Positions 1-64,000 of a DNA stretch of 64,000 nucleotides are shown here, piece after piece. Source of the DNA: Streptomyces roseicoloratus (lineage in GTDB: Bacteria; Actinomycetota; Actinomycetes; Streptomycetales; Streptomycetaceae); contig NZ_SDOY01000131.1 in NCBI RefSeq assembly GCF_004117935.1, positions 124,001 to 188,000 of the forward strand, written 5' to 3'. Positions within the stretch are counted from its first letter, which is position 1. Every line of letters begins with the position of its first letter. The notes beneath the pieces are model-generated. The model did not search any database. It was not told where the DNA came from and saw nothing but the letters and a program-made list of their open reading frames with translations. The translations under genes were made by a program, and so were the position numbers.

Positions 1-122
1 ACTTCCTCTACTTCGGTAAGAGCGGCTACGCCTGTGCCATGGGCGTCGTGATGCTGCTGCTCACCCTGATCGTGTCCGTGGTCACGCTGCGCGCCACCCG
101 CCGCGAGCGCCTCGAGTTCTGA
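1..122 (+). CDS. Sugar ABC transporter permease, C-terminal end (partial)
   Basis: Only the last 39 codons of a plus-strand gene are inside the window. The frame ends at TGA 120-122. The translated end has one hydrophobic segment (about residues 12-28 of the visible part) followed by a basic tail ending RRERLEF, typical of the C-terminus of a MalF-type sugar permease. It lies 14 bp upstream of a MalG-type permease, so the two form one operon. By gene order next to rok7B7 this should be NgcF of the N-acetylglucosamine/chitobiose importer, but the visible part is too short to prove the substrate. Confidence 0.7.
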   Translation, partial: FLYFGKSGYACAMGVVMLLLTLIVSVVTLRATRRERLEF

Positions 123-136
123 GCGGGAGAACGACG

Positions 137-1081
137 ATGACTGCACCCATCCAGAAGTCCGACACCACCGTCCCGGCCGGGGCCGCCGTGCCGCGGCAGC
201 GCGCGGCGGGCAAGGGGCGCGAGCCCGCGTCCGGCCCGGTCCGCGAGGGCATCGTCCTCAACGTCTTCTCGCACGGCTTCCTCGCCCTGTGGGCGCTGAT
301 GATCGTGCTGCCGCTGATCTGGCTGGTCCTGAGCTCCTTCAAGACCGACAGCCAGATCGCCGGGTCCGCCTTCGGCTGGCCGGAGAACTGGTCCCTGGAC
401 GTCTTCAGCCGCGCCTGGGCCAAGGGCATCGGCGACTACTTCGTGAACACCGTGATCGTCCTGGTGTTCTCGGTGCCGCTGACCATGCTCTTCGGCTCGA
501 TGGCGGCGTACGTGCTCGCCCGCTACGAGTTCTGGGGCAACCGGCTCGTCTACTACTTCTTCGTGGCCGGCGCCATGTTCCCGGTCTTCCTGGCGCTCGT
601 CCCGCTCTTCTTCATGGTGAAGATGCTCGGGATGCTCAACACCTACCAGGGCCTGATCCTGGTGTACGTCGCCTACTCGATGCCGTTCACCGTCTTCTTC
701 ATGCACTCCTTCTTCCGGACGCTGCCGACGGCGGTCTTCGAGGCGGCGATCCTGGACGGCGCCTCGCACACCCGGGCCTTCTTCCAGGTGATGCTGCCGA
801 TGGCCAAGCCGGGCCTGCTCAGCGTGGGCATCTTCAACACGCTGGGGCAGTGGAACCAGTTCATCCTGCCGACGGTGCTCATGCAGCCGCAGAGCGGTGA
901 CGACCCGGAGCGCTACGTGCTCACCCAGGGCCTCATCCAGCTGGAGCAGCAGCAGGGCTACGAGACCGACCTGCCGGTGCTCTTCGCCGGCGTGACCATC
1001 GCCATGATCCCGATGCTCGTCGTCTACCTGTCCTTCCAGCGGCAGGTCCAGGCGGGTCTCACTTCGGCCACGCTCAAGTAA
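137..1081 (+). CDS. ngcG: Carbohydrate ABC transporter permease (MalG type, NgcG-like)
   Basis: A 314-residue inner-membrane permease. Residues 1-40 are a basic, Ala/Pro-rich cytoplasmic tail, followed by about six membrane segments (first at 45-66). The EAA loop that contacts the ATPase is clear at residues 202-208 (EAAILDG). It follows the partial upstream permease at once and ends just before a strong terminator. In S. coelicolor the permease next to rok7B7 is NgcG of the N-acetylglucosamine/chitobiose importer. The substrate is inferred from this gene order, not from the sequence. No ATPase gene is adjacent, which fits importers that share the MsiK ATPase. Confidence 0.8.
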   Translation: MTAPIQKSDTTVPAGAAVPRQRAAGKGREPASGPVREGIVLNVFSHGFLALWALMIVLPLIWLVLSSFKTDSQIAGSAFGWPENWSLDVFSRAWAKGIGDYFVNTVIVLVFSVPLTMLFGSMAAYVLARYEFWGNRLVYYFFVAGAMFPVFLALVPLFFMVKMLGMLNTYQGLILVYVAYSMPFTVFFMHSFFRTLPTAVFEAAILDGASHTRAFFQVMLPMAKPGLLSVGIFNTLGQWNQFILPTVLMQPQSGDDPERYVLTQGLIQLEQQQGYETDLPVLFAGVTIAMIPMLVVYLSFQRQVQAGLTSATLK

Positions 1082-1098
1082 CGAGCCGGTCGCCCGCC

Positions 1099-1139
1099 GT
1101 CCGGCCCCGGAGAGTCCGCTCTCCGGGGCCGGACTTTTT
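1099..1139 (+). terminator. Rho-independent terminator after ngcG
   Basis: A perfect 16-bp stem (1099-1114 pairs with 1119-1134), a 4-nt loop TCCG and a run of five T residues (1135-1139). It closes the sugar-permease operon and separates it from rok7B7. Confidence 0.92.
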
Positions 1140-1238
1140 CATTCCGGATTCGACTACCGTCGAGGACTTGACGGCGACAAGCCCCACGAAGGAGCTTGGA
1201 GTTCATAACTTGTACACGTCGTAGGGTGGAGAGAGTCA

Positions 1239-2459
1239 ATGGAGACTCCGGGGTCGCAGTCCTCGCTGCACCGGGCCAATCTCGAGCGGGTCGTCCGGGC
1301 GGTACGGATGGCCGGATCGCTCACCCAGGCGGAGATCGCCCGGACGACCGGCCTGTCGGCCGCCACGGTCTCCAACATCGTGCGGGAGCTGAAGGACGGC
1401 GGCACCGTCGAGGTCACGCCGACCTCCGCGGGCGGGCGCCGGGCCCGCAGCGTCTCGCTCAGCGGCGACGCCGGCATCGTCATCGGCGTCGACTTCGGGC
1501 ACACGCACCTGCGGGTCGCGGTCGGCAACCTGGCCCACCAGGTGCTCGCCGAGGAGTCCGAGCCGCTGGACGTCGACGCCTCGGCCGCGGAGGGCTTCGA
1601 CCGGGCGGAACAGCTGGTCAGCCGCCTGATCGCGGCCACCGGCATCGGCCGGGACAAGGTCGTCGGCGTGGGCCTGGGCGTTCCGGGTCCGATCGACGTC
1701 TCCTCGGGCCTCCTGGGCTCCACGTCGATCCTGCCGGGCTGGAGCGGGATCAACCCCGCCGACGAACTCTCGGCCCGCCTCGGCGTGCCCGTGCACGTCG
1801 ACAACGACGCCAACCTCGGTGCCCTCGGCGAGCTCGTCTGGGGCAGCGGGCGGGGCGTCAGGGACCTGGCGTACATCAAGGTGGCCAGCGGTGTCGGCGC
1901 CGGTCTGGTGATCGACGGACGGGTCTACCGGGGCCCGGGCGGCACGGCCGGCGAGATCGGGCACATCACCCTGGACGAGTCCGGTCCGGTCTGCCGCTGC
2001 GGCAACCGGGGCTGCCTGGAGACCTTCACGGCCGCCCGCTACGTCCTGCCGCTGCTCCAGCCCAGCCACGGGCCCGGTCTGACCATGGAACGGGTGGTCC
2101 AGCTGGCCCGCGAGGGCGACCCGGGCTGCCGCCGGGTCGTCGCGGACGTCGGCCGCCACATCGGCAGCGGCGTCGCCAACCTCTGCAACCTCCTGAACCC
2201 GAGCCGGGTCGTGCTCGGCGGCGACCTCGCGGAGGCCGGGGAGCTGGTCCTGGCGCCCATCAGGGACTCCGTCTCGCGCTACGCCATCCCCAGTGCCGCC
2301 CGGCAGCTGTCGCTGGCTCCCGGCGCCCTGGGCGGGCGCGCGGAGGTGCTGGGCGCCCTCGCCCTCGTGCTCAGCGAGATGGGCGATTCGACGCTTTTGC
2401 AGGGATCCGAGGGTGGTTTTTCGGCCGCCTCGAGCCCCAAGTCGCCTGCCTTCACTTAG
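1239..2459 (+). CDS. rok7B7: ROK-family transcriptional regulator Rok7B7
   Basis: A 406-residue ROK regulator. Residues 20-60 form a winged-helix DNA-binding domain (LTQAEIARTTGLSAATVSN), followed by a sugar-kinase-like ROK domain. Visible ROK features are DND at 188-190, GEIGH at 238-242 and the zinc motif with C252, C254 and C259 (CRCGNRGC). The ATG start follows a GGAGAG ribosome site. It sits between the Ngc-type permeases and xylFGH, exactly as Rok7B7 does in S. coelicolor, where it affects xylose uptake, carbon control, development and antibiotic production. Identification rests on domain structure plus this gene order. Confidence 0.88.
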   Translation: METPGSQSSLHRANLERVVRAVRMAGSLTQAEIARTTGLSAATVSNIVRELKDGGTVEVTPTSAGGRRARSVSLSGDAGIVIGVDFGHTHLRVAVGNLAHQVLAEESEPLDVDASAAEGFDRAEQLVSRLIAATGIGRDKVVGVGLGVPGPIDVSSGLLGSTSILPGWSGINPADELSARLGVPVHVDNDANLGALGELVWGSGRGVRDLAYIKVASGVGAGLVIDGRVYRGPGGTAGEIGHITLDESGPVCRCGNRGCLETFTAARYVLPLLQPSHGPGLTMERVVQLAREGDPGCRRVVADVGRHIGSGVANLCNLLNPSRVVLGGDLAEAGELVLAPIRDSVSRYAIPSAARQLSLAPGALGGRAEVLGALALVLSEMGDSTLLQGSEGGFSAASSPKSPAFT

Positions 2460-2460
2460 A

Positions 2461-2489
2461 TAACGAATGGCACCGTTGCCATCTCGTTA
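2461..2489. promoter_or_regulatory. AT-rich dyad between rok7B7 and xylF
   Basis: An inverted repeat begins one base after the rok7B7 stop: TAACGAATGGCA (2461-2472), loop CCGT, TGCCATCTCGTTA (2477-2489), with a single bulged base. It is far more AT-rich than its surroundings. It could be an operator for the xylF promoter or a weak terminator for rok7B7; there is no clean T-run after it, which favours an operator. Confidence 0.5.
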
Positions 2490-2493
2490 AAGA

Positions 2494-2506
2494 TTTACTT
2501 CTTGAC
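2494..2506 (+). promoter_or_regulatory. Candidate Rok7B7 binding site upstream of xylF
   Basis: TTTACTTCTTGAC fits the degenerate motif TTKAMKHSTTSAV that I recall being reported for Rok7B7 of S. avermitilis. It lies 76 bp before the xylF start. The consensus comes from memory and is degenerate, so this is suggestive only. Confidence 0.4.
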
Positions 2507-2581
2507 GTCGCAGCCACGGCCGAGTTGACTTCCAGCCACCTCGGCCGCAACGTCGCGGCCTCGTCAGGGAGGCAACACCAC

Positions 2582-3679
2582 ATGAACGCAGTAACGCGTC
2601 GCGTCGTCATAGGTACGGCCGCGGTTTCCATGGCCCTCTCGCTCGCCGCCTGTGGCCAGGCCGGCGACAACTCCGACGGTGCGAGCGGCGGCGACGGCAA
2701 GACCATCGGTCTGCTGCTGCCCGAGAACAAGACCACGCGCTACGAGACCTTCGACCGCCCGATCATCGAGGCGAAGATCAAGGCCCTCTGCTCCGACTGC
2801 GAGGTCAAGTACAACAACGCCGCGCAGGACACCGAGACGCAGAAGAAGCAGTTCGACGCGCTGGTCACCCAGGGCGTCAAGGTGATCATCCTGGACTCGG
2901 TCGACTACAAGGCCACCAAGTCCTGGGTCCAGCAGGCTGAGAAGAAGGGCGTCAAGGTCGTCGCGTACGACCGCCTGGCCGAGGGCCCGATCTCCGCCTA
3001 CGTCTCGTACGACAACGAGAAGATCGGCCGCCTGCAGGGCGAGGCCCTGGTGAAGGCGCTCGGCGACAAGGCGAAGGACGCCAACGTTGTCATGATCAAC
3101 GGTTCGCCGACCGACCCGAACGCCCCGCTGTTCAAGAAGGGCGCCCACAGCGTCCTCGACGGCGGCGTGAAGAAGGTCGTCTACGAGCAGGACATCCCGG
3201 ACTGGTCCCCGGACGAGGCCAACAAGAAGATGGGTGCCGCCATCGACTCCCTGGGCAAGACCGGCTTCCAGGGCGTGTACTCGGCCAACGACGGCATGGC
3301 CGGCGGCATCATCACCGCCCTCAACAAGCAGGGCCTCAAGCTCCCGGTCGGCGGCCAGGACGCCGAGCTCGCCGGTCTGCAGCGCATCCTCAAGGGCGAC
3401 CAGGCCTTCACGATCTACAAGCAGATCAAGCCCGAGGCCGAGACCACCGCCGAGATCGCGGTCAAGCTCCTCAAGGGCGAGAGCATCGACGGCCTGACCC
3501 CGGTCAAGGTCACCAGCCTCACCGGCGAGTTCAAGGACATCCCGGCCAAGCTGTACGACGCGCAGATCGTGACCAAGGAGAACATCGCCTCCACGATCAT
3601 CGCGGACAACGTCTACAAGGCGGCCGACATCTGCACCGCCGAGTACAAGGCGGCCTGCGACGCGGCGGGCATCAAGTAG
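2582..3679 (+). CDS. xylF: Xylose ABC transporter substrate-binding lipoprotein XylF
   Basis: A 365-residue periplasmic-binding-type protein anchored outside the membrane. The N-terminus is a lipoprotein signal with lipobox LAAC (Cys at residue 25). A sugar-binding protein fold of the XylF/RbsB class follows (GKTIGLLLPENKTTRYE at the start of the mature domain). The ATG at 2582 was chosen because the signal peptide begins there, although the frame stays open back into rok7B7. The mature C-terminus carries several Cys residues (DICTAEYKAACDA). A hairpin before xylG should give the binding protein higher expression than the transporter. Confidence 0.9.
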   Translation: MNAVTRRVVIGTAAVSMALSLAACGQAGDNSDGASGGDGKTIGLLLPENKTTRYETFDRPIIEAKIKALCSDCEVKYNNAAQDTETQKKQFDALVTQGVKVIILDSVDYKATKSWVQQAEKKGVKVVAYDRLAEGPISAYVSYDNEKIGRLQGEALVKALGDKAKDANVVMINGSPTDPNAPLFKKGAHSVLDGGVKKVVYEQDIPDWSPDEANKKMGAAIDSLGKTGFQGVYSANDGMAGGIITALNKQGLKLPVGGQDAELAGLQRILKGDQAFTIYKQIKPEAETTAEIAVKLLKGESIDGLTPVKVTSLTGEFKDIPAKLYDAQIVTKENIASTIIADNVYKAADICTAEYKAACDAAGIK

Positions 3680-3699
3680 CCCTCCGCCCCACGGAACCG

Positions 3700-3754
3700 G
3701 TCCGGCGCACCCCGCCCCGTCTCACGCCCCGCAAGCGGGGGCGGGGCGCCGGAC
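3700..3754 (+). terminator. Intra-operon hairpin between xylF and xylG
   Basis: A long, slightly bulged hairpin (3700-3718 with 3738-3754, GTCCGGCG against CGCCGGAC at the base) lies just after the xylF stop. It has no T-run. Such hairpins after binding-protein genes commonly stabilise the upstream mRNA or attenuate transcription into the membrane genes. Confidence 0.6.
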
Positions 3755-3869
3755 TCCTCTCGTACCCCTTCTTCTCTCTCCCCGAAGGGGCTCCTCCCTC
3801 CCCCTCCCCGAGGGGCGGGAACCCCCGCACCACATCCCCGCCGGTCAGGCGGCGAAGGAGATGATTCAC

Positions 3870-4655
3870 GTGTCCGCTACGCCCGTGCTGGCGTTGCGCG
3901 GGGTCTCCAAGCGGTTCGGCGCCGTCCAGGTGCTCACCGATGTCGATCTGGAGATCCATGCCGGAGAGGTCGTCGCCCTGGTGGGCGACAACGGCGCCGG
4001 CAAGTCCACCCTCGTCAAGACGATCTCGGGCGTCCACCCGATCGACGAGGGCACCATCGAGTGGGACGGCCGTCCGGTCCAGATCACCAAGCCCCACGAC
4101 TCCCAGAACCTCGGGGTCGCGACCGTCTACCAGGACCTGGCGCTCTGCGACAACCTCGACGTGGTCGCCAACCTCTTCCTCGGCAGTGAGCTCAGCTCTG
4201 CCCGGGTCCTCGACGAGATCGCCATGGAGAAGCGGGCCCGGGAGCTCCTGGACACCCTGTCCATCCGCATCCCGTCGGTCCGCATACCCGTGGCCGCCCT
4301 CTCCGGCGGCCAGCGCCAGGTCGTGGCCATCGCCCGCGCCCTGATCGGCGACCCCAAGATCGTCATCCTGGACGAGCCCACCGCCGCCCTCGGCGTCGAG
4401 CAGACCGCACAGGTGCTCGACCTGGTGGAGCGGCTGCGCGAGCGCGGCCACGGAGTCATCCTCATCAGCCACAACATGGCCGACGTCCGCGCCGTCGCGG
4501 ACAAGGTCGCCGTCCTCCGCCTCGGCCGCAACAACGGTGTCTTCGACGTCAAGGACACCACCCACGAGACGATCATCGCCGCCATCACCGGTGCCACGGA
4601 CAACGCCGTGACCCGCCGGCAGGCCCGTACCGCCTCGAAGGAGGACGCCAAGTGA
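3870..4655 (+). CDS. xylG: Xylose ABC transporter ATP-binding protein XylG (single domain)
   Basis: A cytoplasmic ABC ATPase of about 261 residues with Walker A GDNGAGKS, signature LSGGQRQ, Walker B VILDEP and the H-loop ISHNMADV. E. coli XylG is a double-domain protein of about 510 residues; this is the single-domain form. An in-frame ATG at 3861 touches the GAAGGAG ribosome site, so the GTG at 3870, nine bases downstream, is the likelier start. The stop overlaps the xylH start by 4 bp (GTGA), so the two are translationally coupled. Confidence 0.88.
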
Positions 4656-5986
4656 GCGACCTCACGAAGAACCCCGCCCCGGAGACCCCGGAAACCCCGC
4701 AGACCCCGCAGACCCCGGACACCCCGGCCACGGCCGCCGAGGAGTCCGCCGCCCCGGTGCCGGCCGTCGACCCCCGCCTCCTGGTCCGCGAGGAAGGCAT
4801 CAAGGGCTACTGGACCGAGTTCACCCGCAAGATCCGCGGCGGCGAGCTCGGCTCGCTCCCCGTGATCCTCGGCCTGATCGTCATCGCCGTCGTCTTCCAG
4901 CTCCAGAACAGCAACTTCCTGTCCGCGAGCTCGGTCGCCAACGTCGCCGTGTACGCCTCAGGCCTCGGCATCATGGCCGTCGGCATCGTCTTCGTCCTCG
5001 TCCTCGGCGAGATCGACCTCTCCATGGGTTCGGTCGCCGGTGTCGGCGCCGCCGTCTGGGCCGGCCTGCAGGTCGGCAACGGCATGAACGAGTGGGTGGC
5101 CATCCTGCTCGCCGTGCTCTCCGGCACCGCCATCGGCGCGCTGCACGGCTTCTTCTTCGCGAAGATCGGCGTCCCCGCCTTCGTGGTCACCCTGGCCGGC
5201 TTCCTCGGCTGGATGGGCCTCCAGGAATGGCTCATGGGCGGCGAGGGCTCCATCAACACGCCGTCCGGCAGCGTGGTGGAGAACCTCACCAACTACTTCT
5301 TCGCCGACAAGATCGCCGCCTACGGCCTCGCCCTGGTCGCCATCGCCGCGTACCTGTACTCGCTGCTGCGCGACAGCAGCCGCCGCAAGGCCGCCCTCCT
5401 GCCGGCCCGCCCGCTCAGCGAGATCGTGCTGCGCACCGCCGTCGTCGCGATCCTCGTCCTCGTCGTCGCCTACGTCATGAACGAGCCCGCCGGCGCCCGC
5501 GGCCTGCCGCTCGCCCTGGTGCTCTTCCTGGCCGTGCTGGTGCTCGCCGACTTCGTCGCCCGCCGCACCCTCTTCGGCCGCAAGGTGTTCGCGGTCGGCG
5601 GCAACGCCGAGGCGGCCCGCCGCGCCGGCATCAACGTGGACCGGGTCCGGATCGCCGTCTTCGCGATCTCCGGCACCCTCGCCGCCTTCGGCGGCCTGTT
5701 CATCGCGAGCCTCTCCGGCGGCGCGACCAAGAGCCTCGGCGGCGGCAACACGCTGATGCTGGTCATCGCCGCGGCCGTGATCGGCGGCACCAGCCTCTTC
5801 GGCGGCCGCGGCAAGGTCTGGTCGGCACTCCTGGGCATGATCGTGATCCAGTCGATCCAGCAGGGCCTGAACATGATCGGCATGTCCAACGCGATCCAGA
5901 ACATGATCACCGGCGCGGTGCTGCTCGCCGCCGTCGTGATCGACTCGGTGTCCCGCCGCACGCAGAAGACCGCGGGCCGCGCGTAA
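4652..5986 (+). CDS. xylH: Xylose ABC transporter permease XylH
   Basis: A 444-residue multi-spanning permease of the RbsC/XylH family with about 10-12 hydrophobic helices. Residues 5-25 form a Thr-Pro repeat tail ([15 protein letters not shown]) coded by 9-bp DNA repeats, before the first membrane segment. The GTG start overlaps the xylG stop. The C-terminal half has the family pattern [12 protein letters not shown] and [11 protein letters not shown] perfect hairpin follows the stop. With XylF and XylG it completes a xylose importer; the substrate follows from S. coelicolor gene order. Confidence 0.88.
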
Positions 5987-6005
5987 CGCACATCACGGAC
6001 AGTCC

Positions 6006-6033
6006 GCCCGGCGCCGGGAAACCGGCGCCGGGC
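6006..6033 (+). terminator. Terminator after xylH
   Basis: A perfect 12-bp stem (6006-6017 with 6022-6033) with a GAAA tetraloop lies 20 bp after the xylH stop. There is no T-run, as is common for Streptomyces hairpin terminators. Confidence 0.8.
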
Positions 6034-6189
6034 GCTGCTGCGTCCGGACCAGTGGACGGGGCAGACGGACCAGCGGTGTGTCGGCCATCGGAGTGGTGCG
6101 GCAGCGCGGGCCCGATGCCCACGATCCAAGACGGAACATTAGACTCGACAAATCGGCAAGCTCGACCAGTTCAAAGCAAGGAGGCACGG

Positions 6190-8109
6190 GTGGCTCTGCT
6201 GACCCGTATCAGGGGACCGCGAGACCTGGACCGGCTCTCCTCGGAACAGCTGGACCAGCTGGCCGAGGAGATCAGGTCGTTCCTCGTGGACGCCGTCTCC
6301 AAGACCGGCGGGCACCTCGGCCCCAACCTCGGCGTGGTCGAGCTGACCATCGCCCTGCACCGCGTCTTCGACTCGCCCAAGGACAAGGTCCTGTGGGACA
6401 CCGGCCACCAGAGTTACGTGCACAAGCTGCTCACCGGCCGCCAGGACTTCTCCAAGCTCAAGATGAAGGGCGGCCTGTCGGGCTACCCCTCGCAGGCCGA
6501 GTCCGAGCACGACGTCATCGAGAACTCGCACGCCTCGACGGTCCTCGGCTGGGCCGACGGCCTCGCCAAGGCCAACCAGATCCTGAAGAAGGACGACCAC
6601 GTCGTCGCCGTCATCGGTGACGGCGCGCTCACCGGCGGCATGGCCTGGGAGGCGCTGAACAACATCGCCGACGCGAAGGACCGCCCGCTCGTCATCGTCG
6701 TCAACGACAACGAGCGCTCCTACGCGCCCACCATCGGCGGCCTCGCCAACCACCTGGCGACCCTGCGCACCACCGACGGCTACGAGCGCTTCCTCGCCCG
6801 CGGCAAGGACATCCTGGAGCGCACGCCCGTCGTCGGGAAGCCGCTCTACGAGACGCTGCACGGCGCCAAGAAGGGCCTGAAGGACTTCATCGCCCCGCAG
6901 GGCATGTTCGAGGACCTCGGCCTGAAGTACGTCGGCCCCATCGACGGGCACGACATCGAGGCCCTGGAGTCCGCCCTCACCCGCGCCAAGCGCTTCGGCG
7001 GCCCGGTCATCGTGCACTGCCTCACCGAGAAGGGCCGCGGCTACCAGCCCGCCCTCCAGGACGAGGCCGACCGCTTCCACGCCGTCGGCAAGATCCACCC
7101 CGACACCGGTCTGCCGATCGCCTCCTCCGGCGCCGACTGGACCGGCGTCTTCGCCGACGAGATGGTCGCGCTCGGCAAGGAGCGCGAGGACATCGTCGCG
7201 ATCACCGCCGCGATGCTCCAGCCCGTCGGCCTCGACAAGTTCGCCAAGTCCTTCCCCGAGCGCGTGTTCGACGTGGGCATCGCCGAGCAGCACGGTGCGG
7301 TCTCCGCGGCCGGCCTCGCCACCGGCGGCCTCCACCCGGTCTTCGCCGTCTACGCGACCTTCCTCAACCGCGCCTTCGACCAGGTCCTGATGGACGTGGC
7401 CCTGCACAAGTGCGGCGTCACCTTCGTGCTCGACCGGGCCGGCATCACCGGCACCGACGGCGCCTCCCACAACGGCATGTGGGACATGTCGATCCTCCAG
7501 GTCGTGCCCGGCCTCCGGCTCGCCGCGCCGCGCGACGCCGACCAGGTCCGTGCCCAGCTGCGCGAGGCCGTCGAGGTCACCGACGCGCCCACCGTGGTCC
7601 GCTTCTCCAAGGGCGCGGTCGGCCCGGCCGTCCCGGCGCTGCGCCGGGTCGGCGGCATGGACGTGCTGCGCGAGGCCGGCAGCGACAAGCCCGACGTCCT
7701 CCTCGTGTCCGTGGGCGCCCTCGCGCCCATGTGCCTGGAGATCGCCGGCCTCCTCGACAAGCAGGGCATCTCCACCACCGTGGTCGACCCGCGCTGGGTC
7801 AAGCCGGTCGACGAGGCCCTCGCCCCGCTCGCCGAGCAGCACCGCGTGGTCGTCACCGTCGAGGACAACAGCCGCGTCGGCGGCGTCGGCTCCGCCGTCG
7901 CCCAGGCCCTGCGCGACGCCGGCGTGGACGTGCCGCTGCGCGACTTCGGCATCCCGCCGCGCTTCCTCGACCACGCCTCCCGCCCCGAGATCCTGGCCGA
8001 GATCGGGCTGACCGCCCCGGACATCGCGCGTCAGGTCACCGGCCTGGTCTCGCGCCTGGACGGCCGGTTCGAGACGAGCAGTCAGGCCGTGGAGCCCGCG
8101 CGCGACTGA
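6190..8109 (+). CDS. dxs: 1-deoxy-D-xylulose-5-phosphate synthase
   Basis: A 639-residue thiamine-diphosphate enzyme that condenses pyruvate with glyceraldehyde 3-phosphate, the first step of the MEP isoprenoid pathway. Visible are the substrate-site pattern [15 protein letters not shown], the ThDP/Mg motif [16 protein letters not shown], the transketolase pyrimidine domain with [15 protein letters not shown], and the C-terminal domain. The GTG at 6190 has an AAGGAGG site five bases upstream. The frame is open far upstream into xylH, but that part does not resemble Dxs. The length is normal for the family. Confidence 0.96.
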
Positions 8110-8161
8110 CGGCGGTACGAGCCCCCGGCGGACTGACTTCCGGTCACCGAGGGTCAGCATT

Positions 8162-8199
8162 GGGCCGGTCGGACCACCCTTGCGGGTGCCGACCGGCCC
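8162..8199 (+). terminator. Terminator after dxs
   Basis: An 11-bp perfect stem (GGGCCGGTCGG 8162-8172 with CCGACCGGCCC 8189-8199), with a 16-nt loop that can pair internally, 52 bp after the dxs stop. Confidence 0.75.
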
Positions 8200-8254
8200 T
8201 TCCGCGTGCATCCTGGCCTGAGGGCGGGCAGCCCCACTGCCAGGAGGTGCGACG

Positions 8255-9769
8255 GTGAGTACGGACCAGCAGCCACGCGCGAATTCCGGGATGTTCCGGA
8301 CCAAGACGGTCGAGCAGTCGATCCGCGACACCGAGGAACCCGAGCACGCGCTCAAGAAATCCCTCTCCGCCTGGGATCTGACGGTGTTCGGTGTCGGTGT
8401 CATCATCGGCACCGGCATCTTCGTCCTGACCGGCAAGGTGGCCAAGGAGAACGCGGGCCCGGCCACCGCCCTCGCCTTCGTCGCCGCGGGCATCGTCTGC
8501 GCCCTGGCGGCGCTGTGCTACGCGGAGTTCGCCTCGACCGTGCCGGTCGCCGGATCGGCGTACACCTTCGCGTACGCCTCCATCGGCGAGCTGCCGGCCT
8601 GGATCATCGGCTGGGACCTCGTCCTGGAGTTCGCGCTCGGCACCGCCGTCGTCGCCGTCGGCTGGTCCGGATACGTCCGCTCCCTGATGGACAACGTCGA
8701 CTGGCACCTGCCCGCCTCGCTCCAAGGCCCGGACGTGGCCGGCGGCACCTTCGACATCCTCGCGTTCCTGCTGGTCCTCGTGCTGACCGCGATCCTCGTC
8801 GTCGGCATGAAGCTGTCCGCCCGGATCACCGCGATCGTCGTGGCCATCAAGGTGACCGTCGTCATGATCGTCATCATCGCGGGCCTGTTCTTCATCGTCG
8901 GCGACAACTACAAGCCCTTCATCCCGCCGGCCGTCACCCCCGAGGGCGGCGGCAGCAACTGGGACTCGCCGATGGTGCAGCTGATCTTCGGCTACGAGCC
9001 CACCAACTTCGGCGTGATGGGCATCTTCACCGCCGCCTCGGTCGTCTTCTTCGCCTTCATCGGCTTCGACGTCGTCGCCACCGCCGCCGAGGAGACCAAG
9101 CTCCCGCAGCGCGACATGCCCCGCGGCATCCTCGGCTCGCTGTTCATCTGCACCGTGCTCTACGTGGCCGTCGCCCTCGTCGTCACCGGAATGCAGCACT
9201 ACACCGAACTGTCCGTCAGCGCCCCGCTCGCCGACGCCTTCAAGGCCGTCGGGCACCCGTTCTACGCGGGCGTCATCAGCTTCGGCGCCGCCGTCGGCCT
9301 CACCACGGTCTGTCTGATCCTGCTGCTCGGCCAGACCCGCGTCTTCTTCGCGATGAGCCGCGACGGACTGCTGCCCCGCTTCTTCTCGGTGACCCACCCG
9401 AGGTTCAAGACCCCCTACCGGCCCACCATCCTGCTCGGCGTGGTCATCGCGATCGTCTCCGGCTTCACCAGCATCAACGAGCTCGCCACCCTGGTGAACA
9501 TCGGCACCCTGTTCGCCTTCGTCATGGTCGCCGCCGGCGTGATCGTCCTCCGCCGCACCCGCCCCGACCTGCACCGCGCCTTCCGCACCCCGTGGGTGCC
9601 GGCGCTGCCGATCATCTCCATCGCCGCCTCGCTCTGGCTGATGCTCAACCTGCCCGGCGAGACCTGGTTCCGCTTCGCGGTGTGGATGGTCATCGGCGTC
9701 GTCGTGTACTTCGCGTACGGAAGGAAGCACAGCCGCCTCGGCAAGGCGGGCCAGGACGCCACGTACTGA
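8255..9769 (+). CDS. APC-family amino-acid permease (cationic amino-acid transporter type)
   Basis: A 504-residue integral membrane protein with 12 or more hydrophobic helices. The N-terminal region has the APC/CAT pattern LSAWDLTVFGVGVIIGTGIFVLTG (in part), then AGPATALAF and CYAEFASTVPVAGSAYT, all typical of the CAT/YfnA branch. The GTG start has an AGGAGG site. In S. coelicolor an amino-acid permease also follows dxs. The exact substrate cannot be read from the sequence; arginine/lysine-type or broad neutral uptake are both possible. It ends 9 bp before a convergent minus-strand gene. Confidence 0.85.
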   Translation: MSTDQQPRANSGMFRTKTVEQSIRDTEEPEHALKKSLSAWDLTVFGVGVIIGTGIFVLTGKVAKENAGPATALAFVAAGIVCALAALCYAEFASTVPVAGSAYTFAYASIGELPAWIIGWDLVLEFALGTAVVAVGWSGYVRSLMDNVDWHLPASLQGPDVAGGTFDILAFLLVLVLTAILVVGMKLSARITAIVVAIKVTVVMIVIIAGLFFIVGDNYKPFIPPAVTPEGGGSNWDSPMVQLIFGYEPTNFGVMGIFTAASVVFFAFIGFDVVATAAEETKLPQRDMPRGILGSLFICTVLYVAVALVVTGMQHYTELSVSAPLADAFKAVGHPFYAGVISFGAAVGLTTVCLILLLGQTRVFFAMSRDGLLPRFFSVTHPRFKTPYRPTILLGVVIAIVSGFTSINELATLVNIGTLFAFVMVAAGVIVLRRTRPDLHRAFRTPWVPALPIISIAASLWLMLNLPGETWFRFAVWMVIGVVVYFAYGRKHSRLGKAGQDATY

Positions 9770-9778
9770 CGCCCCGGC

Positions 9779-10153
9779 TCAGGGCAGACCGCGCGGCCCC
9801 ACGCACTCCGCGCCCGCCTCCGCCACCCGCCGCCGCAGCTCCCGGTCGGCCGTGACCACCAGGCACGGCCGGCCGGCCGCGTCCCGGGCCAGCTCCACGA
9901 TCAGGTCGTCGCCGCTCCCGGGCGCCTCCTCGACCCGTACGCCGGGCACCGACTCCACGCCCCGCGCCCGGCCCTCCACGACCAGCACGATCTCGTACGC
10001 CCCGCCGTGCGGCCCGTCCGGCGGCCCGCCGCGCTCGGCGAGCCGGTCCCGCAGCCGCTCGGCGGCCCCGCGCCGGTCCTTCCACCACCCGTCGGGCACG
10101 GACCCGACCACATTGGCACCGTCGACGATCAGCAGCGGCAGCAGTTCCATGGG
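9779..10153 (-). CDS. NYN/PIN-like nuclease-domain protein
   Basis: A small cytoplasmic protein of about 124 residues. The N-terminus LLIVDGANVVG and the later DDLIVELA and VVTADRELRRRV segments match the acidic metal-site pattern of NYN/YacP-type RNase domains. The frame runs upstream to 10177, but that would begin inside the terminator hairpin of the gene upstream, so the ATG at 10153 (MELLPLLIVDG) is preferred. No good ribosome site is seen. Specific RNA substrates are unknown. Confidence 0.65.
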   Translation of the reverse strand, partial: PMELLPLLIVDGANVVGSVPDGWWKDRRGAAERLRDRLAERGGPPDGPHGGAYEIVLVVEGRARGVESVPGVRVEEAPGSGDDLIVELARDAAGRPCLVVTADRELRRRVAEAGAECVGPRGLP

Positions 10154-10161
10154 GACAGCAT

Positions 10162-10197
10162 GACGGCCCGGCACCACCCCTGTGGTGCCGGGCCGTC
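10162..10197 (-). terminator. Terminator of the fadB operon
   Basis: A perfect 16-bp inverted repeat (10162-10177 with 10182-10197) with a 4-nt loop, 24 bp beyond the fadB stop. It separates the beta-oxidation operon from the NYN-domain gene. Confidence 0.9.
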
Positions 10198-10221
10198 ACC
10201 CGTACGGGTCATGCCGCGGTG

Positions 10222-12360
10222 TTACGCGGGAACGCTCGCGACGCCCTGCGCCAGGAACCGCTTGCCGTTGACGCGCTCGGAGACGCCCTCACGGTCCAGG
10301 TACGGCGTGATGCCGCCCAGGTGGAAGGGCCAGCCGGCACCGGTGATCAGGCAGAGGTCGATGTCCTGCGCCTCGGCGACGACACCCTCCTCCAGCATCA
10401 GGCCGATCTCCTGCGCCACCGCGTCCAGGACGCGGTCGCGGGCCTGCTCCTCGGTCAGGACGACGTCGCCCTGCTTCAGGAGCGCGGCGACCTCGGGGTC
10501 GAGCTCCGGCTTGAAGCCGTTCTCCGGCTTGTAGACGTAGAAGCCGCGCTTGCCGGCCTCGACGACCGCCTTCAGGTTGGGGGAGACCGTGAAGCGCTCC
10601 GGGAAGGCGCGGTTCAGGGTCTCGGAGACGTGCAGACCGATCGCCGGGCCGACGAGCTCCAGGAGGACCAGCGGGGACATCGGCAGACCCAGCGGCTCGA
10701 CCGCCTTCTCCGCCGTCTCGACGGGGGTGCCCTCGTCGATGATGTTCTGGATCTCGCCCATGAAGCGGGTCAGGATGCGGTTCACGACGAACGCCGGGGC
10801 GTCCTTCGTCAGCACGCCCGTCTTCTTCAGCTTCTTGGCGACGGCGAAGGCCGTGGCCAGCGAGGCGTCGTCGGTCTTCTCGCCGCGGACGATCTCCAGG
10901 AGCGGGAGGACCGCGACCGGATTGAAGAAGTGGAAGCCGACCACGCGCTCCGGGTGCTGCAGCTTCGAGGCCATCTCCGACACCGACAGCGAGGAGGTGT
11001 TGGTGGCGAGGATCGCGTGCGCCGGGGCGACCGCCTCGACCTCCGCGAACACCTTCTGCTTGACGGACATCTCCTCGAACACGGCCTCGATGATGAAGTC
11101 CGCGTCCGCGAAGCCGACCGCCTTGTCCAGGACACCGGAGACCAGGCCCTTGAGACGGTTGGCCTTGTCCTGGTTGATGCGGCCCTTGCCGAGCAGCTTG
11201 TCGATCTCGCCGTGGACGTAGCCCACGCCCTTGTCGACGCGCTCCTGGTCGATGTCGGTCAGGACGACCGGCACCTCGAGGCGGCGCAGGAAGAGCAGGG
11301 CCAGCTGGGAGGCCATCAGACCGGCGCCGACGACACCGACCTTGGTGACCGGGCGGGCCAGGTTCTTGTCCGGCGCGCCGGCCGGGCGCTTGCCGCGCTT
11401 CTGCACCAGGTTGAAGGCGTAGATGCCGGAGCGCAGCTCGCCGCCCATGATCAGGTCCGCGAGGGCCTGGTCCTCGGCGTCGAAGCCCTTCTGCAGGTCG
11501 CCGTCCTTGGCGGCCTCGACGATGTCGAGGGCACGGTAGGCGGCCGGGGCGGCGCCGTGCACCTTGGAGTCGGCGACGGCACGGCCCTTGGCGACGGCCT
11601 GGTCCCAGGCCTCGCCGCGGTCGACCTCGGGACGCTCGACCGTGACGGAGCCGTTGAGGACGCCGGCGGTCCAGATCAGCGACTGCTCGAGGAAGTCGGC
11701 GCCCTCGAAGATCGCGTCGGCGATGCCGAGCTCGAAGACCTGCTTGCCCTTGAGCTGGCGGTTCTGGTTGAGGCTGTTCTCGATGATGACCGAGACGGCC
11801 TTCTCCGCGCCGATCAGGTTCGGCAGGATCGTGCAGCCGCCCCAGCCGGGCACCAGGCCGAGGAAGACCTCGGGCAGCGAGAAGGCCGGCAGGGCCTTCG
11901 AGACGGTGCGGTAGGTGCAGTGCAGACCGACCTCGACGCCACCGCCCATGGCGGCACCGTTGTAGTAGGCGAAGGTCGGCACGGCGAGGCCGGACAGCCG
12001 CTTGAAGACGTCGTGGCCGCCCTTGCCGATGGCCAGCGCGTCCGAGTGCTGCTTGAGCAGCTCGACGCCCTTGAGGTCGGCGCCGACGGCGAAGATGAAC
12101 GGCTTGCCGGTGATGCCGACGCCGACGATCTCACCGTTCGCGGCCTCGGCCTCGACCTGGTCGATCGCCGTGTTCAGGTGGGCGAGCGACTGCGGGCCGA
12201 AGGTGGTCGGCTTGGTGTGGTCGAAGCCGTTGTCCAGCGTGATCAGCGCGAACCGTCCGGCGGCCGCCGGGAGTTCGAAGTGACGTACGTGGGCCGAGGT
12301 GACGACCTCGTCCGGGAAGAGCTCGGCGGCGCCCTTCAGAAGCTCTGCGGTGGTGCTCAC
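10222..12360 (-). CDS. fadB: Fatty-acid oxidation complex alpha subunit (enoyl-CoA hydratase / 3-hydroxyacyl-CoA dehydrogenase)
   Basis: A 712-residue bifunctional enzyme of beta-oxidation. The N-terminal crotonase domain has the oxyanion-hole pattern GADLKG and the catalytic Glu region LPEVFLGLVPGWGG. The central NAD-binding domain starts KVGVVGAGLMASQLA, and the dehydrogenase catalytic His lies in VVGFHFFNPV. A C-terminal helical dehydrogenase domain follows. The GTG start overlaps the upstream thiolase stop by 4 bp (GTGA), so alpha and beta subunits are coupled. The ECH loop MGGGVEVGLH is intact. Confidence 0.93.
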   Translation of the reverse strand: MSTTAELLKGAAELFPDEVVTSAHVRHFELPAAAGRFALITLDNGFDHTKPTTFGPQSLAHLNTAIDQVEAEAANGEIVGVGITGKPFIFAVGADLKGVELLKQHSDALAIGKGGHDVFKRLSGLAVPTFAYYNGAAMGGGVEVGLHCTYRTVSKALPAFSLPEVFLGLVPGWGGCTILPNLIGAEKAVSVIIENSLNQNRQLKGKQVFELGIADAIFEGADFLEQSLIWTAGVLNGSVTVERPEVDRGEAWDQAVAKGRAVADSKVHGAAPAAYRALDIVEAAKDGDLQKGFDAEDQALADLIMGGELRSGIYAFNLVQKRGKRPAGAPDKNLARPVTKVGVVGAGLMASQLALLFLRRLEVPVVLTDIDQERVDKGVGYVHGEIDKLLGKGRINQDKANRLKGLVSGVLDKAVGFADADFIIEAVFEEMSVKQKVFAEVEAVAPAHAILATNTSSLSVSEMASKLQHPERVVGFHFFNPVAVLPLLEIVRGEKTDDASLATAFAVAKKLKKTGVLTKDAPAFVVNRILTRFMGEIQNIIDEGTPVETAEKAVEPLGLPMSPLVLLELVGPAIGLHVSETLNRAFPERFTVSPNLKAVVEAGKRGFYVYKPENGFKPELDPEVAALLKQGDVVLTEEQARDRVLDAVAQEIGLMLEEGVVAEAQDIDLCLITGAGWPFHLGGITPYLDREGVSERVNGKRFLAQGVASVPA

Positions 12361-13583
12361 TTGCTGCCTCCGGCGTCCTTGTGGTTCGGGTTCTCCCAGA
12401 TGACCGTGGCGCCCATGCCGAAGCCGACGCACATGGTGGTGAGGCCGTAGCGGACCTCCGGCTGCTCCTCGAACTGGCGGGCCAGCTGCGTCATCAGACG
12501 GACGCCGGAGGAGGCGAGCGGGTGGCCGTACGCGATGGCGCCGCCGTACTGGTTGACGCGGGCGTCGTCGTCGGCGATGCCGTAGTGCTCCAGGAACGCG
12601 AGGACCTGGACGGCGAAGGCCTCGTTGATCTCGAACAGCTGGATGTCGTCGATCGTGAGACCGGCCTTGGCCAGCGCCTTCTCGGTGGCCGGGATCGGGC
12701 CGTAGCCCATGACCTCGGGCTCGACGCCGGCGAAGGCGTAGGAGACCAGGCGCATCTTGACCGGGAGGTTGTTCTCCCGGGCGAAGTCCTCGGAGGCGAT
12801 GATCGAGGCGGTGGCGCCGTCGTTGAGGCCGGCCGCGTTGCCCGCGGTGACGTTGCCGTGGACGCGGAACGGCGTCTTCAGGTTGGCCAGCGACTCCAGC
12901 GTGGTGCCCGGCCGCATCGGCTCGTCGGCGGTGACCAGGCCCCAGCCGGTCTCGCCGCCCTCGGGCGAGGTGCGGCGGACCGAGATCGGCACCAGGTCCT
13001 GCTGGATCTTGCCGTCGGCGTACGCCTTGGCGGCCTTCTCCTGCGAGCGCACCGCGTACTCGTCGGCGCGCTGCTTGGTGATGCTCGGGTAGCGGTCGTG
13101 CAGGTTCTCGGCGGTCATGCCCATGAAGAGGGCGGACTCGTCGACCAGCTTCTCGCTGACGAAGCGCGGGTTCGGGTCGACGCCCTCGCCCATGGGGTGA
13201 CGGCCCATGTGCTCGACACCACCGGCGATGACGGCGTCGTACGCGCCGAAGGCGATGGAGCCGGCGACCGAGGTGACGGCGGTGAGGGCACCGGCGCACA
13301 TGCGGTCGATCGAGTAGCCCGGGACGGACTGCGGAAGGCCCGCGAGGATGCCGGCGGTGCGGCCGAGGGTCAGGCCCTGGTCACCGATCTGCGTGGTCGC
13401 GGCGATGGCGACCTCGTCGATCTTCTTCGGGTCGAGGCCGGGGTTGCGGCGCAGCAGCTCCCGGATGGCCTTCACGACGAGGTCGTCGGCGCGGGTCTCG
13501 TGGTAGATGCCCTTCGGGCCCGCCTTGCCGAACGGGGTACGGACGCCGTCGACGAAGACGACGTCCCTGACGGTACGAGGCAC
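12357..13583 (-). CDS. fadA: Acetyl-CoA C-acyltransferase (thiolase, FadA type)
   Basis: A 408-residue thiolase that cleaves 3-ketoacyl-CoA. The nucleophilic Cys lies in IDRMCAGALTAV, the His in YGGAIAYGHPLASSG, and the second Cys in TTMCVGFGMGA. The GTG at 13583 has an AGGAGAG site and begins the conserved RTVRDVVFVDGVRTPFG. The frame remains open far upstream but without homologous sequence. It is the first gene of the fadA-fadB operon; the promoter must lie in 13584-13790. Confidence 0.93.
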   Translation of the reverse strand: MPRTVRDVVFVDGVRTPFGKAGPKGIYHETRADDLVVKAIRELLRRNPGLDPKKIDEVAIAATTQIGDQGLTLGRTAGILAGLPQSVPGYSIDRMCAGALTAVTSVAGSIAFGAYDAVIAGGVEHMGRHPMGEGVDPNPRFVSEKLVDESALFMGMTAENLHDRYPSITKQRADEYAVRSQEKAAKAYADGKIQQDLVPISVRRTSPEGGETGWGLVTADEPMRPGTTLESLANLKTPFRVHGNVTAGNAAGLNDGATASIIASEDFARENNLPVKMRLVSYAFAGVEPEVMGYGPIPATEKALAKAGLTIDDIQLFEINEAFAVQVLAFLEHYGIADDDARVNQYGGAIAYGHPLASSGVRLMTQLARQFEEQPEVRYGLTTMCVGFGMGATVIWENPNHKDAGGSK

Positions 13584-13794
13584 GATGGCTCTCCTCCAGG
13601 TGCGGGATGGCACTGCTGCTGCTGGGCGCGCGGCCCGGCACGCGGCTAAGCGCGCGCTTGCTCCCCCCATGCTACTTGCGGGTAACCAGGCTGCCCAGTC
13701 CCCCCGCCCCAAGCGGCGAAGGTCACACTCTTCCGGACCCCCGTTCCGGGGCGCGCACCCGCCCCGGAAGCCGCCGGTTCCGTGCCCGGGTACG

Positions 13795-13833
13795 GCGAAG
13801 CCCCCGGGACCGGGACGGGTCCGGGGGCTTCGC
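13795..13833 (-). terminator. Terminator after the RNase D-like gene
   Basis: A perfect 13-bp stem (GCGAAGCCCCCGG 13795-13807 with 13821-13833), with a 13-nt loop, 20 bp beyond the stop of the minus-strand RNase D-like gene. The rest of 13584-13794 holds the fadA promoter region and no gene. Confidence 0.8.
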
Positions 13834-13852
13834 GAACGGGATCGGGGCGGGC

Positions 13853-15133
13853 TCAGGCCGTCGCCGTCAGGGCCGTGACCAGCAGCGGCGTCACCAGCTC
13901 CACCTGCCACGGGCGGGCGCCGTGGCCGGTGAGGGCCGCCGCGACCGCGTCGGGCGCCGCCGCCGGCGGCTCCCAGCAGACCCGGCGCACCGTGTCGGGC
14001 GTGATGAGGTTCTCCTGCGGCAGGTTCAGCTCCTCCGCGAGGGCCGACACCGCGGTGCGGGCCGCCGCGAGGCGGGCCGCGGCCGCCGGGTCCTTGTCCG
14101 CCCAGGCGCGCGGCGGCGGCGGACCCGCCACCTGCTGGCCCGGCTGGGGCAGCTCGGCGTCCGGCAGGGCCTTCGCCCGGTCCACGGCGGCCTGCCACTG
14201 CTCCAGCTGGCGCCGGCCCATCCGCTGGCCGAAGCCGGGCAGGGCGGACAGGGCGCCCGCGTTCGGCGGCAGCGCCAGCGCCGCCTCCACGATCGCCGCG
14301 TCGCTCAGCACCTTGCCGGGCGAGACGTCGCGCCGCTGTGCGATCCGGTCGCGGGCCGTCCACAGCTCCCTCACGACCGCCATCTGGCGGCGCCGGCGGA
14401 CCTTGTGCATGCCCGACGTGCGGCGCCAGGGGTCCTTGCGCGGCGGGGCGGGCGGCGCGGAGGCGATGGCGTCGAACTCCTGCAGGGCCCAGTCCAGCTT
14501 GCCCTGCCGGTCGAGCTCCTTCTCCAGTTCGTCGCGCAGGTCGACCAGGAGCTCCACGTCCAGCGCCGCGTACCGCAGCCAGGGCTCGGGCAGCGGGCGG
14601 GTGGACCAGTCGACCGCCGAGTGCCCCTTCTCCAGGGCGTAGCCGAGGACCGACTCGACCATCGCGCCGAGCCCGACCCGCGGGAAGCCGGCCAGCCGCC
14701 CGGCCAGCTCGGTGTCGAAGAGCCGCGTCGGCATCATGCCTATGTCACGCAGGCACGGCAGGTCCTGGGTCGCGGCGTGCAGGATCCACTCGGTGCCGGC
14801 CAGTGCCTCGCCGAGCCCGGACAGGTCGGGACAGCCGACCGGGTCGATCAGCGCGGTGCCCGCGCCGTCACGGCGCAGCTGGACGAGATAGGCGCGCTGC
14901 CCGTACCGGTAGCCGGAGGCGCGCTCGGCGTCGACGGCGACGGGGCCGCGGCCGGCGGCGAAGGCGGCGACCACCTCGGCGAGGGCGTCCTCGGTCGCGA
15001 CGACGGGCGGAATGCCCTCGCGGGGTTCGAGCAGCGGGATCGGCAGCCCACGCGGAGGGACGTCGTCGTCCGAGGGGGCGCCCCCGGTGGTTCGCAGTGC
15101 GGTGTCACTCGCGGTGTCTTGGGCGTCGGTCAC
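13853..15133 (-). CDS. RNase D-like 3'-5' exonuclease with HRDC domain
   Basis: A 426-residue cytoplasmic protein. Residues 60-230 carry a DEDD exonuclease domain (VAVDAERASGYRYGQRAYLVQL, then HAATQDLPCLRD, then YAALDVELLVDL). An HRDC domain follows about residues 240-320. It is probably a 3'-5' exoribonuclease trimming structured RNAs. The N-terminal 55 residues are acidic and Pro-rich. The GTG start has only a weak ribosome site. The gene is monocistronic and ends at its own hairpin. Confidence 0.85.
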   Translation of the reverse strand: MTDAQDTASDTALRTTGGAPSDDDVPPRGLPIPLLEPREGIPPVVATEDALAEVVAAFAAGRGPVAVDAERASGYRYGQRAYLVQLRRDGAGTALIDPVGCPDLSGLGEALAGTEWILHAATQDLPCLRDIGMMPTRLFDTELAGRLAGFPRVGLGAMVESVLGYALEKGHSAVDWSTRPLPEPWLRYAALDVELLVDLRDELEKELDRQGKLDWALQEFDAIASAPPAPPRKDPWRRTSGMHKVRRRRQMAVVRELWTARDRIAQRRDVSPGKVLSDAAIVEAALALPPNAGALSALPGFGQRMGRRQLEQWQAAVDRAKALPDAELPQPGQQVAGPPPPRAWADKDPAAAARLAAARTAVSALAEELNLPQENLITPDTVRRVCWEPPAAAPDAVAAALTGHGARPWQVELVTPLLVTALTATA

Positions 15134-15230
15134 CTGTCAAGGGTATCTGTGTGTGGCAAGCGCCGGACGCCGGAACATCCGGACCGGTCGGAGACCGGGC
15201 CGGATGCGGGGGAGAGGGGACGGGGGAAGC

Positions 15231-15266
15231 GGAGGGATACGGAGGGGATACGGAGGGGGAGGTACG
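15231..15266. repeat. Short tandem G-rich repeat upstream of the RNase D-like gene
   Basis: Three adjacent copies of an 11-13 bp unit like GGAGGGGATAC lie in the 205-bp gap between the response-regulator stop and the RNase D-like gene start. No gene is seen in the gap. Confidence 0.6.
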
Positions 15267-15338
15267 GGGCGAGGTGCAGAGGGAACGTTCCGTCGGTGGT
15301 CGGACGGTGTCGTCACCCTGTGGGCGGGGCGCCGCCGC

Positions 15339-16004
15339 TCAGTGGATGATCCCGGTGCGCAGGGCCACGGCGACCATGCCGGCGCGGTCGCCGGTGCCCA
15401 GCTTGCGGGCGATGCGGGCGAGGTGGCTCTTCACGGTGAGGGCCGAGAGGCCCATGGAGACGCCGATCGCCTTGTTGGACTGGCCCTCGGCGACGAGCCT
15501 GAGCACCTCGACCTCGCGGCCGGAGAGCTCGCGGTAGCCGCCCGGGTGGCTCGGGGCACCCGGGGGGCGGCGGTGGCCGAGCCGGGCGGCGGCGGAACCG
15601 ATCGGAGCCGCGCCGGGCCGGGTGGGGTGGCCGATGTTGGTACGGGTTCCGGTGACGACGTAGCCCTTGACGCCCCCGGCGAGGGCGTTGCGGACGGCGC
15701 CGATGTCGTCGGCGGCGGAGAGGGCGAGGCCGTTGGGCCAGCCCGCCGCTCGGGTCTCGGACAGCAGGGTCAGACCGCTGCCGTCGGGGAGGTGGACGTC
15801 GGCCACGCAGATGTCGCGCGGGTTGCCGACGCGGGGACGGGCCTCCGCGATGGACGACGCCTCGATGACGTCGCGCACCCCGAGCGCCCACAGGTGGCGG
15901 GTGACGGTGGAGCGGACGCGCGGGTCGGCCACGACGACCATGGCCGTCGGCTTGTTCGGGCGGTAGGCGACCAGGCTTGCGGGCTGCTCGAGGAGAACGG
16001 ACAC
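15339..16004 (-). CDS. Orphan LuxR/NarL-type response regulator
   Basis: A 221-residue regulator. Residues 20-120 form a receiver-like domain with a candidate phospho-acceptor D69 (VADVHLPDGSGL) and a Lys in GVKGYV. A Gly/Pro linker follows, then a LuxR HTH at about 155-215 (LSGREVEVLRLVAEGQSNKAIG). The GTG start has an AGGAGG site. No sensor kinase is adjacent, so it is an orphan. The usual acidic pair near the start of the receiver reads VVADPRV, with a single Asp, so phosphorylation may be weak or atypical. A conserved orphan regulator lies here in S. coelicolor too. Confidence 0.85.
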   Translation of the reverse strand: MSVLLEQPASLVAYRPNKPTAMVVVADPRVRSTVTRHLWALGVRDVIEASSIAEARPRVGNPRDICVADVHLPDGSGLTLLSETRAAGWPNGLALSAADDIGAVRNALAGGVKGYVVTGTRTNIGHPTRPGAAPIGSAAARLGHRRPPGAPSHPGGYRELSGREVEVLRLVAEGQSNKAIGVSMGLSALTVKSHLARIARKLGTGDRAGMVAVALRTGIIH

Positions 16005-16143
16005 CAGGCCTCCTGGGGAAGGTGCGGGACGGAGCCGGCTCGGGGAAGAAGCCGGGGGCGAACCCGTGCTGTGAAGGGGTCACTGACTCCTTCGGCAGCT
16101 GGGCCGCCCGCCTTTAGGGAAAGATCACGATTTAGTGAGTAAC

Positions 16144-16156
16144 AATTGGGGCAATT
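16144..16156. promoter_or_regulatory. Palindrome in the response-regulator promoter region
   Basis: AATTG-GGG-CAATT (5-3-5 dyad) lies in an AT-rich stretch (16120-16230) upstream of the minus-strand response regulator, the most AT-rich part of this 278-bp gap. It is a candidate operator or part of a promoter. No start site can be fixed by eye. Confidence 0.4.
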
Positions 16157-16282
16157 CGGACGCGCGATCGATCATCGTACGAGCCTCACGCGTTCGGCAC
16201 TCGAAAGTGTCCGAAAAACGATGCTGTGAGACCTCTGTCGGTCACCCGCACGTGACCCGCACGGTCATCCGCCGGTGTGTCG

Positions 16283-16987
16283 TCACTGCTGCTGCGGTCC
16301 CCGCCGCTGAGGCAGGGTGACGACCCCCGCCCCCGACGTCGTCCCCGCGCCCGGCTCCGCCGGCGCCGGCGGCAGCCCCGCCACCTGGCACAGCAGATCG
16401 CACCAGGCCGCCAGGTGCGTCCCCGCGTCCGGCACCCCGGCCGGACCCTCCTGCGGCGTCCACGAGGCCCGGATCTCGATCTGCGTCGCCGGCCGCCGCT
16501 CCGCGAGCCCGCCGAAGTAGTGCGAGCCCGCCATCGTGACGGTGCCGCTCGCCTCCCCGTACGCCAGGCCCCGCGCCTCGAACGCCCCGGTCAGCCAGGC
16601 CCAGCAGACCTCCGGGAGCAACGGGTCCGCCGCCATCTCGGGCTCCAGCTCCGCCCTGACCAGCGTCACCATCCGGAAGGTGCCCTTCCAGGCCTCGTGC
16701 CCGGACGGATCGTGCAGCAGCACGAGGCGCCCGTCCGCCAGGTCCTCCTCGCCCTCCACGACCGCCGCCTCCAGGGCGTACGCGTACGGGGCCAGCCGCT
16801 GCGGCGGCCGGGTCGGGTCGACCTCGATCTCCGGCCGCAGCCGGGCCGCGCGCAGCCCCTCGACCGCCCGCCGGAACGCCGCCGGCACCGGGTTCCTCTC
16901 CGTGGGTTCCACGCTGTCGCCCGCCGTCTGCCTCGTCCCTCGAATGCCGTCGGAATGATCGGAAGAATGTCCCTGAGCCGCAGCCAT
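16283..16987 (-). CDS. DUF3000-family protein
   Basis: A protein of about 234 residues with the actinobacterial DUF3000 pattern: [19 protein letters not shown] near the N-terminus, [18 protein letters not shown] in the middle and a Trp-rich [13 protein letters not shown] near the end. Its role is unknown. It lies divergent from hemE with 91 bp between the two starts. An internal GTG at the residue before EPTERNPV is an alternative start, because the first 25 residues are low in complexity. Confidence 0.75.
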
Positions 16988-17078
16988 GCGGGGAAGAGTA
17001 GGCGGAACGGGGCCCGTGCGCAGGGAGGGACACCCGGGCGGGGCAAGCGGCTTCTCGCCACATGCGAAGATTCTTGGC

Positions 17079-18155
17079 GTGAGCGCCAACCACGGCCCCG
17101 AGGGGCAGCAGACGAAGCACCAGCAGCAGACGTACGACTCCGCCTTCCTCAAGGCGTGCCGGCGCGAGCCCGTGCCCCACACGCCCGTCTGGTTCATGAG
17201 GCAGGCCGGGCGGTCCCTGCCCGAGTACCTCAAGGTCCGCGAGGGCATCCCCATGCTCGAGTCCTGCATGCGGCCCGAGCTGGTCACGGAGATCACCCTG
17301 CAGCCGGTGCGCCGCCACAAGGTCGACGCGGCGATCTACTTCAGCGACATCGTCGTCCCGCTCAAGGCCATCGGCGTCGACCTCGACATCAAGCCGGGCG
17401 TCGGCCCGGTCGTCGCCGAGCCGATCCGCACCCGCGCCGACCTGGACCGGCTGCGCGACCTGACCCCGGAGGACGTCTCCTACGTCACCGAGGCCATCGG
17501 CATGCTCACCGCCGAGCTCGGCGCCACTCCGCTGATCGGCTTCGCCGGCGCTCCGTTCACCCTCGCGAGCTACCTCGTCGAGGGCGGTCCCTCGCGCAAC
17601 CACGAGCACACCAAGGCGCTCATGTACGGCGACCCGCAGCTGTGGGCCGATCTGCTCGACCGCCTCGCCGAGATCACCTCCGCCTTCCTCAAGGTGCAGA
17701 TCGAGGCCGGCGCCTCCGCCGTCCAGCTGTTCGACTCCTGGGTCGGCGCCCTCGCCCCCGCGGACTACCGCCGCTCGGTCATGCCGGCCTCGGCGAAGGT
17801 CTTCGACGCGGTCGCCCACTACGGCGTCCCTCGCATCCACTTCGGCGTGGGCACCGGCGAGCTGCTCGGCCTCATGGGCGAGGCCGGTGCCGACGTCGTG
17901 GGCGTCGACTGGCGCGTCCCGCTCGACGAGGCGGCCCGCCGGGTCGGCCCCGGCAAGGCGCTCCAGGGCAACCTCGACCCGGCCGTGCTGTTCTCCTCGC
18001 GGGAGGCCGTGGAGACCAAGACGGACGAGGTCCTGGCCGCCGCGGCGGGCCTGGAGGGCCACGTCTTCAACCTGGGCCACGGCGTCCTGCCGACCACCGA
18101 CCCGGACGCCCTGACCCGCCTGGTGGACTACGTCCACACCCGCACCGCCCGCTGA
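17079..18155 (+). CDS. hemE: Uroporphyrinogen decarboxylase
   Basis: A 358-residue enzyme converting uroporphyrinogen III to coproporphyrinogen III by four decarboxylations. The hallmark N-terminal [15 protein letters not shown] is at about residues 35-50, followed by [13 protein letters not shown] and the catalytic-loop region [17 protein letters not shown]. The GTG at 17079 is chosen because it begins the family-like N-terminus. No ribosome site precedes it, so a leaderless transcript is possible. It is the first of three haem genes in the window. Confidence 0.95.
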
Positions 18156-18224
18156 CCGCCGGGCCCGGGCGCCCGGCCGGGCCGGCTGCCCGCCGGGCCC
18201 GCTGACCGCCGGGCCCGGGCGCCC
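18147..18224. repeat. 28-bp direct repeat spanning the hemE stop codon
   Basis: The 28 bases 18147-18174, which contain the hemE stop TGA, are repeated exactly at 18197-18224, a 50-bp period. This is a local tandem duplication of the 3' end of hemE with a divergent spacer. Confidence 0.85.
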
Positions 18225-18266
18225 CGGGCAGGATGGCGTCCGCCGAGCCGGTTTCCGTGGCGGCAC

Positions 18267-18301
18267 GCACGCTCGCACGCGAGGCGCGCGTGCGAGCGTG
18301 C
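18267..18301. terminator. Bidirectional terminator between hemE and the flavoprotein gene
   Basis: A perfect 15-bp stem (18267-18281 with 18287-18301) with a 5-nt loop lies between the convergent hemE and the CoA-disulfide-reductase-like gene. Confidence 0.8.
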
Positions 18302-18358
18302 CACGTGCGTGCCACGGCCGGACCCCGCGGCCGCGAGGTCAGCCCGCCGGCCGGACGG

Positions 18359-19732
18359 TCAGCCCGCCGCCCGGACGGCCCCGACCGCCTTGCGCGCCGC
18401 GACGAGCACCGGGTCCCAGACCGGGGAGAACGGCGGCGCGTAGCCCAGGTCCAGGCCGACCATCTGCTGCACCGTCATGCCCGCCGTGAGGGCCACCGCC
18501 GCGATGTCCACCCGCTTCCCGGCGCCCTCCCGGCCGACGATCTGCACGCCGAGCAGCCGCCCGGTCCGCCGCTCGGCCAGCATCTTCACCGTCATGTTCG
18601 CCGCGCCCGGGTAGTAGCCCGCGCGGCTCGTCGACTCGACCTTCACCGACACGAACCGCAGGCCCACCGCCCGGGCGTCCTTCTCCCGCAGCCCGGTCCT
18701 GGCGATCTCCAGGTCGCACACCTTCGACACCGCCGTCCCCACCACACCGGGGAAGGTCGCGTAGTCGCCGCCCACGTTGGAGCCGATCACCTGACCGTGC
18801 TTGTTGGCGTGCGTGCCCAGCGGAACGTGCCGCTCCCGCCCCGACACCAGGTCGAGGACCTCCACGCAGTCACCGCCCGCCCACACGTTCTCCTGTCCGC
18901 GCACCCGCATCGACAGATCGGTGAGCAGCCCGTCGTACGTGCCGAGCGGCAGACCGGCGGCCCGCGCCAGCGAGGTCTCCGGCACCACGCCCGTGCCGAG
19001 CACCACCACGTCCGCCGGGTACTCGCCGTCGTCCGTCGCCACCGCCCGCACCCGGCCGTCCTCACCCGTGAGGATCTTCGTCACCGGCGCCGAGCCGACC
19101 GTCGTGATGCCCAGACCGTCCATCGCCTCGTGCACCAGCCGGCCCATGTCCGGATCCAGCGTCGCCATCGGCTGCTCGCTCCGGTTCAGGACGGTCACCT
19201 CGAAGCCGTGCCCGAGCAGCGCCTCCGCCATCTCCACGCCGATGTAACCGGCGCCGACCACCACCGCCCGCCGGCCCTTCGCCCGGGCCAGCGCGTCGAT
19301 CAGCGCCTGGCCGTCGTCCAGGGTCTGCACGCCGTGCACGCCCGGCGCGTCGATCCCGGGCAGCGGCGGCCGCAGCGGACGCGCGCCCGTCGCGATCACC
19401 AGCTTGTCGAAGCCCGTCCAGGACTCGGTGCCGGACTCCAGGTCCCGGGCGCGCACCCGCTGCCGGTCCAGGTCGAGCTCGGTCACCTCCGTGCGCATCC
19501 GCAGGTCGATGTCCCGGGCCCGGTGCTCCTCCGGGCTGCGGGCGATCAGCCCGTCGAGGGAGGCGACGTCGCCGCCCACCCAGTACGGGATGCCGCAGGC
19601 CGAGTACGAGCTGAAGTGCCCGCGCTCGAAGGCGACGATCTCCAGTTCCCCGGAATCCTTGAGCCTGCGGGCCTGCGACGCGGCGGACATGCCCGCCGCG
19701 TCGCCGCCGATGACCACCAGTCGCTCTGTCAT
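18359..19732 (-). CDS. CoA-disulfide reductase / NADH oxidase-like flavoprotein
   Basis: A 457-residue FAD/NAD(P)H oxidoreductase of the single-cysteine subgroup. The FAD fold starts VVIGGDAAGMSAASQ. The redox Cys is C46 in SSYSACGIPYW, the CoADR signature. The NAD(P) fold is AVVVGAGYIGVEMAEAL. A C-terminal dimerisation domain runs from about 330. Likely reactions are reduction of CoA disulfide, or of polysulfide or persulfide. The ATG start overlaps, as ATGA, the end of a frame running on from the upstream DUF4349 gene. Confidence 0.85.
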   Translation of the reverse strand: MTERLVVIGGDAAGMSAASQARRLKDSGELEIVAFERGHFSSYSACGIPYWVGGDVASLDGLIARSPEEHRARDIDLRMRTEVTELDLDRQRVRARDLESGTESWTGFDKLVIATGARPLRPPLPGIDAPGVHGVQTLDDGQALIDALARAKGRRAVVVGAGYIGVEMAEALLGHGFEVTVLNRSEQPMATLDPDMGRLVHEAMDGLGITTVGSAPVTKILTGEDGRVRAVATDDGEYPADVVVLGTGVVPETSLARAAGLPLGTYDGLLTDLSMRVRGQENVWAGGDCVEVLDLVSGRERHVPLGTHANKHGQVIGSNVGGDYATFPGVVGTAVSKVCDLEIARTGLREKDARAVGLRFVSVKVESTSRAGYYPGAANMTVKMLAERRTGRLLGVQIVGREGAGKRVDIAAVALTAGMTVQQMVGLDLGYAPPFSPVWDPVLVAARKAVGAVRAAG

Positions 19733-19774
19733 ACGAACACGCTACGACGACGCGGCCGTTCGGCCGGGGCCTTG

Positions 19775-19835
19775 GGCGTCTTCCGTGTCTTGGGAGTCTT
19801 GGGAGTCTTCGGAGTCTTCGGGGCCTTCGGGGTCT
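19775..19835. repeat. 9-bp tandem repeat coding Lys-Thr-Pro in the frame after the DUF4349 stop
   Basis: The minus strand reads ACTCCGAAG-type 9-bp units several times between the DUF4349 stop and the flavoprotein start. In the DUF4349 frame they would code a KTP repeat. Confidence 0.7.
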
Positions 19836-19842
19836 CTGCGTC

Positions 19843-20883
19843 CTAGGCGTCTGCCCTGTCTTCCGGGTCTTCGGCCCGCGCCGCCGGCACACCCGCCGCG
19901 TTCGCCGCGCCCGCGGCGTCCGGAGCCGGCCACGGGCGGGCACCCCGGGCGTCGGCCCGGTCCCGCGCCCGCCGGCGCAGGCGCGGGCGGAGCGCCCGGC
20001 GCCACACCGCGTACAGCACCGCCCCGACCGCGAGCCACGGCGCGAGCGCGGCGAGGACCACCAGGATCCAGGCGACGGCCGCGACCAGGGCGTCCCAGCC
20101 GCCGCGCAGGGCGTCACCGAGGCCCGGCCGCCGGTCCTCCTCGGCGGCGTGCGGACCCTCGGGCTCGGACAGCCGGAGGGTGATCGTCGCCAGCGTCGTA
20201 CGGTCCTTCAAGGAGGCCTGCTGGGCCAGCAGCGACTCCAGCTCCGCCTGACGGCGGCTCAGTTCGCCCTCCAGGGTCACCACGTCGCTCAGCCGCGTGG
20301 CCCGGTCCATCAGCGCGCGCACCCGGGCCACGCTCGCCCGCTGGGTGGCGACGCGGCTCTCCACGTCCACGACCTGCTCGGTGACGTCCTTGGCGTCCGC
20401 CCTGCGGGCCAGCAGCCTGCCCGCGCCCGCCAGTTCGGCGAGCACGGAGTCGTACCGCTCCTGCGGCACGCGGAGCACCAGCCGGGAGGTGACATGGGTG
20501 TCGTCGACCCGTTCGGTCGTCTCGTTCTCGACGTGACCGCCCGCGCCGGCCACCACCCGGCGGGCCGCGGCCGCCCCCTTCGTCGCGTCCCCGACCTCGA
20601 CGTCCAGTTCGGCGGTGCGGATCACGTGCTGCCGGGCCGCCGCCCGGGCGGAGCCGCCCGGCGGTGTGGTGGAGGCGGGCGAGGCTGTGTCCGCGGCCCC
20701 GGAGCCGGTGCCGGCGGCCCCGTCGGCCGCGGACTCCGGTCCCGCGTACGCCGGCTTCTCCGCGCTGACGCCCCCCTTGCCGTCCGCCTTCGCTCCGGCC
20801 CCGATGTCGTTCGCCCCGCAGCCCGTCAGGACGAGCGAGACGGTCAGCAGCGCCGTGGCGGCGGCCGTACGACCTCTTCGCAT
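19843..20883 (-). CDS. DUF4349 lipoprotein
   Basis: A 346-residue membrane-attached protein. The signal has lipobox VLTGC (C22). A DUF4349 domain spans about 80-250 and includes a coiled-coil (residues about 165-225, rich in Leu, Arg and Glu: SRRQAELESLLAQQASL). One membrane segment is at about 265-295, followed by a basic tail. The ATG at 20883 was chosen for the signal peptide. Beyond its TAG stop the same frame stays open for 37 codons to a TGA overlapping the next gene. Function is unknown. Confidence 0.8.
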   Translation of the reverse strand: MRRGRTAAATALLTVSLVLTGCGANDIGAGAKADGKGGVSAEKPAYAGPESAADGAAGTGSGAADTASPASTTPPGGSARAAARQHVIRTAELDVEVGDATKGAAAARRVVAGAGGHVENETTERVDDTHVTSRLVLRVPQERYDSVLAELAGAGRLLARRADAKDVTEQVVDVESRVATQRASVARVRALMDRATRLSDVVTLEGELSRRQAELESLLAQQASLKDRTTLATITLRLSEPEGPHAAEEDRRPGLGDALRGGWDALVAAVAWILVVLAALAPWLAVGAVLYAVWRRALRPRLRRRARDRADARGARPWPAPDAAGAANAAGVPAARAEDPEDRADA

Positions 20884-21035
20884 CCGAACCCCCCAAGGTC
20901 CTCGTGAGTGTGTGTCGCGTCGTGGTGCCCGTTGGACGTGGGCGCGGGGGAGCGGGTTGCGGTCCGGCGGTAGCGAAGCGGTCACGGTACGGCCTCGGAT
21001 CGGGAGGGCACGGGCGATTTGAGAGAGTGGGTCCC

Positions 21036-22634
21036 ATGAGCGGCCCCAGGAACGCGAACGTGAACGTGAACGCGCAGACCACGCCCGACCGGACCACGCC
21101 CAGCCCGACCACGGACGGACGGCCCTCGGCCGGACCGGTCACCGTCGGCCGGTCGCCCGCCGGGCCGCCGCACGTCGTCGTCGTGGGCGGCGGCATCTCC
21201 GGACTCGCCGCCGCCCACCGGCTCGTCACCGCCGGCGCCCGGGTCACCCTCCTCGAAGGCGGCTCCCGGCTCGGCGGCAAACTGCTCGCCGGGGAGATCG
21301 CCGGGGCACCCGTCGACCTCGGCGCCGAGTCCCTGCTCGCCCGCCGCCCCGAAGCCGTCGCGCTCGCCGAACGGGTCGGCCTCGCCGACCGGATCCAGGC
21401 CCCCGCCACCACCACCGCCTCCGTCTGGTCCCGCGGCGAGCTCGTGCCCATGCCCAAGGGCCACGTCATGGGCGTCCCGGCGGACGGCCGGGCCGTCGAG
21501 CGGCTGCTCTCCGCCGAGGCCGTCGCCCGCATCGAGCGCGACCGCGAGCTGCCCCCCACCGAGATCGGCGAGGACATCGCCATCGGCGCGTACGTCGCCG
21601 AGCGCATGGGCCACGAGGTCGTCGACCGGCTCGTCGAACCCCTCCTCGGCGGCGTCTACGCGGGCGACGCGTACCGCATCTCCATGAAGGCCGCCGTCCC
21701 CGCCCTCTTCCGGGCCGCCCGCACCCACGCCACGCTCGGCGAGGCCGTCCGCGCCGTCCAGCGGGCCGGCGCCGCCACCCCGGCCGACGCCGCGGGAGCC
21801 GGCACCGGGATCGCCGGCGGCGGCCTCGGCGGCGCCGCCTTCGCCGGCCTGCGCGGCGGCATCGGCACCCTGCCGCTCGCCGTGGCCGACGCCGTCCGCG
21901 CCGCCGGCGGCGAGATCCGCACCGGCACCCCCGTCACCGGCCTGCGCCGCACCGGCCCCGACGGCTGGCAGGTCGTGACGCCGGAGCGGACCTACGCCGC
22001 CGACGCCGTCGTCCTCGCCACGCCCGCCGGACCCGCCGCCGCGCTCCTCGCGGACCACGCGCCCGCCGCCTCCGCCGAGCTGGACGCCGTCGAGTACGCC
22101 TCGATGGCCCTGATCACCCTCGCCTTCCGGCGCGCCGACCTGCCCGACGGCACCGGCCTGCCCGGATCCGGCTTCCTCGTGCCGCCCGTCGACGGCCACA
22201 CCATCAAGGCCTCCACCTTCGCGAGCCGGAAGTGGGGCTGGATCGCCGACGCCGCGCCCGACCTGTTCGTGCTGCGGACCTCCGTCGGTCGGTACGGCGA
22301 GGAGGAGCAGGTCCACCGCGACGACGCCGACCTCGTCGACGTCTCACTCAAGGACCTGGGCGCCGCCACCGGCCTCGCCGCCCGGCCCGTCGCCACCAGC
22401 GTGACCCGCTGGATCGGGGGCCTGCCCCAGTACCCGGTCGGCCACCTGGCCAGGGTCGGACGCATCCGCACCGCCGTCTCCGCCCTGCCCGGCCTCGCCC
22501 TCGCCGGCGCCGTCTACGAGGGCGTCGGCATCCCCGCCTGCGTCGCCTCCGCCCACCGGGCGGCCGACGAGATCCTGGACGAGATCATCGCCACGTCGCA
22601 AAAGGCCGACCCTGGTGCGGGACACTGTCCGTGA
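21036..22634 (+). CDS. hemY: Coproporphyrinogen III oxidase / protoporphyrinogen oxidase HemY
   Basis: A 532-residue FAD oxidase. The dinucleotide fold [17 protein letters not shown] follows a 45-residue Thr/Pro-rich tail. The C-terminal signature is YPVGHLARV with [22 protein letters not shown]. In actinobacteria, HemY (CgoX) acts with HemQ in the coproporphyrin-dependent route, oxidising coproporphyrinogen III to coproporphyrin III. The 17-bp gap to hemQ shows an operon. The ATG at 21036 follows GAGAGAG. The DUF4349 gene is divergent. Confidence 0.92.
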
Positions 22635-22651
22635 CGGGCGAGAATAGGCGT

Positions 22652-23365
22652 ATGAGTGCGCCCGAAAAGATCCCGAACGCCGGTAAGAAGGCGAAGGACC
22701 TCAACGAGGTCATCCGCTACACCCTGTGGTCTGTGTTCAAGCTGCGCGACAACCTGCCCGAGGACCGGGCCGGCTACGCCGACGAGGTCCAGGAGCTGTT
22801 CGACCAGCTCGCCGCCAAGGACATCACGATCCGCGGCACGTACGACCTGTCCGGTCTGCGCGCCGACGCCGACGTCATGATCTGGTGGCACGCCGAGACG
22901 AGCGACCAGCTCCAGGAGGCGTACAACCTCTTCCGCCGTACGAAGCTGGGCCGCGCCCTGGAGCCTGTCTGGTCGAACATGGCGCTGCACCGCCCCGCCG
23001 AGTTCAACAAGTCGCACATCCCGGCCTTCCTGGCCGACGAGACCCCGCGCGACTACGTCTCGGTCTACCCGTTCGTGCGCTCGTACGACTGGTACCTGCT
23101 GCCGGACGAGGACCGCCGCCGGATGCTCGCCGACCACGGCAAGATGGCCCGCGGCTACCCGGACGTGCGCGCCAACACGGTCGCCTCGTTCTCGCTCGGC
23201 GACTACGAGTGGATCCTGGCCTTCGAGGCCGACGAGCTCCACCGGATCGTCGACCTCATGCGCCACCTGCGGGCCTCCGAGGCGCGGATGCACGTCCGCG
23301 AGGAGATCCCGTTCTACACCGGCCGCCGCAAGAGCGTGCCGGACCTGGTGGCCGGCCTGGCCTGA
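22652..23365 (+). CDS. hemQ: Coproheme decarboxylase HemQ (chlorite-dismutase family)
   Basis: A 237-residue haem-binding enzyme that oxidatively decarboxylates coproheme to haem b, the last step of the actinobacterial pathway. The candidate catalytic Tyr is Y139 ([12 protein letters not shown]). The proximal haem ligand is H162 (LADHGKMAR). The Arg residue that defines true chlorite dismutases is not present at the usual place, fitting HemQ. It is co-transcribed with hemY. It ends only 22 bp before a convergent peptidase gene. Confidence 0.93.
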
Positions 23366-23387
23366 CCGGCCGCCGCTCCTGTCCCGG

Positions 23388-25178
23388 TCACCGTCCGGCG
23401 CCCAGCCGGGCGGTGATCCCTCGACCCGGAAGATCAGACGGCCGGCGGAGTTCCGCCTGCCGCTCCAGCGACACCGGGTCCGGCTCCGGGTGCGGCGCGC
23501 ATGACGCGCGCCGCACCGGCGTCCCTTCCTTCCCGTCCTCCGCCTTCGCGACGGCCGGCACGGCACCCGTGAGCAGATAGCGCTCCAGGTAGCCGTTCAC
23601 ACAGGCGTTCGGCCCGCCCGCGGTGCCGTGGGTGCCGGCGTTCCGCTCGGTCACCAGCGCCGCGCCCGCCAGCCTGCGCTGCAGCTCCAGGGCTCCCTCG
23701 TACGGCGCCGCCGCGTCCCGCTCCGCCGCCAGGATCAGCACCGGCGGCAGCACGCCTCGCCCGGTCCGCACGTCCAGCGGCTTCTGCCGCGGCGCCTTCC
23801 AGTACGCGCAGGGCAGGTTCGCCCACACGTTGTCCCAGGTCTCGAACGGGGCGAGCTTCGCGAGCCGGGTGTTGTCCCGGTCCCACAGCGCGAAGTCCTC
23901 CGGCCAGGGCGCGTCGTTGCACTCCACCGCCGTGTAGACGGCCGTCGCGTTGCCCGGGTCGGTGCCCTCGGCCGCACCCGCACCCGCGTTCGTGCCGGCG
24001 CCGTCCGGCGCGGCCACCGGCGGGGCCGGCGGGGCGGCCTGGGCGACCAGCGGCTTCGGGTCGCCCGCCAGATACGCCCCGAGGGCGCCCGCCCGGGCGG
24101 GCCAGAACCGGTCGTCGTACAGCGCCTGGAGCATGGCCGAGTGCAGCTGCCCGGGGCCGACCTTCCCGGCCGCCGGCGCGGCGGCCAGCTCGGCCCGCAC
24201 CTTCTCGTAGTTCTCGGCCACCTCGCCGGGCGTCGCGCCCAGGCCGTACACCGCGTCGTGCTTCGCCGCCCAGGTGCGGAAGTCCGTCCAGCGGCGCTCG
24301 AAGGCGAGCGACTGGTCGAGGTTGTGGACGTACCAGATCCGCTCCGGCGCCGGGTTCACCGGCGCGTCGAGGACCATCCGGCGCACCCGGTGCGGGAACA
24401 GCGTCGCGTACAGCGCACCGAAGTACGTGCCGTACGAGGCGCCCAGGTACGTCAGGCGGCGCTCGCCCAGCGCGGCCCGCAGCACCTCCAGGTCGCGGGC
24501 GTTGTTGAGCGAGTGGTAGTGCCGCAGTGCCGCGCCGGTGCGGCGGGCGCAGCCCTGCGCGTACGTCCTGGCGCGGGCGATCCGCTCCTGCTTGAAGACC
24601 TCGGACGGCACCGTCGGCGCGAGCGTCGGGCCCTTCGCGCGGTCGGCCGGGTCCTGGCAGGAGACCGGCGCCGAGCGGCCCACCCCGCGCGGGGCGTAGC
24701 CGACGAAGTCGTACGCGGCGGCGATGCGCCGCCAGGCCGGCAGGTCGGCGGCGAGCGGGAACCAGGTGGAGGAGGCGCCGGGGCCGCCCGGATTGTGCAC
24801 CAGCGCGCCCTGCCGGCCGTCCGCCGGGCCCGAGGCCTTCACCCGGCTCACGGTGAGCGGGATGCGCGTGCCCTCGGGGTGCGCGTAGTCGAGCGGGACG
24901 CGCACCGTGCCGCACTCCACCGGCGCGGGCAGCCGCTCGACCGCCGGACACGGACCGAAGCGGATGCCCTCGGCGGCGGCCTTCCCGGCCGCGACGGCGA
25001 CGCCCCGGCTCTCGGCGGGCGGCGCGTCGACCGCCGGAGCCGTGGCCGGAAACGCGGCCGCCGGGGCCGTGGCCGCCGGAAGCGCGGCGGCAGGAGCGGT
25101 CTGAGCGGAGACGGAGGCGGGCCCCAGGAGGGCGGTGGGGGTGACGAGGGCGGACAGCAGCAGCGCGACGGACTTCAT
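23388..25178 (-). CDS. Secreted S33-family alpha/beta-hydrolase (tripeptidyl aminopeptidase type)
   Basis: A 596-residue exported peptidase-like hydrolase. Residues 1-27 are a Sec signal peptide (MKSVALLLSALVTPTALLG). An Ala/Pro-rich linker (28-60) follows, then a hydrolase fold with oxyanion motif HNPGGPG (129-134), nucleophile S248 in GASYG, acid Asp in AERDAAAPY and His in NAGTHGTAG. The C-terminal cap resembles the TAP-like domain of Streptomyces SlpD/Tap peptidases. It follows two TIGR04222 genes on the same strand after 93 bp. A role in trimming their products is possible but unproven. Confidence 0.85.
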   Translation of the reverse strand: MKSVALLLSALVTPTALLGPASVSAQTAPAAALPAATAPAAAFPATAPAVDAPPAESRGVAVAAGKAAAEGIRFGPCPAVERLPAPVECGTVRVPLDYAHPEGTRIPLTVSRVKASGPADGRQGALVHNPGGPGASSTWFPLAADLPAWRRIAAAYDFVGYAPRGVGRSAPVSCQDPADRAKGPTLAPTVPSEVFKQERIARARTYAQGCARRTGAALRHYHSLNNARDLEVLRAALGERRLTYLGASYGTYFGALYATLFPHRVRRMVLDAPVNPAPERIWYVHNLDQSLAFERRWTDFRTWAAKHDAVYGLGATPGEVAENYEKVRAELAAAPAAGKVGPGQLHSAMLQALYDDRFWPARAGALGAYLAGDPKPLVAQAAPPAPPVAAPDGAGTNAGAGAAEGTDPGNATAVYTAVECNDAPWPEDFALWDRDNTRLAKLAPFETWDNVWANLPCAYWKAPRQKPLDVRTGRGVLPPVLILAAERDAAAPYEGALELQRRLAGAALVTERNAGTHGTAGGPNACVNGYLERYLLTGAVPAVAKAEDGKEGTPVRRASCAPHPEPDPVSLERQAELRRPSDLPGRGITARLGAGR

Positions 25179-25271
25179 CGGCGCGTCCCCTTCTCTTTCC
25201 GGGCCCGGGCGGGCGGGGCGGCACGGGGCGACACAGGGATCGTTGGCGGCCGGGGCGGCCAAGTAAAGGAA

Positions 25272-26009
25272 CTACGACGGGTGTCGGCTGTCATGTCCCC
25301 GAAAGGCCGCACGCAGCGCGGGTTCCAGGACGACCGTGCCGCGCCGCGCGAGCGCCGTCATCGGGTCCGTCGACGAGAGCCCGGCGAGCAGCCGCCGCCC
25401 GGCGGGCGAGGCCCAGCAGCCCGCTCCGCCGGCCCGCGCGACCAGCAGACACAGCCCGCCCGCCAGCAGCGGCATCGCGAACCACGCCGCCACCGGCACC
25501 CGCACGCCCTCCGGCACGAGCAGCACCGCGGCCGCGGCCAGCACCAGGGTCAGCAGGAACGCGCCGAGCAGCCCGCGCCCGCCCGCCACCGAGGTGCGCC
25601 GCTCCGCCTCGGGCAGCGCGAGCCCCCGTGCCACCAGGCCGTCCGCGAGCGCCCGTACGCACGAGGTGCCCGCGACCAGCGGCCGTACCGCCCGGACCGG
25701 GGACTGGCCGCCGGGCCCGATCGCCCGGAGCACCGCGCGCTCCAGCTCGTCCCGGCCGCCGTTCCCGTCCACGACGGTCGCCCAGCCGGTGTGCGCGAGC
25801 AGCACCAGACGGGCCTGATGCAGGCTCACCAGGGCCAGATCGGCGACCCGCAGCGGACCGCCCGCGAGGTACGCCGCCTCGACGACGGTCAGCTCCTCAC
25901 CGCCCTCGCCCGGGCCCCGCGCGTCGACGAGCACCGCGTCCCGGCACACCCGCGTACAGGCCACACCCGTGACCACGAGCGAGACCAGGAGCAAGGGAAC
26001 CCACACCAT
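25272..26009 (-). CDS. TIGR04222-domain membrane protein without Cys tail
   Basis: A protein of about 245 residues. It has an N-terminal membrane helix (VWVPLLLVSLVVTGVAC), the TIGR04222 pattern EAAYLAGGPLRVADLALVSL at about 45-65, then two hydrophobic helices (about 150-175 and 180-200), and a short C-terminus ending DSRHPS. It is a paralogue of the next gene upstream but lacks its long Cys/Ser tail. The ATG at 26009 starts at the membrane helix; a GTG at 26045 is possible. No clear ribosome site is seen. The function is unknown. Confidence 0.75.
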   Translation of the reverse strand: MVWVPLLLVSLVVTGVACTRVCRDAVLVDARGPGEGGEELTVVEAAYLAGGPLRVADLALVSLHQARLVLLAHTGWATVVDGNGGRDELERAVLRAIGPGGQSPVRAVRPLVAGTSCVRALADGLVARGLALPEAERRTSVAGGRGLLGAFLLTLVLAAAAVLLVPEGVRVPVAAWFAMPLLAGGLCLLVARAGGAGCWASPAGRRLLAGLSSTDPMTALARRGTVVLEPALRAAFRGHDSRHPS

Positions 26010-26057
26010 GATCCGGTTGTACGGGAGGGCGGACCGGCCCGCCACCGGACGGCCGGC

Positions 26058-27173
26058 TCAGGAACTGCCGGAGGAACAGGAGCTGCTGCTGGAGGAGGAA
26101 CAGGAGCTGGACGAGGAGGAGGAGCAGGAACTGGACGAGGAAGAGCAGGAGCTGCCCCCGGAGGAGCAGGAGCTGCCGCCGGAGGAGCAGCTCGACGACG
26201 GCGAACCGGAACCCGAGCCCGAACCGGACCACGAGGAGCACGACACCCCGCCCCCGGAGCACGAGCCGCTCCCGGAGCACGAGCCCGCTCCGCCGCAGCC
26301 GCCGCCCCCGCTCTCCCCGCCGGCCGCCGCCGCGCACCACACGACCGGCAGCAGGACGGCCGCGTCGAGGGGGGACGAGGACGACGAGGACGACGAGGAC
26401 CTCGCGTGGGAGGAGGCGGGGTGGATGACCGGCCGCGGCGGACGGTAGGTCCGGGCCGTCGTGGTCAGCTGCTCGCGCAGCCCCGGGTCCGGCAGCGAGC
26501 GCAGCCCCCGCAGGGCGACGAGCAGCCCCGGGTCCGCGTGGCCGCGGTCCCGCCCGTACGCCGCCACCGCGGCACGCCCGGCCGGGGTGACCCGCCGCCG
26601 CGCCCTGACCGTGCACAGGACCGCGGCGGTCAGCCAGGCGGCGAGCACCGGCAGCACCAGCAGGAAGAGCGGCACGCCTCCACCCGGACCGGTCAGGTCC
26701 GCCAGCGTGAAGAAGAAGGAGAACAGCGTCAGGACGCCGCCGAGGAACCCGAGGAACGTTCCCCACTGCGCGGCCGAGCGGCGCGGCCGGGGCTCCATGA
26801 GCAGCCCGCGTGCCGCGAGCGCGTCGCCGACCTCCTGGACGGCGGGGTGCCGCATCACGGCGATCCGCAGCGGTCCGAGCGCCCCGCTCGCCGCGCCGGC
26901 CAGCTCCTGGAGCACGGCCCGCTCGACCGGATCGTGCGCGGTCGGCCGCAGCACCCGCACGATGCCGGGGCCGCCGACCGCCAGACGCCCGTCGGCGTGC
27001 AGCGAGGCGATGGCCGTGTCGACGACCCGGGCCGGGCCGCCGTTCAGGAACGCCGCCTCGTAACGGTCGTGGACATGGCCGCCCTGGCCGCGCCCCAGCC
27101 GGCCCAGCTTGACGAAGAGCACGGCCGTGGCCGGCACGCCGACCAGGTAGGAGAAGACCACGAATCCGGTCAT
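26058..27173 (-). CDS. TIGR04222 membrane protein with Ser/Gly/Cys-rich C-terminal tail (putative modified substrate)
   Basis: A 371-residue protein. It has an N-terminal membrane helix (1-22), the TIGR04222 core (YEAAFLNGGPARVVDTAIASL, 38-58), two more helices (about 137-159 and 167-188), a possible fourth (268-286), then a tail of about 85 residues made almost only of Ser, Gly and Cys. Ten tail cysteines lie at 293, 299, 305, 312, 329, 336, 343, 350, 358 and 366, mostly 6-8 residues apart. The start is 7 bp after the MNIO gene stop, so the pair is coupled. The tail is the likely target of that enzyme; this is inference. The antisense frame is also open but low-complexity. Confidence 0.85.
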   Translation of the reverse strand: MTGFVVFSYLVGVPATAVLFVKLGRLGRGQGGHVHDRYEAAFLNGGPARVVDTAIASLHADGRLAVGGPGIVRVLRPTAHDPVERAVLQELAGAASGALGPLRIAVMRHPAVQEVGDALAARGLLMEPRPRRSAAQWGTFLGFLGGVLTLFSFFFTLADLTGPGGGVPLFLLVLPVLAAWLTAAVLCTVRARRRVTPAGRAAVAAYGRDRGHADPGLLVALRGLRSLPDPGLREQLTTTARTYRPPRPVIHPASSHARSSSSSSSSSPLDAAVLLPVVWCAAAAGGESGGGGCGGAGSCSGSGSCSGGGVSCSSWSGSGSGSGSPSSSCSSGGSSCSSGGSSCSSSSSSCSSSSSSSCSSSSSSSCSSGSS

Positions 27174-27180
27174 GGCTGCC

Positions 27181-28707
27181 TCACACCCTTCCCAGGGCCG
27201 TACGGATCCGGTGCCCGAGCCGGGCCGCCGGGCCCGGCGGCCGGACGCCCGCGCGTTCCCGCCACCAGGCGGTGAGCCGCTCGCGCGCCGCCGGGTCCTC
27301 GGGCCGCCCGGCGACGAGCAGCCCCTCGACGAAGTCGAGGGCGTCGTGCCGGTAGCCGTCCGTCATGGGCCGGTTCCTCGCGTACGAGAGGAACGCGGGC
27401 CGGTAGTCCTCGCCGAGGATGTCCGGCAGCTCGGGCGCCACCTTGGCCACGACGTCGGCCCGCTTGGCCGCGAGCGCCCGCCGCTGCACGCCGAGCCGCC
27501 GCACGTCGAACCCCTCGGGCGCGGGCGTCCCGGCGACCAGCGCGGAGAGCAGCGCCACTTCGGCGACACCGACCCGCTGGCGGGCGGCGTCGGGGGCGGC
27601 GGTGCGGGGGACGGGGACGGCGGTCCGGGCGGCCGGCGCGGCGCCCGGCGGGGCCGGGGCCGGGTCGGGTGCGGGTCCGGGTGCGGGCGGGGGTGTGGGC
27701 GTCTGTGCCGGAGCCGGTACGGATGAGGTTGCGGGGACGTGCTCCGGTGCCGGCACCGGCACCGGCACCGGCACCGGCATCGGGTCGCCGGAGACCCGCG
27801 CGCCCGCGCCGATGAGCAGCGGCCGGGACCGCGCGGGAGGCTCGGCGTCGACGGCGCCGGTGTTCCTCCGCGTGCTCGCGCTCGTCAGCGTCGTACGGAT
27901 CGCGTCGAGTTCGGCGGCCAGCTCCTCCGGAGCGGGGAAACGGTCGTCCCGTTCCAGGAGCACGCCCGGCGGCGAGACCCGGGAGGCCAGGTCCGCCAGG
28001 ATGTCCAGGACCGGCCGCGAGACCGGGTGGGCGTGGGTGTCGTGCCAGACACCGTCGCGCTCGAGACCGCCCGCCACGTGCACGTACGCGAGGGCCTCGA
28101 CCGGCAGCGCGGCCAGCGCCTCGGCCGGGTCCTCGCCCCGGTTGACGCGGTTGGTGTGGAGGTTGGCCACGTCGACGAGGAGCCGCACCCCCGTGCGCTC
28201 CACCAGTTCCGCCAGGAACTGGCCCTCCGTCAGCTCCTCGTCCGGCCAGGAGACCAGGGCGGCGATGTTCTCCAGGGCGAGCGGCACCGGCAGCGCGTCC
28301 TGGGCGATCCTGACGTTCTCGCAGAGCACGTCGAGGGCGTCCCAGGTGCGGGGCACCGGCAGCAGGTGCCCGGCTTCGAGCAGGGGCGTCGCGGTGAGCG
28401 GACCGCCGGCCCTTACGAACGCGATGTGCTCCGTCACCAGCGGCGCGCCGAGCGACTCGGCCTTCCCGGCCAGCGCGGCGAGCCGCCCGGCGTCGGGCCG
28501 GTCGGCCCCGCCGAGCCCCAGCGAGACCCCGTGCGGCACCACGGTCACCCCGCGCGCCCGCAGCCGTGCCAGGGATTCGGGCAGGTGACCGGCGCAGATG
28601 TTCTCCGCGACGACCTCGACCCAGTCGACTCCCGGCAGCGCCTCGACCGCGTCCGCGATCTCCGGCCGCCAGCCGATGCCGACCCCGAGTTCCTTCATGT
28701 CTGCCAT
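27181..28707 (-). CDS. DUF692 (MNIO) enzyme fused to a partner-like C-terminal domain
   Basis: A 508-residue protein. Residues 5-278 are a DUF692 TIM barrel of the multinuclear non-haem iron oxidase family. Candidate metal ligands are H59 (PHGVSL), E93/H94 (TEHIAF), E146 (LEN), D179, N182 and H184 (DVANLHTN), H210 (YVHVAGG), D223 and H225 (DTHAH) and E252 (LLERDD). Residues 280-375 are a Pro/Ala/Val linker coded partly by a hexamer DNA repeat. Residues 380-470 ([17 protein letters not shown]...[13 protein letters not shown]) resemble HvfC/BufC-type (DUF2063) MNIO partners. The ATG has a strong AAGGAGG site. It is first in an operon with TIGR04222 genes. Confidence 0.88.
27745..27780. repeat. 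Hexamer repeat coding the MNIO linker
   Basis: Repeated GGCACC units, five or more in a row on the plus strand, code the PVPVPVPVP part of the interdomain linker of the DUF692 protein. Such repeats are prone to length change. Confidence 0.75.
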
Positions 28708-28745
28708 GTCCCCCTCCTTCGGTCCCCCACGTGATGGCCCCGGAG

Positions 28746-28765
28746 CGACCGTTCGAATCCGGTCG
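28746..28765. promoter_or_regulatory. Dyad upstream of the MNIO operon
   Basis: CGACCG - TTCGAATC - CGGTCG, a 6-bp inverted repeat around a TTCGAA core, lies 39 bp before the MNIO start codon, in the only gap that can hold the operon promoter (28708-28825). It is a candidate operator or promoter element. Confidence 0.35.
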
Positions 28766-28825
28766 TGGAGACGTTCAGAGCTTGATTTGAGGTTTCGCCG
28801 CGCGAACCCGGCCGCGGGGGAGCCG

Positions 28826-29542
28826 TCAGGGTGCCACGACGCCGAGGGCCGGGAACTCCGACACCACCGTGCAGGAGCCCGGGGCGATCTCGGTGAACCC
28901 CGCGTCCCGGACGACCGGGAGTCCGCTCGTCGTGAGCCGCGCCCAGCGCTCCGGAGCCGCCGTGCGGACCGCGAGCGGGAAGCCGGCCGCGCGCCAGGCC
29001 TCGCGGTCGGCGTCCGGCAGCCGCCACCACAGCAGTTGGGCGCCGTGTCCGGCCTGCGCCATCGTCTTGCCCGCCGACATGTCGAGCTCCGGGTTGAGCC
29101 ACAGCACGGCCGCGCCGTCCGGGACCGGCCCCGGCTCGGCCGGGTCGTCCAGGTCGGTGCCCGACACCTGGAGCTTGACGAGGTCCTTGGGCCAGCCGTC
29201 CAGCGGGACGGGCGGGAAGACCCGTACCTCCGTGCCGTGCGGCGTCGACACCGTGATGCCCGGAAGCGCCGAGGCCCGGCGCCACTCCGCGCCGCGCGCT
29301 CGGCGCACGACCTTGCGGATCCGCGCGTCCTGCCAGTCCGTCATGGCCCGCGCCCACTCGCCCTCGCCGGCGGAGCGCTCGTCGGCGAGGATCTCCAGGA
29401 CCGCGCGGGCGGCGGACTCCAGGGCGTCGGTACGGGCCGGGGGCGCGGCCTTCTCGATGCGGACCACGAGCGGGAGGACGTACTGCGGCTTCTCGTCACG
29501 GGGGTCGGCGGCGGCCGGGGTCGCGGTGTCGTTGCTGCTCAC
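28826..29542 (-). CDS. Peptidyl-tRNA hydrolase 2 (PTH2) family protein
   Basis: A 238-residue protein. Its C-terminal half has the PTH2 signature [16 protein letters not shown] followed by a Leu/Pro-rich sheet region ([21 protein letters not shown]). PTH2 enzymes release peptides from prematurely dropped peptidyl-tRNA and are common in archaea and eukaryotes but also in actinobacteria. An N-terminal extension of about 110 residues precedes the catalytic core, much longer than the 115-residue archaeal enzyme. The GTG start has a weak ribosome site. The frame is open upstream through the AIM24 gene without similarity. Confidence 0.8.
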
Positions 29543-29638
29543 CCGGCAAGTCTGCCATCGCGCGCCGGGCGGTTTCCCGCGGGTTTCCTCTTCGTCCCTT
29601 CTTGGAGGAACCATCGGTTCCGGGTCAGGATGCCTGAC

Positions 29639-30313
29639 ATGAAGAGCGATCTTTTCACCAGGGAGTACCTCGCCGAGACCGCGCCGGTGCCGGGGATGAC
29701 CCTCCAGAACCCCAAGTCGGTCAAGTACACCGTGAACGGCGAGATGCACGCCCGGCAGGGCTCGATGATCGCTTTCCGCGGGAACCTGCAGTTCGAGCAC
29801 AAGGGCCAGGGACTCGGCGGCCTGCTCAAGCGCGCGGTGACCGGCGAGGGCCTGGCCCTGATGGCCGTCCGCGGGCAGGGCGAGGCGTGGTTCGCGCACG
29901 AGGCGCAGAACTGCTTCATCGTGGAGATCGAGCAGGGCGACGCGCTGACCGTCAACGGCCGCAACGTGCTCTGCTTCGACCCCACCCTGCAGTACGAGAT
30001 CAAGACGGTGAAGGGCGCCGGAATGACCGGCGGCGGCCTGTTCAACAGCGTCTTCACCGGTTACGGCAAGCTCGCCCTGATGTGCGAGGGCAACCCGATC
30101 GTCATACCGGTCACCCCGCAGGCCCCGGTGTGCGTCGACACGGACGCCGTCGTCGGCTGGAGCGCCCAGCTCCAGACCTCGCTGCACCGCTCGCAGTCCT
30201 TCGGCTCGATGATGCGCGGCGGTTCGGGCGAGGCCGTCCAGCTGCGCCTGGACGGCCAGGGCTTCGTCGTCGTCCGCCCGAGCGAGGCCACCCCGCAGAA
30301 GGTCTCCAACTGA
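29639..30313 (+). CDS. AIM24-family protein
   Basis: A 224-residue AIM24/TRAP-like beta-rich protein. Visible family patterns are GEMHARQGSMIAFRG (about 31-45), GQGEAWFAH and a Gly-rich TGGGLFNSVFTGYGKLAL. AIM24 proteins are homologous to a mitochondrial protein needed for inner-membrane organisation; the bacterial role is unknown. The ATG at 29639 has AGGA eight bases upstream; the in-frame ATG at 29630 overlaps that site and is less likely. It is divergent from the PTH2 gene and precedes an ABC transporter by 13 bp. Confidence 0.82.
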   Translation: MKSDLFTREYLAETAPVPGMTLQNPKSVKYTVNGEMHARQGSMIAFRGNLQFEHKGQGLGGLLKRAVTGEGLALMAVRGQGEAWFAHEAQNCFIVEIEQGDALTVNGRNVLCFDPTLQYEIKTVKGAGMTGGGLFNSVFTGYGKLALMCEGNPIVIPVTPQAPVCVDTDAVVGWSAQLQTSLHRSQSFGSMMRGGSGEAVQLRLDGQGFVVVRPSEATPQKVSN

Positions 30314-30326
30314 CCGGCGCACGGGC

Positions 30327-31235
30327 ATGATCCTCGAAGGCGTCGGCCGCCGATACGGCCCGCGCGGGCCGTGGGTCCTGCGCGAGGTGGGGCTCACCCT
30401 GCCCGCGGGCACCCTGACCCGGTTCACCGGCGGCAACGGCACCGGCAAGTCGACCCTGCTGCGCCTCGTCGCGGGCGTCGACGCGCCCGGCGCGGGCCGG
30501 ATCACCGGCCGCCCGGCCCGTACCGCGTACGTACCCGAGCGCTTCCCCGCCGCGCTGCCGCTCACCGCGGCCGGCTACCTCGTCCACCTGGGCCGGATCC
30601 AGGGCCTCGGCGGGCGGGAGGCCCGAGCGCGGGCGGCGGAGTGGCTGGAGCGCTTCGGCGCCGCCGCTCACCGCGACGCGCCGCTCGCCGAACTCTCCAA
30701 GGGCACCAGCCAGAAGGTGGCCGTGGCGCAGGCCCTGCTCGCCGAGCCGGGCCTGCTCGTCCTCGACGAGGCCTGGACCGGCCTCGACACCGGCGCCCGC
30801 GCCGCACTCGACCGCGCGGTGCGCGAGCGGGTCGCGGCGGGCGGCCGGGTCGTCTTCGTCGACCACGACCCGCGCCGACTGGCGGGCGAGGCGGACGCCG
30901 AGTACGTGGTCGCGGAGGGTGGCGTGCGCCGGGCGGAGCCGGAGTGCGTGGTCGCGGAGGGTGGCGTGCGCCGGGCGGAGCCGGAGGCGCCCGTGCTCGC
31001 GCAGGTCCGTGTCACCGCCTCGGGAGGCGTCCACCCGCCACCGGGCATCGAGGGCTTCGCGACCGAACTCCCGGGCGGCGCCGGCCGGCTGACCGTCACC
31101 GTCGATGCCGCCCGCTCCGACGAGGTGCTGCGCACGCTCCTCGACGCGGGCTGGCACGTCGAGGACCTGCGCACCACGGTCACCGCCGCCCGCCCCGAGG
31201 ACACCGCCCGCGCCACGGAAGGCGTGCGCGGATGA
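30327..31235 (+). CDS. ABC transporter ATP-binding protein (two-gene export-type system)
   Basis: A 302-residue ABC ATPase with Walker A GGNGTGKST (residues 35-43), Walker B LLVLDEAW and an H-loop FVDHD. The signature is the divergent LSKGTSQKV, as in many drug or lipid exporters. A perfect 42-bp tandem duplication doubles the unit YVVAEGGVRRAEPE just after the nucleotide-binding domain. The C-terminal 70 residues form a small accessory domain (VEDLRTTVT). The stop overlaps the permease start (ATGA). The substrate is unknown. Confidence 0.85.
   Translation: MILEGVGRRYGPRGPWVLREVGLTLPAGTLTRFTGGNGTGKSTLLRLVAGVDAPGAGRITGRPARTAYVPERFPAALPLTAAGYLVHLGRIQGLGGREARARAAEWLERFGAAAHRDAPLAELSKGTSQKVAVAQALLAEPGLLVLDEAWTGLDTGARAALDRAVRERVAAGGRVVFVDHDPRRLAGEADAEYVVAEGGVRRAEPECVVAEGGVRRAEPEAPVLAQVRVTASGGVHPPPGIEGFATELPGGAGRLTVTVDAARSDEVLRTLLDAGWHVEDLRTTVTAARPEDTARATEGVRG
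30903..30986 (+). repeat. 42-bp in-frame tandem duplication within the ABC ATPase gene
   Basis: Bases 30903-30944 are repeated as 30945-30986 with one difference (TAC to TGC), giving two 14-residue copies that differ as Tyr to Cys. The near identity points to a recent slippage event. Confidence 0.95.
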
Positions 31236-31882
31236 CCGCGCTGCTCCGCTATCACGCCGCGCTGCTGCTGCGCTCCCAGCGCTGGCTCGCGCCCTTCCTC
31301 CTCTACGCCGTCTTCGTCGGCATCGGCGTCCAGGCGGGCGAGCCGGTGCTCGGCGCGCTCGGTTACGCGGTGGAGGGCCTGGTCCCGGTGACGGCCTGGG
31401 CGGTGCGCATCTGCCTGAACCAGGAGCCCTCGGCCGCCCGCACGGTGACCGCGGCGGCGGCCGGCCCGGCCCGGGCCCATGGGGCGGCGGTCCTGACGGC
31501 GACCGGCGCGGTGCTGCTCGTCGGGGCCGTCGCCGTCGTCGCGGTGACCGCGTTCGGCGACCCGAAGGGCGCGAGCCCGCTCTCGGCGGGCGCCGCAGGC
31601 CTGCTCGCGGCGGCCGTCTGCGTCCTGACCGGCACGGCCGTCGGCGCCCTGACCACCCGTCCCCTGATCAGGTCCCGCGGCTGGTCCCTGACGACCCTGC
31701 TCCTCGCCTCGCTCCTCGCCCTGGTGACCACGGGTTCCCCGGCCGCCGGCGCGGTCTCGGCCCTGGTCACCGCCGCGGGCCCGGGCACGGTCCCGTACCC
31801 CTGGCCCGCCCTGGCGGGCGCCGTGGCCCTGGCGGCGACGGCCGTGACCCTGGCGTGCAGGACCACGGCCCGGCGCGGCTGA
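31232..31882 (+). CDS. ABC transporter permease partner
   Basis: A 216-residue integral membrane protein with about six hydrophobic helices and a basic N-terminus (LLRYHAALLLRSQRWLAPF), typical of the membrane half of a two-component ABC exporter of the ABC-2 kind. It is translationally coupled to the ATPase gene by ATGA. No family name can be given. The frame is open upstream inside the ATPase gene, but the ATG at 31232 fits the overlap and the first helix. Confidence 0.75.
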   Translation: MTALLRYHAALLLRSQRWLAPFLLYAVFVGIGVQAGEPVLGALGYAVEGLVPVTAWAVRICLNQEPSAARTVTAAAAGPARAHGAAVLTATGAVLLVGAVAVVAVTAFGDPKGASPLSAGAAGLLAAAVCVLTGTAVGALTTRPLIRSRGWSLTTLLLASLLALVTTGSPAAGAVSALVTAAGPGTVPYPWPALAGAVALAATAVTLACRTTARRG

Positions 31883-31889
31883 GCGCGTC

Positions 31890-32049
31890 CTCCTGGCGGT
31901 GCCCGCAACGAGTACGTCATCAGCGCCTTGCCGCCGATGGCCCAGACGGCCTTGGCCACCGGATCGTAGGCGCTCCTGCGAATGGTCCGCGGTGTCCGTG
32001 CTCCTGATGTACGTGTCCGACAGCCGCTTGATGATGTTGCGCGCCCCGG
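31890..32049 (-). pseudogene. Possible decayed small gene between the ABC permease and the deacetylase
   Basis: On the minus strand one frame reads ARNIIKRLSDTYIRSTDTADHSQERL and the next frame continues AYDPVAKAVWAIGGKALMTYSL (each quoted in part). Both look like protein sequence but a frameshift separates them near 31970. This could be a remnant with one indel, or chance. No start or ribosome site is clear. Confidence 0.25.
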
Positions 32050-32982
32050 TCAGGACATCAGCTCCGAGACCTTCACGAAGCGGTAGCCCTTCGCGCGGAG
32101 CTCCGGGACGATGCGCCGGATGGCCCGCTCCGTCACGGGGGCCGCGCTGCGGGTGCAGTGCATGACGACCAGGGAGCCGGGCTTCACGCCGTCGAGGACC
32201 TGGTCGGCGACCGCGTCGGCGTCCTTCGCGAAGGCGTCGCCGCTGACCACGTCCCACTGCACGGCGGTGACGCCGGCCGGGGCGAGGGCGCGGCGGGCGG
32301 CGTCGTCGTAGCAGCCGCCGGGGAAGCGGAAGTACGGCACGACGTTGGTGGCGCCGGCGTCGCGGAAGGCGTCGAAGGCCCGCTGGACGTCGGCCGCCAT
32401 GTCGGGCCGGGCGACGGTCGGCAGTCCGTAGCAGGGTTCGGCGAAGGCGTAGTGGCTGTAGGAGTGGTTGGCGATCTCGAAGAGGGGATCGTTGCCGATG
32501 GAGCGCGCCTGGTCCGGGTACTCCTCGGCCCACCGTCCCGTCATGAAGACGGTCGCGTCCACCTTCAGCCGGCGCAGCGTCGCGATGAGCTGCGGGTTGT
32601 CGAAGTGCTCGCCGCGGGCGGCGCGCGGGCCCTGGTCGGCGGTCATGTCGGCGTCGAACGTGAGCGCGACGACCTTCTCGGCGCTCTTCGCCCGGTGGCT
32701 GTAGACGGCGGTGAGCCCGCCGGCGCCCGGGGCGAGCGTCGGCGGGGCCTTGCGGGCGGGCCGGGCGGGCGCGGCCTGGTGCCCGGCGGCGGGCGGCACG
32801 GCCTTCGCGCCGGGCGCGGCCGAGGACGGTGCGGCCGACGAGGCGGGCGAGGCGGAGGTGGTGGGTGTGGCGGGCGAGGCCGGTGCGGCAGGTGCGGGTG
32901 AGTCGGCCGCGCCCCCGCCGCAGCCGACGAGTACGGCGCCCAGCAGAGTCAGCGCCGACAACTTTCGTGCAGGATTGGTCAC
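32050..32982 (-). CDS. Polysaccharide deacetylase lipoprotein (NodB domain)
   Basis: A 310-residue exported protein with lipobox AVLVGC. A Pro/Ala/Ser-rich spacer (about 25-90) leads to a NodB domain: motif 1 ALTFDADMT, motif 2 HSYSH (metal His), motif 3 RFPGGCYDD, then WDVVSGD and VVMHC. It would remove N-acetyl groups from an extracellular glycan. Motif 1 has FDAD in place of the usual FDDG, a variant seen in actinobacteria that keeps the first Asp. The GTG at 32982 starts the signal peptide. Confidence 0.88.
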   Translation of the reverse strand: MTNPARKLSALTLLGAVLVGCGGGAADSPAPAAPASPATPTTSASPASSAAPSSAAPGAKAVPPAAGHQAAPARPARKAPPTLAPGAGGLTAVYSHRAKSAEKVVALTFDADMTADQGPRAARGEHFDNPQLIATLRRLKVDATVFMTGRWAEEYPDQARSIGNDPLFEIANHSYSHYAFAEPCYGLPTVARPDMAADVQRAFDAFRDAGATNVVPYFRFPGGCYDDAARRALAPAGVTAVQWDVVSGDAFAKDADAVADQVLDGVKPGSLVVMHCTRSAAPVTERAIRRIVPELRAKGYRFVKVSELMS

Positions 32983-33083
32983 CCACGGAAAATATCCGAT
33001 CAGATCGGCTCGTCGTTCGCGGCTCGACAACGGCAGGGCCCGAGTCCACGCGACGAGCCGACGCCCCACGGTCTGGGAAGCCC

Positions 33084-33111
33084 GCCCGCCCTTCGCGCCG
33101 GAAGGGCGGGC
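33084..33111 (-). terminator. Terminator after PPK2
   Basis: A perfect 11-bp stem (GCCCGCCCTTC 33084-33094 with 33101-33111) with a 6-nt loop, 28 bp beyond the PPK2 stop, before the deacetylase gene. Confidence 0.8.
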
Positions 33112-33138
33112 ACGCGCCGCGTCACCGAGGGGCGCCGC

Positions 33139-34017
33139 TCACGACGCCAGCAGCCTCGCCCGGCACTCCGCCACGTCGAAGTCGCCCTTCGGATACCGCG
33201 GGTCCAGGTCCTCCAGGTGCTCGAGGAGGAGGCGGCTGATCGCCCAGTTGCGGTACCACTTGCGGTCCGCCGGGACCAGGTACCACGGCGTCCGCTCCGT
33301 CGCGCAGCGCCGCAGGGCGATCTCGTACGCCTCCTGGTACGCCGGCCACAGGGCCCGCTCCTCGATGTCGCCCGCGTTGAACTTCCAGTGCTTCTCCGGG
33401 TCGTCGAGGCGGCGCAGGAGCCGGGCGCGCTGCTCCTCGTACGAGAGGTGGAGGAAGACCTTCACCACGGTGACGCCGCCGTCCGCGAGGGACTTCTCGA
33501 AGCCGGCGATCTCGCCGTAGCGGTTCTCGATCTCGGTGCGGGGGACCAGCTCGCGGACCCGGGCGATCAGGACGTCCTCGTAGTGCGAGCGGTCGAAGAT
33601 GCCGATCTCGCCCGGCTCCGGCAGCGCCCGCGCGACGCGCCACAGGAAGGGATGGGCGGCCTCCTCCTCCGTCGGCGCCTTGAACGCGCGGACGCGGCAG
33701 CCGGACGGGTTGAAGTGGCCGATCACGTGCTTGACCGTGCCGCCCTTGCCACTGGTGTCCATGCCCTGGAGCACGAGCAGCAGCCGGCGCCGGTCGCCCG
33801 CCGTGCTCGCCGCGTACAGCCGCTCCTGGAGCTCCGCCAGGCGCGGCGCGAGGGTGGCGATCGCGGCGAGACCGGCCTGTTTGCCGGCCGGACCGCCGGG
33901 CGTCCCGGCGGCGTCGTACGCGGAGAGGTCGACCGGCTCGCCGACGGGAAGCCGCAGCAGCCGGCGCAGCGACGGCTCGTCCCGGCCGGTCTTCGTCTTC
34001 GCCTTCGTCCTCGGCAT
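33139..34017 (-). CDS. ppk2: Polyphosphate kinase 2 family protein
   Basis: A 292-residue cytoplasmic PPK2. Walker A is GMDTSGKGG, Walker B IFDRSHYEDVL, and the lid is Arg-rich (EEQRARLLRRLDDPEKHWKF). The conserved end WYRNWAISRLL is present. PPK2 enzymes transfer phosphate between polyphosphate and nucleotides; class I enzymes mainly phosphorylate NDP or NMP. The length matches single-domain PPK2. The basic N-terminus (PRTKAKTKTGRDEPS) is typical. It is near a PhoX-like gene, which suggests phosphate metabolism. Confidence 0.92.
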   Translation of the reverse strand: MPRTKAKTKTGRDEPSLRRLLRLPVGEPVDLSAYDAAGTPGGPAGKQAGLAAIATLAPRLAELQERLYAASTAGDRRRLLLVLQGMDTSGKGGTVKHVIGHFNPSGCRVRAFKAPTEEEAAHPFLWRVARALPEPGEIGIFDRSHYEDVLIARVRELVPRTEIENRYGEIAGFEKSLADGGVTVVKVFLHLSYEEQRARLLRRLDDPEKHWKFNAGDIEERALWPAYQEAYEIALRRCATERTPWYLVPADRKWYRNWAISRLLLEHLEDLDPRYPKGDFDVAECRARLLAS

Positions 34018-34128
34018 CCGCCCGCCCGCCTTCCTGCCGCCCGTCGGACCCCCGGCCCCGGGCCCTCGGCCCGTGCCGTTCGCCCTGCCGCTCCGCGCTC
34101 TGCCGTGTCGCTCTGTCGCTCTGCCGTT

Positions 34129-34494
34129 CTACCGATCCTGCGCGTCCAGCGCCCGTGACACCACCGCGAACGCCCGGTCGAGCAGTTCCAGCGGGTCCTC
34201 CGCCGCGTCGGTGTCGCTCCAGCGCTGCAGCGCCGTGTGGAAGGCGACCAGCGCCGTTCCGGCCGCGAGCCGCGGATACAGGTCGGCCGCCGGGTCGAGG
34301 CCCTGGCGGCGTGCCGGCTCCGCCGCCAGGGCCTCGCGCCACTCGGCCTGCCGTTCCAGGAGGCGGGCCAGCAGGGCCGGCGTCCGGAGGATCAGCTGGA
34401 CCACCCGCAGCGCGCGGGCCGCGTCGTCGACGAAGCCCCGCGCCTCCGACCCGCCCGCGGTCAGGCCGGTACGGTGAGGCCCGGTCGCTCCGGA
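34129..34494 (-). pseudogene. TetR-family regulator remnant lacking its HTH
   Basis: The minus strand codes the C-terminal ligand-binding half of a TetR regulator (ALRVVQLILRTPALLARLLE, then YPRLAAGTALVAFHTALQRW and DPLELLDRAFAVVSRAL). Going upstream, the reading frame runs directly into the TGA of the PhoX-like gene, so the DNA-binding half is missing. At most a 91-residue product from a GTG at 34404 could be made. It is a 5'-deleted pseudogene. Confidence 0.7.
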
Positions 34495-35865
34495 TCAGGC
34501 GTACGCCCGGTCCCACGGCCCCCGTACCGCGAACGTCGTCCCCGGTGTGTAGCAGTTCACGTACATCGTCCTGCCGTTCGGCGAGAACGTGACGCCCGCG
34601 AACTCGCCCCACTCCGGGGCGTCCGGGGTGCCCAGGTTCTGGGCCCCTCGCGCGACCGCGTACACCTCGCCCCTCCGGCTCACGCCGAAGACGTGCTGCG
34701 CGCCGTCGCCGTCCTCGCAGACCATCAGGCCGCCCGCCGGGGCCAGGCAGATGTTGTCCGGGGACTCGCCGGGGAGCCGGGGGTCGGTGTCCGGGCCGAA
34801 GACGACGACGAGCGTGAGGCGGCGCCGGCCCGGCTCGTACTTCCACACCTGGCCGAAGTGCGTGGCGCCCGAGCCGTCCGACACGCGGGCGAACGACGAC
34901 ACGAAGTACACCGAGCTGCCGCCCCAGTAACAGCCCTCCAGCTTCTGCGCGTGCGTGATGCCCCGCCGGCCGAAGTCCTGCAGCCGGATCGGCGTCTCGG
35001 CCGCCGACGGGTCGGGTACGGGCACCCACTCGATCCCGTCGAAGCGCGTGCCCGCCTCCCGCACCACCGACAGGTCCGGCACGCCCGGCACCCGCATCGC
35101 CTGCAGCGCGCCGCCCGCGCGCAGCGAGCCGGTGCCGCCGAGCGGCTTCTCCGGCAGGAAGCGGTAGAACAGGCCGAAGGGATGCTGGAAGGCGTCCTCC
35201 GTCTCGTACACGATCCCGCTGTACGGGTCGACCGCGACGGCCTCGTGCTGGAAGCGGCCCATCGCGGTGAGCGGCACGGCCCCGGTGCGGCGCGGGTCGG
35301 CGCCGTCGACCTCGAAGACGTAGCCGTGGTCCTTGGTGTAGCCGCTGGTGCCCGCCTTGTCCTCGGTCTCCTCGCAGGTCAGCCAGGTGCGCCACGGCGT
35401 CGGCCCGCCCGCGCAGTTGACGGCCGTGCCCGCGATGGCGACGCGCTCGTCCAGGACCTCGTCGCGGCGGTCGAGCGTGAGGGCGGTGCAGCCGCCCTTG
35501 GCCGCCGGGTCGTAGGTCAGCCCGTCGACGACCGGTACGCCGATCTTCCCGGTGGTGCGGTTCTCGTGGTTCCGTACGAGGTGCACCCGGCCGCCGCGGC
35601 CGGCGAAGGCGCCCATGCCGTCGTGGTTGCCGGGGACCGGACCCTCGCCGGAGCGGAGCGGGTCGCCCTGCCGGGACAGGACCTTGTAGTGGAAGCCGGC
35701 CGGGAGGTCGAGCAGCCCGTGCGGGTCGGGGACCAGCGGGCCGTAACCGGAGTGGCGGCCGAGCGCGGCGGAGGCGGCGGCGGTTCCCGTGAAGAGTTCG
35801 GAGAGGGCGCCGGTGAAGGCGATACCCGCGGTGGCGGTGAGGATCTGACGTCGTGTTGCGGACAT
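34495..35865 (-). CDS. PhoX-like secreted protein (DUF839), Tat-exported
   Basis: A 456-residue protein exported by Tat: the N-terminus has TRRQILTATAG followed by a hydrophobic stretch. The rest is a DUF839/PhoX beta-propeller with GNHDGMGAF, LVRNHEN, LTCEETED and FSPNGRTMYVNCYTPGTTF. PhoX is a calcium/iron-dependent alkaline phosphatase; this group includes enzymes and relatives of unclear activity. The ATG at 35865 is placed by the Tat signal. Upstream TCAC repeats (35936-35989) may regulate it. The TetR remnant follows its stop in the same frame. Confidence 0.82.
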   Translation of the reverse strand: MSATRRQILTATAGIAFTGALSELFTGTAAASAALGRHSGYGPLVPDPHGLLDLPAGFHYKVLSRQGDPLRSGEGPVPGNHDGMGAFAGRGGRVHLVRNHENRTTGKIGVPVVDGLTYDPAAKGGCTALTLDRRDEVLDERVAIAGTAVNCAGGPTPWRTWLTCEETEDKAGTSGYTKDHGYVFEVDGADPRRTGAVPLTAMGRFQHEAVAVDPYSGIVYETEDAFQHPFGLFYRFLPEKPLGGTGSLRAGGALQAMRVPGVPDLSVVREAGTRFDGIEWVPVPDPSAAETPIRLQDFGRRGITHAQKLEGCYWGGSSVYFVSSFARVSDGSGATHFGQVWKYEPGRRRLTLVVVFGPDTDPRLPGESPDNICLAPAGGLMVCEDGDGAQHVFGVSRRGEVYAVARGAQNLGTPDAPEWGEFAGVTFSPNGRTMYVNCYTPGTTFAVRGPWDRAYA

Positions 35866-35935
35866 GAGGCAACCCACTTCCTGTGGCGGAACCCCCATGC
35901 CGGAGGCCATGGGGGTGGTACAGGACTGCGTGTGT

Positions 35936-35989
35936 GGTGTGACGTGTGACCCGCATGTGTGTACCACGCACGGTGGTGACCCGTGAACC
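35936..35989 (-). promoter_or_regulatory. Paired TCAC repeats upstream of phoX-like gene
   Basis: On the minus strand TTCACGGGTCAC (within 35975-35989) and GTCACACGTCAC (within 35936-35951) each hold two TCAC units 7 bases apart. They look like PHO-box parts, but canonical Streptomyces PHO boxes have an 11-bp period, so PhoP control is uncertain. Confidence 0.3.
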
Positions 35990-36045
35990 ATGCGGGTCCA
36001 CGTTGCCTCAGGAGGCGGACGGGGAGACGGACCGGAGGCGAGGGC

Positions 36046-36474
36046 TCAGGAAGCCAGCTCGGCCGTCAGCGTGATCTTCGTGCCCGTCAGCGCCTGGCTC
36101 ACCGGGCAGTTCTTCTTGGCGTCCTCGGCCAGCGCCTGGAACTGCTCCGCGTCCAGGCCCGGCACCTCGCCCCGTACGGTGAGGTGGCTGCCCGTGATGC
36201 CCGTGCCCGGCACGAAGGTGACCTCGGCCTTGGTCTCCAGGCGCGTCGGCGGGGTGTCGTTCTTGGCGAGGATGTTCGAGAACGCCATGTTGTAGCAGGA
36301 GGAGTGTGCGGCGGCGATCAGCTCCTCCGGGCTGGTCACCCCGTTCGGCTCCTCGGTGCGGGCCGGCCAGGAGACCGGGTACGAGCCGATGCCGGAGGAG
36401 TCGAGCGTCACGACGCCCGATCCCTTGAGCAGGTCACCCTGCCAGACGTTGTGGGCGGTACGCGTAGCGGCCAT
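36046..36474 (-). CDS. osmC: OsmC-family peroxide-detoxifying protein
   Basis: A 142-residue protein with peroxidatic C60 (AAHSSCYNMAFS) and resolving C123 (KKNCPVSQAL), the two cysteines of OsmC/Ohr peroxidases that reduce organic hydroperoxides. The N-terminus HNVWQGDLLKGSG and the EELIAAAHSS helix are OsmC-like rather than Ohr-like. The ATG at 36474 has AAAGGG upstream. It ends 180 bp from the PhoX-like start and begins 35 bp from the ZapE-like gene stop. Confidence 0.9.
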   Translation of the reverse strand: MAATRTAHNVWQGDLLKGSGVVTLDSSGIGSYPVSWPARTEEPNGVTSPEELIAAAHSSCYNMAFSNILAKNDTPPTRLETKAEVTFVPGTGITGSHLTVRGEVPGLDAEQFQALAEDAKKNCPVSQALTGTKITLTAELAS

Positions 36475-36508
36475 GGTGCATCCCTTTCGATCGGGTACGG
36501 CCCCCAAG

Positions 36509-37585
36509 CTACTGCGCCACGAGCCCCTTCGCGTCGCGTGCCAGGGCCGTGAGCCGGGAGATCGCCCGGAAGTACTTCTTCTTGTACCCGCCGTTCAGCA
36601 TCTCGTCACTGAACAGCCGGTCGAACGGCAGTCCGGAGGCGAGCACGGGTATCTCGCGGTCGTAGAGCCGGTCGGCGAGCACGACGAGCCGCAGCGCCGT
36701 CGACTGGTCGGGCACCGGCCGGACGTCGGTCAGGCAGACCGCGGTCAGGTCGTCGGTCAGCGCGCCGTACCGGCTCGGGTGGACCCTGGCCAGGTGTTCG
36801 AGCAGGTGCGGGAAGTCGTCGAGGGAGGCGCCGGGCGTGGCGTACGCCGTCCTCGCGACGGTCTCGTCGTCGTACGGGGCCGGGGCCTCGGGCAGGCCGC
36901 GGTGGCGGTAGTCCTCGCCGTCGATGCGCAGCGGCCGGAAGTGTGCCGACAGGCCCTGGATCTCGCGCAGGAAGTCGGCGGCGGCGAAGCGTCCCTCGCC
37001 GAGCTTGCCGGGCAGCGTGTTGGAGGTCGCGGCGAGCGCGACGCCGTTCTCGACCAGGCGGCTGAGCAGGGAGGACACCAGGACGGTGTCGCCCGGGTCG
37101 TCGAGCTCGAACTCGTCGATGCACAGCAGCCGGTGCCCGCTGAGGGTCTGCACGGTCTGCTGGAAGCCGAGGGCGCCCACCAGGTTGGTCAGCTCCACGA
37201 AGGTGCCGAAGGCCTTGAGCGCGGGCTCGGCCGGGGTGGCGTGCCAGAGGGAGGCGAGGAGGTGGGTCTTGCCGACGCCGTAGCCGCCGTCGAGGTAGAC
37301 GCCGCGCGGGCCCGCCGGCGCCGCCTTCTTCGGTGCCTTGGAGAACCAGCGGCGCTTGCCCGCGCCGGTCGCGTGGGCGCCGCCCAGGGTCTCGGCGAAG
37401 CCGCCGAGCACCTTGACGGCGTCGATCTGGGTGGGCTGGTTCGGGTCCGGGATGTACGTGTCGAAGCGCACGGAGTCGAACCGCGGGGGCGGCACCATCT
37501 CCGCCACCAGGCGGTCGGCGGGGACGTGGGGCTCTCGGGAGCAGAGCGAGAGCGGGGCGGCTTCGGTGGAAGACGCTTCGGTCAT
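36509..37585 (-). CDS. zapE: ZapE/AFG1-family AAA ATPase
   Basis: A 358-residue ATPase with Walker A GGYGVGKTH, Walker B LLCIDEFELDD, and the AFG1/ZapE pattern HLLASLWHATP in between. E. coli ZapE acts at the division ring; mitochondrial AFG1 (LACE1) helps remove proteins. The C-terminus has the family end DEMLNGGYKKKYFRAISRL. The ATG at 37585 begins MTEASSTEAAP. The gene is divergent from the pyrimidine reductase, 51 bp apart. Confidence 0.88.
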   Translation of the reverse strand: MTEASSTEAAPLSLCSREPHVPADRLVAEMVPPPRFDSVRFDTYIPDPNQPTQIDAVKVLGGFAETLGGAHATGAGKRRWFSKAPKKAAPAGPRGVYLDGGYGVGKTHLLASLWHATPAEPALKAFGTFVELTNLVGALGFQQTVQTLSGHRLLCIDEFELDDPGDTVLVSSLLSRLVENGVALAATSNTLPGKLGEGRFAAADFLREIQGLSAHFRPLRIDGEDYRHRGLPEAPAPYDDETVARTAYATPGASLDDFPHLLEHLARVHPSRYGALTDDLTAVCLTDVRPVPDQSTALRLVVLADRLYDREIPVLASGLPFDRLFSDEMLNGGYKKKYFRAISRLTALARDAKGLVAQ

Positions 37586-37602
37586 GGCACGAGTCGACAC
37601 AG

Positions 37603-37611
37603 TTATCCACT
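37603..37611 (+). promoter_or_regulatory. DnaA-box-like sequence in a divergent promoter region
   Basis: TTATCCACT matches the E. coli DnaA box TTATCCACA at eight of nine bases, in the short gap between zapE and the pyrimidine reductase. Single boxes are expected by chance and this region is not oriC. Confidence 0.25.
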
Positions 37612-37636
37612 CTAAGCGCCGTGTCAGACTGCCGGG

Positions 37637-38428
37637 ATGCGACGCCTGTTCCCTGTGACGGACATGACAGCTGCCGACCTCCCCCGCGACGCCCCCGATC
37701 CGGACCGGGAGTGGTCCTTCGACGAGCTCGCCGACGCCTACGCCTACCCGCCGGAGGCGGAGACGGTGCCGTGGCTGCGGGCCAACATGGTGTCCTCGCT
37801 CGACGGGGCGGGCCAGCACGACGGCCGCTCCCAGCCGCTGTCCTCCGAGACCGACATGCGGATCTTCGGGATCCTGCGGGCGCTGGCGGACGTGGTCGTG
37901 GTCGGCGCGGAGACGGTACGGCTCGAGGGCTACCGGCCGGCCCGGGCGCGGGAGGTCTTCGCGGAGCGCCGGGCGGCGGCGGGGCAGGGCCCGGCCCCGG
38001 TGATCGCGGTGGTGTCCGCCTCGCTGGACCTCGACTTCTCGCTTCCGCTCTTCACCGAGCCGCTGGTGCCGACGCTGGTCCTCACCGGCGCCGCGTCCTC
38101 TCCGGAGCGGCGGGCGGAGGCCGAGCGGGCGGGCGCGGAGGTGGTGATCGCGGGCGACGGGCCGGGCGTCGACCCGGAGCGCGCGGTGGCGGCGCTCGCG
38201 GAGCGGGGGCTGCGGCGGCTGCTGACCGAGGGCGGGCCGCGGCTGCTCGGCCAGTTCGTGGCCGCGGACGTGCTGGACGAGCTGTGTCTGACGGTCTCGC
38301 CGACGATGACGGCGGGCACCGCGCAGCGGATCGCCGGAGGGCCCTCGGTGGAGGTTCCGAAGCGCTTCGCCGTGGCGTCGCTGCTGGAGCAGGACGGCTT
38401 CCTCTTCACCCGCTACCGTCGGATCTGA
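37637..38428 (+). CDS. Pyrimidine reductase family protein (RibD C-terminal domain)
   Basis: A 263-residue reductase-domain protein. The pattern WLRANMVSSLDGAG, then LRALADVVVVGAETVRLEGY and LLTEGGPRLLGQF, is the RibD_C/DHFR-like fold that reduces a pyrimidine in riboflavin synthesis or related substrates. There is no deaminase domain. It is therefore a stand-alone reductase; the true substrate may differ from RibD. The ATG at 37637 is followed by a second ATG; either could be the start. Confidence 0.83.
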   Translation: MRRLFPVTDMTAADLPRDAPDPDREWSFDELADAYAYPPEAETVPWLRANMVSSLDGAGQHDGRSQPLSSETDMRIFGILRALADVVVVGAETVRLEGYRPARAREVFAERRAAAGQGPAPVIAVVSASLDLDFSLPLFTEPLVPTLVLTGAASSPERRAEAERAGAEVVIAGDGPGVDPERAVAALAERGLRRLLTEGGPRLLGQFVAADVLDELCLTVSPTMTAGTAQRIAGGPSVEVPKRFAVASLLEQDGFLFTRYRRI

Positions 38429-38534
38429 CAATCGGCGGAATTTGTCGTTCCGCTTAGCGTCCGCTGGGCACACTTACTCTCGCAGTCCCCGTGGGGCCAC
38501 GGGGAAGGATGGTTTCCGCAGAAGGGCTCCTGAG

Positions 38535-39005
38535 GTGTTCACAAGCGTTCTGATGATCGAGAAGCCCCTCACGTCCGTCGACGTGGACTTCGTCACCACC
38601 CTGCACGGTGACGAGCGGGTCGCGTTCATCGTGTTGATGCAGCCGCGGGGTGACCAGGCCGATGTCCTGCTGCGCGCCATCGACGACGTCGCCATGGGCG
38701 AACTGAAGGAAGCGGCGCGCGAGGGCGACAAGCCCGAGGGCAAGGACGCCAGGCCGGTGGCCGAGCAGGCCCTGGAGGTCTCCCTGAGGGCACTGAGAAA
38801 CGCGGGCTGCGAGGCTGTCGGGCAGGTGGTCGAGGACCATCCGCTGGACAAGATGAAGACGGTGGTCGACGAGTCCTCGGCCGACGAGGTCATCGTCCTG
38901 ACGGCCCCGCACTACGTGGAGGAGTTCTTCCACCGGGACTGGGCCTCCCGAGCCCGCCACAAGGTGGGCGTCCCGGTCCTGAAACTCTTCGCCCACAGCG
39001 AGTAA
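38535..39005 (+). CDS. Small USP-like conserved protein
   Basis: A 156-residue cytoplasmic protein. The C-terminal pattern SADEVIVLTAPHYVEEFFHRDWASRARHKVGVPVLKL (in part) resembles the end of a universal stress protein or Rossmann-like domain. In Streptomyces such genes are often named indole-3-glycerol-phosphate synthase, but it lacks a TrpC barrel, so that name looks wrong. A GTG at 38535 with AAGGG upstream is the likely start; an ATG at 38553 is possible. It precedes murC by 422 bp of repeat-rich DNA. Confidence 0.7.
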   Translation: MFTSVLMIEKPLTSVDVDFVTTLHGDERVAFIVLMQPRGDQADVLLRAIDDVAMGELKEAAREGDKPEGKDARPVAEQALEVSLRALRNAGCEAVGQVVEDHPLDKMKTVVDESSADEVIVLTAPHYVEEFFHRDWASRARHKVGVPVLKLFAHSE

Positions 39006-39427
39006 CCCGAACGCCGCCCGCCGCCATCGCACCACGGCCGCCACCCGCACGGCGCCGCGCCGTAGTGGTGCGGCCAGGAACAAGGAGCGAAGGCGCCGCT
39101 GAGGGCGCCGTCCCGTGTGCCCACCCGTCCCGCCCTGCGGGACGATTGCCCACACGGGGGTGGGTGCGGCTGAGGCCCCGCGCAGCCGGGAGGGGGTCAT
39201 ACGGGGGTGGGTGCGGCTGAGGCACCGCCCCGCCCCGCCGGGCGCGGGTCCACACAGCGGGGACACCAGACCGCACCGCCCCGCCGGGGCGCGACGACCG
39301 CGCCGCCCCGCCGGGCGCGAGCCCACACCGCCGTCCCGGCGGGTGCGGGCGCGCGTGGCCGGGGGGCGGTGGGGCGAGCCACTAGGCTGGGGGCTCGTCA
39401 TCGTCACGTACCCGGGGAGAGAACCGC
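39006..39427. repeat. Repeat-rich intergenic region upstream of murC
   Basis: No gene is seen. A 23-bp direct repeat (ACGGGGGTGGGTGCGGCTGA plus GGC) occurs at 39154-39176 and 39201-39223. Four inexact GC-rich dyads with core CCGCCCCGCCGGGCGCG follow at about 39230-39258, 39274-39295, 39302-39328 and 39329-39352, each able to form a hairpin. The layout resembles dispersed Streptomyces intergenic repeat elements. The murC promoter should lie near 39353-39420. Confidence 0.7.
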
Positions 39428-40819
39428 ATGGCACCCGCCATCCCTGCCGCCATGGACCGACCGCACTTCATCGGCATCGGCGGTGCCGGAATGTCGGGCA
39501 TCGCGAAGATCCTCGCCCAGCGGGGCGCCAAGGTCGCCGGCAGTGACGCCAAGGACTCGGCGACCGCCGAGTCCCTGCGGGCCCTGGGCGTCACCGTGCA
39601 CATCGGTCACGCCGCCGGGCACCTCGCCGACGACGCCTCCGCCGTCGTCGTCTCCAGCGCCATCCGCGCCGACAACCCCGAGCTGGCCCGCGCCGCCGAG
39701 CTGGGCATCCCCGTCGTGCACCGCTCCGACGCGCTCGCCTCGCTCATGGACGGCCTCAGCGCCGTCGCCGTCGCCGGTACGCACGGCAAGACCACCACCA
39801 CCTCGATGCTGTCCGTCGCCCTCACCGAGCTCGGCCTCGACCCGTCGTACGCCATCGGCGGCGACCTCGCGGGCCCCGGCACCAACGCCCGGCACGGCGA
39901 GGGCGCGATCTTCGTCGCCGAGGCCGACGAGAGCGACCGCAGCTTCCAGAAGTACGACCCGGCCGTGGCCATCGTCCTCAACGTCGAGCTGGACCACCAC
40001 GCCAACTACGCCACCATGGACGAGATCTACGAGTCCTTCGAGGCCTTCGCCGCCAAGATCCGCCCCGGTGGCACCCTCGTCGTCGGCGAGCACGCCGGCG
40101 CCCGCGAGCTCGCCGCGCGGGTCTCCGGCAACAAGGACCTGACCATCCTGACCGTCGGCGAGGACGAGGGCGCCGACGTCCGGATCCGCCGGATCACCCC
40201 GAAGGGCATGACCAGCGAGGTCGTCGTCGTGATGGACGGCACCGAGCACGTCTTCACCGTCTCCGTGCCCGGCCGCCACTACGCCCACAACGCCGCCGCC
40301 GCGCTCGCCGCCGGCTCCCGCGCCGGCGTCGACCCGGCCGAGCTCGCCCAGGCCCTCACCGCGTACACCGGCGTCGGCCGCCGCCTCCAGCTCAAGGGCG
40401 AGGCCGCCGGCGTCCAGGTCATCGACTCGTACGCGCACCACCCCACCGAGATGACGGCCGACCTGGAGGCCATGCGCGGCGCCGCCGGCGCCTCCCGCCT
40501 CCTGGTCGTGTTCCAGCCGCACCTCTTCTCCCGCACCCAGGAGCTCGGCCGCGAGATGGGCGAGGCCCTGGCCCTCGCCGACGGCTCCGTGGTCCTCGAC
40601 ATCTACCCGGCCCGCGAGGACCCGATCCCCGGCGTCACCAGCGAGCTGATCATCGACGCCGCCCGCGCGGCCGGCGCCGACGTCACCGCCGTCCACGAGA
40701 AGTCCGACGTGCCGGACGTGATCGCGGGAATGGCGAAGCCCGGCGATCTCGTTCTCACCATGGGTGCGGGCGACGTCACGGACCTGGGTCCGCGGATCCT
40801 GGCCCAGCTGGCCGGCTGA
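39428..40819 (+). CDS. murC: UDP-N-acetylmuramate--L-alanine ligase
   Basis: A 463-residue cytoplasmic Mur ligase that adds L-alanine to UDP-MurNAc, the first peptide step of peptidoglycan synthesis. The N-terminal domain starts HFIGIGGAGMSGIAKILAQRG; the ATP site is AGTHGKTTTTSM; the central EADESDRSF and the C-terminal ATP/UDP domain (DSYAHHPTEM, VVFQPHLFSRT) are intact. The ATG has GGGGAGAG upstream. The length is normal. No other mur genes are adjacent; msrB follows. Confidence 0.96.
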   Translation: MAPAIPAAMDRPHFIGIGGAGMSGIAKILAQRGAKVAGSDAKDSATAESLRALGVTVHIGHAAGHLADDASAVVVSSAIRADNPELARAAELGIPVVHRSDALASLMDGLSAVAVAGTHGKTTTTSMLSVALTELGLDPSYAIGGDLAGPGTNARHGEGAIFVAEADESDRSFQKYDPAVAIVLNVELDHHANYATMDEIYESFEAFAAKIRPGGTLVVGEHAGARELAARVSGNKDLTILTVGEDEGADVRIRRITPKGMTSEVVVVMDGTEHVFTVSVPGRHYAHNAAAALAAGSRAGVDPAELAQALTAYTGVGRRLQLKGEAAGVQVIDSYAHHPTEMTADLEAMRGAAGASRLLVVFQPHLFSRTQELGREMGEALALADGSVVLDIYPAREDPIPGVTSELIIDAARAAGADVTAVHEKSDVPDVIAGMAKPGDLVLTMGAGDVTDLGPRILAQLAG

Positions 40820-40856
40820 CCCGCCCTTGTCGAGCCGAGGCCGAGGAGCGAGAGAG

Positions 40857-41267
40857 ATGGCGTACGAGGTCGAGAAGACCGACGAGGAATGGCAGGCGCA
40901 GCTGACGCCGTCGGAGTACCAGGTGCTCCGGCTGGCCGGCACCGAACCGGCCTTCCGCGGTGAGTACACGGACACCAAGACCAAGGGCGTCTACTCCTGC
41001 CGGGCGTGCGGCGCCGAGCTCTTCACGTCCCACGAGAAGTTCGAGTCGCACTGCGGCTGGCCGTCCTTCTACGACCCGAAGGACAGCTCCGCGGTCGAGC
41101 TGGTCGCCGACACGTCCCACGGCATGATCCGCACCGAGGTCCGCTGCGCACGCTGCGGTTCCCACCTCGGTCATGTCTTCGAGGGCGAGGGGTATCCGAC
41201 CCCGACCGACCAGCGCTACTGCATCAACTCGATCTCGCTGCGGCTCCAGCCGGCGGACGAGAGCTGA
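40857..41267 (+). CDS. msrB: Peptide-methionine (R)-S-oxide reductase
   Basis: A 136-residue repair enzyme reducing methionine-R-sulfoxide in proteins. Zinc ligands are C48, C51, C97 and C100 (CRAC and CARC). The catalytic Cys is C122 (RYCINS); C66 (SHCGWPSF) may resolve. The ATG follows GAGGAG. It is 37 bp after murC and probably co-transcribed with it, as in other Streptomyces. It ends near a hairpin shared with the convergent Fur gene. Confidence 0.95.
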   Translation: MAYEVEKTDEEWQAQLTPSEYQVLRLAGTEPAFRGEYTDTKTKGVYSCRACGAELFTSHEKFESHCGWPSFYDPKDSSAVELVADTSHGMIRTEVRCARCGSHLGHVFEGEGYPTPTDQRYCINSISLRLQPADES

Positions 41268-41371
41268 GCGGTACGACCCGACCACACGGCGATGTCGCGA
41301 GACCGCGGTGCCGCCGGACAGACCCCGGACGGACCCCGGACGGACCGCAGCACCGCGACACCCGAACACAC

Positions 41372-41415
41372 CGCCTGAGCCGGCCCGGCGCGTCACGCCT
41401 CGGCCGGCTCAGGCG
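41372..41415. terminator. Bidirectional terminator between msrB and fur
   Basis: A 13-bp perfect stem (CGCCTGAGCCGGC 41372-41384 with 41403-41415) with an 18-nt loop. The right arm overlaps the Fur stop codon (41409-41411), so it serves both convergent genes. Confidence 0.82.
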
Positions 41416-41852
41416 TCTCCGGCCTCGACCGGGTTCTCCTCCGCCCCGCACACCGGGCACAGCCCCCGGTACGTGACCTCCACCGCCGTCACCGTGAAGC
41501 CGAAGCGTTCCGCCTCCGGCAGGCCCGCCAGCGGGTCGCCCTCCGGGTGGACGTCGCGGACCGTGCCGCAGCCCGCGCACACCAGGTGCTGGTGGGCGCT
41601 GTGGGCGTTCGGGTCGTAGCGCTTGGCGCGGCCCACGCTGGAGACCTCGACCACCTCGCCGAGCGAGACCAGCTCGCCCAGCGTGTTGTAGACCGTCGCC
41701 CGCGAGATCTCCGGCAGCCGCGCCGTGGCGCGGGCCAGCACCTCGTCCGCCGTGAGGTGGACGTGCTCGCCGTCGAGCACCTCGGCGACCACCCGTCGCT
41801 GCGCGGTCATCCGCCAGCCGCGCCGGCGCAGCCGTTCCAGCAGATCGCTCAT
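41409..41852 (-). CDS. Fur-family metalloregulator (FurA/CatR type)
   Basis: A 147-residue regulator. The N-terminal winged helix has TAQRRVVAEVL and ISRATVYNTLGEL. The metal region has the HxH-type SAHQHLVCAGC and two CxxC pairs, C92/C95 and C132/C135, that hold structural zinc. It is divergent from katG with a 173-bp gap, so it most likely senses iron or peroxide and controls katG, as FurA/FurS do in other Streptomyces. The ATG at 41852 has an AAGG site. Confidence 0.88.
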   Translation of the reverse strand: MSDLLERLRRRGWRMTAQRRVVAEVLDGEHVHLTADEVLARATARLPEISRATVYNTLGELVSLGEVVEVSSVGRAKRYDPNAHSAHQHLVCAGCGTVRDVHPEGDPLAGLPEAERFGFTVTAVEVTYRGLCPVCGAEENPVEAGDA

Positions 41853-41900
41853 GATCACCAGCCTTGCTGTGCCGTGGTGCACGTACGAGGAGCCGTACCT

Positions 41901-41918
41901 GGTCAAGTGCGCGTGACC
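41901..41918. promoter_or_regulatory. GGTCA-N8-TGACC dyad near the fur promoter
   Basis: A 5-bp perfect inverted repeat with an 8-bp spacer lies 49 bp upstream of the fur start, in the fur-katG gap. It is a candidate operator for self-regulation. Confidence 0.4.
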
Positions 41919-41952
41919 ATTGTGAGCATTCCGTACGAGTCCGGCCGTCGTA

Positions 41953-41980
41953 TTGACTTGGACAGAGTCCACCATAGGAT
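41953..41980 (+). promoter_or_regulatory. katG promoter with a palindrome in its spacer
   Basis: TTGACT (41953-41958), a 16-bp spacer and TAGGAT (41975-41980) form a vegetative-type promoter 46 bp before katG. The spacer contains the perfect dyad TGGAC-AGA-GTCCA (41959-41971). A regulator bound there would block RNA polymerase, so it is the best candidate Fur operator. Confidence 0.7.
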
Positions 41981-41995
41981 CGACTCCAGTAGTAG

Positions 41996-44251
<2,256 letters not shown>

Positions 44252-44310
44252 TCACCGACGGCCCCGGGACCGAGCTCCGTTCGGCCCCGCCTGATCAGTG
44301 ATCGGCCTGT

Positions 44311-44346
44311 CCGTGGACCCCGGCGGTTCTCCGCCGGGGTCCACGG
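44311..44346 (+). terminator. Terminator after katG
   Basis: A perfect 16-bp stem (44311-44326 with 44331-44346) with a TTCT loop, 60 bp after the katG stop. Confidence 0.9.
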
Positions 44347-44400
44347 CGTTCCCGGGGCCCGGGGCCCACGGCGCGCTTCGGACGCTCCGGGACACACGGC

Positions 44401-44487
44401 GGCACCCAGGCGCCGGCCACGGCCTCCGGGCACGGGGACCCAGGGCGTGCGCCGAAGGCACCCAGGGCGCCGGCCGCGCCGAAGGCC
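44401..44487. repeat. Short direct repeats between katG and the SDR gene
   Basis: GGCACCCAGG(G)CGCCGGCC occurs at about 44401 and 44457, and GCGCCGAAGGC at about 44449 and 44476. There is no gene in this 155-bp gap. Confidence 0.5.
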
Positions 44488-44501
44488 CGGTCCTCACCGG
44501 T

Positions 44502-45278
44502 TCAGTGGACGGACAGTCCGCCGTCCACGAAGACCGCCTGCCCGGTGACGTACGCCGAGGCGCGGCTCGCCAGGAACACGGCCGCGCCCTCGAAGTCCTC
44601 GGCGAGCCCGTTCCGCCCGATCATCGTGCGGGCCGCCAGCTCGGCGACCTTGGCGGTGTCGGAGGACAGCCGCTCGTTGAGCGGCGTCAGCACGAAGCCG
44701 GGCACGAGGGTGTTCACGGTGACGCCGTACGGCGACCACGCCTCGGCCTGCGAACGCGCCAGCGACTCGAGCCCGCCCTTCGCCACTCCGTACGCCCCGG
44801 ACTGCACGAACGCGCGGTGCGCCTGCTGGGACGTGACGTGGATGATCCGCCCGAACCCGCGCTCGGCCATCCCGGGCCCGAACCGCTGCCCCAGCAGGAA
44901 CGGCGCCTCCAGGTTCACCGCCATCGTCCGGTCCCACACCTCGTCCGTGAGCTCGGAGAGCGGCGGACGCAGGTTGATCCCGGCCGAGTTGACGAGGATG
45001 TCGGGCTCGGCGCCGCCGAGCGCGCGTACGGCGTCCTCGGCGGCCTGCCGTACGCCCGGACGGGTGGCCAGGTCCCCGCTCACCCAGGCGGCGCTCGCGC
45101 CGAGTCCGGTGAGTTCGTCGACCGTGTCCTTCAACTCCGCCTCGCGCCGCGCGACGATGACGACGGACGCACCCGCGCGCGCCAGGGCACGGGCGATGGC
45201 CCTGCCGATCCCGGAACTTCCGCCGGTGACGACGGCGTTGAGACCGGACAGGGAGAACAGCTCGTCCAGGTACGTCAT
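44502..45278 (-). CDS. Short-chain dehydrogenase/reductase
   Basis: A 258-residue classical SDR. The cofactor motif is TGGSSGIGR, the NAG motif is NSAG, and the catalytic Ser-Tyr-Lys set is VTSQQ / SGAYGVAKGG. The C-terminus ends YVTGQAVFVDGG. It probably oxidises or reduces a small alcohol or ketone. The ATG start overlaps the TAA stop of the DUF397 gene by one base (TAATG), so translation is coupled. A metabolic enzyme in an HTH/DUF397 cluster is unusual. Confidence 0.88.
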   Translation of the reverse strand: MTYLDELFSLSGLNAVVTGGSSGIGRAIARALARAGASVVIVARREAELKDTVDELTGLGASAAWVSGDLATRPGVRQAAEDAVRALGGAEPDILVNSAGINLRPPLSELTDEVWDRTMAVNLEAPFLLGQRFGPGMAERGFGRIIHVTSQQAHRAFVQSGAYGVAKGGLESLARSQAEAWSPYGVTVNTLVPGFVLTPLNERLSSDTAKVAELAARTMIGRNGLAEDFEGAAVFLASRASAYVTGQAVFVDGGLSVH

Positions 45279-45523
45279 TACAGCTGCTCGCACCCGCCGA
45301 CGAAGGCACTCCAGGCGGCGGGAGCGAGCGCGAGCTGAGCATCCTCGGGCCGCTTGGAGTCACGGACGTGGACAGTGGTGGGGCAGGCGGCGACCTCGAC
45401 ACAGTCGCCGTCACCGCCGCTGCTGTACGTGGACTTCTGCCACGAGAGGGCGACTTCGACGCAGTCGCCGCTGCCGCCGCTGCTGTAACTGCTCTTGAAC
45501 CAGGCCAGGTCAGTGGTGCTCAT
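45278..45523 (-). CDS. DUF397-domain protein with duplicated N-terminal motif
   Basis: An 81-residue small protein. The DUF397 core WFKSSYSSGGSGDCVEVA is followed by a near copy, WQKSTYSSGGDGDCVEVA, then the usual DSKRPEDAQLALAPAAWSAFV. Most DUF397 proteins have a single copy. These proteins pair with DUF5753 HTH regulators in Streptomyces (WhiJ/AbaA-like and Scr1-like loci) and may act as their antagonists. The start overlaps the HTH gene stop by 4 bp (ATGA). Confidence 0.9.
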   Translation of the reverse strand: MSTTDLAWFKSSYSSGGSGDCVEVALSWQKSTYSSGGDGDCVEVAACPTTVHVRDSKRPEDAQLALAPAAWSAFVGGCEQL

Positions 45524-46347
45524 GTAGCTCCTCGCATCTGCCGCAACAGGCTCTGGGAGTCTTCCAGGGTAAGCGCCTGTGACCGCATCCTGTCATACCG
45601 CCTCTTGAGGATTCCGACCTCTTTGGCGTCGGAGATGAGCATTCCAGCCCGCTGGCCTTCGACGTATCCGTACCAGCGATTCTCGGGAGTCTCCAGCATC
45701 TGCATTGGGCCATCGAGCCCCGCGTGGTGGGCACGGCTCATCGCCATCACCTGCACCTCGATGTTGCGCCGCTCGGACATCCGCAGGATGTGCTCGATCT
45801 GAGCCCTGTGGACGTCGGGCCCGCCCGTCTCCCTCCGCAGCACGTGCTCCTCGATGATGAAGCTGTACGAGGTGTTGACCCGCTCCGTCAGCAACTTCTG
45901 CCGCTTCATGCGCGCGACGAGGTTCTCCTCGATCTCCGCGTCTCCCATCGGCGGCAGTTGCTCCTCGAAGAGCGTCCGCGCGTACGGCTCGATCTGGAGC
46001 AGGCCGGGGATCAGCCGGTTCTCGTACGTGTAGAGGCACAGCGCCGTCCGCTCCAGCGTCGCCCACCGCCGGAACCAGTTCGCGAGGCCCGGTTCCCGTG
46101 ACAGGTGCTTCGCCGCGCCTCTGATCGCGCCGAAGCCCTCCAGGATCTCCTCCGACCTGTCCACCAGCTTCGGCGAGGGGAACCGTCGGCCCTGTTCGAC
46201 GGAAGAGATCGTCTCCACCGAGTAGCCCGCCCGGGGCGCGAACTCCTCCTGTGTCAGCCGCGCCCGCCTGCGGAACGCCTTGAGCACCTCCCCGAACGCC
46301 CTGAGGCTGTCGGAGGTCTCCGGTTCTGTGTAGTCGTCCGATGTCAT
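45520..46347 (-). CDS. XRE-family HTH regulator with DUF5753 domain
   Basis: A 275-residue regulator. The N-terminal XRE HTH is FGEVLKAFRRRARLTQEEFA and YSVETISSVEQGRRFPS (about 17-60). The C-terminal DUF5753 domain contains YENRLIPGLLQIEPYAR and IEVQVMAMSRAHHAGLDGP. It is the usual partner of DUF397 proteins. The ATG at 46347 has GGGAGG eight bases upstream; a GTG at 46356 is too close to that site. It heads an HTH-DUF397-SDR operon, divergent from an ATPase. Confidence 0.9.
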   Translation of the reverse strand: MTSDDYTEPETSDSLRAFGEVLKAFRRRARLTQEEFAPRAGYSVETISSVEQGRRFPSPKLVDRSEEILEGFGAIRGAAKHLSREPGLANWFRRWATLERTALCLYTYENRLIPGLLQIEPYARTLFEEQLPPMGDAEIEENLVARMKRQKLLTERVNTSYSFIIEEHVLRRETGGPDVHRAQIEHILRMSERRNIEVQVMAMSRAHHAGLDGPMQMLETPENRWYGYVEGQRAGMLISDAKEVGILKRRYDRMRSQALTLEDSQSLLRQMRGAT

Positions 46348-46477
46348 CACGCACACCTCCCACCCCGCATCGTCACGGGCCGTGATGAGTACTGTCCACC
46401 CTCCGAGCTCGTACGCTTACGGAGCGTACGGGTTTCTGACCTGGGAACCGGCCTTCAGGGCCGCCATCTTGGGGCTC

Positions 46478-46924
46478 ATGACCACCTCTCAGATCGCTCG
46501 GGCCGACGAAGTTCCGGTTACCGTACGTGTGTTCACCCAGCGTTTCAGCTCGACGCCGCGCGGCGCGCGCCTCGCCCGCCGGCTCGCGCTCCACCAGCTC
46601 GACCGCTGGGGCCTCGCGCCGCACGGCAGCGCGCTCTCCGACGTGGCCGCGCAGATCGTCGCCGAGCTCGCCGCGAACGCCGTGACGCACGGCCGGGTGC
46701 CCGGACGGGACTTCGAGCTGACCCTCGCGTACGAGCCGGGCGTCCGGCTCCGCATCGACGTCGCCGACACCCGTACGGAACGCCTGCCCGCCCTCGTACC
46801 CTTCACCGGCCCGCTCTCCGAGACCGGTCGCGGGCTGCTCCTCGTGGCGGCGCTCGCGAGCCGCTGGGAGATCGTGGACCGGGTGTCGGTGGGCAAGACG
46901 GTCCGCGCCGAAGTCGATCTCTGA
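46478..46924 (+). CDS. Anti-sigma-like ATP-binding protein (HATPase_c)
   Basis: A 148-residue GHKL-fold protein of the RsbW/SpoIIAB-like type. The N box is VAELAANAVTHGRV, the G1 box region is RIDVADTRTERLP, and ETGRGLLLVAALASRWE is typical. Streptomyces often place such genes next to HTH/DUF397 loci. The ATG at 46478 (MTTSQIARA) is preferred because the earlier GTG/ATG at 46382/46385 would leave only 37 bp for two divergent promoters. It could regulate a sigma factor; the target is unknown. Confidence 0.8.
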   Translation: MTTSQIARADEVPVTVRVFTQRFSSTPRGARLARRLALHQLDRWGLAPHGSALSDVAAQIVAELAANAVTHGRVPGRDFELTLAYEPGVRLRIDVADTRTERLPALVPFTGPLSETGRGLLLVAALASRWEIVDRVSVGKTVRAEVDL

Positions 46925-47108
46925 CGCGGGACGGGGCCGCGGGACGGGGCCGCGGGAACCGGTCGCAGGGCTTCGGCGGACCCGGAATCGCCCCGTCCCT
47001 GTCCGCCCTTGGTAACAGACCCGCACGGCGTGCATGACCGTCCGTCTCCGCGCGCACACTCTGCTCGACGAGCAGCAGTTCGACGGCACGGGGGAAGTGG
47101 TAGCGGAC

Positions 47109-47855
47109 ATGAACACACGGGGGAAGTCCTACGCGGTCGGCGCGGCGATGGTGGTCGCGCTCCTCACGGCGACGGCGTGCGGACCGAACGAGACGGACGA
47201 CGCGGGCGCCGCCGGCGGGTCCTCCGCCCGGCCGAGCCCGACGGACTCGGCGGGTTCGACGGGGACGCCGAGCCCGACGAGCCCGACGACGTCGACGGAG
47301 CCCACCAGCGTGTCACCGAGCACGACGGCCTCGGCGAAGCCGAGCCCCAGCAGTGGCAAGGGCAGTGGCAAGAGCAAGGGCGGAGGCGGTGGCGGGAAGA
47401 GCGGTGCCGTGGCCGACTGCGTCGTGGCGGACCTCGGGGTCTCCGCCGTCAAGGAGCCCCCGAACAGCAAGGAGTCCAGGCACCTCCTGATCACCGTCCA
47501 GAACACCGGCGACGCGACGTGCAACCTCTACGGCCACCCGTACGTGCGGCTCGGCGCGGACGCGCAGACGACGGTGCCGGTGATCAAGGACAGCGACCCC
47601 GACCCGGGCAGGCCCGTCACGATCGCTCCCGGAGAGGAGGCGTACGCCGCGCTCCTCGTCGCCGGCGGCAAGAGGGACGAGTACGCGGCGCGGAGCATCA
47701 CCCTGACGCTCCAGGGCCGCAAGCCCGGCACCAAGGCGGGCGGGGCGGTCGACGTGCCCATGCCCGTCGCCACGCTGTACGCGGACGACGGTCAGCTCGT
47801 CACGTACTGGACGACGGCCGAGGGCATGGCCCTGGACTTCATCATGTCCAAGTGA
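47109..47855 (+). CDS. DUF4232 lipoprotein
   Basis: A 248-residue exported protein. Residues 1-23 are a lipoprotein signal (VVALLTATAC). A Ser/Thr/Pro/Gly-rich linker (about 30-100) with SGKGSGKSKGGGGGG leads to a beta-rich DUF4232 domain (VQNTGDATCNLYGHPYVRLG, TIAPGEEAYAALLV). Two Cys in the domain may form a disulfide. The function is unknown. The GNAT gene follows after 17 bp and may be co-transcribed. Confidence 0.85.
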   Translation: MNTRGKSYAVGAAMVVALLTATACGPNETDDAGAAGGSSARPSPTDSAGSTGTPSPTSPTTSTEPTSVSPSTTASAKPSPSSGKGSGKSKGGGGGGKSGAVADCVVADLGVSAVKEPPNSKESRHLLITVQNTGDATCNLYGHPYVRLGADAQTTVPVIKDSDPDPGRPVTIAPGEEAYAALLVAGGKRDEYAARSITLTLQGRKPGTKAGGAVDVPMPVATLYADDGQLVTYWTTAEGMALDFIMSK

Positions 47856-47872
47856 CGGGACAGGATGCCGAC

Positions 47873-48454
47873 ATGACCGATCACACGTCGGCCGCAGCCT
47901 GGCCGCCCGCCCCGGCCAAGACCGAGCGGCTCGTGCTCCGCGAGTCCGAGGCGCGGGACCGCGCGGCGTTCGTCGCGCTCTTCTCCTCGCCGGAGGTGGG
48001 CACGTACGTCGGCGGCTCCCGCCCGCGTGACGAGCTCGACCGCGCGATGCCCGAGGTGCCGGGGCGCCGACGGGGCCTCTTCGTGGTCGAGCTCGACGGC
48101 GCGATGATCGGCATGATCACGCTCGACCGGCGCGATCCCGGGCGTCCCGGACGACTGCGCCCGGAGCACGTCGGTCCGGGGTACGGGGCCGGTCCGCGGC
48201 CGGAGGGCGGGGAAGTCGAACTCGGCTACATGTTCCTGCCGGAGGCGTGGGGGCGCGGGTACGCCGCCGAGGCGTGCGCGGCGGCGCTCGACTGGTTCGC
48301 CGCCGCACACCCCGGTGAGCCGGTGGTGCTCTCCACCCGGCTCGCCAACGGCCGCGCGATGCGGCTGGCGGCGAAACTGGGGTTCGTGGAGGCGGAGCGG
48401 TTCGAGGAGTACGGCGCGGAGCAGTGGTTCGGCGTGCGGGCGGCGCGGGCGTAG
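47873..48454 (+). CDS. GNAT-family N-acetyltransferase (RimJ/RimL-like)
   Basis: A 193-residue acetyltransferase of the RimJ/RimL type. It has TERLVLRESEARDRAAF at the start, ELGYMFLPEAWGRGYAAEA for the acetyl-CoA site (Gly-rich loop) and LANGRAMRLAAKLGF near the end. The target amine is unknown. The ATG lies 17 bp after the lipoprotein stop. The frame is open upstream through that gene but without similarity. Confidence 0.88.
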   Translation: MTDHTSAAAWPPAPAKTERLVLRESEARDRAAFVALFSSPEVGTYVGGSRPRDELDRAMPEVPGRRRGLFVVELDGAMIGMITLDRRDPGRPGRLRPEHVGPGYGAGPRPEGGEVELGYMFLPEAWGRGYAAEACAAALDWFAAAHPGEPVVLSTRLANGRAMRLAAKLGFVEAERFEEYGAEQWFGVRAARA

Positions 48455-48500
48455 GCGCACGTCGGCCTCGGTGCGACGGCGCGGTGTGCCGTCGGGCGCG

Positions 48501-49901
48501 TCAGGCCGGCGGACCGTCGAGAGGGATGTCCGCGTACGGCTTCCCGGCGTGTCTGAGCACCGCGGTCTCCGCGACCTGGTGGCGGTGCAGCAGTTCCGCG
48601 ACGACGCGCGTACCGGCCGGGAGGTCGTCGCGGATCACCACGTCCAGGTGCTCGTCCCGGCGGACCAGGTCACCGTTCTCGTCCCGCGTGTACGTGCCGC
48701 CACCGGCCTCCGCCCGGCCCAGTCCGCGCTCGTTGAGCGCCGCCGACAGCTCCGCGGCGAACCGCTGCCCGAAGTCCCGGGGGCGGCCGGCGGCAGGCAG
48801 GGTCAGGGAGAGCCGCCATGACCGGCCGCCGGCCGGTCGGCCGCGGCCGCACCAGGCCGCGGTCAGCCTGCCCCGTTCCAGCCCGGCCAGGGTCTCCACG
48901 ACCCAGGCGGCCTCGGCCTTCACGACCGGTCCGGCGGACAGCGCCCGGAGCATCCCGGGCCGTGCGAAGCCCGCCCGGGACAGCGCGTCGGCGAGCGGCC
49001 CGAGGTGCCGGTGACCGCCCGGGCCGGTGCAGCGGCCGAGCGCGGCCCGCACCTCGTCGGAGCGGAGGGCGGGGTCCGCCCGTACGGCGTCCAGCAGTTC
49101 CGTCGCGCGGGCGAGGAGCAGGGACCAGGCGGCGAACGGGAAACCGTCCGACACGGGATGCCGCAGGGAGTGCAGCGGCACCCCGTCCGGACCGTGCTGC
49201 GTCACCGCCCGGCAGCCGTCGGGACGAACCGTCCACTCGACCCCCGCGCCGCGAAGGTCCCGCAGATCTAACCAGTCCCGCGTCTCTTCCCTGACGCCGT
49301 CCGCCGTTCCGCCGTCCGCCGTGCGGCCGTCCGCCCCTGTGGGGCGTACCGCGGCGAAGGCCGCGTCCGCGACGGCGGCGATCGAGGCGACCGTGTCCTC
49401 GTCCCTGCCTTCGTCCCCCTCCTCGGACAGGAAGGCGAATCGCAGCAGCAGAGCCGTCATCGGGCCCGGGTGCCGCAGCGCCGGATCGTGAACGGCGGCC
49501 GCGCGGCCCAGCAGGTCGAGTTCCGCCCACGGCATGACGTGGGGGTGGGAGTGCGCCGTGTCGTCCCAGCCGACGGTCTCGGCCTCCGCCGATTCCGGCG
49601 AGACGACGGACAGGTCGACGTGGCAGGCGCCCGGTTCGAACACGAGCCGCAGCCCGAGCCCGTCGTCCAGCGGGAACTCCGCCGTGAAGACGTCGCCCTC
49701 CGCGCCGCCCTTCGCGCCGCCCTTCGCGCCGTCCTTCGCGTCGCCCTTCGCGTCGTCCTTCGCGTCGTCCTCCGTGTCGCCCTCCCCGTCGTGCCCCCGC
49801 GACCTCTCGTCGTACTCCTCCAGCGCCTCGTCGTCGAAGAAGTACAGGGGCCAGAAGTGCGGTTCCGCCATCAGGGCAGCACTGCGATCGTCCATGGGCA
49901 T
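48501..49901 (-). CDS. Conserved hypothetical protein with a charged repeat
   Basis: A protein of up to 466 residues that I do not recognise. It begins MAEPHFWPLYFFDDEALEEY (ATG at 49871 is a possible start), then has a run of DDAKGDAK-type 4-residue repeats coded by 12-bp DNA units (49700-49780). Two mixed alpha/beta regions follow (LRFAFLSEEGDEG; RDFGQRFAAELSAALNERGL). There is no signal or membrane helix. It converges on the GNAT gene. No function is assigned. Confidence 0.6.
   Translation of the reverse strand: MPMDDRSAALMAEPHFWPLYFFDDEALEEYDERSRGHDGEGDTEDDAKDDAKGDAKDGAKGGAKGGAEGDVFTAEFPLDDGLGLRLVFEPGACHVDLSVVSPESAEAETVGWDDTAHSHPHVMPWAELDLLGRAAAVHDPALRHPGPMTALLLRFAFLSEEGDEGRDEDTVASIAAVADAAFAAVRPTGADGRTADGGTADGVREETRDWLDLRDLRGAGVEWTVRPDGCRAVTQHGPDGVPLHSLRHPVSDGFPFAAWSLLLARATELLDAVRADPALRSDEVRAALGRCTGPGGHRHLGPLADALSRAGFARPGMLRALSAGPVVKAEAAWVVETLAGLERGRLTAAWCGRGRPAGGRSWRLSLTLPAAGRPRDFGQRFAAELSAALNERGLGRAEAGGGTYTRDENGDLVRRDEHLDVVIRDDLPAGTRVVAELLHRHQVAETAVLRHAGKPYADIPLDGPPA
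49700..49785. repeat. 12-bp tandem repeats in the hypothetical gene
   Basis: TTCGCGTCGCCC-type 12-bp units repeat about six times and code alternating DAKD/GAKG units. Confidence 0.8.
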
Positions 49902-50122
49902 GGGGGCACGCTAGCGGCACCGTACGACACCGACCCGACCCGGGGCGGGGCAGGGGCCGGGGCAGGGGGGCAGGGACGTAAGGGTGCGGCGGCGGGCATA
50001 CGTACTGGCGGAGGCATGACGATCAGGAGCGTGCTCCTGGCGATGTCACAGACCGGGTGGCCGCGCTCGTCCTCTTTTCACGCACGTGATCCACCACGCG
50101 ATAGAGAAGAGGCGATCTCACG

Positions 50123-50911
50123 ATGACCGCGACCACGACGACCATTCTGGTGACCGGAGGCACGGGCACCCTCGGCCGGCTCGTCACCGAGCGACTGCGC
50201 GAGGAAGGGCACCAGGTACGGGTGCTGAGCCGGCACACCCAGCCGTACGCGGTCGACCTGCGCGAGGGCGGGCCGGTGCTCGACACGGCCCTGGACGGCG
50301 TGGACACCGTGGTGCACTGCGCGACCACACTGGGCGGCGGGGACGAGAAGGCGGCGCGCGTGCTCGTCGACGCGGCCCGCCGGGCCGGGGTGCGGCACCT
50401 GGTGTACATCTCGATCGTCGGCGTCGACCGGGTGCCGCTGCCGTACTACCGGGCGAAGCTCGGCGCCGAGCGGATCGTCGAGGAGTCGGGCCCGGGCTGG
50501 ACGATCCTGCGCACCACCCAGTTCCACGACCTGGTGCTCCGGGTCCTGGAGGCCCTGGCGAAGACCCCGGTGATGCTGGTCCCGTCCGGCACGTCGGACC
50601 AGCCGATCGACGTGGCGGAGGTCGCCGGCCGGCTGTGCGAACTGGCCGTCGGCGAGCCCGCGGGCCGGGTCCCGGACATGGGCGGCCCCGAGGTCCGCAC
50701 CTTCACCGACCTGGCCCGCGCCTACCTGACGGCGACCGGCCGCCGCCGCGCCGTCCTGCCGGTCCGCCTGCCGGGCAGCACGGCCGCGCGCTTCCGCGCG
50801 GGCGGCCACCTGACACCGGACCGGGCGGTGGGCCGCACCTCGTTCGAGGACTTCCTGGCGGCCCGGGCGGGGGAGCCTCGGGCGGGGGCGCGCACGCGGA
50901 GGTCGGCGTGA
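50123..50911 (+). CDS. NAD(P)-binding atypical SDR (NmrA-like)
   Basis: A 262-residue protein with the dinucleotide motif ILVTGGTGTLGRLVTERL at the N-terminus, HCATTLGGGD and VYISIVGVDRVPLPYYRAKLGAER (in part) matching the atypical SDR5 group. It lacks the standard catalytic Tyr-x-x-x-Lys spacing of classical SDRs. It is likely an NAD(P)H-dependent reductase or redox sensor. The ATG has a GAGG site about ten bases upstream. The C-terminus is basic (AGARTRRSA). Confidence 0.85.
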   Translation: MTATTTTILVTGGTGTLGRLVTERLREEGHQVRVLSRHTQPYAVDLREGGPVLDTALDGVDTVVHCATTLGGGDEKAARVLVDAARRAGVRHLVYISIVGVDRVPLPYYRAKLGAERIVEESGPGWTILRTTQFHDLVLRVLEALAKTPVMLVPSGTSDQPIDVAEVAGRLCELAVGEPAGRVPDMGGPEVRTFTDLARAYLTATGRRRAVLPVRLPGSTAARFRAGGHLTPDRAVGRTSFEDFLAARAGEPRAGARTRRSA

Positions 50912-51050
50912 GGGGCGCGTCGACGGCGGGCGCGCCATTCGGCGTGGGTGCCGGTGCCGGTGCCGTGCCGGTGTCGGTGTCACGTAGTACTTCTGGAGAG
51001 TCCGAAGTCTCCGGCGGCTGCCGTCCGTTCCCAGCTTGGAGTAGTTCTCG

Positions 51051-51398
51051 ATGACCGTTCGTCGCGTCGTGCCCAACGTCCAGTCGGAGTCCGTGGAGGA
51101 GAACCGGGAGTTCTACGGCCTGCTCGGGTTCGAGGAGGTGATGAACCACGGCTGGATCGTGACGCTCGCGTCCCCGTCCAGTCCCACGGCGCAGATCAGC
51201 ATCATGGCCGGTGACAAGACCGCACCGGTCACGCCCGACATGAGCGTGGAGGTGGACGACGTGGACGCGGCGTACGCGGCCGTACGGGCCAGTGGCGCGG
51301 AGATCGTCCATCCGCTCCAGGACGAGGAGTGGGGCGTGCGGCGCTTCTTCGTCCGGGACCCCGACGGCCGGGTGGTCAACGTCCTGGGCCACCGCTGA
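51051..51398 (+). CDS. VOC-family (glyoxalase-like) protein
   Basis: A 115-residue single-chain VOC protein. It starts RRVVPNVQSESVEENREFYG and ends with VRRFFVRDPDGRVVNVLGH, the metal-binding beta-alpha-beta-beta-beta fold pattern. Members include glyoxalase, dioxygenases and resistance proteins. Only a general function can be given. The ATG at 51051 follows a weak GGAG. A minus-strand gene of unknown function converges 46 bp downstream. Confidence 0.85.
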   Translation: MTVRRVVPNVQSESVEENREFYGLLGFEEVMNHGWIVTLASPSSPTAQISIMAGDKTAPVTPDMSVEVDDVDAAYAAVRASGAEIVHPLQDEEWGVRRFFVRDPDGRVVNVLGHR

Positions 51399-51444
51399 CG
51401 GCCGGTCCGGCCGCCGGTCCCGGCCGTGGGGCGCGGGGCGGTGC

Positions 51445-51798
51445 TCAGCGGAACTCGTGGACGACGTCGATCGTGCCGACGATGTGCGCGTTGAACTCGT
51501 CCAGCTCCTCGGCGGGCACCCACAGCTCCAGGATCGTCCTGCCGCCGGCCTGCCGGACCGGGTAGCGGGCCAGGAAGGCGGTGTCGACCTCGAAGCGGGT
51601 CACGTAGCCGACGCCGCTGTGCTTGACGTTCCAGTCGCGGGCGATCCGGATCGCGTAGTCCTCGTTGAGGACCGGGTAGAAGATCGGCTGCTCCGGCAGC
51701 CGCGGCGGCCACGCCCGCCACTCCGACGCGCGCACGAGTTCCAGCTCCTGGGGACCCGTGGGTCGCCAGAGGGTGGTGGTCGCGCGACGGCTGGTCAT
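51445..51798 (-). CDS. Conserved Streptomyces protein annotated elsewhere as ADP-ribosylation/crystallin J1
   Basis: A 117-residue protein, strongly patterned: LWRPTGPQELELVRASEWRAWPPRLPEQPIFYPVL, then YATRIARDWNV-like DYAIRIARDWNVKHSGVGYVTRFEV (quoted in part), and VPAEELDEFNAHIVGTIDVV. This family is common in Streptomyces under the name ADP-ribosylation/crystallin J1, but it lacks an obvious DraG metal site. Its real function is unknown. Confidence 0.7.
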   Translation of the reverse strand: MTSRRATTTLWRPTGPQELELVRASEWRAWPPRLPEQPIFYPVLNEDYAIRIARDWNVKHSGVGYVTRFEVDTAFLARYPVRQAGGRTILELWVPAEELDEFNAHIVGTIDVVHEFR

Positions 51799-51911
51799 GG
51801 CACTGCTCTCTTCGTCTCGGAGGCGTGGAGGACGGAGAGGCGACCGTATCCGCGGGCCGGGGCCGACGGCGAGGGGTTTTCCGGGGTCGTACGGGGTCAT
51901 CCGGGGGGTGC

Positions 51912-52364
51912 TCAGGCGGTGGCGGGCTGGAGCAGGTCCCACCGGTTGCCGTACAGGTCCTCGAACACGGCGACCGAGCCGTACGGCTCGTGCCGTGGCT
52001 CCTCCAGGAAGCGCACGCCGGCGGCGGTCATCCGGGCGTGGTCGCGTACGAAGTCGTCGGTGTGCAGGAAGAACCCGACCCGCCCGCCGGCCTGCGCCCC
52101 GACGGCCGTCGCCTGCGCCTCGTCCTTGGCCCGGGCGAGCAACAGTCCGGTGCCGCCCGGCCCACCCCGCGGCCGCACGACGACCCACCGGCCGCCGTCA
52201 CCCCGGTCCGTGTCCTCGACGAGTTCGAAGCCCAGGGCGTTGGTGTAGAACTCGATCGCCTCGTCGTAGTCACGGACGACGAGCGTGACGAGCGCGAGTG
52301 CGGGCAGTGAGGTGGCTGCGGCCGAGGACGGGTGGGGCCGGGGCGGGGGAGTGACGGACGACAT
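51912..52364 (-). CDS. VOC-family (glyoxalase/bleomycin-resistance-like) protein
   Basis: A 150-residue protein. LALVTLVVRDYDEAIEFYTNALGF and FEDLYGNRWDLLQP are the paired VOC half-domains; the Glu in FLEEPRHEPYGSVAVFED is near the usual metal site. The N-terminal 20 residues are Pro/Ala/Ser-rich. The ATG at 52364 starts MSSVTPPPRP. It is separate from the upstream VOC gene and only distantly similar, so it is not a recent duplicate. Confidence 0.85.
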   Translation of the reverse strand: MSSVTPPPRPHPSSAAATSLPALALVTLVVRDYDEAIEFYTNALGFELVEDTDRGDGGRWVVVRPRGGPGGTGLLLARAKDEAQATAVGAQAGGRVGFFLHTDDFVRDHARMTAAGVRFLEEPRHEPYGSVAVFEDLYGNRWDLLQPATA

Positions 52365-52483
52365 GGCAGCAAGGTAATACGTATGACGGCGCCCCGCCAG
52401 CGGAGCCGGCAGCGTTTCTTGCCTCGCCGGCCGTCCCGGCACGGGCCGGGGCTCCATGGCGGCTCGGTGGGAGAATGCGGCGC

Positions 52484-53110
52484 ATGGACGTGCAGGGGAC
52501 CGACGGGCTCGTTCGGAGGGCCCGGGCGTTGGTGGGGGACGGGCGGCGGCGGATACTCGGGATCGCCGGGCCGCCCGGGGTCGGGAAGTCGACGCTGGCC
52601 GCCCGGTTCGTCGCGCGGCTCGACGGGCTCGCCGCGCTCGTGCCCATGGACGGCTTCCACCTGGCCCAGGCCGAGCTGGAACGGCTCGGGCGCGCCGGGC
52701 GCAAGGGCGCGCCCGACACCTTCGACGCCGCCGGGTACGCCGCCCTGCTCGCGCGGCTGCGCACCCCCGAACCCGGCGTCACCGTCTACGCGCCCGCCTT
52801 CGACCGCAGCCTGGAAGAACCGGTCGCCGGCGCGATCCCCGTGCCGCCCGGGGTCCCGCTCGTGATCACCGAGGGCAACTACCTGCTCCACGACGAGGCC
52901 CCGTGGGCCGCCGTCCGCCCGCTCCTCGACGAGGTCTGGTACCTGGACCTGGACGACCGGCACCGTGTGCCCCGGCTGATCGCCCGGCACGTCCGCTTCG
53001 GCAAGGAGCAGGCCCACGCCGAACGCTGGGTCGCCGAGTCCGACGAGGCCAACGCCCGCCTCGTGGCGCGCGGTCGGGACCGCGCGCATCTCGTCGTACG
53101 GATGAGCTGA
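52484..53110 (+). CDS. Nucleoside/nucleotide kinase-family P-loop protein
   Basis: A 208-residue P-loop kinase. Walker A is GIAGPPGVGKST, followed by LVPMDGFHLAQAELERLGR and VITEGNYLL, the pattern of the uridine-kinase/phosphoribulokinase-like family (FrcK/CoaA neighbours). The substrate is unknown, perhaps fructose, pantothenate or nucleoside. The ATG at 52484 is preferred: the ATG at 52475 touches the GGGAGA site. The C-terminus RDRAHLVVRMS is typical. Confidence 0.85.
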   Translation: MDVQGTDGLVRRARALVGDGRRRILGIAGPPGVGKSTLAARFVARLDGLAALVPMDGFHLAQAELERLGRAGRKGAPDTFDAAGYAALLARLRTPEPGVTVYAPAFDRSLEEPVAGAIPVPPGVPLVITEGNYLLHDEAPWAAVRPLLDEVWYLDLDDRHRVPRLIARHVRFGKEQAHAERWVAESDEANARLVARGRDRAHLVVRMS

Positions 53111-53219
53111 CCGGCTGGCGGCGACCACCGCCCGTCGTGCGGTCTGTGGTCACGCCCTCCGTTCCGGCGCATCCACCGCAACGAGACCCTCCGCGACCTG
53201 GGCATCCCGGCCGCGGCAC

Positions 53220-53307
53220 CCGCGTACTGCCGGGCACGGCGTCCGTGTAGTGCCGGGCACGGCATCCGCGTACTGCCGGGCGCAGCGTCCGCGTACTGCC
53301 GGGCGCT
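53220..53307. repeat. 23-bp tandem repeat, 3.8 copies
   Basis: Units of CCGCGTACTGCCGGGCACGG plus 3 bases at 53220-53242, 53243-53265, 53266-53288 and a partial 53289-53307, with a few substitutions. It lies in the non-coding gap (53111-53353) after the kinase gene. Confidence 0.9.
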
Positions 53308-53379
53308 CAGGTGGACTTCAGCCCGCCAGTCCCGCCGGGCCGGCAGGTGGACTTCAGCCCGTCATTCCCGCCGGGGCCG
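53308..53379. repeat. 36-bp direct repeat overlapping a gene end
   Basis: 53308-53343 and 53344-53379 are near copies (CAGGTGGACTTCAGCCCG at the start of each). The second overlaps the 3' end of the amidotransferase-like gene, whose stop at 53354-53356 is part of the repeat, so it is a partial duplication of that gene end. Confidence 0.88.
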
Positions 53380-54187
53380 CCGTACGCGTGACGTCCGGCC
53401 CATGCGTGACGGCCGCCGCCCGCGCGGCCGCCGCCGTGGCCAGGGCGCGGACGATCGGGTGCGGGCGGGTCCCGTCGCCCGCGAGTTCCGGCTGGAACAG
53501 GGTCGCCAGGAAGAAGGGATGGCCCGGCAGTTCCGCGATCCGCACCTGCCCGTCCTCGTCCACTCCCGTGAACCGCAGCCCGTGCGCCTCCAGCGTGTCC
53601 AGATGACGACTGTCGGGACCGTAGTTGCAGTGGTAACGCTCGGTCGTCAGCTCCGCGCCCAGCACCGACTCCGCCAGCGAGCCCGGCGTGAGCCGTACCC
53701 CGCCCTCGTGACCCACCAGCGAGCAGGCCAGCGGCGCGAGCAGCAGGTCCGCCTCGTCCGCGTCCGGGTCGTTCTCCGCGTGCGCCGCCCGCTCCAGGCC
53801 GCACACGTCCCGCGCGAACTCCAGCAGCGCGTGCTGGAATCCCGCGCAGGTCCCGAGGAACGGGATGCCCTTCTCGCGCGCCGTGCGGATCGCCGCCAGC
53901 GCACCCGCCTCGCTCGCGTACGGGCTGCCCGGCAGCAGCCACACGGCGTCGAAGCCCTCGACCGCGCCCGGCGCCGCCGCGTCACCGCTGGGGATCCAGT
54001 ACGCGTCCAGGACGAGCCCGTCCCGCTCCGCCAGCGCGTCGAGCAGCATCGGGATCCGGACATGGGACTTCACATGCGGGGAACGGTCGCCGACCAGGGC
54101 GATGCGGGGAACGGGGGCCAGGGAGGAGGGGGCGGAGGCCGGGATGAGGGCGGAGGTCGGGGTGAGGGTGGGGATGTGCGTGCTCAT
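53354..54187 (-). CDS. CTP-synthase-like glutamine amidotransferase domain protein
   Basis: A 277-residue stand-alone amidotransferase-like protein. It resembles the C-terminal GATase half of CTP synthase: PRIALVGDRSPHVKSHVRIP, GFDAVWLLPGSPY and FLGTCAGFQHALLEFARDV with the Cys nucleophile. The Lys/ATP synthetase half is absent. The expected His-Glu pair is partly seen (GHPFFLATLFQPEL). The ATG at 54187 follows GAGGATGG. Partner synthetase and product are unknown. Confidence 0.8.
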   Translation of the reverse strand: MSTHIPTLTPTSALIPASAPSSLAPVPRIALVGDRSPHVKSHVRIPMLLDALAERDGLVLDAYWIPSGDAAAPGAVEGFDAVWLLPGSPYASEAGALAAIRTAREKGIPFLGTCAGFQHALLEFARDVCGLERAAHAENDPDADEADLLLAPLACSLVGHEGGVRLTPGSLAESVLGAELTTERYHCNYGPDSRHLDTLEAHGLRFTGVDEDGQVRIAELPGHPFFLATLFQPELAGDGTRPHPIVRALATAAAARAAAVTHGPDVTRTAAPAGMTG

Positions 54188-54284
54188 GGAGACCATCCTC
54201 AGAGGCGTCGCCCGTTCACGTCCAACGATGATTCATGCACTCTCCATCACGAACGCTTATGACCTACGGGAGTAGGGTGCCGCC

Positions 54285-54872
54285 ATGAGCAGCGATGACG
54301 CGAGCAGCAACGACGCGAGCAGCAACGACGCGAGCGGCAGCACCCACGACGCCCGCGACTGGGAACAGCGGCTCGCCGCCGCCTGGAACGAGCTCGACGC
54401 CTACGACTCCGATCCGGCCGGCTTCCGCGCCCGGATCGCCGGACTCGCCGCCGAGCGACCCGCCGACGATCCCGTCGCCCTCTTCGAGCAGGCCGCCGCC
54501 CACGACTCCACCGGCGAGCCCGAGCAGGCCGTCCGCCTGTACCGGCGGGCCCTCGACGGCGGCCTCACCGGACTGCGCCGCCGCCGCGCCGTCATCCAGC
54601 TCGCCAGCAGCCTGCGCAACCTCGGCCGCCCCGACGTCAGCGTCGAACTCCTCACCGAGGAACGGGCGATCCCCGCCGACCGGCTCGACGCCGACGAGAC
54701 CGCCCTCACCGCCGCCGTCGACGCCTTCCTCGCCCTCGCCCTCGCCGACACCGGCCGCGAGCGCGAGGCCGCCTCCCTCGCGCTCGGCGCCCTCGCCCCG
54801 CTGCTGCCCCGCTACAACCGCTCCCTCGCCTTCTACGCCAGGGACCTGCTGAACACCCCCAAGGGCTCCTGA
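54285..54872 (+). CDS. Tetratricopeptide-repeat protein
   Basis: A 195-residue helical protein. Residues 5-16 repeat ASSND, coded by a 15-bp DNA repeat. The helical repeats DPVALFEQAAAHDSTGEPEQAVRLYRRAL and LRRRRAVIQLASSLRNLGRPDVSVELL resemble TPR pairs. No signal or membrane helix. It is probably a scaffolding protein. The ATG at 54285 is 97 bp from the divergent amidotransferase gene; the LysR gene starts 19 bp after its stop, so they may be one operon. Confidence 0.75.
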   Translation: MSSDDASSNDASSNDASGSTHDARDWEQRLAAAWNELDAYDSDPAGFRARIAGLAAERPADDPVALFEQAAAHDSTGEPEQAVRLYRRALDGGLTGLRRRRAVIQLASSLRNLGRPDVSVELLTEERAIPADRLDADETALTAAVDAFLALALADTGREREAASLALGALAPLLPRYNRSLAFYARDLLNTPKGS

Positions 54873-54891
54873 GCGGGAAGCCGACGAACCC

Positions 54892-55908
54892 GTGGACCCG
54901 CACCTGCTCCGTACGTACGTCTCCGTGGCCCGGCTGGCCTCCTTCTCCGCCGCGGCCAGGGAACTCGGCTACACCCAGTCGGCCGTCTCCCAGCACGTCG
55001 CCGCGCTCGAAGCCGACCTCGGCATGCCGCTGCTCGGCCGCAGGCCCGTCGCGCCCACCCCGGCGGGCGAGCGGCTGCTCGAACACGCCGCTTCGCTGCT
55101 GCTGCGGCTGGACGCGGCGCGCGCCGATCTGGCCCGGTTCGCCGCACCCCCGCGCGAGACGCTCACCCTCGCCGCCGCGCCGCTCGCGCTCCACCCGCGC
55201 GTCCTCGCGGCCCTGCCCGCCACCGGCGTCACCGTGCGCACGCTGCCGCGCGACGAGGTGCCGGCCGCCGTCGCCACCGGCGCCGCCGACCTCGGCCTGG
55301 TCGACGGCCTCGCCGCACCCAGCGACCCGCTCCGGCTCCCCGACGTCGCCCCGGTCACCGCGCGCCCGGTCGCGGAGGAGGGGCTGGTGGTGGCCCTCCC
55401 GGCGAACCACCCGCTCGCGAGCCGCGCCACTTCCGCCACCGCACCCGCCACTTCCGCCACCGCACCCGCCACTTCCGCCACCGCACCTGCCGGCGCCACC
55501 ACCGCACCTGCCACCTCCGCCGACGCGGGCACCCTCACCGCCCCCGCCCCCGGTCTCGTCCTCGCCGATCTCGTCGACGCCCGTTGGCTGGACGCGCCGG
55601 ACGCGGGCTTCCCGCTCGACCGCCTGCGCGCCGTCCACGGAGCTCCCGCCGGGCGCGGTTTCCGCGCTGCGCTGCGCTACGAGGGCACCGACGCCCGTAC
55701 CCTCACCGCGCTGGCCGCCGCCGGACACGGCCTCGCCCTCCTGCCCGCCTCCGCCGCGGGCCTCGGCGTCCCCGGGGCCGTCTTCGTCCCGCTCGCCGCG
55801 CCGCGCCTGGTCCACCGCACCGAACTGCTGCACGCCGGACGCGAACCGGCCGGGCCCGCAGCCGAGTTGGTCCGGAGACTCGGCCCCCGTACGGCGGCCG
55901 GTCGCTAA
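54892..55908 (+). CDS. LysR-family transcriptional regulator with tandem repeat insertion
   Basis: A 338-residue regulator. The HTH is at the N-terminus (LLRTYVSVARLASFSAAARELGYTQSAVSQHVAALE), followed by a LysR substrate domain. Between HPLASR and GTLTAPAPG a Thr/Ala/Pro insert of about 35 residues (units ATSATAP) is coded by 21-bp DNA repeats. The insert would form a flexible loop in the ligand domain. The target genes are not obvious. The GTG start has GGGAAG upstream. Confidence 0.83.
   Translation: MDPHLLRTYVSVARLASFSAAARELGYTQSAVSQHVAALEADLGMPLLGRRPVAPTPAGERLLEHAASLLLRLDAARADLARFAAPPRETLTLAAAPLALHPRVLAALPATGVTVRTLPRDEVPAAVATGAADLGLVDGLAAPSDPLRLPDVAPVTARPVAEEGLVVALPANHPLASRATSATAPATSATAPATSATAPAGATTAPATSADAGTLTAPAPGLVLADLVDARWLDAPDAGFPLDRLRAVHGAPAGRGFRAALRYEGTDARTLTALAAAGHGLALLPASAAGLGVPGAVFVPLAAPRLVHRTELLHAGREPAGPAAELVRRLGPRTAAGR
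55426..55524 (+). repeat. 21-bp in-frame tandem repeat in the LysR gene
   Basis: Four or more copies of GCCACTTCCGCCACCGCACC(C/T) at 55426-55446, 55447-55467, 55468-55488 and, diverged, 55489-55509, then a partial copy. Confidence 0.92.
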
Positions 55909-55984
55909 TCTGGCTGCGCAGGGCACGCGGGAGGACCGGGAAACGACCGACCGGGCGGAAACGGCGAGAGGAAGGCGGGACGAC

Positions 55985-56944
55985 GTGGGGTGGTTCCGGC
56001 GAGGGCCGAGGCGTGACGACGAGGACGCGCCGCGGGACCCCGAGTTCACGTACTTCTCCGAGCGCGAGGCCGCGCTCTTCCGCAGGCAGGTCCGCGAGGC
56101 CTTCGCCGAGCTGGGCCTCGAGGTCACCGTCTACGCCGGCTCCGTGACCGACGACTCCGGTCGCCGCTTCGGCCTCGGCAACCTCGCCGCCGTCTGCCAC
56201 CAGGACCCGCGCGGCACCCGCATCTGGCCGCGGCTGATCGACCGTCACGTACGGCTCGTGGTCCGCGCCCTGGAGGGGCCCTCCGCCCTGGAGACCCTGC
56301 CGCCCGAACAGATCCGCGCCCAGCTCTATCCGCGGGTCGTCAGCGGCGAGGGCATCGACCCCGGCACCTTCGGCTACGCGCGGACCGTCGCGCCCGGCCT
56401 GTACGAGGTCCTCGCGCTCGACCTGCCGGAGAGCGTCATGACGCTCACCGACGAGGCGCTGGAACGCCTCGGCGACCCGGTGCGCCTGCGGGAACGGGCC
56501 ATCGACAACCTGCGCGGGCTGCCCGTCGAGGGGCACGAGACCGTCAAGGACGCGGACGGCATGCGCTTCGAGGTCATCCTCGGCGACTCCTTCTACACGG
56601 CGAGCCGGGTCCTCGACCTGGACGCCGTCGTCCGGCGGGTCACCGGCCTGCCGCTCACGGAGGACGGCGCCCTGGTCGCGATGCCGTTCCGGCACCAGCT
56701 CGCCTTCCACGCGATCCGGGACACCACGATCGTGCCCGCCCTCGGCGCCATGGCCTCGTTCGCCGCGTCGGGCTACGAGGACACTCCGGGCGCCATCAGC
56801 CCGTACGTCTTCTGGTGGCGGGGCGGCACGCTCACCCAGCTCAGCGAGCACGCCGAGGAGGACGGCCAGCTGCGGATCGTGGTCGGCGACGAGTTCCAGG
56901 CGCTGCTGGAACGCCTCATCGTCCGGAACCCGGACCAGAGCTGA
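55985..56944 (+). CDS. Conserved hypothetical protein (unknown)
   Basis: A 319-residue cytoplasmic protein I cannot assign. It starts WFRRGPRRDDEDAP with a basic/acidic tail. A long mixed alpha/beta region contains RIWPRLIDRHVRLVVRALEGP and FRHQLAFHAIRDTTIV, with a C-terminal SPYVFWWRGGTLTQL. It may belong to a DUF1444-type group, but I am unsure. The GTG start at 55985 has GGAAGG upstream. It follows the LysR gene and precedes a repeat-rich gap. Confidence 0.6.
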   Translation: MGWFRRGPRRDDEDAPRDPEFTYFSEREAALFRRQVREAFAELGLEVTVYAGSVTDDSGRRFGLGNLAAVCHQDPRGTRIWPRLIDRHVRLVVRALEGPSALETLPPEQIRAQLYPRVVSGEGIDPGTFGYARTVAPGLYEVLALDLPESVMTLTDEALERLGDPVRLRERAIDNLRGLPVEGHETVKDADGMRFEVILGDSFYTASRVLDLDAVVRRVTGLPLTEDGALVAMPFRHQLAFHAIRDTTIVPALGAMASFAASGYEDTPGAISPYVFWWRGGTLTQLSEHAEEDGQLRIVVGDEFQALLERLIVRNPDQS

Positions 56945-57039
56945 GCCCGCCCGGGGCCTGGCGTTGGCCCTGGCCCCGGATCCGGCTCCGGCCCCGGATC
57001 CGCCGTCGGCCCCTGAAGTGCGCCGGCCCCCGAACCATC

Positions 57040-57160
57040 CCTGAGACGGCCCCGAGGCCGGCCTTGAGACGGCCCGAAGGCCGGCCCCGACACGGCCCCC
57101 GAGCCGGGCCCGACACGGCCCCCGAGGCCGTCCCTGAACGGGCCCTGAAACCGGCCCCGA
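57040..57160. repeat. Imperfect ~24-bp tandem repeats before the M24 peptidase gene
   Basis: About five imperfect units like GACACGGCCCCCGAGCCGG cover most of the 246-bp gap (56945-57190) upstream of the peptidase gene. No gene or clear promoter is seen among them. Confidence 0.7.
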
Positions 57161-57218
57161 GCGGTCGCGGACCCGGCTCCCGCCCGGCAGGATGCTGTGC
57201 GTGAAGAAGGAGACCACC

Positions 57219-58358
57219 ATGCCCCGGAGCACGAGCGGCGAACCCGCCGCCTTCACCGCCGACGACTACCGCGCCCGGATGGCCCGGGCGGCCGAGTCCG
57301 CCGCCGAGGCCGGGCTCGCGGGTGTCCTCGTGGCGCCCGGGCCGGACCTGGTCTACCTCACCGGCTACCGGCCCACCACGATCACCGAACGCCTGACCGT
57401 GCTCGTGATCGCCCCCGGACAGGACCCGGTCCTGGTCGTCCCCACCCTGGAGGCGCCGGACGCCGAGAAGGCGCCGGGCGCGGCCGCGCTCAGCATCCGG
57501 GACTGGACCGACGGCAAGGACCCTTACGCCGTCACGGCCCCGCTGCTCGACGTCGACGGCCGCTTCGGCGTCAGCGACAACGCCTGGGCCATGCATCTGC
57601 TGGGCCTCCAGCAGACCCTGCCGGGCACCTCGTACGTGTCGCTCACCGAGGCGCTGCCGATGCTCCGCGCCGTCAAGGACGAGCACGAACTGGCCCGGAT
57701 CGCCGCGGCCGGGGCCGCCGCCGACCAGGCGTACGGCGAGATCCTGAAGGTCCGCTTCGCCGGCCGCAAGGAGACGGAGGTGGCCGCCGACCTGGCCGCG
57801 CTGCTGCTCGGGTCCGGCCACTCCCAGGTGGACTTCACGGTCGTCGGCTCGGGCCCGAACGGCGCCAACCCGCACCATGAGGCCGGTGACCGCACGATCG
57901 AGCACGGCGACATGGTCGTCCTCGACTTCGGCGGCCTGAAGCACGGCTACGGCTCCGACACCACGCGCACCGTCCACGTCGGCGAACCGACGGACGAGGA
58001 GCGCCGGGTCCACGACCTCGTCCGCGAGGCCCAGCAGACCGGCTTCGAGGCCGTCCGCGCGGGGGCCGCCTGCCAGGACGTGGACCGCGCGGCCCGCAAG
58101 GTCATCGCGGACGCGGGCTACGGCGAGTACTTCATCCACCGCACCGGCCACGGCATCGGCGTCACCACTCACGAACCCCCGTACATGATCGAGGGCGAAA
58201 CCCGCCCGATCGTCCCCGGCATGTGCTTCTCCATCGAACCGGGCATCTACCTCCCCGGCCGATTCGGCGTCCGCATCGAGGACATCGTCACCCTGACGGC
58301 CACCGGCAGGGGCCGCCGCTTCAACGACACGTCGCGCGAGATGGCGATCGTCGAGTGA
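57219..58358 (+). CDS. M24-family metallopeptidase (Xaa-Pro dipeptidase/aminopeptidase P type)
   Basis: A 379-residue two-domain protein. The N-terminal domain contains VLVAPGPDLVYLTGY; the catalytic pita-bread domain has metal ligands D in VLDFGG, D in GSDTTRT, H in GHGIGVTTHE, E in SIEPGIY and E in VRIEDIV. It probably removes residues before proline or cleaves Xaa-Pro dipeptides. The ATG at 57219 has GGAG eight bases upstream; the ATG at 57192 lacks one. It is single and cytosolic. Confidence 0.9.
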   Translation: MPRSTSGEPAAFTADDYRARMARAAESAAEAGLAGVLVAPGPDLVYLTGYRPTTITERLTVLVIAPGQDPVLVVPTLEAPDAEKAPGAAALSIRDWTDGKDPYAVTAPLLDVDGRFGVSDNAWAMHLLGLQQTLPGTSYVSLTEALPMLRAVKDEHELARIAAAGAAADQAYGEILKVRFAGRKETEVAADLAALLLGSGHSQVDFTVVGSGPNGANPHHEAGDRTIEHGDMVVLDFGGLKHGYGSDTTRTVHVGEPTDEERRVHDLVREAQQTGFEAVRAGAACQDVDRAARKVIADAGYGEYFIHRTGHGIGVTTHEPPYMIEGETRPIVPGMCFSIEPGIYLPGRFGVRIEDIVTLTATGRGRRFNDTSREMAIVE

Positions 58359-58378
58359 CGTCTGCGACGAGGATCCGG

Positions 58379-58696
58379 TCACTCCTCGTCGCTGCGCTCC
58401 AGGACCAGGCCGACGGACCCGCCTTCCAGCCCGTTGCCGTCCTCGAGGTGCAGATGGGCTCCATCCGCAACTCCTTCGCCGGCCAGTACCAGAAGGTGCC
58501 CGGCAAGCGTCCTGAGCCCCGCGGCGTTCGCTTCGATGACGACCTCGGCCCCGAGGTTCCGCACCTCGATCCGGGCATCGGCGTCCCAGGAGAAGCGGAG
58601 CCCTGTGCCCGCGGCGGCGGCCGTGACGTGAGTGCTCTCGACCGGCGCTGAGCCATTTTCGGAACTCATGGAACCCACGGAACTCATGGAAGTCAT
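58379..58696 (-). CDS. Small conserved protein, Imm32-like
   Basis: A protein of about 96-105 residues. The patterns LRTLAGHLLVLAGEGVADGAHLHLEDGNGLEGGS and VGLVLER (the first quoted in part) recall Imm32-type small immunity proteins, which are common in Streptomyces. Three start codons (58696, 58687, 58669) come from a repeated ATGAGTTCC unit, so the start is unsure. It is convergent with the M24 peptidase. No toxin gene is adjacent. Confidence 0.5.
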   Translation of the reverse strand: MTSMSSVGSMSSENGSAPVESTHVTAAAAGTGLRFSWDADARIEVRNLGAEVVIEANAAGLRTLAGHLLVLAGEGVADGAHLHLEDGNGLEGGSVGLVLERSDEE

Positions 58697-58779
58697 GGTG
58701 CCACTGGACGGACCGGTTCAGGAGGTCAGGGCACCGGTCCTCGCGGGTGGAGCACTGTGCGAAGGACAGGAGGCCACGG

Positions 58780-59187
58780 TCACCAGTCGCGCCATGCGTC
58801 GGTGATCTCGGTGCGGTTCATGCCTCTCCGCTCCGCCAGAGCGGCCACGTCCACACCGTGCTCGCTCAACGTGAGATCGATGTACGCGCACAGCTGCTCC
58901 CGCTCCTCGGTGCAGTAGCCGGCGCCGCCGTGGCTGTCGTCGCCGTCGACGGCGTTGAGCGCCAGGACAACCCTCTCGACGACCCCGAAGACCTCTTCAT
59001 CGGAAGGCCCGACGAGCGCACCTACCTCCGCCTCGAACGCCTCCAGCGCCGAGTCCGTCGCTCCGAGCAAGGATTCGGGGTACATTTCCGCCGCCTCGGC
59101 GCACCCGGTTTCCAGGATTCCGGCCTCGACGTCTCGGGCCACCTGCGCCGTCCAGGCACGCCAGTTCTCAGGGGGTCTGTTCGCCAT
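58780..59187 (-). CDS. Conserved hypothetical protein (unknown)
   Basis: A 135-residue acidic protein (WRAWTAQVARDVEAGILETGC, then EVFGVVERVVLALNAVDGD and ITDAWRDW). The helical pattern and small size resemble immunity-type or partner proteins, but no family is certain. It is separated from the Imm32-like gene by 84 bp and has a weak ribosome site at its ATG. No toxin is adjacent. Confidence 0.55.
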   Translation of the reverse strand: MANRPPENWRAWTAQVARDVEAGILETGCAEAAEMYPESLLGATDSALEAFEAEVGALVGPSDEEVFGVVERVVLALNAVDGDDSHGGAGYCTEEREQLCAYIDLTLSEHGVDVAALAERRGMNRTEITDAWRDW

Positions 59188-59276
59188 GGCGGGAAACTAC
59201 TGCGCAGCACTGACAACCCGGCTGGAGGCGCTCAGCGCGTAGTCCGTGGCAGTCGTGTGCCGTGGGCGGGTGGCGT

Positions 59277-61028
59277 TCAGCCGTCCGTCAGGATCACCGC
59301 CGACTCCGCCGGGAGGGTCAGCAGGCCGTCGCGGCCCGGGGGGTCCGTGCGGTCCCAGGCCGCCAGGACGCGGTCGCGGCCGTTGGAGCCCAGGGCGATG
59401 TCCGCCGGTTCCTTGCCCAGGTTCACCGCGACCCTGATGTCGCCGCGGCGGAAGACGAGCCAGCGGGCCTCCTCGTCGTACGCGACCTTCACGCCGGCCA
59501 GGTCCGGGTCCGTGAGGTCCGGGAGGGTGCGGCGCAGGGCGATCAGTTCGCGGTGCCAGGCCAGCAGGCGTTTGTGGGGCTCGCGTTCGCGTTCGGCGCG
59601 GTCCAGGACCGAGCGGTCACGGGTGGCCGGTTCCTGAGGATCCGGCACGTCCTCCTCGGCCCAGCCGTGCGCCGCGAACTCACGCCGCCGGCCGCGCCGT
59701 ACCGCCTCCGCCAGCTCCGGATCCGTGTGGTCCGTGAAGTACATCCACGGCGTCGTCGCGCCCCACTCCTCGCCCATGAACAGCATCGGCACGGACGGGC
59801 CCGTCAGGACCAGGGCCGCCGCGCAGGCCAGCAGGCCGGGGGAGCAGGACGCCGAAAGCCGGTCGCCGGTCGCGCGGTTGCCGATCTGGTCGTGCGTCTG
59901 CGCGTAGCCGAGGAAGCGGTGCGCCGGCGTGCGCTCCCGGTCCACCGGGCGGCCGTGGTGCCGGCCGCGGAAGGAGGAGTACGTGCCGTCGTGGAAGAAG
60001 ACCCGGGTCAGGGTCTTGGCGAGGGCCGCCATCGGGGCCCGTGCGAAGTCCGCGTAGTAGCCCTGCGACTCGCCCGTCAGCGCCGTGTGCAGCGCGTGGT
60101 GGAAGTCGTCGTTCCACTGGGCGTGGACGCCGATCCCGCCCACCGTGCGCGGTGTGGTCGTGCGCGGGTCCGCCAGGTCGGACTCGGCGATCAGGAAGTG
60201 CTGCCGGCCCTGCTCCTTGGCGAGCTCGTCCACCGCCGCCGACAGCTCCTCCAGGAACGTCAGCGCCCGTGTGTCCGCCAGCGCGTGCACCGCGTCGAGC
60301 CGCAGCCCGTCGATCCGGTAGTCCTGCAGCCAGGCGAGCGCGCTGCCCAGGAAGTACGCCCGGACCTCGTCCGAGCCCGGCGCGTCCAGGTTCACCGCCG
60401 CGCCCCACGGCGTGTGGTGCGTCTCGGTGAAGTACGGGCCGAAGGAGGGCAGATGGTTGCCCGAAGGCCCCAGGTGGTTGTGCACCACGTCCAGGACCAC
60501 GCCCAGACCGAGCCCGTGCGCCGTGTCCACGAAGCGCTTCAGCGCCTCGGGCCCGCCGTACGGCTCGTGCACCGCCCACGGCGCGACCCCGTCGTAGCCC
60601 CAGCCGTGCACGCCGGGGAACGGACACAGCGGCATCAGCTCCACATGGGTGACGCCGAGGCCCGTGAGCTCCCCGAGCCGCTCGGCCGCCGCGTCCAGGG
60701 TGCCCTCCGGCGTGAACGTGCCGACGTGCAGCTCGTACAGGATCCCGCTGCGCATCCGCAGCCTCGGCGTGTCATGGCGCCAGGAGTACGTGTCGTGGTC
60801 GACGACCGCCGCGAGACCGTCCGGGCCGTCAGGGAGCCGCCGGGCCCGGGGATCGGGCAGGAGCGGCCCGTCGTCGAGGGAGTAGCCGTAGCGGTCGCCG
60901 TCGGCGGCCGGGACGACACCCGTCCACCAGCCGGGACGCTCGGCGTCCCGCTCCAGCGGATGCCGGACGCCGTTCAGCTCCAGCACCACCCGGTCACGGG
61001 CGCGCGGCGCCCACACCTCGAACAGCAC
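59277..61028 (-). CDS. treZ: Malto-oligosyltrehalose trehalohydrolase
   Basis: A 583-residue GH13 enzyme that releases trehalose from maltooligosyl-trehalose. The N-terminal E-set domain starts FEVWAPRA. Nucleophile D245 lies in DGLRLDAVHAL, the acid E282 in LIAESDL, and the third acid in QTHDQIGN. The GTG at 61028 has GAGGGGA upstream, which fixes the start. TreY is not in the window. A GC-rich hairpin and repeats precede it; the truncated GNAT lies upstream. Confidence 0.94.
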   Translation of the reverse strand: MLFEVWAPRARDRVVLELNGVRHPLERDAERPGWWTGVVPAADGDRYGYSLDDGPLLPDPRARRLPDGPDGLAAVVDHDTYSWRHDTPRLRMRSGILYELHVGTFTPEGTLDAAAERLGELTGLGVTHVELMPLCPFPGVHGWGYDGVAPWAVHEPYGGPEALKRFVDTAHGLGLGVVLDVVHNHLGPSGNHLPSFGPYFTETHHTPWGAAVNLDAPGSDEVRAYFLGSALAWLQDYRIDGLRLDAVHALADTRALTFLEELSAAVDELAKEQGRQHFLIAESDLADPRTTTPRTVGGIGVHAQWNDDFHHALHTALTGESQGYYADFARAPMAALAKTLTRVFFHDGTYSSFRGRHHGRPVDRERTPAHRFLGYAQTHDQIGNRATGDRLSASCSPGLLACAAALVLTGPSVPMLFMGEEWGATTPWMYFTDHTDPELAEAVRRGRRREFAAHGWAEEDVPDPQEPATRDRSVLDRAEREREPHKRLLAWHRELIALRRTLPDLTDPDLAGVKVAYDEEARWLVFRRGDIRVAVNLGKEPADIALGSNGRDRVLAAWDRTDPPGRDGLLTLPAESAVILTDG

Positions 61029-61087
61029 GCGACGGTCCCCTCGTCGACGACGGACGTACGGCCTGGACCCGCGGGCCCCGGACGTAC

Positions 61088-61119
61088 GGCCGCGCACGGC
61101 ACCACGGCCGTGCGCGGCC
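61088..61119 (-). terminator. Hairpin between the GNAT remnant and treZ
   Basis: A perfect 13-bp stem (61088-61100 with 61107-61119) with a 6-nt loop, surrounded by repeated CCACGGACGTNC units (61060-61180). It could terminate transcription entering from the GNAT remnant before treZ. Confidence 0.6.
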
Positions 61120-61201
61120 GTGGACGCGCACCGCCACGGACGTTCACGGCCCCGGACGTGCGCGACCACGGACGTACAGCTCTACGGCACCATCCTGGCA
61201 G

Positions 61202-61520
61202 TCAGACGCCCGCCGTGCCCGGCGCGTCCCCCACGAAGTTGACCGAACGCTCGACGTTCACGTAACCCGCCCGGGCGAAGGACCTCGCCATCGGCACGTC
61301 GCCCGGGTCCGTCGCCGCCCTGATCCTCTCCACGCCCTCCTGCGCGGCGAGCACCCGCGTCCCCTCCGCCAGGATCTCGTCCACGTGTCCGCGGCCGCGG
61401 TGCGGGGGCAGCACACCGATGTACGCGATGATCGGGTGGTGGCTGTTGCGCGCGGGCACGACGAAGCCGACCGGCTCACCCGTCCCGGGCAGCTCGGCGG
61501 TGCGGGAGGTCCGGGCGGCT
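61202..61520 (-). pseudogene. 5'-truncated GNAT acetyltransferase
   Basis: The minus strand codes the C-terminal part of a GNAT protein: GEPVGFVVPARNSHHPIIAYIGVLPPHRGRG (the acetyl-CoA motif, quoted in part), then ILAEGTRVLAAQEGVERIR and MARSFARAGYVNVERS. Upstream of about 61520 the similarity stops and the frame becomes low-complexity Arg/Pro sequence, so the N-terminal half is lost. It probably makes no active enzyme. Confidence 0.65.
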
Positions 61521-61763
61521 CCGATGCGGCCGTACGCCGGTTGGTCGGGCGGGTGAGCAACCGCCGGCCGTCCGGGCCGGTGGTCGGCGGGTGGTCGGCC
61601 GCCGACCGTCGCAACGATGGGGGTCGGCGGCAGCCGGTTGTGCGGGCAGGAGCGCGTACGGCGGTGTCTCCAGGGCCTCTTGGGCGGAGCCGGCGGGGTG
61701 CGGGCGGGCGGGGCTCGGGACCCTTCTGGACACCCCGGGGCCTCGCGACGGACAATCACGTAT

Positions 61764-62321
61764 GTGACGACCCCTTACGAGCTGCCGGCCGGGACGCCTG
61801 ACGCCCCTCGGCTCACCGACGCCGAGCGCGAACGCGCGCTCGCGGTGCTCCGCGAGGGCGCGGCGCAGGGACGTCTGTCGCACGACACGTTCCTGTACCG
61901 CATGGAGCGGGTGCTGGTCGCCCGGCGCCCCGACGAACTCGCCCTGCTCACCGCCGACCTCGCGACCGAGTCGACCTGGACCCGGCGGGTGGTCGGCGCG
62001 GTCGAGAAGATGTCCGCGTTCACCGCCAGGATCGGCCGGGCCTGGCATGCCGAACGCCTGCCGAAGCTGCTCCTTCCGCACCCGGGGCCGTACCCGCTGC
62101 GGATCGGGCGGGACCCGGTGAACGGTCTGCGGCTCAGCCACGAGACCGTCTCCCGGCTGCACGCCGAACTGTCCTCGCAGGACGGCACCTGGGTACTGCG
62201 CGACCTCGGCTCCACGAACGGCACCACCGTCAACGGCCGCCGGGTCACGGGCGCGGTCGTGGTCCGGGCCGGGGACGCGGTGGGGTTCGGCCAGATGTCG
62301 TTCCGGCTGTCGCTGAACTGA
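61764..62321 (+). CDS. DUF1707 plus FHA-domain protein
   Basis: A 185-residue protein. Residues about 14-65 (RLTDAERERALAVLREGAAQGRLSHD) are a DUF1707 domain. Residues about 100-185 are an FHA domain with PLRIGRDPVNGLRLSHETVSRLHAEL and DLGSTNGTTVNGRRV (first quoted in part), which binds phospho-Thr on partners of Ser/Thr kinases. The GTG at 61764 has no ribosome site, so a leaderless start is possible. No kinase is nearby. Confidence 0.88.
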   Translation: MTTPYELPAGTPDAPRLTDAERERALAVLREGAAQGRLSHDTFLYRMERVLVARRPDELALLTADLATESTWTRRVVGAVEKMSAFTARIGRAWHAERLPKLLLPHPGPYPLRIGRDPVNGLRLSHETVSRLHAELSSQDGTWVLRDLGSTNGTTVNGRRVTGAVVVRAGDAVGFGQMSFRLSLN

Positions 62322-62511
62322 CCGGCGGGCCGTCCCTCCCCGGCCGCCCGCGTCCGCGCAGCGCCCGTGCTCTTGCGCCGTTCCCGCGCCCCCGCATCGG
62401 CACCGGCGCACACAGGTCGAGATTCACCCGTTCGGCGGTGTACGTGATGCGATCGAGTGCTCTCGGTGGTGAGCTGGGGTGATGCGCGCCGCTGACCGAC
62501 GAGGGGGCCAG

Positions 62512-63774
62512 ATGAGCGACGAGCCGCAGAGCCGTGAGTCCCGGAGCAGCCTGCTGCCGACGAGCGGTCGGCCCGAGGCCGGCCCGACTGAGGCCGCGCC
62601 GCCCGACGCCCGCCCGCCCGAGGCCGCGCCGCCCGAGGCCGGCCCGACCAACGGTGGCCACCTCAAGGGCGGCCATCCCGAGGGCGGCCATCCCAAGGGC
62701 GGGCCGGTCCTGGGCCGAGAGCCCGCACGCCCGTCCCCCGCACGCCCGTCCCCGGCACGTCCGTCCCCCGGGCGCGGACCCCGGCGGGATCACTGGAGCG
62801 CGCTGCCCGCCATGGCGCCCGCCGGGTCGGCGGCCGCCGTCGCCGCCGACGAGCGGCCCGCCCGCCGCGTCGCCCCCAGCCCGCTGGAGCCCGGCGCGAC
62901 CCGGGACCCGTACCGCACGTACCGGGTGCTGCGCGAGGAGTTCCCGCTCACCCACGACCCGCTGCTGCGGGCCTGGGTGATCAGCCGGTACGCGGACGTC
63001 GCGAGCGCCCTCGCCGACGCGCGCTTCACCCACGGCCACCGGCCCGGCGACCCGCCGTGCGCCGAGACCCACACCGACGTCGACGAGGCGGAGCTGCGGG
63101 CCGTCGCCGAACGCACCGCCTTCGTCCTCGCCCGCCGCATCGCCGGACGGCCGCGTGCCGACCTGGTCGCGGACTTCTGCCACTGGCTGCCCGCCGGCAC
63201 CGTCGCCGCCGCCGTGGGCGTGCCGTACCGGGACATGATGCGGCTGGTGCGCGGCCGGGCCGCGTCCGCGCTCGCGGGGCAGTGCACGGCCCGGATATCG
63301 GTGCGCGAGAAGGCCCTGGCCGGCTTCCTCGCGGACGTGCTCGCCGATCCCGACCTGGTCGAGGTGCTGCGCGACGCCCCCGCCGGGCTCGTCGCCCGCG
63401 CCTGGGCCGAGTCGCTGCGCCGGGAGCCGCCGGTCCAGATCATGATGCGCCGCACCCGCGGCGATATCCACGTCAGCGGCGGCGTCCTGCCGGCCGGTGC
63501 CCCGGTCGCCCTGCTCGTCGGCGCCGCGGGGCGCGACCCGGACCGGTTCCGCGACCCGGACCGCTTCGACCTGCTGCGCGACGACCCGGGCCAGCTCACC
63601 TACGGCCCCGGCCCGTGCCCCGCCGTCGCCCTCGCCGCCCTGGAGGCCGAATACGCCCTGCTCGCCCTCTTCCAGGCCATGCCGCGTCTCCGTCTCGCCG
63701 ACGGTTTCCGGCCGGAGCGCACGGGCGTCGTCACCCGCGCCCCACGCGCGCTGATCGTCCGCCCCGGCGGCTGA
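62512..63774 (+). CDS. Atypical shortened cytochrome P450-like protein
   Basis: A 420-residue protein. Residues 1-120 are a low-complexity Pro/Glu/Gly/His tail (GGHLKGGHPEGGHPKGG; ARPSP repeats). From about 125 a P450 core follows: VISRYADVASALADARFTHG, then ExxR as E300 to R303 (ESLRREPP) and GAAGRDPDRFRDPDRFD. The haem loop reads YGPGPC (C369), two residues shorter than FGxGxxxC, and the I-helix AGxxT region is missing between about 275 and 300. The core is about 300 residues, not about 400. Catalytic activity is doubtful. The ATG has GGGGG upstream. Confidence 0.75.
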   Translation: MSDEPQSRESRSSLLPTSGRPEAGPTEAAPPDARPPEAAPPEAGPTNGGHLKGGHPEGGHPKGGPVLGREPARPSPARPSPARPSPGRGPRRDHWSALPAMAPAGSAAAVAADERPARRVAPSPLEPGATRDPYRTYRVLREEFPLTHDPLLRAWVISRYADVASALADARFTHGHRPGDPPCAETHTDVDEAELRAVAERTAFVLARRIAGRPRADLVADFCHWLPAGTVAAAVGVPYRDMMRLVRGRAASALAGQCTARISVREKALAGFLADVLADPDLVEVLRDAPAGLVARAWAESLRREPPVQIMMRRTRGDIHVSGGVLPAGAPVALLVGAAGRDPDRFRDPDRFDLLRDDPGQLTYGPGPCPAVALAALEAEYALLALFQAMPRLRLADGFRPERTGVVTRAPRALIVRPGG

Positions 63775-63967
63775 CACCGCCCGCCGACCGGGCCGCCACC
63801 CGCCAGTCGGCCCCTTCTTCCCGCCGGCCGGGCTGATTCCCGCCGACCGGCGACGGCCGCCTTCCGTCGCCCGGCCCCCGCCCGCGAGAACCCCGCCTCC
63901 CGTCGCCCGGCCCGTGCCTCCGAGCCGGCCGCCCGCCGCGCCCGCCGTGCCGGCCCCGCGCGCCCGC

Positions 63968-64000
63968 TCACACCCACCCGATGTGCGCCGCCTCCGCCTC
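63968..64000 (-). CDS. Possible C-terminus of a minus-strand gene (partial)
   Basis: The minus strand enters the window reading EAEAAHIGWV and then TGA. This resembles a gene end, but ten codons are too few to be sure. The preceding 190 bp is C-rich DNA with a repeated CCGTCGCCCGGCCC and no gene. Confidence 0.3.
   Translation of the reverse strand, partial: EAEAAHIGWV

Follow-up and report, generated by a model that had tools for sequence, protein, structure and literature searches.

Within the multinuclear iron oxidases (MNIOs; DUF692), HvfB and FonB have been reported to make copper-binding 5-thiooxazoles. The pairing of an MNIO with a Cys-tailed TIGR04222 protein has already been described by Antoine et al. 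(2025; PMC12452194), who, in the sections available, propose the tail as the substrate and predict PME-type-2 genes for 10% or more of the TIGR04222 clusters and report that many seem to have no partner. No described product of an MNIO-TIGR04222 system was found in the literature. The window analysed here, a 64,000-nucleotide stretch of a Streptomyces roseicoloratus contig (NZ_SDOY01000131.1, positions 124,001 to 188,000), contains such a locus (Table 1). The first-pass annotation regarded it as a possible new cysteine-modification system; the locus is real, but the system had already been proposed in the study cited above. All four minus-strand genes listed in that annotation were found with domain matches (PF05114, TIGR04222 twice, and PF08386), and its 7-bp interval between the MNIO stop and the TIGR04222 #1 start was measured again. 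Its coordinates (25178-28707) cover the MNIO and both TIGR04222 genes but stop at the start of the hydrolase gene.

Table 1. Features of the MNIO-TIGR04222 locus (positions refer to the window).
Feature	Position	Strand	Length and basis
MNIO (DUF692) gene	28707-27181	minus	508 aa; PF05114, E 9e-78
MNIO catalytic domain, residues 8-273	27889..28686	minus	PF05114, E 9e-78; invariant residues; PDB matches
Pro/Ala-rich linker of MNIO, residues about 274-372	27592..27888	minus	sequence
Predicted fused partner (PME-type-2-like) domain of MNIO, residues about 373-508	27184..27591	minus	separate gene in relatives; model
TIGR04222 #1, candidate substrate	27173-26058	minus	371 aa; NCBIfam TIGR04222, E 5e-42
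Ser/Gly tail of TIGR04222 #1, 11 Cys from Trp-Cys, residues 279-371	26061..26339	minus	sequence
TIGR04222 #2, tailless paralogue	26009-25272	minus	245 aa; TIGR04222, E 6e-35
TAP/S33-type alpha/beta hydrolase	25178-23388	minus	596 aa; PF08386

The PF05114 score of the enzyme (261.5 bits; cut-off, 25) places it in the MNIO superfamily, and its catalytic domain matches the PDB chains 8hci_D and 3bww_A as well as MbnB (7dz9). Nine residues (H59, H94, E146, D179, N182, H210, D223, H225, and E252) are invariant throughout the 61 MNIOs sampled from its clade. Among curated families, the window MNIO scores closest to the NCBIfam equivalogs BufB and HvfB, but it falls below the cut-off of both (179.6 versus 310 bits and 141.2 versus 360 bits, respectively). 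N175, D242, and H244 have been reported as essential in HvfB, and the D-x-H spacing fits D223/H225 of the window MNIO.

The C-terminal part of the MNIO, on which the first-pass annotation was silent, looks like a fused partner domain. Profiles built from window sequences identified this domain in 61/61 sampled MNIOs of the window clade (including two partial matches, L131 and L136), fused in 33 and encoded by a neighbouring gene in 28, two of the latter enzymes being from Streptomyces; the domain was not found by profile in the loci of nine other MNIOs. The partner-bearing MNIOs form one branch (SH-aLRT 98), and the length of the C-terminal extension differs among the fused relatives. The domain is also fused in 80/80 of the best-matching loci, a count that is biased because these loci were chosen with a query containing the partner domain. 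Its AlphaFold model (pLDDT 91.5) consists entirely of helices, without a strand-containing RRE. In VIA-align, the model ranked 8hci_A of the TglHI complex, presumably TglI, first (Z 6.2) and 7dz9_C of the MbnABC complex, presumably MbnC, third (Z 5.0, tied with the unrelated NF45/NF90), Z values of 5-6 being weak for helical folds according to the program's own note. A Foldseek search found nothing at E<=0.001, and a PDB profile search returned one unrelated match only (E 0.48). No Pfam family, DUF2063 included, matched the window domain at E<=1, and DUF2063 matched weakly in 3/53 of its relatives; the domain is therefore not assigned to PME-type-1. Its fusion or adjacency to the MNIO in every sampled member of the clade, the lack of a Pfam signature, and the helical model fit a PME-type-2 partner, with moderate structural likeness; both the partner identity and the fold are predicted.

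The two TIGR04222 (near_uncomplex) proteins score 144.1 (#1) and 121 bits (#2) against a curated cut-off of 43. TIGR04222 #1 consists of an N-terminal helix, a winged-helix-like soluble part, a helical hairpin, and the Cys tail. The ten spaced tail cysteines noted in the first-pass annotation are present, but the total within residues 280-366 is 11, the additional one lying in a preceding Trp-Cys motif; the cysteines are mainly preceded by Ser/Gly and followed by Gly/Ser. In TIGR04222 #2, one of 17 rows forming a Streptomyces group with support 100, a CxxxC motif closes the first helix. A same-strand Cys-tailed TIGR04222 gene adjoins the MNIO in 60/80 of the best-matching loci (found with the window-derived profiles, and overlapping in part with the main locus survey, at least two loci appearing identical), and the WC[A/G] motif is kept in 68/69 distinct Streptomyces tails. 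Because of this conservation, a frame artefact or chance origin of the tail was ruled out. As a rough control, crude gene calling in 115 loci gave 1267 genes, 40 of which have Gly/Ser-rich tails; all 40 are TIGR04222, and 31 of them contain at least three Cys. The control is weak, since gene calling was tilted towards MNIO and TIGR04222 frames and did not pick up the mini proteins described below. The structure model of residues 1-285 (pLDDT 86.2) gave no Foldseek match at E<=0.001. In the structural ranking, part of it aligns to GOLPH3/Vps74, which is cytosolic, and ExbB/TolQ chains, which we take for long-helix matches, equal or outrank GOLPH3 (Z up to 8.9). The TIGR04222 domain may have a GPP34-like fold into which a membrane hairpin is inserted.

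The linkage that the first-pass annotation expected to recur across genera spans several families: a same-strand TIGR04222 gene is present in 48/61 partner-type MNIO loci versus 0/9 other MNIO loci (rows L188 and L182 were left out of the tail and topology counts). In genomes where TIGR04222 was found, to which the co-occurrence counts are restricted, Cys tails were initially scored in 39/53 with a partner-type MNIO and 2/25 without. Inspection of the two exceptions and hand correction of their rows (G453, in which the frame was lost behind unread bases and the real tail has no Cys run, and G362, in which the MNIO is cut by a contig end) changed these values to 40/54 and 0/24. Intact tails in species lacking DUF692, which that annotation had named as evidence against its proposal, were therefore not seen in the 24 genomes, with the reservation that TIGR04222 absences in the many-genome surveys are soft because nine candidates were scored per genome. 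In family f84 alone, a Cys tail occurs in 7/7 genomes with a partner-type MNIO versus 0/12 without, and in the genus of G362, a relative without the MNIO (G349) is also without the tail. Few of the tail and enzyme changes are phylogenetically independent; an independent-pairs test contained only three supported contrasts and was not significant (median p 0.5).

Six related loci without TIGR04222 instead carry, adjoining the enzyme, a gene for an 83-119-residue protein composed of one helix, an Arg-rich stretch, and a Gly/Cys tail. In three of them (L130, L132, and L142), translation was taken to begin at the MNIO stop, from an inner start codon, and upstream starts exist inside the MNIO gene. 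One mini protein has a below-cut-off Pfam match to YxzE, for which one paper mentioning it in passing was found. These proteins may be the very small 'adjamnio-V' proteins that Antoine et al. report to be encoded right after MNIO genes. On the basis of linkage, co-occurrence, and these free-standing mini tails, the proposal that the tail is the MNIO target is well supported, as that of a candidate substrate; gene content, domain fusion, linkage, and co-occurrence are all directly evident from the sequences compared.

The linkage expected by the first-pass annotation is incomplete in Streptomyces itself, in which a Cys-tailed TIGR04222 gene is absent beside the enzyme in 15/25 sampled members. 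In a 14-species Streptomyces clade and in G547, the enzyme is kept and no Cys-tailed TIGR04222 was seen among the above-cut-off matches (all candidates were scored in 17 of 18 genomes and 91/99 in the remaining one). The active-site residues are intact in 14/14 enzymes of this clade, and another substrate may therefore exist there. A search for free-standing tails in these genomes with a profile of the six mini proteins (150 of 227-397 candidates per genome) gave only two weak matches, in G161 and G531, both away from the MNIO locus, and a scan of the MNIO loci gave none. An upstream small CxxC protein was rejected as an alternative substrate: it occurs in 20/28 Streptomyces, with and without tails, and is often located elsewhere in the genome. 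In G451, the fused enzyme adjoins a Cys-free tail. The peptidyl-tRNA hydrolase was likewise rejected as a component of the system, being found at 19 loci, all from Streptomyces.

In the reading that we favour, and hold as a whole to be slightly more probable than its negation, an MNIO whose C-terminal domain serves as its partner protein would oxidise Cys residues of the Ser/Gly tail that the adjoining TIGR04222 membrane protein carries. This tail would most likely lie at the cytoplasmic face, within reach of the enzyme. Oxidation would probably leave 5-thiooxazole-like groups lined up along a flexible tether, and the modified tail, anchored in the membrane, would buffer copper or another soft metal, the thiooxazole chemistry and metal binding being suggested by analogy. 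More tentatively, and with a probability that we place just short of even, inward-facing oxidised Cys tails may constitute a class, in which one always-partnered (often fused) MNIO clade acts on tails with interchangeable anchors, either TIGR04222 or a single helix. If so, the modified tail would serve either as an intracellular metal sponge held in place or as a donor to a partner in the membrane.

The cytoplasmic placement, predicted from charge, is contrary to that of Antoine et al. (PMC12452194), in which the tail is called periplasmic (outside). A tail modified in the cytosol and then moved across the membrane, like a still-anchored bufferin, would agree with their topology, and a fourth hydrophobic segment (KD 1.8-2.5 in five proteins from outside Streptomyces and 1.76 in one from Streptomyces) could provide an extra crossing in some families. 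A local hydrophobic stretch (KD 1.52) also precedes the window tail, and the possible upstream starts in 3/6 mini proteins would put extra Arg before the helix. However, the N-out/C-in charge pattern is found in 85/85 TIGR04222 proteins of at least 240 residues with three clear helices, 37 of which are Cys-tailed, and, with the chosen start codons, in the six mini proteins, whose single helix is followed by 5-7 Arg/Lys. Moreover, segment 4 has a median KD of 0.55 in 10 Streptomyces proteins and lies within the model part aligning to GOLPH3/Vps74. We thus consider an extracytoplasmic tail unlikely and the cytoplasmic side most likely.

Nearly the same, slightly lower probability is given to another chemistry on the tail cysteines (e.g. 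cross-links, oxazolone-thioamide formation, or beta-carbon excision) with a structural or signalling product and no metal buffer. MNIOs are reported to catalyse many reactions (PMC12452194), the Ser/Gly-Cys-Gly/Ser context differs from the Lys-Cys context reported for fontiphorin, and visual inspection of the conserved neighbour groups, most of them unannotated, revealed no copper gene; against this, BufB and HvfB are the closest curated families. A tail that binds metal simply through its thiols, with the enzyme acting on another target, appears doubtful: the Streptomyces lineages retaining the enzyme without a visible tail and the Cys-free tail beside one fused enzyme would fit, but none of the 24 TIGR04222 genomes without this enzyme type has a Cys tail, and the one-helix tails adjoin the same enzyme type. 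Least probable is a maturation operon of all four genes, in which release or trimming of the modified tail would fall to the S33-type hydrolase. The four window genes are on the same strand and closely spaced, and the hydrolase group is present at 19/25 Streptomyces loci, but it was absent within six genes of the MNIO in other families, in which MNIO, partner, and tail stay together. The S33 peptidase, listed by the first-pass annotation as the last of the four genes, was accordingly rejected as a component and is probably outside it, since it is conserved only in Streptomyces.

The built-in partner, the predicted inward-facing tail, and the one-helix tail proteins appear to be new. The presence of a partner in the entire sampled clade weakens a published obstacle to MNIOs modifying full-size membrane proteins, namely the seemingly partnerless clusters. 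The short mini tails offer candidate substrates with which the reaction is directly testable, and the tail-less Streptomyces lineage offers a clear test for the existence of a further substrate. An inward-facing tail would mean that MNIO products are not limited to secreted peptides.

Compared with the clusters of Antoine et al., as far as these are presented in the available sections, the locus shares the MNIO, the Cys-rich Ser/Gly-tailed TIGR04222 protein, and a similar order of peptidyl-tRNA hydrolase, MNIO, and TIGR04222, whereas the partner is universal in the clade sampled here and fused in the window, the charge points inward, and the hydrolase matches PF01981 (PTH2) rather than PF01195. 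The BufBC, HvfBC, and FonBC systems (bufferins, oxazolin, and captophorins) likewise combine a Cys-oxidising MNIO and a partner with repeated Cys, but their precursors are secreted with signal peptides and their partners are of PME-type-1 (DUF2063+RRE), in contrast to the membrane-anchored candidate and all-helical modelled partner of the present locus. TglHI and MbnBC, whose non-enzyme chains resemble the fused domain only at the Z values given above, act on soluble peptides and have their partners encoded separately. MovX may also contain a partner function within one chain (PMC12452194, PMC13419390), but the domain added there is described as a winged helix or RRE in the sections available, not as a DUF2063-like helical domain. 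Finally, the HvfBC fusion is an artificial, laboratory construct (PMC13419390), and the window fusion is a natural one-chain enzyme of the type engineered there.

The four minus-strand genes described in the first-pass annotation (MNIO, Cys-tailed TIGR04222 protein, tailless paralogue and S33-type hydrolase) are all present, and a peptidyl-tRNA hydrolase gene lies upstream. The tail is cysteine-rich as claimed, but contains 11 cysteines rather than the ten spaced residues reported. The whole genome contains three TIGR04222 matches, two within this locus, and a single match to PF05114, the MNIO (DUF692) family.

Genes of the MNIO-TIGR04222 locus (positions within the window)
Feature	Position	Strand	Basis
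PTH2 peptidyl-tRNA hydrolase, upstream of MNIO	29542-28826		PF01981 match
MNIO gene	28707-27181	-	gene call and domain match
TIGR04222 membrane protein, Ser/Gly tail, 11 tail cysteines	27173-26058	-	
Tailless TIGR04222 paralogue	26009-25272	-	
TAP/S33-type hydrolase	25178-23388	-	

The tailless paralogue (25272-26009, minus strand) carries a CxxxC pair (Cys18 and Cys22) where its first helix ends on the inner side; four other Streptomyces copies inspected share the pair. On the plus strand (21036-23365), the locus has as neighbours a chlorite-dismutase-family gene, which we take to be HemQ-type, and an amine-oxidase-fold gene, presumably HemG/CgoX-like. This neighbourhood recurs in 22 of the 25 Streptomyces loci sampled and might reflect a link between haem and copper biology, or plain synteny.

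The first-pass annotation regarded the locus as a possible new cysteine-modification system. The MNIO-TIGR04222 pairing is real and conserved, but it is not new: subsets of TIGR04222 proteins have been proposed as MNIO substrates, and their tails described, by Antoine et al. 2025 (PMC12452194). According to that paper, partners of the PME-type-2 class are predicted in 10% or more of the TIGR04222 clusters, one third of TIGR04222 genomes lack an MNIO, and the working of clusters without a partner gene is left open. A literature search on MNIO fusions and membrane substrates, with subscription journals mostly outside its reach, returned no title or abstract pointing to this locus. Beyond the published pairing, the locus and its relatives present a fused partner, a tail predicted to face inward and mini tails.

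In the window MNIO, the catalytic domain is followed by 235 further residues, which form a helical domain joined through a Pro-rich linker. When a profile of this helical domain was run on the 115 fetched loci, it matched 63 open frames. A tree could be built with 70 MNIO domains of sufficient length; among these, the partner is fused in 33, encoded by an adjoining gene in 28 and without a profile match at the locus in nine. The 61 partner-type MNIOs, two of which (L131 and L136) are partial matches, group together in a single branch (SH-aLRT 98). At least five switches between the fused and the unfused state are needed to account for the supported branches; the partner is a separate gene in two Streptomyces (G522 and G547). 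It is fused in all of the best 80 of 428 relatives, a set biased by a query that included the domain. The structure model of the domain, a confident one (pLDDT 91.5), gave no significant Foldseek match, with MbnABC chain 7dz9_C second (E 3.5). When 207 chains were re-aligned, the top rank went to a chain of the TglHI complex, 8hci_A (Z 6.2 over 111 residues, 3.4 A), and 7dz9_C came third (Z 5.0, tied with NF45/NF90 chains); these values are modest for helical folds. Because the enzymes of those entries are other chains (8hci_D; 7dz9_A/B), 8hci_A and 7dz9_C presumably represent TglI and MbnC, the partners. Pfam DUF2063 matches the domain weakly in 3 of 53 relatives (best E 8e-4). Position, fission/fusion and fold combined point to the helical domain being a putative partner domain. 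In family f85, partner domains run beyond the helices into a stretch that looks strand-rich by eye and is absent from the Streptomyces domain; it is possibly an RRE remnant.

In a survey of 296 genomes of the class, PF05114 was found in 66 and TIGR04222 (1e-8) in 77; one genome (G013) was added from a phylum survey. With a Cys tail scored as at least three Cys in Gly/Ser context within the last 60 residues, tails were found in 39/53 TIGR04222 genomes with a partner-type MNIO versus 2/25 without, and in 40/54 versus 0/24 after inspection removed both exceptions. Thus, the intact tails in species lacking the DUF692 gene that would have counted against the first-pass reading did not appear among these 24 genomes, and the co-occurrence it looked for did appear. 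In family f84, the tail is present in 7/7 genomes with the enzyme versus 0/12 without. In genomes without the enzyme, several TIGR04222 proteins still end in a tail rich in Gly/Ser/Asp that lacks a run of cysteines. The TIGR04222 tree offers no more than three independent contrasts with support, too few for the association to reach significance once phylogeny is taken into account. Linkage is the stronger evidence that the tail follows the enzyme: a same-strand TIGR04222 gene occurs at 48/61 partner-type MNIO loci versus 0/9 other MNIO loci. At one locus without an MNIO (L182, 6520-7539, plus strand), the Cys tail of a TIGR04222 frame continues into a partner-domain remnant, which looks like a deletion scar. 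At f85 loci (e.g. L128, L130 and L142), the MNIO cluster lies between two flanking gene sets, which we take to be phenylalanyl-tRNA synthetase-like and arginine-biosynthesis-like.

Thirteen partner-type loci lack TIGR04222. Six of these (L130, L132, L142, L153, L156 and L157) encode a mini adjoining MNIO and partner, a protein of 83-119 residues with one N-terminal helix, an Arg-rich stretch and a Gly-rich tail with several cysteines; scans of five of the six gave neither an NCBIfam match at E<=1 nor a Pfam match that passed the cut-off. That the tail can thus exist in the absence of a TIGR04222 domain speaks for the tail itself being the candidate MNIO substrate. The mini of L157 (G361; 6531-6803, minus strand) has a below-cut-off match (E 0.0017) to the Pfam family YxzE, labelled 'putative bacteriocin'. 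The remaining seven of the thirteen loci are L109 (contig end), L116, L118, L119 (Streptomyces), L128, L131 and L154; in L128, a Cys-tailed TIGR04222 protein is encoded elsewhere in the genome, away from the MNIO locus.

The tail was assigned to the periplasm in PMC12452194. Of the 102 TIGR04222 frames, 93 entered the topology test, and three helices could be clearly placed in 85; Lys/Arg placement fits an outside N-terminus and an inside end of helix three in all 85, including 37 Cys-tailed proteins (705 versus 145 residues summed). The six minis have 5-7 Lys/Arg directly behind their sole helix and 0-1 ahead with the start codons chosen, longer starts being possible in three. Hydrophobicity is weak in the segment ahead of the tail (median KD 0.55 for 10 Streptomyces and 1.31 for 27 others). 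In the TIGR04222 model, this segment falls within the stretch from about 34 to 242, for which GOLPH3/Vps74 gives an alignment (Z 8.1, 7.7 and 6.9), although ExbB/TolQ chains equal or outscore it; among 80 members, Pfam GPP34 and DUF2207_C match weakly in 4 and 11, respectively. A fourth membrane crossing is possible in some families. On the charge pattern, the minis, the pre-tail segment and the model, we predict a cytoplasmic tail, contrary to the published placement.

Not every enzyme has a visible Cys tail. Fourteen sampled Streptomyces (L097-L101, L103, L104, L107-L109, L111, L114, L118 and L119) group as a single clade (support 94) in which the fused enzyme is retained and its invariant residues are intact in 14/14; no Cys-tailed TIGR04222 protein was seen in this clade, and 12/14 keep the tailless paralogue. 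With G547, an adjoining Cys-tailed TIGR04222 protein is missing in 15/25 Streptomyces. The 14 partner-type MNIO genomes scored without a Cys tail comprise 12 Streptomyces, G013 (cut contig) and G451, where enzyme and partner adjoin a TIGR04222 protein with a Cys-free tail. Among the best 80 of 428 relatives, no TIGR04222 protein other than a tailless one occurs in 18 (one of these is truncated at the contig end), and two have none at all, one of them on a short contig. These cases point to another substrate, or to earlier loss of the tail, in some lineages.

Nine His/Asp/Glu/Asn residues in the expected MNIO motifs are invariant in 61/61 partner-type enzymes, and the nearest curated families of the window MNIO are BufB and HvfB, each below cut-off. 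The residue before a Streptomyces tail cysteine is mostly Ser or Gly (Trp for the first), the one after it is Gly, Ser or Ala, and the cysteines are mostly spaced by 4-9 residues. Copper-binding 5-thiooxazoles are the products of HvfB and FonB (PMC13419390, PMC13097082), and we infer that the tail may likewise undergo thiooxazole formation and buffer metal. The gene order in the window is that of the 'Adjamnio-II - MNIO - TIGR04222' entry in Table 2 of PMC12452194, where adjamnio-II is a peptidyl-tRNA hydrolase, although the hydrolase family differs (PF01195 there, PF01981 here). According to PMC13419390, HvfB reaches its active iron state only with its partner and an engineered HvfB-HvfC fusion is highly active; the window enzyme has the same domain order as that fusion.
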